Shown in pieces: positions 1-21,970 of a stretch of 21,970 bases of DNA. Both the position numbers and the translations under genes were made by a program. Within the stretch, counting starts at the first letter, position 1. Each line of letters begins with the position of its first letter. Source of the DNA: a virus; the IMG/VR virus record IMGVR_UViG_3300042509_001635, positions 1 to 21,970 of that record; one strand, 5' to 3'. Below the pieces are notes generated by a model. It ran no database searches. It saw only the letters and a program-made list of their open reading frames with translations, and was not told where the DNA came from.

Positions 1-110
1 AGGGTGGCGGTGACGGTGGCGGCGGGCGGAGCGGGAACGACGGAGAGAACAACCTCGTTGAGGTTGCCGTCGCCGATCTGGGAGCCGCCGCCGATGTTCG
101 CGATAGTCAT
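1..110 (-). CDS. Probable virion protein, N-terminus only (cut by window edge)
   Basis: The reading frame starts at ATG 110 and runs off the left edge after about 36 codons. It begins MTIANIGGGSQIGDGNLNEV, rich in Gly, Asn, Val, Ala and Pro, with no charged DNA-binding character. An AGGA Shine-Dalgarno lies about 9 bases upstream. It follows the coat gene by 23 bases on the same strand. In phages with this head-gene set the gene after the coat gene is usually a small virion protein, so a structural role is inferred from position and composition. The exact function is unknown. Confidence 0.6.
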   Translation of the reverse strand, partial: MTIANIGGGSQIGDGNLNEVVLSVVPAPPAATVTAT

Positions 111-133
111 GTTCGTTTTCCTTGCGCGGGGGG

Positions 134-1342
134 TTAGCCGAGCAGCCGGGTGGCAGCGGCGGGACGGATGGCGGCGTAGCCGTAGAGGACGTCGATGCGG
201 CAGGGCATACGGTCGTTGTTGATGTCGTAGTCGCGGACGATACGCATCGAGATGCCGTTGTGGACTTGACGCGAAGCCATGTCGACGCCTTGCGGAAGCA
301 GGAGGTCGGCGGTGGCGAACGCGAATGCGTCCTTGTGATAGATCAGGTTCTGCGGAGCCGAGGTCGAGGCGACGCCGTTGAAGATGATGGCAGCGCCGGA
401 CTGCGGGAACGAGTTGACCGTGGCCAGGGCCTCGGACGACGTGTAGATCGGCGGCGAGATGGCGACCGAGGTGTAGGCACCGCCCGAGGCCGTGTTGGTG
501 GCCGTGCAGACGAAACGCTGGAGTTGGCCGGTGCTCTCGCGGGTTTGCGGGTTGACGGCGAACACGGCGTCGATCGTGAACGTGTCGCCCTTGTTGATGA
601 TCTGCGAGCCGGTGCCGGTGATGTTGATGGTCGACTGGCCCTGCGTAGCGACGGTGGTCGTCACGGTAGCGCCAGTGGCGGCACGGGTGCCGTAGGCGTG
701 GACTTTGATCGACTGCGACATGTTGATCTCGTCGTAGCCGAGGACGCCTTCGCCCATCATGCCGCTCTTGAACTGACGGCTGATGGTCGGGCCGGGGTTG
801 AACAGGCCCTTGAGACCTTCGACCAAGCCGGCGTTTGCGGCAGGGTTGACGGTCGCATAGCGCATGTCCATCGGGACAGCGCCTTCGTTGAGGACGCGCT
901 GGCCAGCCAGCAGAACCTCGGAGGTAGCCGGAACGACGGCGGCAGTGCCGACGGCGTTGTAGACGTCCTTGTAGACGTTGGCGACGTCAGCGTCGACGCT
1001 GGCGGCGAGCTGGCTGATGCGCGGCTTGAGGATGCGGTCAGCGAAGTCGTCCAGCGACAGGGCCATTTCGGCGGTCGTGAAGTTGACGCCGATGTGCTTC
1101 TGGTTGGACACCGACATCGTGGTGAACTGCTCGTTCTCGTCCTGCACTTGCAGGGCGGCACCGTCGGTAACAAGGGTGCGGTCGGGCAGGCGGATGCGCA
1201 GGGTGGAGCCGATCTTGGCACCTTCCTTGGCGAAGCTGTCGTCGTACTGGCGGTTGATGTTGCGCGTCAGGACGAGGTTGTTTTCGAAAATCTCCAGGGC
1301 CTTCCTGGTGATCATGTCAATAGTAAGCAGAGAGTTGGCCAC
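134..1342 (-). CDS. Major capsid (coat) protein, P22-type
   Basis: This 402-aa protein starts MANSLLTIDMITRKALEIFE, followed by NRQYDDSFAKEGAKIGSTLR near residues 30-50. That is the typical opening of P22-like coat proteins in many podoviruses, and the length also fits the family. About 415 copies of such a protein usually form the T=7 shell of the procapsid around the scaffold. The start is GTG (1342), preceded by AAGGA about 9 bases upstream; no better ATG exists near the conserved N-terminus. It lies 25 bases after the scaffold gene, the usual scaffold-coat order. Assignment is by recognised sequence style, not by a search. Confidence 0.9.
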   Translation of the reverse strand: MANSLLTIDMITRKALEIFENNLVLTRNINRQYDDSFAKEGAKIGSTLRIRLPDRTLVTDGAALQVQDENEQFTTMSVSNQKHIGVNFTTAEMALSLDDFADRILKPRISQLAASVDADVANVYKDVYNAVGTAAVVPATSEVLLAGQRVLNEGAVPMDMRYATVNPAANAGLVEGLKGLFNPGPTISRQFKSGMMGEGVLGYDEINMSQSIKVHAYGTRAATGATVTTTVATQGQSTINITGTGSQIINKGDTFTIDAVFAVNPQTRESTGQLQRFVCTATNTASGGAYTSVAISPPIYTSSEALATVNSFPQSGAAIIFNGVASTSAPQNLIYHKDAFAFATADLLLPQGVDMASRQVHNGISMRIVRDYDINNDRMPCRIDVLYGYAAIRPAAATRLLG

Positions 1343-1367
1343 AGCGGTGGTTCCTTGCAGATGGGGT

Positions 1368-2105
1368 TCAGTTGGCTGCTTTTCTCATCTGCCGAAGCCG
1401 TTCCTGCGCGATCCATTCCGACGTGCTCATGGAAGATACAGAGCGGGGGTCGGTGGTGTCGTAAGCTGGAGCGCCGTTGCTGGTAGGCGTGACAGGTGAG
1501 ATAGGCGGTGGTGCGGAGGTGGTGCGTTTGACCGGAGGCGATGCTGCCAAGGCAGCCTCAATCCGTCCGATCTCCTTGGCCTGCAAGAGCGGCGACAGTT
1601 TCGAAATCCGTGACGCTTCCGCCGGATTGGACCCGAGGTGGTAAAGCACGTCGGGGCCTTGGTCGGAGGCGCGGATGGTTTCGGCCATCTCGGCGGTGAT
1701 CGGCAGGGACGGGTTGTATGCGACCTGTTTGAAGTCGTCATACTTGCCGAGGGCCTGCTCCTCGCGGTCGAAATAGGCTTCGACAACGGCGTCCTGCTGA
1801 CGCTGCCGCTCCCTCTGCTCGACCAAGGCAACTGCCTTTTGTTCTGCCAGCGCCTCGGCGTATGCCTCGGTGCTCTCGAACTGGTCAGCCGGCGGAAGGA
1901 CGACGGGCGGTGGCGCTTGGCGCTGTTGCTCTCGTTCCCATTTACGCTGCTCTCGTGCGAGACGCTTGCTGACGACCGCATCCAGTTCTTCCTGGCTGAA
2001 GGTCTTGGGCGCGACGTCTTCCGGCGTTTGGACTTCGGCAACAGGAGGGGCCGTGGCCTCCAGTTCCGGCGCGGCTTCAACCCCCGCTGGGCTTTCGTCG
2101 GTCAT
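1368..2105 (-). CDS. Head scaffolding protein
   Basis: This 245-aa protein has a Pro/Ala/Glu-rich N-terminus, then FSQEELDAVVSKRLAREQRK (about 36-55) leading into a Glu/Gln/Arg-rich helical region to about residue 110. The segment YNPSLPITAEMAETI follows at about 130-144, and the C-terminal tail holds DTTDPRSVSSMSTSEWIAQE. This charged, coiled-coil-prone pattern is typical of phage scaffold proteins, which direct coat assembly and leave the procapsid before or during DNA packaging. ATG 2105 is chosen over an upstream in-frame start (2186), because the upstream residues lie in the intergenic leader and look non-coding. It sits immediately before the coat gene. No protease gene is visible, so release without cleavage (as in P22) is an inference. 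Confidence 0.85.
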   Translation of the reverse strand: MTDESPAGVEAAPELEATAPPVAEVQTPEDVAPKTFSQEELDAVVSKRLAREQRKWEREQQRQAPPPVVLPPADQFESTEAYAEALAEQKAVALVEQRERQRQQDAVVEAYFDREEQALGKYDDFKQVAYNPSLPITAEMAETIRASDQGPDVLYHLGSNPAEASRISKLSPLLQAKEIGRIEAALAASPPVKRTTSAPPPISPVTPTSNGAPAYDTTDPRSVSSMSTSEWIAQERLRQMRKAAN

Positions 2106-2189
2106 GTTGGCTCTCTGAGAACCCCCGGTGCGCTCCACCGGTAGAGTGACACATAAGCTACTACTGTCGCGGCTTTTAGGCAACAAGGT
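2106..2189 (-). promoter_or_regulatory. Leader of scaffold-coat genes with small hairpin
   Basis: This 84-base gap is the largest within the leftward operon below the portal gene. It holds a small hairpin (CCGGTG 2125-2130 with CACCGG 2136-2141, 5-base loop) just upstream of the scaffold start, and AGAGAG as a weak ribosome site. It may carry a separate promoter for high-level coat/scaffold synthesis or an mRNA processing site. No clear -35/-10 pair is visible. Confidence 0.3.
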
Positions 2190-2468
2190 TTAGAACACTT
2201 GCCACCAGCGCCGGTTCTGACTTTCTGCAATGGCGACGACGGCGTCTTTGCGGACGGAACAGACCCGCAGGTCGGCGTCTCCCTGGATAATGGCGTTGCC
2301 CAAATCACCCACCGTCTGGGCACCCGACACGTCGACCGTCGACACGCAGGGGGCCTTGAGGCTATCGGGGATCGTCACCTGAACCATTGCCGCGCCGCAC
2401 CCGCTCAAGACTAGCGCCAAAACCAGCAGGCAGACGCTGGTCAGCACCTTCGATTTTCTCGACTTCAC
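2190..2468 (-). CDS. Outer-membrane spanin lipoprotein (Rz1-like)
   Basis: The 92-aa product begins MKSRKSKV, then a hydrophobic stretch (residues 8-21) ending in the lipobox LVLSGC with Cys24 as the lipid attachment site. This is a type II (lipoprotein) signal, so the mature protein should sit on the inner face of the outer membrane and join the i-spanin to fuse the membranes at lysis. The chosen start is GTG 2468, with GGAG about 7 bases upstream. A longer frame opens at 2558, but its extra 30 residues are Arg-rich out-of-frame spanin sequence and would bury the signal peptide. It overlaps the i-spanin gene by 107 bases in a different frame and extends past its stop. It is less proline-rich than lambda Rz1. 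Confidence 0.8.
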   Translation of the reverse strand: MKSRKSKVLTSVCLLVLALVLSGCGAAMVQVTIPDSLKAPCVSTVDVSGAQTVGDLGNAIIQGDADLRVCSVRKDAVVAIAESQNRRWWQVF

Positions 2469-2682
2469 GTTGCTTCTCCGCTTGTTCCTGCCGGATGACC
2501 GGCGTCTGTTCGGCCACGGTGTCCAGCGCCTCGCCGACCGCTTCGGCTTGCTGCGCATCAGCCCGCGCCATTTTTACCGCTGAACAAGCTCCGCGCCACG
2601 ACAAAAGCACCAGCAAGGTGACGACGATGACGCCAAGGACGGCCCACGCTTTGGCCGTTAAGATGCGCGGGAACTGGATCAC
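2362..2682 (-). CDS. Inner-membrane spanin (Rz-like)
   Basis: This 106-aa protein has one N-terminal membrane segment (about residues 12-28). A Gln/Glu/Ala-rich periplasmic part follows that should form a coiled coil (about 35-80), the classic i-spanin layout. It starts at GTG 2682, whose GTGA overlaps the stop of the endopeptidase gene. The o-spanin gene starts inside it in another frame. Position after the endopeptidase and the overlapping lipoprotein gene support the call more than sequence similarity, since spanins diverge strongly. Confidence 0.8.
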   Translation of the reverse strand: MIQFPRILTAKAWAVLGVIVVTLLVLLSWRGACSAVKMARADAQQAEAVGEALDTVAEQTPVIRQEQAEKQREVEKIEGADQRLPAGFGASLERVRRGNGSGDDPR

Positions 2683-3104
2683 AGGACCAACTCGAAGTGC
2701 GGGCTGTCGCTCTCGCCCTTCTCGCGCGGCTTGCCGTCGCGGTCCCAGTCAGCGCCCCATCGGATCTCGACGCCGAGGGTGTCGGCAGCGGCGAACATGG
2801 CCTTGGCGACTACATCCAGCTTCTTGTGCGACCAGTCCACCGGGAACGGTACTAGGTCGACGGCGTGGCCGTAGCCGGTCTTGGGGTTAATGAAGTGGTT
2901 GGACTTGAGCGTCCACGTCACCTTCTGCCCCGGCTTGGTGCGGCCTTGAGCATACAGCTCGGCCTGTCGCGCCGGCGTGCGGACGCCTTCAAGGACCATG
3001 AAGTCCTGCTTGGTCAGTTCGACGGCCATCTTGACCACGTCGACCAGCTTGGGGTGGACGCCCAAGAGGCGTTCGAGAGACTTTGCGCCAAGGGCGTAGG
3101 TCAT
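2679..3104 (-). CDS. Endolysin: M15-family L-alanyl-D-glutamate/D-Ala-D-Ala-type endopeptidase
   Basis: This 141-aa single-domain enzyme should cut peptide cross-links of peptidoglycan once the holin opens the inner membrane. The opening (residues 8-21, SLERLLGVHPKLVD) and VLEGVRTPARQAELYAQG (about 37-54) match phage M15 peptidases. The likely zinc ligands are His70 (SNHF), Asp83 (GYGHAVDL) and His136 (SPHFEL). The usual SxHxxGxAxD motif is stretched by an insertion of about six residues between His70 and the Gly-rich part. There is no signal peptide, so it depends on the holin. ATG 3104 is preferred over TTG 3116: it has GGAAGAAG just upstream and an ATGA overlap with the holin-like gene. 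The exact bond cut is not decided by sequence. Confidence 0.88.
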   Translation of the reverse strand: MTYALGAKSLERLLGVHPKLVDVVKMAVELTKQDFMVLEGVRTPARQAELYAQGRTKPGQKVTWTLKSNHFINPKTGYGHAVDLVPFPVDWSHKKLDVVAKAMFAAADTLGVEIRWGADWDRDGKPREKGESDSPHFELVL

Positions 3105-3346
3105 GGCTTCTTCCAACTTGCGATGATGCGGGCAAGATCAGCAGCCGACGCGCCACCCATGTAGAGAAGGGCAAAGAACGCCTGCGATCCGATCAGGGCG
3201 AGCGCAATGTCCCGCAACGGGCCACCGTCTGACAGCTTCAAAACGATGCCTGCGAGAAGGGCCAGGGTGACGGACACATAGACGATCGTCACCCAGCGCC
3301 GCCAGTGGAACGAAGGCTCTGGCAACGGATCGTCTGCGTTTGTCAT
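3101..3346 (-). CDS. Holin-like two-helix membrane protein
   Basis: This 81-aa protein has a polar N-terminus followed by two predicted membrane helices (about residues 17-37 and 47-64) and a short basic C-terminus ending WKKP. The two-helix layout, the size and the position directly before the endopeptidase (ATGA overlap at 3101-3104) suggest the holin that opens the inner membrane at lysis time. The start ATG 3346 overlaps the stop of the previous gene by four bases. Holins share little sequence, so the call rests on topology and context. Confidence 0.7.
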   Translation of the reverse strand: MTNADDPLPEPSFHWRRWVTIVYVSVTLALLAGIVLKLSDGGPLRDIALALIGSQAFFALLYMGGASAADLARIIASWKKP

Positions 3347-3636
3347 GACGCGGGCTTTCTGCGGGGTGGGACAGGCAACAGGCGCTCGATCAAGTCCGTC
3401 AGGTGCTTGATCTGCTCTTGCAGCCGGATGACCTCGTCGCGCGTATTGTCATGCGAGGCGTCCTTGGCTTGCAACGTGGCGACGACGGCAGCGGTCGTGC
3501 CGATTTGCGCTGACACAGCCGCGACTTGATCGGTCGTCGCCTTGCCGTTAACGCGGCCTTCAAGCCGCACCAGCCAGATAATGACTGCAACGCCCGCGAA
3601 GCCGAGCGTGATGAGGTGGCCGGGTTCGAGGGTCAT
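3343..3636 (-). CDS. Membrane-anchored coiled-coil protein, possible second holin or lysis regulator
   Basis: This 97-aa protein has one membrane helix near the N-terminus (about residues 8-23). A hydrophilic stretch with a probable coiled coil follows (about 28-85: repeated Val/Leu/Ile spacing with Gln, Asp, Glu), then a basic Pro-rich tail. It lies between the fibre gene (6-base gap) and the holin-like gene (4-base overlap), so it is part of the lysis cassette by position. Single-helix proteins in this place can be accessory holins, antiholins or pinholins. Sequence alone does not decide. Confidence 0.55.
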   Translation of the reverse strand: MTLEPGHLITLGFAGVAVIIWLVRLEGRVNGKATTDQVAAVSAQIGTTAAVVATLQAKDASHDNTRDEVIRLQEQIKHLTDLIERLLPVPPRRKPAS

Positions 3637-3642
3637 GCTACA

Positions 3643-5037
3643 TCACCACGTTGCAATCGCCACACGCTTCCACGTATTCGTGGCCGTGCAGACGTAAATA
3701 TAGCTGCTGTCCCAGCAGATCGAGCCTGCAACACCCGTTGCAGATGCTGATGCAGGAGTTTTTGCCGTTTGAACGCGGATTTGATCGCCCTTGGCAATCA
3801 TGATGTTGCGGATAGTGACGTCGCCAGTTGAGAAGTTGCCCCGGATAAGAACGTTTGCCGCTCCGTCCGTGTTGGCGATAACCAGTTCGCCGCTGGCCAG
3901 GTCATTGAAACCTGCGTAGGGGCCGATACAAACCGACCCAGTGACGCTGGCGTCTGACGACTGATAAGCCGCGCGGTAGCCCATAAAGACGTTGTTATCG
4001 CCGGAGACTTGGAAACCGTGTTCGCAACCGACACCTGTGTTACCGTCAGATGTTACACCAGTCGCAGAGGCGCGGAAAAATCCATAAGTGCCAAATGACA
4101 GCGTGGTCGAAACTGACGTGGCAGCAAAGTGATTTCGATACCCCATCAGAACAGAGTCCGTGACGCTTGCCCCGGCGTTAGTGACAATGTCCGCGCCAAC
4201 GATAGTGGACCGCGTAACTGTCGAGGCAATGGCTGATGCGCCGCCAATAACCTCTGAAAGCGTCGAACCGGTCGCCGGGCTGTTCGCCATAACATTTCGA
4301 CCAATGGCGATCAGATATTCGCCTTCGGTCAAAGATCGAGCCGTCTGTTGCCCGATTATAACTGCGCCGCTCCCAGAAAAGTTTGCGCTGTTTAGGCAAT
4401 GATGGCCAACTACTGTGCAATAGTTTAACGCTGTTGAGTTAAACCCTGCGTCTACACCGATCAGCGTGTTCATAATGCCGATCGTAATCGCAAGCCCCGA
4501 CTGGTAGCCAAGCAGCGTGTTTGAGTGACCAGTAGTAATCCCGTTTCCAGCGGCGTAACCAAATGTTGCGCAAGCGTAGGCTGTTGTTGCATTTGGCATA
4601 TTAGCGAAGCCAAAGCCGGTATTGATGTCGCCGTTTTTGGTGCCCGCTACGTTATTGTTTAGCAACGGCGCAGTTGACCCGCCGCCGAAAGAGTTCCCCG
4701 ATATTGCCGAATAGCGCAACGGCCCGATTTCAAGCGTCGTCCGCTGTGCTGTTGCGTCTGCGTCATCCAGCAATGCCCGGCCCGCCGCCGTCAGATCGGT
4801 CATCGCCCACGTCCCTGCCCCAGTCGCGTAAGGCAGTTTGTTGGCGGCAGATGTCAGCGCCGCGATGGCCGTCAGGTCGGCGTCAAGCGGCTGGCTGGTC
4901 GCGGCCATATAGGTCCGCACGTTGGCTGCGGTCGTTTGCTTGAGTGGACCTGGCGCACGGTAAACCACCATCGCGTCGGTCCCGACGATCGGCGGCGTTT
5001 CTGCCGTCAACTGGGGGACTGTCTTACCTGCGGTCAT
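3643..5037 (-). CDS. Tail fibre / receptor-binding protein with beta-roll repeats
   Basis: This 464-aa protein has three visible parts. The N-terminus (1-105) contains [21 protein letters not shown] (about 50-70), a motif common in phage tail fibre shafts. The middle (about 157-378) carries some ten short repeats of the form N-T-hydrophobic-hydrophobic-G-x-x-A-G: NTLLGYQSG 173, NTLIGVDAG 190, NTGVGCEHG 333 and SVCIGPYAG 368. They resemble the left-handed beta-roll repeats of trimeric adhesin heads. The C-terminus (about 425-464) has the [13 protein letters not shown]...TWKRVA ending seen in many fibres. It probably binds the host surface as a trimer. The DNA looks more AT-rich than its neighbours, suggesting separate acquisition. 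It starts in a TGATG junction with the preceding gene. Confidence 0.8.
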
Positions 5038-5471
5038 CAGGCGTACACGACGTTCAGGCCGAGGATTGCGCCGGCGGCGGGTGCCGTCGTGCCGTTGTCC
5101 GCAGCGACCGTAGTCAGGCCGTAGCCGATGCCGGTTGCGAAGACAAAGCCGTCCAGAACATAAGAGAAAGTTGCGAGCGCAGGCAGCGCCAGCGTCAGGA
5201 CCGGCGTGTCGGTCCCAACCGTCGGGGCCGTCGCCTTGTCGTAGAACTTCAGATAGGTGACCGAGGCCGACGAGTTGTAGCCGTTCACGCTAGACAGCGC
5301 GCCCGCTGACGCCTTGGCAGCGGTCGCGTTGGTAGTGTTCGCGCTCGACGGGATGCGGCTGGCCGCAGTCGGCACTCGCGCAAAGCTGGCAACAGACCCG
5401 TCTGCGTTGATGATGGCCACCGTATTGTCGACGACGGTGTTTGATGTCGGGAGGGGGACGATACGGGACAT
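5037..5471 (-). CDS. Small virion-associated protein, possible head decoration or fibre partner
   Basis: This 144-aa protein is rich in Ala, Thr, Val, Ser and Gly, with few charges, no membrane helix and no signal peptide. The stretch [20 protein letters not shown] (about 61-80) followed by [20 protein letters not shown] suggests an all-beta fold. Similar small proteins occur beside structural genes of many phages, with no agreed function. It lies 8 bases after the portal gene and its TGA overlaps the ATG of the fibre gene, so the two may be made in linked amounts. Decoration, fibre adaptor or assembly roles are all possible. Confidence 0.6.
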
Positions 5472-5479
5472 GGGCTATC

Positions 5480-7570
5480 TCACATCTGTGGTTGCGGTTG
5501 CTGCGGGGTCAGCGTCTGAGGGGCAAGATCGCCCGTTTGCATGGCCGCGTCGATGGTGCCGTCGATTGTATCTTGTATTTGCTCCGGTGTCATGCCTGCC
5601 TGCATGATGCCGATGCGCTTGGTTTCTGCGTCGTACGCCTTGACCTGAGCCTCGAACTGCTTGGTGCGCATCTCCTGCGCCTCGATCGACTGCTCGACGT
5701 TCTTGAGCGCGCCCTGCATCTGCTGGAGCATCCCGCCCATCTCCTCAATCTGCTTCTCGGCAGCTTGCAGCTCGGGCGACTTGTCGTCGTCGGCCAGGAT
5801 CTTCGGGTCGATTGTCTTGCGCAGCCGCGCGGACATCTCCTGCGCTCCCGGCCAGTCCATGTTTTTGACGAACAGGTCGCCGGCCACCTGCCACAGGGCC
5901 GGGTTGCCTTGCAGCACCTGGCTCATGCTCTCGGCGGCTTCTTGGCGCTTGGTGGCGTAGGCAGGCCCGGTCACGGCCACGACGTCGTACTTGCCGACTG
6001 ACGGGTTGTAGATTTTCTCGATGACGTTGCCGTCCTCGTCCTCGATCTTGCGCACCGGCTCAGGCTGCATAGGGTCGATGCGGGCCATGCTGACCTCGCC
6101 GTCGAGGCCGATGATGCGCGCGATGCGCGCCGTGTCGTAGATTTTGGGGATCAGGTCGATGCACTGGCGCGTGACGTGCCGGATCGCGCGGGCGAGGTTG
6201 TCGATGTAGTGGTAGGTGCCGGTGTCGCCCTGGCGCTCACGCGCGAGGATAGCCTTGCCCGACCGCTCGTTGGACGTAGCGCCGAGGCTGCTGTCGTATT
6301 GCCCCGTGGTCGACTTGATGTCGTCCGACGCCCCCATCTTGGCCTGAATAAGCCCCGTCTGCGCCAACGGAGGCGGCGCGCGCTGCGGCAGTGGCAGCGG
6401 GTTGCCGAGCGCGTCGGTCGCGTCGGCGTTGACCTCCAGATACGGCCAGTTGTTGACGTTGGCCGTCTTCCACTGGCTTTCGTAGCCCTCGAACTGCCCG
6501 CCGTAGCCGATGAACGGGGCCTTGGGGGCCAGCGCCAGCATCTCGGCCTCTTGGCTGGTCCAGTAGTTGTACATCCGCTGCGCGTCCTTGGCGTTGCGGA
6601 TGAGGCCGGAGATGTGCAGTTCGCCGTCGATCTCGAACTCGTTGCCGACGACGCGGATCACAGGGATCCACTTGCCCGGCCAGTCCTGCTCTTGCAGCAC
6701 CTCGAACCCGTTGGTCTTGATCCACTTGATCGTTTTGCGGTCGACCGTGCGGGTGCGCGTCGGCTTGCCGAACAGCAGCCGGGCGACCTTGTCCTCGCGG
6801 CTGCCGTCCATGGCCGTCAGGCCGTCAGGGTAGAGGTTGAGCGTGCCCGGCTCGTGCTTGACGTAGAAATACTCGGCGATGCGCACCGTGTCCTGACTGA
6901 GCCATTGGCTCAGGCTCGGATCGCCGACGCCCTGCTCCTGGATCGACCGCACCGAGGCGTCCGGGAACTGGCGCTCGTACTCATCCTTCGTGACGTCCTG
7001 CGTGATGAAGCACCACTGGGCGTCCGCGCCCGTGGGGTCCTGGATCATCGGGTCCATGTAGACGCTGAACGAGTTGCGGATGCGCCCGATGCGGATGTCC
7101 TGATCGAAGGTGTTGTCGTCGCAGTACTCGGTCAGGAGCCGGATATAGCCCTCGCCGTATGTGACCTGATTGTCACAGGCTGTGTCATAGGCGACATCAG
7201 CGTCCGATGCGTACTCGATGTGGCGCACCATGCCGTTGAAGATCTCGGCCACCTCGATGTCGGCGTAGTCGTCCGACGGGATGACCTTGCCGGTGGGCCG
7301 GTTCTGGCGCTGGTCGTTGGTGACCTGCCTGACGTGCTGTGGCAGCTTGTTGATGGTCAGGCACGGACGCGCGTTGATCGTCATGCCCTGGCTGGAGCCA
7401 CGACTGGAGAGCACGTCGGAGGGCCACTGGTAGTTGTTATCAGCCGAGCCGGCCATGAACCGCAGGTCGTCCAGTTCGGCAGCCCGGCTGTCGCCGTACG
7501 CCGCCACGGCGACGTTCATGCGCGACCGCATGGTGGCCAGCAGGTCGCCCTTGATGTCGGTCTTGGCCAT
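5480..7570 (-). CDS. Portal protein, P22-type
   Basis: This 696-aa protein should form the 12-subunit ring at one head vertex through which the terminase pumps DNA. The N-terminal third contains ARPCLTINKLPQHVRQVTND (about 67-86) followed by a QNRP segment, and later DNQVTYGEGYIRL, MDPMIQDPTGADAQWCFI and GQYDSSLGATSNERSGKAI. These are typical P22-like portal segments, and the length fits the family (about 650-750). The C-terminal part (about 580-660) is Gln/Glu/Met-rich and helical, like the barrel region of P22 portals. It starts at ATG 7570, three bases after the large terminase stop, with only a weak ribosome site, so translational coupling is likely. Confidence 0.93.
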   Translation of the reverse strand: MAKTDIKGDLLATMRSRMNVAVAAYGDSRAAELDDLRFMAGSADNNYQWPSDVLSSRGSSQGMTINARPCLTINKLPQHVRQVTNDQRQNRPTGKVIPSDDYADIEVAEIFNGMVRHIEYASDADVAYDTACDNQVTYGEGYIRLLTEYCDDNTFDQDIRIGRIRNSFSVYMDPMIQDPTGADAQWCFITQDVTKDEYERQFPDASVRSIQEQGVGDPSLSQWLSQDTVRIAEYFYVKHEPGTLNLYPDGLTAMDGSREDKVARLLFGKPTRTRTVDRKTIKWIKTNGFEVLQEQDWPGKWIPVIRVVGNEFEIDGELHISGLIRNAKDAQRMYNYWTSQEAEMLALAPKAPFIGYGGQFEGYESQWKTANVNNWPYLEVNADATDALGNPLPLPQRAPPPLAQTGLIQAKMGASDDIKSTTGQYDSSLGATSNERSGKAILARERQGDTGTYHYIDNLARAIRHVTRQCIDLIPKIYDTARIARIIGLDGEVSMARIDPMQPEPVRKIEDEDGNVIEKIYNPSVGKYDVVAVTGPAYATKRQEAAESMSQVLQGNPALWQVAGDLFVKNMDWPGAQEMSARLRKTIDPKILADDDKSPELQAAEKQIEEMGGMLQQMQGALKNVEQSIEAQEMRTKQFEAQVKAYDAETKRIGIMQAGMTPEQIQDTIDGTIDAAMQTGDLAPQTLTPQQPQPQM

Positions 7571-7573
7571 GCG

Positions 7574-9094
7574 TCAGGAACCCATCCACGAGGATTGCGT
7601 TGGAGCGTAGTGCCTTTGCGTGGTTTTGTCGACACGTGCTGTTGATGCAACAGGGAATGCGAAGGTAACACAGATCGCGTCGGCAGCGTCAGGGCTTTGT
7701 AGCCCTCGCGCGCGCATGTCCTTCTTGCTCTCCAGGAACATCGTCCCTCGGCTGTCCGGCTTCACCAGCGGCGAGATCAGGTCGCTTTTGAGCAGCCGGT
7801 CGGCAGGGATGCTGGCTGTCTTGAGCCAGTCGCGCATTGCGCCCCACATCTCAGCCCGTTTGTTGCCCCACATCAGCGGCTGCCGGGAGCGTTGTCCGAA
7901 GTTGACGCCCCTGACTTGCTTGTAGCGTTGCTCCTTGAGCCGGTCGACCACGCCGCCGCCCACGCCGCCCTCGTCGACCACCACCAGCGCGGGGCTGTAT
8001 TCCTCGATCGCCTCGATGACCCGGCCCACCACCTCCATGGTGTCCGCGCCCCGGTGCCGCTTGATGGCGATGATGTCGCGGCCCTTGCGCACCGCGATGA
8101 CGGTGGCGTCCGACCCGAACCGCGCCGGGTCCACGCCGATGATGATGGGTGCGGTCGGGTCTTTGGTGGGGGTGCGCTCCATGGCGTCGTCGACCAGACT
8201 GCTGGAGATGAACTGGTCGTCGCTCTCGTTGGGGAAGACCCCATAGACCTCGACGTGCGCCTGGGGGCTGTCAGCTCCATATTCGTCGATGATGCGCTCG
8301 TAGACCTTCTGGTCGGTGCCCTCGACGGTGCGTGCGTCCACGATCGTGGTCGACCAGAAGGCTCTGCGGGCGTGGAACGCCTCGTAGAAGTAGCCGGTGT
8401 TGCGGCGGGGGTTGGAAAACGCGAACCAGAAGCGGTCCGGCGTGTTTTCCGTGAAGAAGCCGTCCGTGACCGACCAGATCGCGTCGGGGATGCCGCTCGC
8501 CTCGTCGAAGATGACCATGACGCCGTCGTAGTTGTGCGTGCCGGCGTAGGCGTCGGGGTTCTCAGCCGACCAGAGCTGCGCATGTGCCGCCCAGAGGCGG
8601 GTGTCGCGGTTCAGATCCTGCTCGACGAGGGTTGTCAGCCACTTCGCCATCGTGATCCGGGTGGCTGAAACTTCAAACCAATGGGAGTTCAGCCCCATCG
8701 CCACCCATTTGCTGATCTCGCTCCACGTTTTTGTCGTCAACTGCGCTTCTGTGTTGGCCGACACTATGACCGTCGAACCAATACGAGTGGTCAGCATCCA
8801 GCACACCAGCCAGCTTACCAACGCCGATTTGCCGATGCCGCGCCCGCTGCTGACGACCTTACGGAACATATTGTAGTCAATTTTGCCGTCGTTTTGGTCG
8901 ATATGGCCCGCGAGTTGCAGGAGAAGTTCGCGCTGCCATTTGCGCGGGCCAGAAAACCCCGCCAACGGCGTGCCAGGCTGGCCCCATGGGTAAGCGAGGA
9001 GCACAAATGCGTAGGGGTTATTCCTGATTTCCTTCGACCACAGACGGGACATGAGCGATGTCTCGTCCCCTGCGGAGTATTTCGGAATTTTCAT
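7574..9094 (-). CDS. Terminase large subunit (packaging ATPase and nuclease)
   Basis: This 506-aa motor cuts the DNA concatemer and drives it into the procapsid through the portal. The ATPase domain has Walker A SGRGIGKSA (83-91), Walker B VMVIFDEAS with Asp197/Glu198, and a probable coupling segment near 226-231 (FSNPRR). The RNase H-like nuclease domain shows acidic residues at Asp322 (IIIGVDPARFG), Asp374 (LVVVDEGG) and the SPDAADA segment (468-474). All three metal-binding positions appear intact. ATG 9094 forms a TGATG junction with the HNH gene and is preferred over the TTG one codon earlier. Length and motif order are normal. Confidence 0.95.
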   Translation of the reverse strand: MKIPKYSAGDETSLMSRLWSKEIRNNPYAFVLLAYPWGQPGTPLAGFSGPRKWQRELLLQLAGHIDQNDGKIDYNMFRKVVSSGRGIGKSALVSWLVCWMLTTRIGSTVIVSANTEAQLTTKTWSEISKWVAMGLNSHWFEVSATRITMAKWLTTLVEQDLNRDTRLWAAHAQLWSAENPDAYAGTHNYDGVMVIFDEASGIPDAIWSVTDGFFTENTPDRFWFAFSNPRRNTGYFYEAFHARRAFWSTTIVDARTVEGTDQKVYERIIDEYGADSPQAHVEVYGVFPNESDDQFISSSLVDDAMERTPTKDPTAPIIIGVDPARFGSDATVIAVRKGRDIIAIKRHRGADTMEVVGRVIEAIEEYSPALVVVDEGGVGGGVVDRLKEQRYKQVRGVNFGQRSRQPLMWGNKRAEMWGAMRDWLKTASIPADRLLKSDLISPLVKPDSRGTMFLESKKDMRARGLQSPDAADAICVTFAFPVASTARVDKTTQRHYAPTQSSWMGS

Positions 9095-9594
9095 CAAGAC
9101 GGCCTATACGGGTGGTGCAAGCGTTCAGCAGCCTTCCTCGCGGCGACGGCAGCGTCAAGGTCTGTGTAGCGACCAAGGCAGTAATGTTTCCCCGCCACCA
9201 TTATCTTGGCCCTCCAGCGTTCGTTTAGCCGGTCCCACGTCACGCCAAGCTGTCCTGACGTGCTGTTCGTCCTGACGGCGTTGTTTTGGCAGTTCTGGGC
9301 GTGCGTAACGTCGCGCAGGTTAGCGATGCGGTTGTCGTGGCGCACCCGATTGATGTGATCCGTGTCGCCTTCGGGATATACGCCATGGACGTAGAGCCAC
9401 GCCAGACGGTGCGCGGGGTATAGGCGACCTTGGATGCCTATGAGCACGTAGCCGTCGCGCTTACCGATGTGTCCCGCTGCGGTCTTGAGGCTGGCGCGGC
9501 CATGCTTGCGCCCAATCCAGTGAAAAATCCCCGTGTCAGGGTCGTAGTGCAGTAGCGCCTTAAGGCGCGTCTGTGTTATCGGTCGGGCAGTCAT
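9094..9594 (-). CDS. HNH endonuclease with C-terminal AP2-like DNA-binding domain
   Basis: The 166-aa product shows AHRLAW (61-66) and then DTDHINRVRHDNRIANLR (78-95), with His80, Asn88 and Asn92 giving the HNH metal-finger pattern. A C-terminal AP2-like part follows (about 114-156; GQLGVTWDRLNERWRAKI). This is the layout of free-standing phage HNH homing-type nucleases. It overlaps the end of the small terminase gene by 35 bases and touches the large terminase start. It may be a selfish nuclease, or may help packaging, since some phages need an HNH protein next to the terminase for efficient DNA cutting. The catalytic residues look intact. Confidence 0.9.
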   Translation of the reverse strand: MTARPITQTRLKALLHYDPDTGIFHWIGRKHGRASLKTAAGHIGKRDGYVLIGIQGRLYPAHRLAWLYVHGVYPEGDTDHINRVRHDNRIANLRDVTHAQNCQNNAVRTNSTSGQLGVTWDRLNERWRAKIMVAGKHYCLGRYTDLDAAVAARKAAERLHHPYRPS

Positions 9595-10063
9595 CGTGGC
9601 TCTCCGTAAGCCGGGTGGTTAGGGAGCCGGCGGACGTTGGTGCGTCCCCGGCTTCCGTCGTTATATCACGATATGTTCCCTCGATCACGCGCTGATTGGC
9701 CATTTCCAGCGCTTTCAAGACGCTGATCTTGTCGTCGACGGTTACGTCCAGTTGCTGCTTGGCGACCCAGTCGTGGCGGTGCTTGAGCAGGTCCAGCGCC
9801 ACCTTGGGGTCTTTGCCGAGGGTGGCGGCGTCGTAGAGCACCTCGGCGAGGGCTGCCTCGCCGTCTGCCGCGCCTTTCTCCTGCGCCAGCTCGACCAGCG
9901 GGTCCATCTGTTGCAGCCGCCGGAAGTCGGCGGGCTTCATGCCTGCGGCGTAAGCGATGCGGTCGCCTTTCAGCCCTTTGCGTGCCGCCTCGTAGACAGC
10001 GGTCAGCCGCTGCTCGGTGGCCTGTAGCGTGAGCGGCTCGTGGGTAAGGGACAGGAAGCTCAT
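9560..10063 (-). CDS. Terminase small subunit
   Basis: This 167-aa protein precedes the large terminase on the same strand, separated only by the HNH gene. The N-terminal half has a helix-turn-helix-like stretch (about 33-52, GDRIAYAAGMKPADFRRLQQ) suited to binding the packaging site. Helices follow (EAALAEVLYDAATLGKDPKVALDLLKHRHDW, about 69-99), as in other small terminases that oligomerise into rings. The C-terminus is acidic and probably flexible. ATG 10063 is chosen although no clear Shine-Dalgarno is visible. The frame stays open upstream to 10210, but that part crosses an intergenic-looking T-rich and G-rich tract. Confidence 0.8.
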   Translation of the reverse strand: MSFLSLTHEPLTLQATEQRLTAVYEAARKGLKGDRIAYAAGMKPADFRRLQQMDPLVELAQEKGAADGEAALAEVLYDAATLGKDPKVALDLLKHRHDWVAKQQLDVTVDDKISVLKALEMANQRVIEGTYRDITTEAGDAPTSAGSLTTRLTESHDDCPTDNTDAP

Positions 10064-10336
10064 GGCGCGGATGTTACACCAAAAAGTCGAGGAGCCGTCA
10101 ATGTAGGCCGATTTTGCAAAAATAAAAAAATGTTCGTGGGGGGTCCCTAACGCATTCGCCTTTTGCTCGGCCCTCCCCCTCCCCCCTCGCGCGCGCCGGC
10201 GCGGTAGCATCAGCCTAGCATCCTACGTCTGCGAGCATAGCAGCGAGCGAGCTGCAAGCGGAGCGGCCTAGCGTGTGCACATATAGCCTAGCGTTAGGGG
10301 CGCATAGCGTGTGACCGGTCGGGTATGCAATGACAT

Positions 10337-10365
10337 TGCATAAAGATTGGCCAATGGCACGTCAA
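10337..10365 (-). promoter_or_regulatory. Putative leftward promoter for packaging/virion operon
   Basis: Read on the minus strand, TTGACG (10365-10360) is followed after exactly 17 bases by TATGCA (10342-10337). The spacer contains the 10-bp palindrome ATTGGCCAAT (10346-10355). The -10 lies in one arm of a further inverted repeat (TATGCAAT 10324-10331 / ATTGCATA 10335-10342). It points toward the small terminase gene with a leader of about 270 bases. It is a prediction from consensus and spacing only. Confidence 0.5.
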
Positions 10366-10370
10366 GGCGC

Positions 10371-10399
10371 TTGACAGGGTAGCAGATATGCTATCTAAG
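10371..10399 (+). promoter_or_regulatory. Putative rightward promoter P1 (spacer-dyad family)
   Basis: TTGACA (10371-10376) is followed by GGG and the dyad TAGCA-GATA-TGCTA (10380-10393) filling the rest of a 17-base spacer. The -10 could be TATCTA or TCTAAG, or GCTATC in the alphaproteobacterial style. The -35 overlaps the arm CTTGAC of the dyad GTCAAG-GCG-CTTGAC (10361-10375), which it shares with the leftward promoter. It should drive the 55-aa gene at 10436. Confidence 0.6.
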
Positions 10400-10435
10400 A
10401 CAGGGCAAGGCACTAACGCCTCAGAGGGAAACACC

Positions 10436-10603
10436 ATGAACCGTTCAACGCGCATCGCAATTCAGAGCATTTGCGGCCTGACCCTGGTCGCTATGCCTTT
10501 CGCCATATACGCCGCGCTTTATAGCGGTTCGCTGCTGTTGGTTGCCGCTTGCGGCATCATGGCCATGGGCGCGGCCATTCTGGCGATAGCAGCCGACGCC
10601 TAA
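10436..10603 (+). CDS. Small two-helix membrane protein
   Basis: This 55-aa product has a basic N-terminus (MNRSTR) and two hydrophobic segments (about residues 8-28 and 31-51) separated by a Tyr-Ser-Gly turn, so it should sit in the inner membrane as a hairpin. ATG 10436 is chosen because AGAGGGA lies 6 bases upstream; an earlier in-frame ATG (10388) falls inside the promoter. It is the first gene after P1 and is followed by a strong hairpin. Function is unknown. Small early membrane proteins of phages can act in superinfection exclusion or host takeover, but nothing here shows that. Confidence 0.7.
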   Translation: MNRSTRIAIQSICGLTLVAMPFAIYAALYSGSLLLVAACGIMAMGAAILAIAADA

Positions 10604-10651
10604 AACCGCCGTCAAGGGGTGCTGGACGCGATTCAGCACCCCTAAGCGGTT
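10604..10651 (+). terminator. Two-tier hairpin after the 55-aa gene
   Basis: The inner stem AGGGGTGCTG (10615-10624) pairs perfectly with CAGCACCCCT (10634-10643) around a 9-base loop. An outer stem AACCGC (10604-10609) pairs with GCGGTT (10646-10651). There is no T-run after it, so it may end transcription partially, block RNA decay, or separate expression of the 55-aa and 84-aa genes. Confidence 0.6.
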
Positions 10652-10704
10652 CACATACCAAACGGGCGCGGGATGCGCCCTAGCAAGCATCCAGAGGGAA
10701 AATC

Positions 10705-10959
10705 ATGGCCAAGTCTTTCAAGTCCCGCTACTTCGCCGCGCTTAAGGCGCTCGAAAACGCTACATGCGCGGTCTATTCCGCTGCGCCGACGAACAATGTC
10801 GTTCTGAGCAAGTGTCGCGAGCTGGCGACGCCAGACGTTCGCGCGGCCTATGACGCCGCGTTCGTCGCGCTTCATGCGCTCGATTGGGAGGCGGAACAAT
10901 CGGGCAAGGCATACCAAGCGCGCGACGCTGCGCGGTCGGAATATTACGCCACGCTCTAA
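10705..10959 (+). CDS. Small hypothetical protein, helical
   Basis: This 84-aa protein starts MAKSFKSRYFAALKALENAT and is Ala-rich, with alternating Arg/Lys and Asp/Glu. It probably forms two or three helices and has no membrane segment or known motif. The start is supported by AGAGGGA ending 6 bases before ATG 10705, the same ribosome-site context as the 55-aa gene. It likely shares the P1 transcript, reading through the hairpin at 10604-10651, and is followed by a terminator at 10986-11015. I do not recognise the family. Confidence 0.65.
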   Translation: MAKSFKSRYFAALKALENATCAVYSAAPTNNVVLSKCRELATPDVRAAYDAAFVALHALDWEAEQSGKAYQARDAARSEYYATL

Positions 10960-10985
10960 CGCCAGGCGCAAACCGCCAAAAACAG

Positions 10986-11015
10986 ACGCCGCGCGGAGCA
11001 ATCTGCGCGGCGTTT
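10986..11015 (+). terminator. Rho-independent terminator after the 84-aa gene
   Basis: ACGCCGCGC (10986-10994) pairs with GCGCGGCGT (11005-11013) around a 10-base loop and is followed by TT then CGATT. The stem is strong and GC-rich, though the T-run is short. It closes the P1 unit just before the TGACAATC repeat region. Confidence 0.7.
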
Positions 11016-11448
11016 CGATTGTCATGGCGATTGTCACGCCGAAATCGCCGTCTGGTCAGGCCACCACAGGGTTTCGCCTCACAAATAGTCATATTGTCAT
11101 CGGGAAATAAGTCTAACTTGCTGCCAGCTACACGGCTAGGATTTATACCCGTATAATATTACTTTTCTAACTAACACTTCTATTCCCATGACAATATGAC
11201 AATCACGCGGCGGCAAACAGCCGCGCTCACTGCCCCACGGCGATTGTCATCCGACCGCGCCGCCATGACAATCGGCGACAATATCAGCCCTCCGCATGAC
11301 AATCCGCGCCAACCGCTCGCCACAATCGCGCCATCATTGAACACAATCCCGCCACAATCGTAAGTGTGCTTTGAAAAGCCACAACCGGCGGATGAAAAGA
11401 TTGTCGCTTAGCAAATATGCGTGACAATCTGAGCGCCTCCCGTTTCCG
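11016..11448. repeat. Cluster of TGACAATC repeats with AT-rich core (candidate origin or operator array)
   Basis: No convincing gene is seen here. The 8-mer TGACAATC or its complement occurs exactly at 11017, 11029, 11197, 11242, 11266, 11297 and 11422. One-base variants lie at 11092, 11189, 11276 and 11399, and ACAATC remnants at about 11322, 11343 and 11354. Some copies are direct (12-bp spacing at 11017/11029, 8-bp at 11189/11197). Others are inverted: ten-base arms 11241-11250 / 11265-11274, and seven-base arms 11399-11405 / 11423-11429. Between 11100 and 11186 the DNA is clearly AT-rich, with TATAAT at 11152. Repeats next to an AT-rich stretch are typical of phage and plasmid origins, but a repressor array is equally possible. 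Confidence 0.65.
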
Positions 11449-11472
11449 GTTAGGCGTAGGCCTACGCCTAAC
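11449..11472. repeat. 24-bp perfect palindrome
   Basis: The half-site GTTAGGCGTAGG (11449-11460) is followed directly by its exact reverse complement. It lies about 38 bases upstream of the -35 of the promoter for the 243-aa gene. A gap-free palindrome of this length suits a dimeric regulator or a cruciform/processing site. Confidence 0.8.
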
Positions 11473-11509
11473 GATAAAACAGACGCGCGTCAAGGGCCGA
11501 AAAGAGCTG

Positions 11510-11540
11510 TTGACGCATATGTCAAATGTGCTAGTCTAGC
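11510..11540 (+). promoter_or_regulatory. Putative promoter of the 243-aa gene
   Basis: TTGACG (11510-11515) begins the dyad TTGAC-GCATAT-GTCAA. Downstream, GCTAG-T-CTAGC (11530-11540) covers the expected -10 position and fits the alphaproteobacterial GCTANA style. ACCAATCAC (11544-11552) follows at the likely transcript start, then AAGG and ATG 11570. It differs from the TAGCA/TGCTA spacer family. Confidence 0.55.
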
Positions 11541-11569
11541 GTCACCAATCACCCATAAGGCACAAGAAA

Positions 11570-12301
11570 ATGATCATCTATGAAGGTCCCTCTGCAATCG
11601 ACGGCGCGCCTATTGTCGTCATTCTTACCGGCCTAGACACGAAAAGCCGGAATGAAAAAACGGGCGCCATGATCCAATCATGGATTATCCGCGCCGATAT
11701 CGCCCCCCATATCGCGGTCAAGAGCGGCGCAGACGCAAGCATCTGTGGGGACTGCGTCCATCGCCCGGTCAATGGCGGATCCTGCTATGTTAAGACCTTC
11801 CAAGCGCCACTCTCGGTATATAACGCGTACAAGCGCGACCGATACCCGCGCGCGACCCTGGCACAAGCGGCGAGCGCCGTTGCCGGTCGCATCGTTCGTT
11901 TCGGATCCTATGGTGATCCGGTCGCTGCGCCGCTTGCCGTATGGGACGCTCTCGCCAGCACGGCGAGCGGCTGGACCGGGTATACTCACCAATGGAAAAC
12001 GGCGCCCGACGGCTTCAAGCGTCTCACCATGGCGAGCGCCGACAGCTCTGGCGAGGCGGTCCTGGCGCGCGCGACCGGCTGGCGCACGTTCCGGGTCCGC
12101 ACGGCGAGCGAGGCAATCGCGGACAAGCTCGAGATCATTTGCCCTGCTAGTGATGAAGCCGGCAAGAAAACGGATTGCGCCTCTTGCCGGGCATGCATGG
12201 GAACCGCCAGCAAGGCAAAGGCATCTCCCGTCATTATCGCCCACGGCGCGACCGCTCGCCGCTTCACGCTGACGCGTAACGCGTACGCGGTCGCGGCTTA
12301 A
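11570..12301 (+). CDS. Conserved-type Cys-rich protein of unknown function
   Basis: This 243-aa protein begins MIIYEGPSAIDGAPIVVILT and carries two Cys groups: Cys59, Cys62, His64 and Cys72 (ICGDCVHRPVNGGSCYV), and Cys191, Cys203, Cys206 and Cys209 (CPASDEAGKKTDCASCRACM). The two groups could bind one or two metal ions. It resembles uncharacterised proteins found in phages and plasmids; I recall the type but no function. It is the largest rightward early gene and lies directly after the TGACAATC cluster and the 24-bp palindrome. Hence a role in binding that DNA, in replication start or in control is worth considering. That link is only positional. AAGG lies about 11 bases before ATG 11570, and the stop codon begins the hairpin at 12301. 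Confidence 0.75.
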   Translation: MIIYEGPSAIDGAPIVVILTGLDTKSRNEKTGAMIQSWIIRADIAPHIAVKSGADASICGDCVHRPVNGGSCYVKTFQAPLSVYNAYKRDRYPRATLAQAASAVAGRIVRFGSYGDPVAAPLAVWDALASTASGWTGYTHQWKTAPDGFKRLTMASADSSGEAVLARATGWRTFRVRTASEAIADKLEIICPASDEAGKKTDCASCRACMGTASKAKASPVIIAHGATARRFTLTRNAYAVAA

Positions 12302-12352
12302 GAGCGGCCTAGTTACCCGCCCTAGCAATGGGGCGGGCTTCTAGGCCGCTCT
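12301..12352 (+). terminator. Two-tier 52-base hairpin after the Cys-rich gene
   Basis: The outer arms AGAGCGGCCTAG (12301-12312) and CTAGGCCGCTCT (12341-12352) are exact complements. The inner arms CCCGCCC (12316-12322) and GGGCGGG (12331-12337) are too, separated by a 3-by-3 internal loop and with an 8-base hairpin loop. There is no T-run. It may be a terminator, an RNA-stabilising end or a protein-binding RNA element. Confidence 0.7.
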
Positions 12353-12378
12353 GGCCGCTAGCGAGAGGGACTAACACC

Positions 12379-12585
12379 ATGCATACCCTAGCCGACTATC
12401 GCGCCGCTCCCGACGCCCTAACAGCCCGCGCGATCGAGCGCGCGATCGCCGCCGCCGCGACCGCCGCGCATGCGGCCTATCAGGCGGATCCGTCCGACGC
12501 TAACCGAGACGCGTTCATATCCGCCGCCGCGACCGATTGCGCCGTTGCCTATCACGCGACGCACGGGGAACCCTGGCGCGCGTGA
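12379..12585 (+). CDS. Small Ala-rich hypothetical protein
   Basis: This 68-aa protein (MHTLADYRAAPDALTARAIE...) is predicted almost wholly helical, with a run of Ala between residues 20 and 35. It has no membrane segment and no known motif. ATG 12379 is supported by AGAGGGA about 10 bases upstream, the same ribosome-site word as the genes at 10436 and 10705; the in-frame ATG at 12328 lies inside the preceding hairpin. It has no promoter of its own in view, so it is probably expressed by read-through from the Cys-rich gene. The family is not recognised. Confidence 0.6.
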   Translation: MHTLADYRAAPDALTARAIERAIAAAATAAHAAYQADPSDANRDAFISAAATDCAVAYHATHGEPWRA

Positions 12586-12757
12586 AAAATAGTTGTTGAC
12601 ACCATGGCAGACCTGCCATAGATAGGGGGTGTGGCGCGGCGGTGAGAAAGCCGACGCGATGTCCACAACCCCCGCTCCGGGGCCTGGCGGTCAGGGATAG
12701 GAGGCGAGGCGGGGCGCATCCCCCGCCGCCTAGCCTAACCAATCACGGAGACTGACA
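12586..12757 (+). promoter_or_regulatory. Promoter P3 with long leader, mini-ORF and hairpin
   Basis: TTGACA (12596-12601) is followed by a 17-base spacer holding the 16-bp dyad ATGGCAG-AC-CTGCCAT (12604-12619, slightly overlapping the -10), then -10 TAGATA (12619-12624). The leader to the next gene is about 130 bases. It contains a 13-codon open frame (ATG 12659 to TAG 12700) and then a stem, AGGC/GGCGGGG with CCCCGCC/GCCT (12702-12731). ACCAATCAC (12738-12746) and GGAG follow just before ATG 12758. The layout resembles an attenuator leader, but translation of the mini-ORF is not shown. Confidence 0.5.
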
Positions 12758-12961
12758 ATGTCCGACGCTGCTTTCAAGTCCGCGCCGTTTGCGGCCTACA
12801 CCTCCGCCCAACTGCGCGAGGCGGTCGAGCGCGGCGAAAACTCCGCCGACGCTCGCGCCAAGATGATCATGGAAATCGCGCGCCGCGCTCAACGCGACGC
12901 CGGCGACGTGTCTGTCATGACGCCTGGCGAACGCCTCCGCCACGCTCGCAAATCCGCTTGA
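12758..12961 (+). CDS. Small hypothetical protein, charged and helical
   Basis: The 67-aa protein starts MSDAAFKSAPFAAYTSAQLR. It has many Arg, Glu and Asp residues, and helices from about residue 15 to 45. The C-terminus is basic (GERLRHARKSA). There is no Cys, membrane segment or known motif. GGAG lies about 10 bases before ATG 12758. Its TGA stop (12959-12961) lies inside the -35 box of promoter P4, so the gene ends as the next unit begins. The basic tail might bind nucleic acid, but no family is recognised. Confidence 0.6.
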   Translation: MSDAAFKSAPFAAYTSAQLREAVERGENSADARAKMIMEIARRAQRDAGDVSVMTPGERLRHARKSA

Positions 12962-12986
12962 CACCCTAGCACACTTGCCATAGACA
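12958..12986 (+). promoter_or_regulatory. Putative promoter P4 (spacer-dyad family)
   Basis: TTGACA (12958-12963) is followed by CCC and TAGCA-CACT-TGCCA (12967-12980), then TAGACA (12981-12986), giving a 17-base spacer. The dyad has one mismatch. It drives the 51-aa gene at 13025, and its -35 overlaps the stop codon of the upstream gene. Confidence 0.6.
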
Positions 12987-13024
12987 AGAGGGACAGGGGC
13001 AATCAAGCCCTAGGGGAGATCGCC

Positions 13025-13180
13025 ATGCGCGAAGCCATCAACATCATCGAAACTTCGGCAGACCTGTTCTGCGTCCGCGTGACGTATGCGGGCCAGGTCC
13101 GTGAAGAAATTGAAGTCTCGCGCGCTGACGCGTGGGAAGTGGGCGTCCGCCTGCTTTGCGATATCATCGACGGGGACTAG
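13025..13180 (+). CDS. Very small acidic protein (51 aa)
   Basis: This short frame starts MREAINIIETSADLFCVRVT and ends LLCDIIDGD. ATG 13025 has GGGGAG about 9 bases upstream and promoter P4 about 40 bases before that. The sequence alternates hydrophobic and charged residues in a way that suggests a beta-hairpin followed by a helix, with net negative charge. The stop codon lies at the centre of a 24-bp perfect palindrome, and a strong terminator follows at 13208-13245. A dedicated promoter, ribosome site and terminator make it a real single-gene unit despite its size. Function is unknown. Confidence 0.65.
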   Translation: MREAINIIETSADLFCVRVTYAGQVREEIEVSRADAWEVGVRLLCDIIDGD

Positions 13181-13190
13181 TCCCCGTCGA
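13167..13190. repeat. 24-bp perfect palindrome across a stop codon
   Basis: The half-site TCGACGGGGACT (13167-13178) is followed by its exact complement, with the TAG stop at 13178-13180 in the middle. As RNA it would fold into a stem of about 10 bp. Together with the terminator just downstream it may shape the 3' end of the 51-aa transcript. Confidence 0.7.
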
Positions 13191-13207
13191 CATCCCATCA
13201 CCTATCG

Positions 13208-13245
13208 GCCCGCCAGTCCCTAGGACCGGCGGGCTATTTCTTTTT
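13208..13245 (+). terminator. Rho-independent terminator of the 51-aa unit
   Basis: GCCCGCC-A-GTCC (13208-13219) pairs with GGAC-C-GGCGGGC (13223-13234) around a 3-base loop with one A/C mismatch, followed by the T-rich tract TATTTCTTTTT (13235-13245). The minus-strand 48-aa gene has its stop codon inside the same element (13234-13236), so the two genes converge here. Confidence 0.8.
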
Positions 13246-13380
13246 GGCTGTCTTCGCCGACGCCTTGAACGCCGCGTCAGTCGGTGCGCCCTTCGTCCCT
13301 GGCTTGTTCATTTTCTCGCCAGATCCCGCCGCAATGCGGGCGCGCTTGGCATGGATTGCAGCGTACAGACCTTTTGGCAT
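13234..13380 (-). CDS. Small basic phage protein (48 aa) on the opposite strand
   Basis: Read leftward, the frame starts MPKGLYAAIHAKRARIAAGS, continues GEKMNKPGTKGAPTDAAFKA and ends SAKTAKKK. This pattern (MPKGLY.AIHAKR...GSGEKM.KPG.KGAPT..AFK.SAKTAK) matches a small Lys-rich protein I recognise from many podoviruses, though I know no function for it. ATG 13380 has a strong GGAGG (13386-13390) 5 bases upstream. It is the only leftward gene inside the rightward block and converges on the 51-aa gene. Its 5' side faces the 83-aa gene, so the 47-base gap (13381-13427) should hold divergent control signals. The high charge suggests a DNA- or RNA-binding or virion-packed protein. Confidence 0.8.
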   Translation of the reverse strand: MPKGLYAAIHAKRARIAAGSGEKMNKPGTKGAPTDAAFKASAKTAKKK

Positions 13381-13427
13381 AATATCCTCCGCGATAGGTC
13401 ACCAATCCTAACCCAAAAGGCCCACCC

Positions 13428-13679
13428 ATGGCAAAGCCCGCAAAAGGTAAGGCCGTCGTCAAGGTAACGGACGACGGTAAACGCGTCTCCTACGGCCAGG
13501 CCGGCAAGGCGTCCGACGGTGGCCCGCGCGTCCGTCCCAACACGGCCAAAGGCGACGCCTATTGTGCGCGCTCCGCTGGCCAGATGAAGGCCAGCCCCAA
13601 GGCGGCGGCGGACCCGGATAGCCCTCTCCGTCTCAGCCGCGCGCGCTGGAAGTGCACCGGTAAGAAGAGTGGCAAATAA
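13428..13679 (+). CDS. Small conserved phage protein (basic, two Cys)
   Basis: This 83-aa protein shows VTDDGKRVSYGQAGKASDGG (about 13-32), RVRPNTAKGDAYCARSAGQM (34-53) and RLSRARWKCTGKKSGK (68-83). The pattern VSYGQAGKA.DGG..R..T.KGDAYCARS...LSR..WKC.GK is a recurrent phage protein family (possibly DUF6321; I am not certain of the number). It is strongly basic with Cys46 and Cys76. It is divergent from the 48-aa gene; in other phages the two kinds of protein often occur near each other. AAGG lies about 8 bases before ATG 13428. Function is unknown. The charge suggests nucleic-acid contact. Confidence 0.75.
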   Translation: MAKPAKGKAVVKVTDDGKRVSYGQAGKASDGGPRVRPNTAKGDAYCARSAGQMKASPKAAADPDSPLRLSRARWKCTGKKSGK

Positions 13680-13682
13680 GCC

Positions 13683-13711
13683 TTGACACCCTAGCAGACT
13701 TGCTGCAATGG
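13683..13711 (+). promoter_or_regulatory. Putative promoter P5 (spacer-dyad family)
   Basis: TTGACA (13683-13688), CCC and then TAGCA-GACT-TGCTG (13692-13705). The right arm has one mismatch, and the -10 at 17-base spacing (CAATGG) is poor; TGCAAT is an alternative with a 15-base spacer. It starts three bases after the stop of the 83-aa gene and drives the 98-aa/HTH gene pair. Confidence 0.55.
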
Positions 13712-13739
13712 TGACGCTCCACCAACGGAGCGACCACCG

Positions 13740-14036
13740 ATGAAACTGATCCTAGACACCTTGGAGCGCGCGCGGCTCGCGGCCTCGCCAGCGGAGGCCC
13801 TTGACGTTGCCGACGCACTTACGGACCTTGAAGCCCTTGCCGATGCCCTAGCCCGTAACGGCTGGACGTTAAGCGACGCCGCCTGCGCGCTGGACGACCT
13901 GAAAGCCCTCCGCGATCATGTCGCGGCGCTGCCGTTCGAGACGACGGACATGGACGACGGGACGACCCTGGTCGAGAGCCTGACGCCTGACGCCTTCCCG
14001 CACTGGCTGGCCACCCTTGAAAGGCTCGCACAATGA
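13740..14036 (+). CDS. Acidic helical protein co-transcribed with an HTH regulator
   Basis: This 98-aa protein has 19 Asp/Glu against 7 Lys/Arg. Its sequence is regular and Leu/Ala/Asp-rich (ALDVADALTDLEALADALAR at about 20-39, and again near 49-58), so it should be mostly amphipathic helix. There is no membrane segment or Cys pair. GGAG lies 9 bases before ATG 13740, and its TGA overlaps the ATG of the HTH gene (ATGA 14033-14036), so the two are made together. Acidic partners of small phage repressors can be antirepressors, antitoxins or DNA mimics; none of these is shown. I do not recognise the family. Confidence 0.65.
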   Translation: MKLILDTLERARLAASPAEALDVADALTDLEALADALARNGWTLSDAACALDDLKALRDHVAALPFETTDMDDGTTLVESLTPDAFPHWLATLERLAQ

Positions 14037-14254
14037 CGATCGTCGCACGGTTCAAACAAGCCACCGGCCTCAGTGACCGCGAGCTGGCCACGCTGTTAGG
14101 CGTCGCCCGCTCGACGGTCCAGGCCGGCCTCGCCGGCAAGCTACGCCTCAAGACGCCGAACGTGACGCGCGCCGCCCTGCTGGCCGTCGTCACCGACCGG
14201 CAACAGGCCCTCGCGCAGCTCGCGTACGACTTGACACCCCAGCAAGATTGCTAG
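14033..14254 (+). CDS. Cro/XRE-like helix-turn-helix DNA-binding protein
   Basis: The 73-aa protein contains a clear HTH: FKQATGLSDRELATLLGVAR leads into STVQAGLAGK (about 7-36), with the recognition helix near residues 24-34. Helices follow to the C-terminus, with the size of a Cro-type repressor. It overlaps the acidic gene by four bases. The last eight codons and stop lie inside promoter P6 (TTGACA at 14231), so its own gene carries a site of the TAGCA/TGCTA family, and P5 upstream carries another. It is therefore a natural candidate to bind these dyads and control both its own operon and the following genes. Binding itself is an inference. Confidence 0.75.
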   Translation: MTIVARFKQATGLSDRELATLLGVARSTVQAGLAGKLRLKTPNVTRAALLAVVTDRQQALAQLAYDLTPQQDC

Positions 14255-14259
14255 ACCTT
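14231..14259 (+). promoter_or_regulatory. Putative promoter P6 (spacer-dyad family)
   Basis: TTGACA (14231-14236), CCC, then CAGCA-AGAT-TGCTA (14240-14253), which contains the perfect dyad AGCAA-GA-TTGCT. GCTAGACC follows, fitting the alphaproteobacterial GCTANAWC -10. It lies inside the 3' end of the HTH gene. ACCAATCAC (14266-14274) comes at the expected transcript start, then GGAG and ATG 14288. It drives the long overlapping cassette from 14288 to 17617. Confidence 0.6.
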
Positions 14260-14287
14260 GCCCCAACCAATCACAGGAGAAACGACT

Positions 14288-14518
14288 ATGAGAGATCCGA
14301 GAGACTGCTATGGCGGCGAGTGTGCCGAGTGCGGCGGCTGGTTCCGCGATGAGGACGACCTGAACGACGCCATGCTCTGCGAGAGCTGCGAACGCGACGC
14401 CGAGGCCGAAGAGGAGGCCGAGGCCGAGTATCGTCGCCACGAAGCCGCCGCCGAGCGGCTGGCGTTGCCTGACGACTGGTTCGACATCGCCACCGACATC
14501 ACGGGGGCGGCGCGATGA
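14288..14518 (+). CDS. Acidic zinc-ribbon-like protein
   Basis: This 76-aa protein has CxxC pairs at Cys12/Cys15 (ECAECGGWF) and Cys31/Cys34 (LCESCE), spaced as in a small zinc ribbon. An extremely Glu/Ala-rich helix follows (about 36-56). There are no Lys residues, and net charge is about -16. ATG 14288 is preceded by AGGAG about 8 bases upstream; the in-frame ATG at 14258 lies inside the promoter region. It is the first gene of the P6 operon and overlaps the next gene by ATGA. The zinc ribbon plus acidic helix suggests a protein- or polymerase-binding factor, but the function is unknown. Confidence 0.7.
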   Translation: MRDPRDCYGGECAECGGWFRDEDDLNDAMLCESCERDAEAEEEAEAEYRRHEAAAERLALPDDWFDIATDITGAAR

Positions 14519-14817
14519 AAACCGTAAAGCACACTGGCGCCCCGTGGGTGGTTCGCTGGCGCAACGATCGCCTAACGACGGTCATAGGCCGTCAACGGTT
14601 CCCGATCTGTGACACCGGGACGTCACCGCCCGGCCAAGCCAACCCCCGGCGCGAGGAGGCAAACGCCTTTCTCATTTCCGCTGCCCCTGATTTGCTTGTC
14701 TGCCTCACGGAGATCGTCGTCGGAATGTCCGGCTACGCAGCGGCGGGCAGTCGGGCCGAGCAGTCGTTTGACCGCGCCCGCGCGGCCATCGCTAAAGCGC
14801 ACGGAGCGGCACGATGA
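14515..14817 (+). CDS. Phage accessory protein with EANAFLISAAPDLL motif
   Basis: This 100-aa protein has a beta-rich N-terminus (TGAPWVVRWRNDRLTTVIGR) followed by REEANAFLISAAPDLLVCLT (about 46-65) and a C-terminal helix ending ARAAIAKAHGAAR. The phrase EANA.LI.AAPDLL...L with a closing ARAAIAKA is very common in small phage proteins of unknown function, so the call is family-like without a role. It overlaps both neighbours by ATGA and is clearly part of the cassette. No membrane helix or metal site is seen. Confidence 0.7.
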   Translation: MKTVKHTGAPWVVRWRNDRLTTVIGRQRFPICDTGTSPPGQANPRREEANAFLISAAPDLLVCLTEIVVGMSGYAAAGSRAEQSFDRARAAIAKAHGAAR

Positions 14818-15029
14818 TCCTCAAACCGCACCCCGTCTACGGCTTGCCGCACGCGATCGCGACCGACTACGACGGATCCTGTTCGTTCGAGCGGTGCATG
14901 TCGTCCGCCACCGTGGCCGTAGGCCAGCTTGAACGGCTCGACCTGGCCAGCCTCGACCGCGACCAACGCGCCCGCCTGAACGCCGCCGCCGCGCGGCTCC
15001 AAGCCGCCATCTGGGAGATGAACCAGTGA
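14814..15029 (+). CDS. Small hypothetical protein
   Basis: This 71-aa protein begins MILKPHPVYGLPHAIATDYD. It has a short beta-like N-terminal half with two Cys (23 and 28) and a C-terminal helix rich in Leu, Ala, Arg and Asp (about 36-69). It overlaps the previous gene by ATGA at 14814-14817 and the next by GTGA at 15026-15029, so coupled translation is likely. No family is recognised. Confidence 0.6.
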   Translation: MILKPHPVYGLPHAIATDYDGSCSFERCMSSATVAVGQLERLDLASLDRDQRARLNAAAARLQAAIWEMNQ

Positions 15030-15199
15030 GCGGCCCATACTACGCCCAGACCGCCGGCAAAACCGACGACTACCCGCGCTGGATGGTGTGTCGCGACGGC
15101 CTGAACGTCGGCTGGCGCGACAAGTTCGGCCCCAAGTTCGCCAGCCGCGCCGAGTGCGAGGCCGAGGCTAAACGATTGAATGAGGAAACAGAACAATGA
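15026..15199 (+). CDS. Very small hypothetical protein (57 aa, GTG start)
   Basis: The frame starts at GTG 15026 inside the stop of the preceding gene, reads MSGPYYAQTAGKTDDYPRWM and ends EAEAKRLNEETEQ, stopping in an ATGA overlap with the next gene. It holds WMVCRDGLNVGWRDKFGPKF, a short alternating stretch likely to form beta strands, and then an acidic helix. It fills an otherwise unexplained 170-base interval exactly between two coupled genes, which is the main support. An ATG-initiated version would lose the first 19 residues. The pattern resembles small phage proteins with a tryptophan-rich beta core, but no function is known. Confidence 0.65.
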   Translation: MSGPYYAQTAGKTDDYPRWMVCRDGLNVGWRDKFGPKFASRAECEAEAKRLNEETEQ

Positions 15200-15393
15200 T
15201 CGACATGCAAGATCCCCGCGATCATCGCCGCGTCGCGGCCATGACCACCGACCAGGCCAGCCACCGTGGCTGGGACTTCCGCCCCTCCGACGAGCCGCCG
15301 CTGTGGTTCAAGGTCGTGGCCGAGGTCCTGCGCCCGCGTAGCATCATCATCCTGCTGGCCTTGGCTGGCTGCATTAGCCTGTGGTGGCTGTGA
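15196..15393 (+). CDS. Small tail-anchored membrane protein
   Basis: This 65-aa protein has a polar N-terminal part (MIDMQDPRDHRRVAAMTTDQ...) and a single hydrophobic helix at the extreme C-terminus (about 49-65, SIIILLALAGCISLWWL). It should sit in the inner membrane with most of the chain in the cytoplasm. GAGGA lies about 9 bases before ATG 15196. Its TGA shares a base with the next ATG (TGATG 15391-15395). Early phage proteins of this shape sometimes affect membrane processes of the host, but nothing here points to a particular one. Confidence 0.65.
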   Translation: MIDMQDPRDHRRVAAMTTDQASHRGWDFRPSDEPPLWFKVVAEVLRPRSIIILLALAGCISLWWL

Positions 15394-15866
15394 TGGGGGC
15401 GGCAACGTGGCGGACTGTTCCCGTTGAGCCGACCGAGGCGATGTTGGTGAATGGCCGCGAGGCGCTGATGCCTCTCGTCCGGTTGGACAGTTACGGGCCG
15501 CTCATCGGCATCTGGAAAGACATGCTCGCAGCATCCCCTGTCGTTTCGGTAGGGAGGGAGGAGATCACCGCTATTCTGGAAAGCTACATTGGAGCGTCGG
15601 CGTGGTCGGACGACGCGGACGCGGAAGTGCACGGCATCCCGGAAGCCGCCGACGCCATCCTCGCAGCCCTTCGCCCTACCGATACAGGGTGGCGGGACAT
15701 TACGACGGCTCCGAGAGATGGGGCGGACGTGCTGGCCTGCGACGACGGAACCGGCGAGCACTACGTTTCCTACTGGACTGGCCACTGCTGGTCTGGGCAA
15801 AACCGCTTCAAGCCAACCCACTGGATACCCCTGCCTCCCGCCCCTACCGATACAGGGAGGGAGTGA
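15393..15866 (+). CDS. DUF551-type protein with repeated linker
   Basis: This 157-aa protein has an N-terminal part beginning TWRTVPVEPTEAML (about 5-18), a linker LAASPVVSVGREE (45-57), a second linker AILAALRPTDTG (88-99), and a C-terminal domain starting WRDITTAPRDGADVLACDD (100-118) and ending THWIPLPPAP (142-151). W..I.TAPRDG..VL...HW.PLP is the signature of the small DUF551 domain, common in phage and prophage accessory regions with no established function. The linkers are encoded by DNA repeated near 16.3-16.5 kb. ATG 15393 is chosen for the TGATG junction; a GTG at 15381 is an alternative. The end (PTDTGRE) is part of a repeated gene-junction unit. Confidence 0.78.
   Translation: MGAATWRTVPVEPTEAMLVNGREALMPLVRLDSYGPLIGIWKDMLAASPVVSVGREEITAILESYIGASAWSDDADAEVHGIPEAADAILAALRPTDTGWRDITTAPRDGADVLACDDGTGEHYVSYWTGHCWSGQNRFKPTHWIPLPPAPTDTGRE
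15523..15554 (+). repeat. Direct repeat A, copy 1
   Basis: This 32-base segment encoding the linker LAASPVV.VG matches 16313-16344 with one mismatch. Confidence 0.85.
15653..15689 (+). repeat. Direct repeat B, copy 1
   Basis: This 37-base segment encoding AILAALRPTDTG is identical to 16434-16470. Its last part (CCCTACCGATACAGGG) is also present in repeat C at 15842. Confidence 0.85.
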
Positions 15867-15870
15867 TGAG
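15842..15870 (+). repeat. Direct repeat C, copy 1: gene junction unit
   Basis: These 29 bases are identical to 16455-16483. They encode PTDTGRE, the ribosome site GGGAGGGAG, and the TGATGAG stop/start overlap with the following gene. Confidence 0.88.
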
Positions 15871-16066
15871 GACTAAAAAAAATATCCGATTGGAGGCCGC
15901 GCGGCTCGCAGTTAGCGCGCCGGGCGACGAGGCCGCCGCGACCCTGTTTGCGCTGGCGGTCATGTGGGAGTGTTACCTATCGCACGGAGCGGACGAGACA
16001 CAACGCCGAATGAAGGTGCTTCCCGAAGACAGCGCCACCATTTTGACGATAGTTCCACGCCAATGA
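15866..16066 (+). CDS. Small hypothetical protein
   Basis: This 66-aa protein starts MRTKKNIRLEAARLAVSAPG. It has a basic N-terminus followed by an Ala/Leu-rich helix (about 22-37) and an acidic-to-mixed tail. Its start sits in the TGATG of repeat C, directly after GGGAGGGAG, and its TGA overlaps the next ATG by four bases. It is probably helical and soluble, with two or three short segments. No family is recognised. Confidence 0.6.
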   Translation: MRTKKNIRLEAARLAVSAPGDEAAATLFALAVMWECYLSHGADETQRRMKVLPEDSATILTIVPRQ

Positions 16067-16479
16067 CCACTCCTAACATAGCCGATCTGTTGCACGAGCT
16101 TCAGGGCGGGTGCATCTATATGAGCGACAGCAACATCGACTACATCGTAAACTCTTACAAAACTGACGAGTTGCTCACCGAAGCAGCCGACACCCTTGAA
16201 CGCCAAGCCGCTGAGATAGAGAGGCTGCGGGGGGCTTTGGGCCAGCTTCACCGCGATTGCCTTGCCAACGACTTCAACGAACTGTGGGACAGCTACACCG
16301 CTGCACAGGCCGTGCTCGCAGCATCCCCTGTCGTTCCGGTAGGGGTGAGCAGGGAGGATGAAGCGTGGTCGCTGGCAATGGGTATTCCAGCTTTCAACGA
16401 CCTTCCAGCACAGTTTCAGCAGGACATTCACGCCGCCATCCTCGCAGCCCTTCGCCCTACCGATACAGGGAGGGAGTGA
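16063..16479 (+). CDS. Coiled-coil phage accessory protein (Ead/Ea22-like style)
   Basis: This 138-aa protein begins MTTPNIADLLHELQGG and has a coiled coil LLTEAADTLERQAAEIERLR (about 36-55). The linker LAASPVVPVG (84-93) and the tail AAILAALRPTDTGRE follow, shared with the DUF551-type gene. Phage ead/Ea22-like proteins have the same modular style of helix, linker and exchangeable end. The N-terminus and coiled coil are repeated in the 94-aa gene at 16693. It overlaps the preceding gene by ATGA and ends in repeat C, which starts the next gene. Function is unknown. Confidence 0.65.
   Translation: MTTPNIADLLHELQGGCIYMSDSNIDYIVNSYKTDELLTEAADTLERQAAEIERLRGALGQLHRDCLANDFNELWDSYTAAQAVLAASPVVPVGVSREDEAWSLAMGIPAFNDLPAQFQQDIHAAILAALRPTDTGRE
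16313..16344 (+). repeat. Direct repeat A, copy 2
   Basis: It matches 15523-15554 with one mismatch, in the same reading frame relative to the protein (LAASPVVPVG). Confidence 0.85.
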
Positions 16480-16483
16480 TGAG
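16434..16483 (+). repeat. Direct repeats B and C, copy 2 (fused)
   Basis: Here repeat B (16434-16470) runs directly into repeat C (16455-16483). In the first gene the DUF551 domain lies between them. This looks like insertion or deletion of a domain at the shared CCCTACCGATACAGGG word. Confidence 0.85.
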
Positions 16484-16706
16484 TGAATACGGCGATATGT
16501 GCCGGGACATTCGCGAGGCCAAGCGCGAGGCTAGGGCCGCTCACGGCGTTCCGTGCCCGAAGTGCGCTGAGGTCAGGCCGAAGGCTTGCCCGTCCATTCT
16601 CTTGCCCGAACAGCGGTGCAAGGTGGACGGCTACCGCGACCCTCGCAAACGGACCCGCGAGACTGAGTATCTAACCCGCGTGGAGACCCCCAATGAACAC
16701 CCCTGA
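16479..16706 (+). CDS. Small four-cysteine zinc-finger-like protein
   Basis: This 75-aa protein begins MSEYGDMCRDIREAKREARA, then has CPKC (Cys26, Cys29), Cys37 and Cys47, ending with the basic run DGYRDPRKRTR. The four Cys with 2-7-9 spacing suit one structural zinc, and the basic N-terminal helix and tail suit nucleic-acid or protein binding. The pattern MCRDIREA.REAR...G..CP.C....K..P..LLP...CKVD.YRDPR is a recurrent phage family of unknown role. The start is given by repeat C (TGATG with GGGAGGGAG upstream). It overlaps the next gene by 14 bases. Confidence 0.72.
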   Translation: MSEYGDMCRDIREAKREARAAHGVPCPKCAEVRPKACPSILLPEQRCKVDGYRDPRKRTRETEYLTRVETPNEHP

Positions 16707-16977
16707 CATAGCCGGTCTGTGCAAGAGGTTGGACATCCTGCACGAATGGCAAAGCAGCCCCCGCGACAGGGAAACCATCACGCTGTCGAAAACCACCCTT
16801 GAACGCCAAGACGCTGAGAACAAGAGACTGCGAAAGGCTTTGGAGAAGGTCGCCGCATATTACGGACCCGGTCACCGCATCACGGAAATCGCCCGAGCCG
16901 CCCTTACAGGAGAAGACACAGCCACGCTTAGTCTTTCCGGCAAAACTCAAACCAGGGGAGACGCATGTACATCATAG
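16693..16977 (+). CDS. Coiled-coil protein, paralogue of the 138-aa gene
   Basis: This 94-aa protein begins MNTPDIAGLCKRLDILHEWQ and has TLERQDAENKRLRKALEKVA (about 35-54), then a short tail. Both the first residues (MTTPNIADL versus MNTPDIAGL) and the coiled coil (TLERQAAEIERLRGAL versus TLERQDAENKRLRKAL) match the gene at 16063, and the DNA is similar as well. The second copy lacks the repeat-A/B linker region. GGAG lies about 8 bases before ATG 16693. It overlaps both neighbours. Function is unknown; the coiled coil suggests a di- or oligomer. Confidence 0.65.
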   Translation: MNTPDIAGLCKRLDILHEWQSSPRDRETITLSKTTLERQDAENKRLRKALEKVAAYYGPGHRITEIARAALTGEDTATLSLSGKTQTRGDACTS

Positions 16978-17528
16978 GTTCGTTCGACCGTTTTTTTAAC
17001 GGTTACATCCGCAAGGAATACACCCGCAACCTGGAGGACGGCCACGGCTATTACCTGCCGTGCGTCATTCATGGGCTGCGCGTCGTTCAGGGCCGCACGC
17101 TGGAGTTCCAATGCGTCCTGACCGGCTACGGCGCCGGCGCGGGCTACCTCGCCCCGATCGAGGCGTTCTGCTGGCGTGTGCCGGACAAGGCGCGGCCCAC
17201 GCCCGTCGACTACACCTACGTCCAGCCGTGGGATTGCTTCTCCAGCGACTTTGGCGTCCATGCGTTTGAGTTCCATCGCCGCATGCGGGCGCAAATCCTG
17301 CCTGACCGGCGCAGCGCCCGCTACAGGTTTTCGATCGACTTCACCGGGTCATCGCTGGCCGACATGAGCGAGCAGCATAAACACCTGCACGTCATGGAGC
17401 TGGAGGACGGATCGATCGGGGCCTTCCCGAACAATCGTGTCCTCTGGGTCGAGCCTGCGATGTGGGACAAGCCGACCGAGGAGCGGCCCGACTTCATCGC
17501 CCTGACGGGCGAATGGATGGCCGAGTGA
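16965..17528 (+). CDS. Hypothetical 187-aa protein
   Basis: The protein starts MYIIGSFDRFFNGYIRKEYT and has a rather even mix of aromatic, charged and Gly residues, as in a compact alpha/beta globular protein. Notable stretches are GYGAGAGYLAPIEAFCWRVP (about 53-72), WDCFSSDFGVHAFEF (89-103) and a C-terminal WDKPTEERPDFIALTGEWMA. No membrane helix, metal cluster or nucleotide-binding motif is seen. GGGGAG lies about 6 bases before ATG 16965. It is the largest gene of the P6 cassette and likely the last sizeable one. I do not recognise the family; an enzyme or host-factor-binding protein is possible. Confidence 0.65.
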   Translation: MYIIGSFDRFFNGYIRKEYTRNLEDGHGYYLPCVIHGLRVVQGRTLEFQCVLTGYGAGAGYLAPIEAFCWRVPDKARPTPVDYTYVQPWDCFSSDFGVHAFEFHRRMRAQILPDRRSARYRFSIDFTGSSLADMSEQHKHLHVMELEDGSIGAFPNNRVLWVEPAMWDKPTEERPDFIALTGEWMAE

Positions 17529-17617
17529 TGGCCCGCATGATCCGCGACTTCCTGTTGGCTGCGGCAGCCGTCGCCCTGCCCATCATAGTGCTTGTGGACA
17601 TGCTGATCCCACGCTAA
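17528..17617 (+). CDS. Membrane micro-protein (29 aa)
   Basis: This short frame starts at ATG 17528, sharing one base with the previous stop (TGATG). It reads MARMIRDFLLAAAAVALPII, then VLVDMLIPR and TAA. It has a basic start and one hydrophobic helix (about 8-27). TGATG coupling and the absence of other coding between here and the terminator support it, but very short hydrophobic frames also occur by chance. If made, it is an inner-membrane peptide of unknown role. Confidence 0.45.
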   Translation: MARMIRDFLLAAAAVALPIIVLVDMLIPR

Positions 17618-17661
17618 TCTACAGCCTCGCCTCGCGCGAGCCTTCTGTGATTGGTTGGCCT

Positions 17662-17695
17662 ATAGGCCCGCGCTGCTCCCTCGGCGCGGGCCTAT
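17662..17695. terminator. Bidirectional terminator between converging blocks
   Basis: ATAGGCCCGCGC (17662-17673) pairs perfectly with GCGCGGGCCTAT (17684-17695) around a 10-base loop, giving a 12-bp stem. On the plus strand it is followed by TTCTT. On the minus strand the primase stop codon (17692-17694) lies inside the stem. It separates the rightward cassette from the leftward replication genes. Confidence 0.85.
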
Positions 17696-19971
17696 TTCTT
17701 GACCAGCACCAGCCCCTCGCGCGCCTCTGGCTCGACCAGACGGCGCAGGTCGCTCTTCGACAGGCCCTTCCCGACGCCAGGGGCGACAAAGATCTGCTTC
17801 TTGGTCGGATAGTCGGCGGATCCGAGCCGCCCCATGTCCTTCCACCCCGCCTCTTTGAGCGCGTGCAGCAGCGCAGGCTGCGGCACCTTCACCCCGTCCG
17901 TCCGCGTTGCGGTGAGACGTTCGCACAGCGCTTGGAACGGCGAACCGATCGCACCGTGGGCGAACTCGCCGACCCGCTCGCGCATCATCTGCACCAGATA
18001 GCTTTCGGCGATCGACATACCGTGCTCGACCAGATTGTCCTTGAAGTCGGTCAGCGGCGGCGCGGCACCAGCGTTGAACGCCCGCACGTCGCGCTGCGAC
18101 AGCCACGCGGCGCACGCCTCGAACCCGCCATCCTTGAACCATGCCCACAGCGCCTGCCCCTCTGCCGGCGTCATGCGCGGCGCGTGGCTCCAGACGCAGC
18201 ACCAGCGCCGGTCCTGCGACGGCAGCGCCAGCGGCACCGGGTCGTTCGAGAAGGCCAGGACGAACATCCGGTTAGCCACCTCGTAGGGGTGTTTGTTCTT
18301 GAGGTTGACCGGCAGCGTCTCTGGCGGCGCGGCGATGATCGGCTTGAGCTTGTTGGCCAGCGCCCGGCGCGTCGAGGCGTCCGGCTCGCGCAGCTCGTTG
18401 ATGAGCATGATCTCGCTCTCAAGATGGTAACCGAACTGCGACTTGAGGCTCTCGTTATCGACCAGCCCACGGTTCCTCATGTGCGGGCCGCACACCGACC
18501 AGATGAACGGTGCCCACATGCTGTCCTTGCCGCAGCCCTCATCGCCGCCGTGCAGCACGGCGTGATTGATCTTGACCGCCGGGTTCTGGAGCTTGTAGGC
18601 CATCACGTCCCACAGGTGCTCCAGCAGCGCCTCGTCCGGCACCAGCAGGCGGCAGTGGTCCAGCCACCGGGTCGGGTCACCACCGGGCACGATCGCGGGC
18701 CTGGCGTCACGCCAGCGGTTCGCCAGCGGGTCGCCGCCGTGCGCCACCAGCACGCCCTCGCCGGCGGCGTACGTCACGCCCGCGACTGACGCCGCGCCCA
18801 TCGCCTGCCGGTTCTCGTCGAAGCAGACCGACGCCTCGACCCTGCGCCCGGAGTGGATGCTATCGCACTTGATGTGCCGGAACAGCGCGTTGAAGGACGC
18901 GCGGCTGATCTCGCGACGGTCCTCCAGATCGAAGAAGCAGTCCTCGATCTGGACGTAGGCGAACCGCTTGTACCACTCCCGCTTCTCGACCCGGCCCAGT
19001 TCCTTGCGGGTGACCTCGGCGATCACGTCGTCCGCGTCCTCGGCAAAGAAGGTGGTCGGCGTCAGCGCCGCCTGCACCCGCTGCATCTGCTCGGCCAGCA
19101 GGTCGTCACGCAGGCCGGGGGCGGTGTTAGGCCCGCCGTTCTGGTGGACCCAGTCGAGGAACACCTGCGACGTCAGCGTCTCACAGTGGCCGTGATGGCA
19201 GCAGAACATCCGGTCCAGCGGACGGTAGCCCGCCTCGACGGTGCCGTCGGAGTGCTTGTCCTTGTTGGGACAGACGATCGGCAGCCAGCCCGAGTGATTG
19301 ACGCGGCCAAGGACCATGCCCTGATCCGACAGCCACTTCAAGACGACGTCGTCGCCCGTGTCGGCCAGCCGCAGCGAGACGTGGGTGGCGGTGTCGGCCT
19401 CGTCGGGCACGACGTCAAGGGCGGTGCAGATTTGGTCCAGGGTGAACTCACGCTCCGGGTGGAACTCAACCAGCCGGGCAGCGAACGCCTCGCGACCGGG
19501 CTTGAGGTTGACCGAGCCGGGGATACGGAAGTTGCGCACCGCGTTGGTCGCGCCGGGGTCGGTGTAGCCTGCCTTGGCGATCGCCTTGATGGCGGCGACG
19601 AACGCCGCCTTGGGCGGCTGGTCGGCAAAAGCGTAGCCCCACTGAAACGAGCCGGGCGACGTCTCCATGATCCACGTCGGCTCCAGCGGCGGGCGCTTGG
19701 ATTTGGTGCCAATATCGTCCAGCATCATGCACAGGATGAACTCGCAGTTGGCCTGCGCGGCGCTGACGCCGGACGTCATGCGGTCGAGGATGAACGAGCC
19801 GGTGTTGAGATAGGCTGCGGTGCCCGGTTTCACGCCCTCTGAAGGCAGGAACGAGGGCCAGGTGTACTTGGGCGAGCCGTCAGCGTGGGTGCCCTTGGCG
19901 GGCTTCTGGTAGACCAGCAGGGCGGTGTCGCCCTCGGGGGCCAGATTGCAAATATACTCCACAAAACTCAT
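17692..19971 (-). CDS. DNA primase-helicase (RepB/PrimPol-like plus D5-like ATPase)
   Basis: This 759-aa protein probably primes and unwinds DNA at the fork. The N-terminal part has MMLDDIGTKS (82-91, likely metal-binding Asp85/Asp86) and RNFRIPGSVNLKPGR (146-160), as in primase-polymerase domains of plasmid and phage replication proteins. The middle (about 234-263) has Cys234 and CCHHGHC, a possible zinc site. The helicase has Walker A GGDEGCGKDS (475-484; note Asp after Lys where Ser/Thr is usual, with Ser next), Walker B-like IMLINELREP (521-530) and FVLAFSNDPVPLALPSQDRRW (570-590, sensor/arginine finger region). ATG 19971 overlaps the polymerase stop by four bases; an upstream in-frame start (20028) lies inside the polymerase gene. 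The 3' end reaches into the terminator. Confidence 0.85.
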   Translation of the reverse strand: MSFVEYICNLAPEGDTALLVYQKPAKGTHADGSPKYTWPSFLPSEGVKPGTAAYLNTGSFILDRMTSGVSAAQANCEFILCMMLDDIGTKSKRPPLEPTWIMETSPGSFQWGYAFADQPPKAAFVAAIKAIAKAGYTDPGATNAVRNFRIPGSVNLKPGREAFAARLVEFHPEREFTLDQICTALDVVPDEADTATHVSLRLADTGDDVVLKWLSDQGMVLGRVNHSGWLPIVCPNKDKHSDGTVEAGYRPLDRMFCCHHGHCETLTSQVFLDWVHQNGGPNTAPGLRDDLLAEQMQRVQAALTPTTFFAEDADDVIAEVTRKELGRVEKREWYKRFAYVQIEDCFFDLEDRREISRASFNALFRHIKCDSIHSGRRVEASVCFDENRQAMGAASVAGVTYAAGEGVLVAHGGDPLANRWRDARPAIVPGGDPTRWLDHCRLLVPDEALLEHLWDVMAYKLQNPAVKINHAVLHGGDEGCGKDSMWAPFIWSVCGPHMRNRGLVDNESLKSQFGYHLESEIMLINELREPDASTRRALANKLKPIIAAPPETLPVNLKNKHPYEVANRMFVLAFSNDPVPLALPSQDRRWCCVWSHAPRMTPAEGQALWAWFKDGGFEACAAWLSQRDVRAFNAGAAPPLTDFKDNLVEHGMSIAESYLVQMMRERVGEFAHGAIGSPFQALCERLTATRTDGVKVPQPALLHALKEAGWKDMGRLGSADYPTKKQIFVAPGVGKGLSKSDLRRLVEPEAREGLVLVKK

Positions 19972-21926
19972 TTCCCATACCTCTCCCGAATGTTGACCTC
20001 TGCCGCAAGCGGTAGCCCTGCCGCCCACGCGGGGGGCGCTACCATTACGGCTTCAAGCTGCGCAGCGGCAGCCTCTACGTCGTCCGCCTCCAGCACGATT
20101 TCGTCATGCACGTGCAGCACGACCTTCTGACCGGCGGCGTCAAGGCGGCGTAGCGCGTCACGCAACAGGTCGTTCGCGACCGCCTGGACGATGTTCTCGC
20201 AGGCCAGCCCGTGCCACAGCCGCGCGCGCGGCCACTCCTTCGCGTCCTGCGCAGGCTTCCACGCCGCCTTGGCATAGGTGATGCCGTCGCGCTCGAAGCG
20301 GGCGTGAGGATAGCACAGCACCCGGCCCGAGGGCAGGGCGTACCACAGGTGTTGGCGATCGTAGAGATACGTCACCCGCCCGGCGGTGAACTCATGCCCC
20401 GGCTGGCGCATGGCGATGGTATAGGCCCGCTCCAGCGCGCTCCACTGCTCGACAGCCCACGGGTTCGCCCGCCGCCACGCCTCGACCATGCGGCGCGACT
20501 GCGCCTCTGGCAGGACGACGCCGTAGACCCGACCCATGGCGTTGAACGCGCCGACCGACCCACCGAACCCGCACGCGAGTTCTTGAACCTTGCCTACCTG
20601 ACGTTGTGCATCGTCGACGTCAGGCACCGCGACGCCGAACGTCGCCGAGGCGTTGACCTTGTAAATGTCCTCGCCCGTGCGGAACAGGTCCAGCTTGGCG
20701 TCGCTGGCGGCGCAGCTCGACAGCCACGGGTTCACCCGCGCCTCGATCGCCGACCAGTCCGCCGTCACCAGCTTGCGTCCCGGTGCCGCCATGAGCGACG
20801 GGCGCAGCATACCCTTGAGCACGTCCGTCACCCGCTTGCCGTAGGTCGGCACGATCTTGTGCCCTCGCACCATGGCGTGACGCACCGCCTCGGGATCCTT
20901 GGCCGTCTTGCGTGCGAAATTGTGAACCTGAGCACCGTAGCTGGACGCCCGACCCGTGGCCGCGCCGCCGGCGAACACGAACGCGCCGCGCACCCGGTGG
21001 TCCTCCTCGTCGGCCAGGTCCGCCATGCGGGCGAACTTGGCGACGCTCGACGCCCACAGGTCGTCGGCGCACTGGACCACGTCGGCCACGTCGGCGGGCA
21101 CCTCGTCGGGGTTCTCCTCGGCCAGCACCAGCAGCGAGGCCCGCACGTTCTTGTCGATCGACCGCTTGGTTTCCTCGCCCTTGGTCACCGTCATCAGGTC
21201 GCGCGCCTGCGGCCCGACCCGTTTCCACACCCAATCCCGCATCCGGGGACTGCGCACGGACGCGACGGCACCCTTGGTGACCGACACGACCAGCGCCTGT
21301 ATCTCCTCCAGCTCGGCAGCGGCGTAGACCTGCGCGGCCTTGGCCAGCGGCACGTCGACCAGCACGCCTGCGTCGTTGATGCGTTCGTTGACGTGGTAGT
21401 CGGCCAGCTCGGTATCGGACAGTTGCCGCAGCCCCTGCGAGATGGCCCGCATCGCGCGGACGTCACGCTCGCAATACTCGACCAGCGCGGTCATCAGGGC
21501 GGCGTCGTCGTTGAAGGTGCCGTCAGGGCGGGGGATGCACAGCGCGCGCACCAGTTGGCTGCCCCGGTGATCCTTGCGCATGGCTGCGCCGGCGAACCGG
21601 CCTGCGTCCTCCAGCGAGCCGGGCGCGCAGTTGGCGCGGGCCTGCGTCGCGGTGCAGTAGAACTGCTCCAGCGCGAAGTCCATTTGCAGGACGTACCAGA
21701 ACACCAGCCGCTCGAACGCGGCGTTGTGCGCGCGGATCTGGCCGGTGTGGTTGCTCACCTCGTCGGGAAACGGCTGGCCGGGCAGCCAAGTCTGCACCTC
21801 GTCGTCGTCGAACGCCCACGACATGCACAGCACGTCGGTCGAGGGGTCACGGGCATAGTTATAGACGCCGTGCGCCTTGAGATCGCAGCGGCTGCGCGTC
21901 TCGAAATCTATCCAGAGTGTCTTCAT
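19968..21926 (-). CDS. Family A DNA polymerase with 3'-5' exonuclease
   Basis: This 652-aa replicative polymerase has an exonuclease domain first: Exo I IDFET (6-10, Asp7/Glu9), Exo II HNAAFE (67-72) and Exo III YCERD (151-155). All residues look active, so it should proofread. The polymerase domain has motif A LVTADWSAIEARV (386-398, Asp390), motif B-like QVGKVQELACGFGGSVGAF (443-461, Lys446) and motif C VVLHVHDEIVLE (602-613, His607/Asp608/Glu609). There is no 5'-3' exonuclease domain, usual for phage polymerases of this type. ATG 21926 directly follows the complement of ACCAATCAC with no Shine-Dalgarno in view. It overlaps the primase gene, forming a replication operon that begins at or beyond the window edge. 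Confidence 0.93.
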   Translation of the reverse strand: MKTLWIDFETRSRCDLKAHGVYNYARDPSTDVLCMSWAFDDDEVQTWLPGQPFPDEVSNHTGQIRAHNAAFERLVFWYVLQMDFALEQFYCTATQARANCAPGSLEDAGRFAGAAMRKDHRGSQLVRALCIPRPDGTFNDDAALMTALVEYCERDVRAMRAISQGLRQLSDTELADYHVNERINDAGVLVDVPLAKAAQVYAAAELEEIQALVVSVTKGAVASVRSPRMRDWVWKRVGPQARDLMTVTKGEETKRSIDKNVRASLLVLAEENPDEVPADVADVVQCADDLWASSVAKFARMADLADEEDHRVRGAFVFAGGAATGRASSYGAQVHNFARKTAKDPEAVRHAMVRGHKIVPTYGKRVTDVLKGMLRPSLMAAPGRKLVTADWSAIEARVNPWLSSCAASDAKLDLFRTGEDIYKVNASATFGVAVPDVDDAQRQVGKVQELACGFGGSVGAFNAMGRVYGVVLPEAQSRRMVEAWRRANPWAVEQWSALERAYTIAMRQPGHEFTAGRVTYLYDRQHLWYALPSGRVLCYPHARFERDGITYAKAAWKPAQDAKEWPRARLWHGLACENIVQAVANDLLRDALRRLDAAGQKVVLHVHDEIVLEADDVEAAAAQLEAVMVAPPAWAAGLPLAAEVNIRERYGK

Positions 21927-21970
21927 GTGATTGGTCGCGGATCGCGGGCCGACCCGGAGGCCGACCCGCT
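21927..21970 (-). promoter_or_regulatory. Upstream edge of replication operon
   Basis: These 44 bases hold ACCAATCAC (minus strand, 21935-21927) immediately before the polymerase ATG and two copies of GGCCGACCC (21949-21957 and about 21960-21968) further out. No promoter is visible before the sequence ends. If the 9-mer marks the transcript start, as at 11544 and 14266, the message would be almost leaderless. Confidence 0.35.

Follow-up and report, generated by a model that had tools for sequence, protein, structure and literature searches.

A probable iteron-type replication origin in an environmental podovirus-like phage, and the primase-helicase wing that may read it

The window (the whole stretch of DNA analysed, an IMG/VR contig of 21,970 bases) encodes a P22-like portal and coat, TerL, a polymerase of family A and a protein with RepB-primase and DUF5906 domains, as assigned by Pfam and PHROGs. 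Seven exact copies of TGACAATC lie on both strands inside 413 bp (Table 1), all of them where the first-pass annotation had placed them within 11016-11448; its further claims, that direct repeats stand 8 bp (11189/11197) and 12 bp (11017/11029) apart, that other copies form inverted pairs, and that a single exact copy stands elsewhere in the window, at 7168 inside the portal gene, were borne out as well, the last by a window-wide search that found this copy on the minus strand. Three one-base variants and one two-base variant, CGACAATA, accompany the exact copies. Chance does not account for the cluster: 0.54 copies of TGACAATC are expected in the whole window, none of 100 shuffles reached eight, and at least seven copies in 433 bp have a Poisson p of ~3e-18 at the window-wide rate, or ~5e-12 after correction for all 8-mers and places. 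Rfam and tRNA searches gave no matches.

Table 1 Site cluster and replication genes in the window. Positions are those of the window; aa, amino acids.
Feature	Position	Strand	Remarks
Left outer iterons, two TGACAATC direct repeats 12 bp apart (11017-11024, 11029-11036)	11017..11036	-	Same positions in L009, L010, L013
Left inner pair flanking the AT-rich core, degenerate site (11084-11091) and one-base variant TGACAATA (11092-11099), 8 bp apart	11084..11099	-	
AT-rich core, candidate unwinding element	11100..11188	.	GC 0.38; GATTTATACCCGTATAATATTA kept in relatives
Right inner pair, one-base variant TGACAATA (from 11189) and exact TGACAATC (from 11197), direct repeats 8 bp apart, inverted relative to the left inner pair	11189..11204	+	
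Iteron TGACAATC	11242..11249	-	
Iteron TGACAATC	11266..11273	+	Followed by the degenerate copy CGACAATA at 11275-11282 (+)
Iteron TGACAATC	11297..11304	+	
Iteron, one-base variant CGACAATC	11399..11406	-	
Rightmost iteron TGACAATC	11422..11429	+	
Primase-helicase, 778 aa; candidate initiator that would bind the iterons; wing residues 736, 738, 741 covary with the site	17692..20028	-	Pfam, AF2, Foldseek and VIA matches, covariation
Family A DNA polymerase; gene overlaps the start of the primase-helicase gene	19968..21926	-	Pfam, PHROGs

The AT-rich stretch noticed in the first pass inside the cluster is real and overlaps the most AT-rich 89 bp of the window (the lowest-GC 89-mer starts at 11081; its GC is 0.36, that of the window 0.63). 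As expected of an iteron origin, short repeats adjoin an AT-rich element, here and also in relatives. Several other elements were observed in and around the cluster. At 11449-11472, to its right, is a 24-bp perfect palindrome, GTTAGGCGTAGGCCTACGCCTAAC, which persists as a stem in the relatives L009, L010, L013, L096, and L097; similar palindromes occur at other positions in L098 and L122. At 11320-11359 CCACAATC is present twice, and relatives have GCCACAATC-like copies; this may be a second element. A promoter-like TTGACG-16-TAGTCT was recognized by eye at 11510-11537, before the gene of a Cys-rich 243-aa protein (the promoter scanner did not list it); early promoter-like sequences in L092, L096, L098, and L122 have a TAGCAA...TGCTA dyad between -35 and -10, possibly an operator for the XRE protein discussed below.

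Loci of relatives (designated by L numbers) were retrieved with the primase-helicase and the portal as queries, and the cluster was found at the syntenic place in about a hundred of them, the conservation for which the first-pass annotation had proposed to look. A dense short-repeat cluster lies between the early operon and TerS in nearly all relatives carrying this primase-helicase; in near-complete contigs the sites are almost wholly at one place, and the cluster usually occurs once per genome. The close relatives L009 and L010 and the more distant L013 (71% in the 243-aa protein) have sites at matching positions, the degenerate site at 11084-11091 being a perfect GATTGTCA in all three; the sequence left of the cluster is largely different from that of the window, so the site block is probably under selection of its own. 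Other site sequences found at the syntenic cluster are TGACCTGG, TGACCCA, TGACAATTTGACC, TTGTCCACA, TGACTACA, TTGCCTACA, TTGCCAA, TGTACACA, and TACTAACA. Offsets from the AT-rich core are alike in most classes (counted from the start of the core, inner sites stand ~20-60 bp to its left and 42-70 bp to its right, and more sites follow at about +97 to +160), the comparison being ambiguous for the TTGTCCACA class, in which the automatic core choice fell elsewhere. Neighboring sites on the same strand are most often spaced 8, 9, 12 or 11 bp. Some clusters are weak in the most distant relatives. When one mismatch was allowed, GC-rich coding repeats in L093, L096, and L097 overwhelmed the cluster scoring, and exact 8-mers were used afterwards for that reason.

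Early operons adjoining the clusters of relatives encode sliding-clamp-like proteins (DNA_pol3_beta_2; L120, 16492-17145; L197, 4492-5145) and small proteins consisting of DnaA domain IV alone (L208, 31423-31719; L120, 14253-14585); these neighbors count towards reading the cluster as an origin. The primase-helicase is present in every cluster-bearing relative whose contig extends far enough. Phage DSL-LC05 (L209; OR003940.1) has a TGACCCA/TGACAAT cluster at the syntenic place (~33550-33960) together with an unrelated primase and a family B polymerase; this counts against assigning the sites to the primase-helicase, a proposal that leaves the DSL-LC05 cluster unexplained.

The primase-helicase comprises a RepB-type primase, a DUF5906 / D5-type SF3 helicase and a C-terminal winged helix (aa 673-748). 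The primase in the same chain is indicated by the RepB_primase Pfam match and by matches of residues 20-216 to RepB' (3h20, Z 11.5) and S-2L PrimPol (6zp9, Z 14.0); the helicase type by DUF5906 and by structural matches to NrS-1, the SaPI5 primase-helicase, AsfvPrimPol, MPXV E5, PriRep1, and AAV Rep, structure comparison also matching this domain to poxvirus D5/E5. Two AlphaFold2 models predict the topology H-E-H-H-E-wing-E at 673-748 and put residues 736-742 in the wing of a canonical winged helix, which follows helix 717-726 and is bounded by strands 730-735 and 744-748. The winged helix is conserved except in the wing after GW-D-GR[LIV], where the residues follow the site sequence: GSADY is found with TGACAATC; AS[TSV]EY with TGACC; KSR[DE][FY]D with TTGTCCACA; M[SA]RDY with TGACTA; YSREY with TTGCCTACA; KSREFPS with TGTACACA or TATACACA; QSREF with TACTAACA; and HSREFPT with TGCCCACA, one of the new consistent classes among contigs retrieved later, with about a dozen members.

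Pairs in the 80-97% identity band were compared using site labels derived from the DNA (L176, L188, L211, L212, L254, and L262 were labelled by hand). Of the different-site pairs (n=497) 99% differ at residue 736, against 0% of the same-site pairs (n=266); for residue 741 the figures are 96% and 5%, and for residue 738 they are 54% and 2%. As the contigs are related and pair counts are not independent, site changes on a tree are the better count: on the tree of the protein without its winged helix 18 site changes were inferred. Of these, 13 fall on a branch where 736 also changes and 13 on one where 741 does; the runner-up column coincides with 8 of the 18. A label-free analysis of k-mer spectra, done to remove the choice in hand-set labels, brought out the same two residues: among 277 columns 736 came first (r 0.79 in close pairs) and 741 second (0.78), the third reaching 0.45; the best columns of other proteins in this analysis, again in close pairs, reached r 0.30 (TerS), 0.36 (TerL), 0.40 (PolA), and 0.40 (portal). 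Second codon positions of 741 and 736 gave r 0.75 and 0.74; third positions around the wing had a median of 0.07 and a maximum of 0.34. Linkage is unlikely, since no such coupling is seen at nearby synonymous positions or in TerS, TerL, PolA, and portal; with third codon positions nearly uncoupled, a transferred DNA block carrying both ends is a poor explanation and selection on the protein is favored. The co-change of site and wing points to the primase-helicase as the reader of the sites, the protein that had also been named in the first pass for a binding assay.

We would put at about even the chance that wing residues 736, 738, and 741 set the iteron bases in an otherwise conserved initiator, with a code that has switched repeatedly and arrived at the same solution several times, changing the identity of the origin while keeping layout and enzyme. 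The pairing of M736 with TGACTA occurs on several separate tree branches. A site-prediction rule, fixed before further contigs were retrieved (seeds L246, L113, and L190; the planned L120 was not used), was correct in 12 of ~20 usable cases, these being previously unused contigs with a cluster and a specific prediction: it was right for L288-L290, L294, L297, L315, L328, L330, L331, L397, L399, and L400, and wrong for about eight (L329, L334, L339, L362, L387, L392, L395, L396). The correct cases keep known 736/738 combinations and nearly all misses do not, an explanation made post hoc; in most misses the 738 residue had not been seen with that 736 before, and for other A736 wings the broad fallback prediction was frequently wrong as well. 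Residue 736 alone is not the full code, and the rule is valid only near the phages used to build it. If the code is true, switching origins could let a phage escape satellites or co-infecting phages that take advantage of its replication.

Covariation indicates functional matching and is silent on the role of the complex. The primase-helicase might accordingly bind the sites chiefly as a repressor or timer of early transcription, or for copy-number control, the true origin lying elsewhere, and the position of the cluster upstream of the first early gene would suit such a role. We give this little credence: most classes have an AT-rich core with mirrored iteron pairs, a helicase-primase is improbable as a dedicated repressor, and P4 alpha and SaPI Rep use the same kind of domain for origin recognition, as described in PMC4234260 and PMC7581432.

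It is likewise quite improbable that the small terminase TerS binds the cluster as a pac or cos site for packaging. The TerS gene is ~0.8 kb away and the cluster always lies close to it, and DSL-LC05 retains the cluster at the syntenic place despite a different replication module; yet the site does not track TerS, the columns of which hardly follow it in close pairs (best r 0.30, as above), and near-identical TerS proteins in L174, L188, and L138 go with different sites. To our knowledge, a symmetric layout around an AT-rich core is atypical of pac or cos, which also counts against packaging.

The third alternative, an operator array through which the phage XRE regulator (73 aa, 14033-14254) controls the early promoter, draws on the promoter-like sequence seen by eye after the cluster and on the presence of XRE in most TGACC-type phages and in the TGACAATC-type phages with contigs that extend over its locus. 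It is very unlikely to hold, as many cluster phages have no XRE match (L100, L120, L188, L190, L148), L120 shares TGACCCA with the XRE-carrying L098 and L122, and the sites are asymmetric and variably spaced. The 243-aa protein (11570-12301), next gene downstream in the window and the nearest candidate binder in the first-pass annotation, can be practically discounted, being absent from many cluster-bearing phages (L092, L093, L096-L098, L122) and present as 70%-identical copies in L011, L012, and L014, which have no TGACAATC upstream. Assigned to phrog_2554 and without a Pfam match, this protein is encoded by many unrelated phages (Mycobacterium, Gordonia, Klebsiella, Caulobacter), frequently close to a genome end; the closest isolate for it, 'Mycobacterium phage jiawei' (L089, OR464703.1; 73%), stands next to a Caulobacter phage, and its host label may deserve a check. 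Two further binders were rejected: a DnaA domain-IV-like protein, found in L100, L101, L103-L106, L120, L121, and MW202483, is absent from the window and from most clusters, and host DnaA would suit TTGTCCACA, which resembles a DnaA box, but not most other site classes.

The stretch 11017-11429 is read as, very probably, the replication origin of a podovirus-like phage, at which the primase-helicase encoded by the phage itself would bind the iterons through its C-terminal winged helix. Where the first-pass annotation had left the choice between an iteron-type origin and a large operator, the origin is well supported by the conserved architecture, the ~100 syntenic clusters and the residue coupling to the primase-helicase, and the operator is less likely. 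Cumulative GC skew, which had been suggested as a check, gave no support for the origin: it peaks at 10143 in the window, but its extremes in seven near-complete relatives are 2.6-15.6 kb away from the cluster. We infer physical binding, ring loading, melting and a start of replication at the cluster in the following form. About ten 8-bp iterons, head to tail 8-12 bp apart and mirrored around a core of ~90 bp, would be bound by the winged helix; the primase-helicase, bound from both sides, would assemble helicase rings and melt the AT-rich core; its N-terminal RepB-type domain would then prime and hand over to the family A polymerase, likely the replicative polymerase. It is rare for the origin of an environmental tailed phage to be identified from its sequence, and here sites and probable reading residues were found together. 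The large natural set of matched site-wing pairs makes initiator-origin specificity directly testable and suggests that origin specificity can change while the replication machinery stays.

Among known systems, the best structural match of the primase-helicase is the primase-polymerase of phage NrS-1 (6k9c; Z 25.4, rmsd 9.3 over 361 residues, 16% identity), the N-terminal half being unmatched. We know of no described iteron origin for NrS-1. P4 alpha joins primase, helicase and an origin-repeat-binding C-terminal winged helix in one protein (PMC4234260, which cites Ziegelin and Lanka 1995 and Yeo 2002), and the protein studied here likewise has a primase, a helicase and a predicted C-terminal winged helix in one chain; its primase is RepB-type, whereas that of P4 is bacterial Toprim-type, and P4 is a satellite, whereas the phage here is a complete tailed one that encodes a family A polymerase itself. 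The P4 origin-binding domain was not among the matches in a sequence search of PDB. In SaPI Rep, the C-terminal domain of a self-loading helicase recognizes short iterons (PMC7581432, citing Ubeda 2007), and the helicase domain here matches the SaPI5 primase-helicase (7ola; Z 16.7, rmsd 4.4 over 293 residues); the SaPI origin lies just downstream of rep, whereas here 6.3 kb, including the early operon, separate the cluster from the 3' end of the primase-helicase gene. The isolated C-terminal domain of the SCCmec Cch2 helicase binds AAGTG iterons in a putative origin (PMC7581432); unlike the present case, that system has only three 5-nt iterons and a separate primase. A self-loading primase-helicase that binds the sites and melts the core, as P4 alpha and SaPI Rep do, is the reading adopted.
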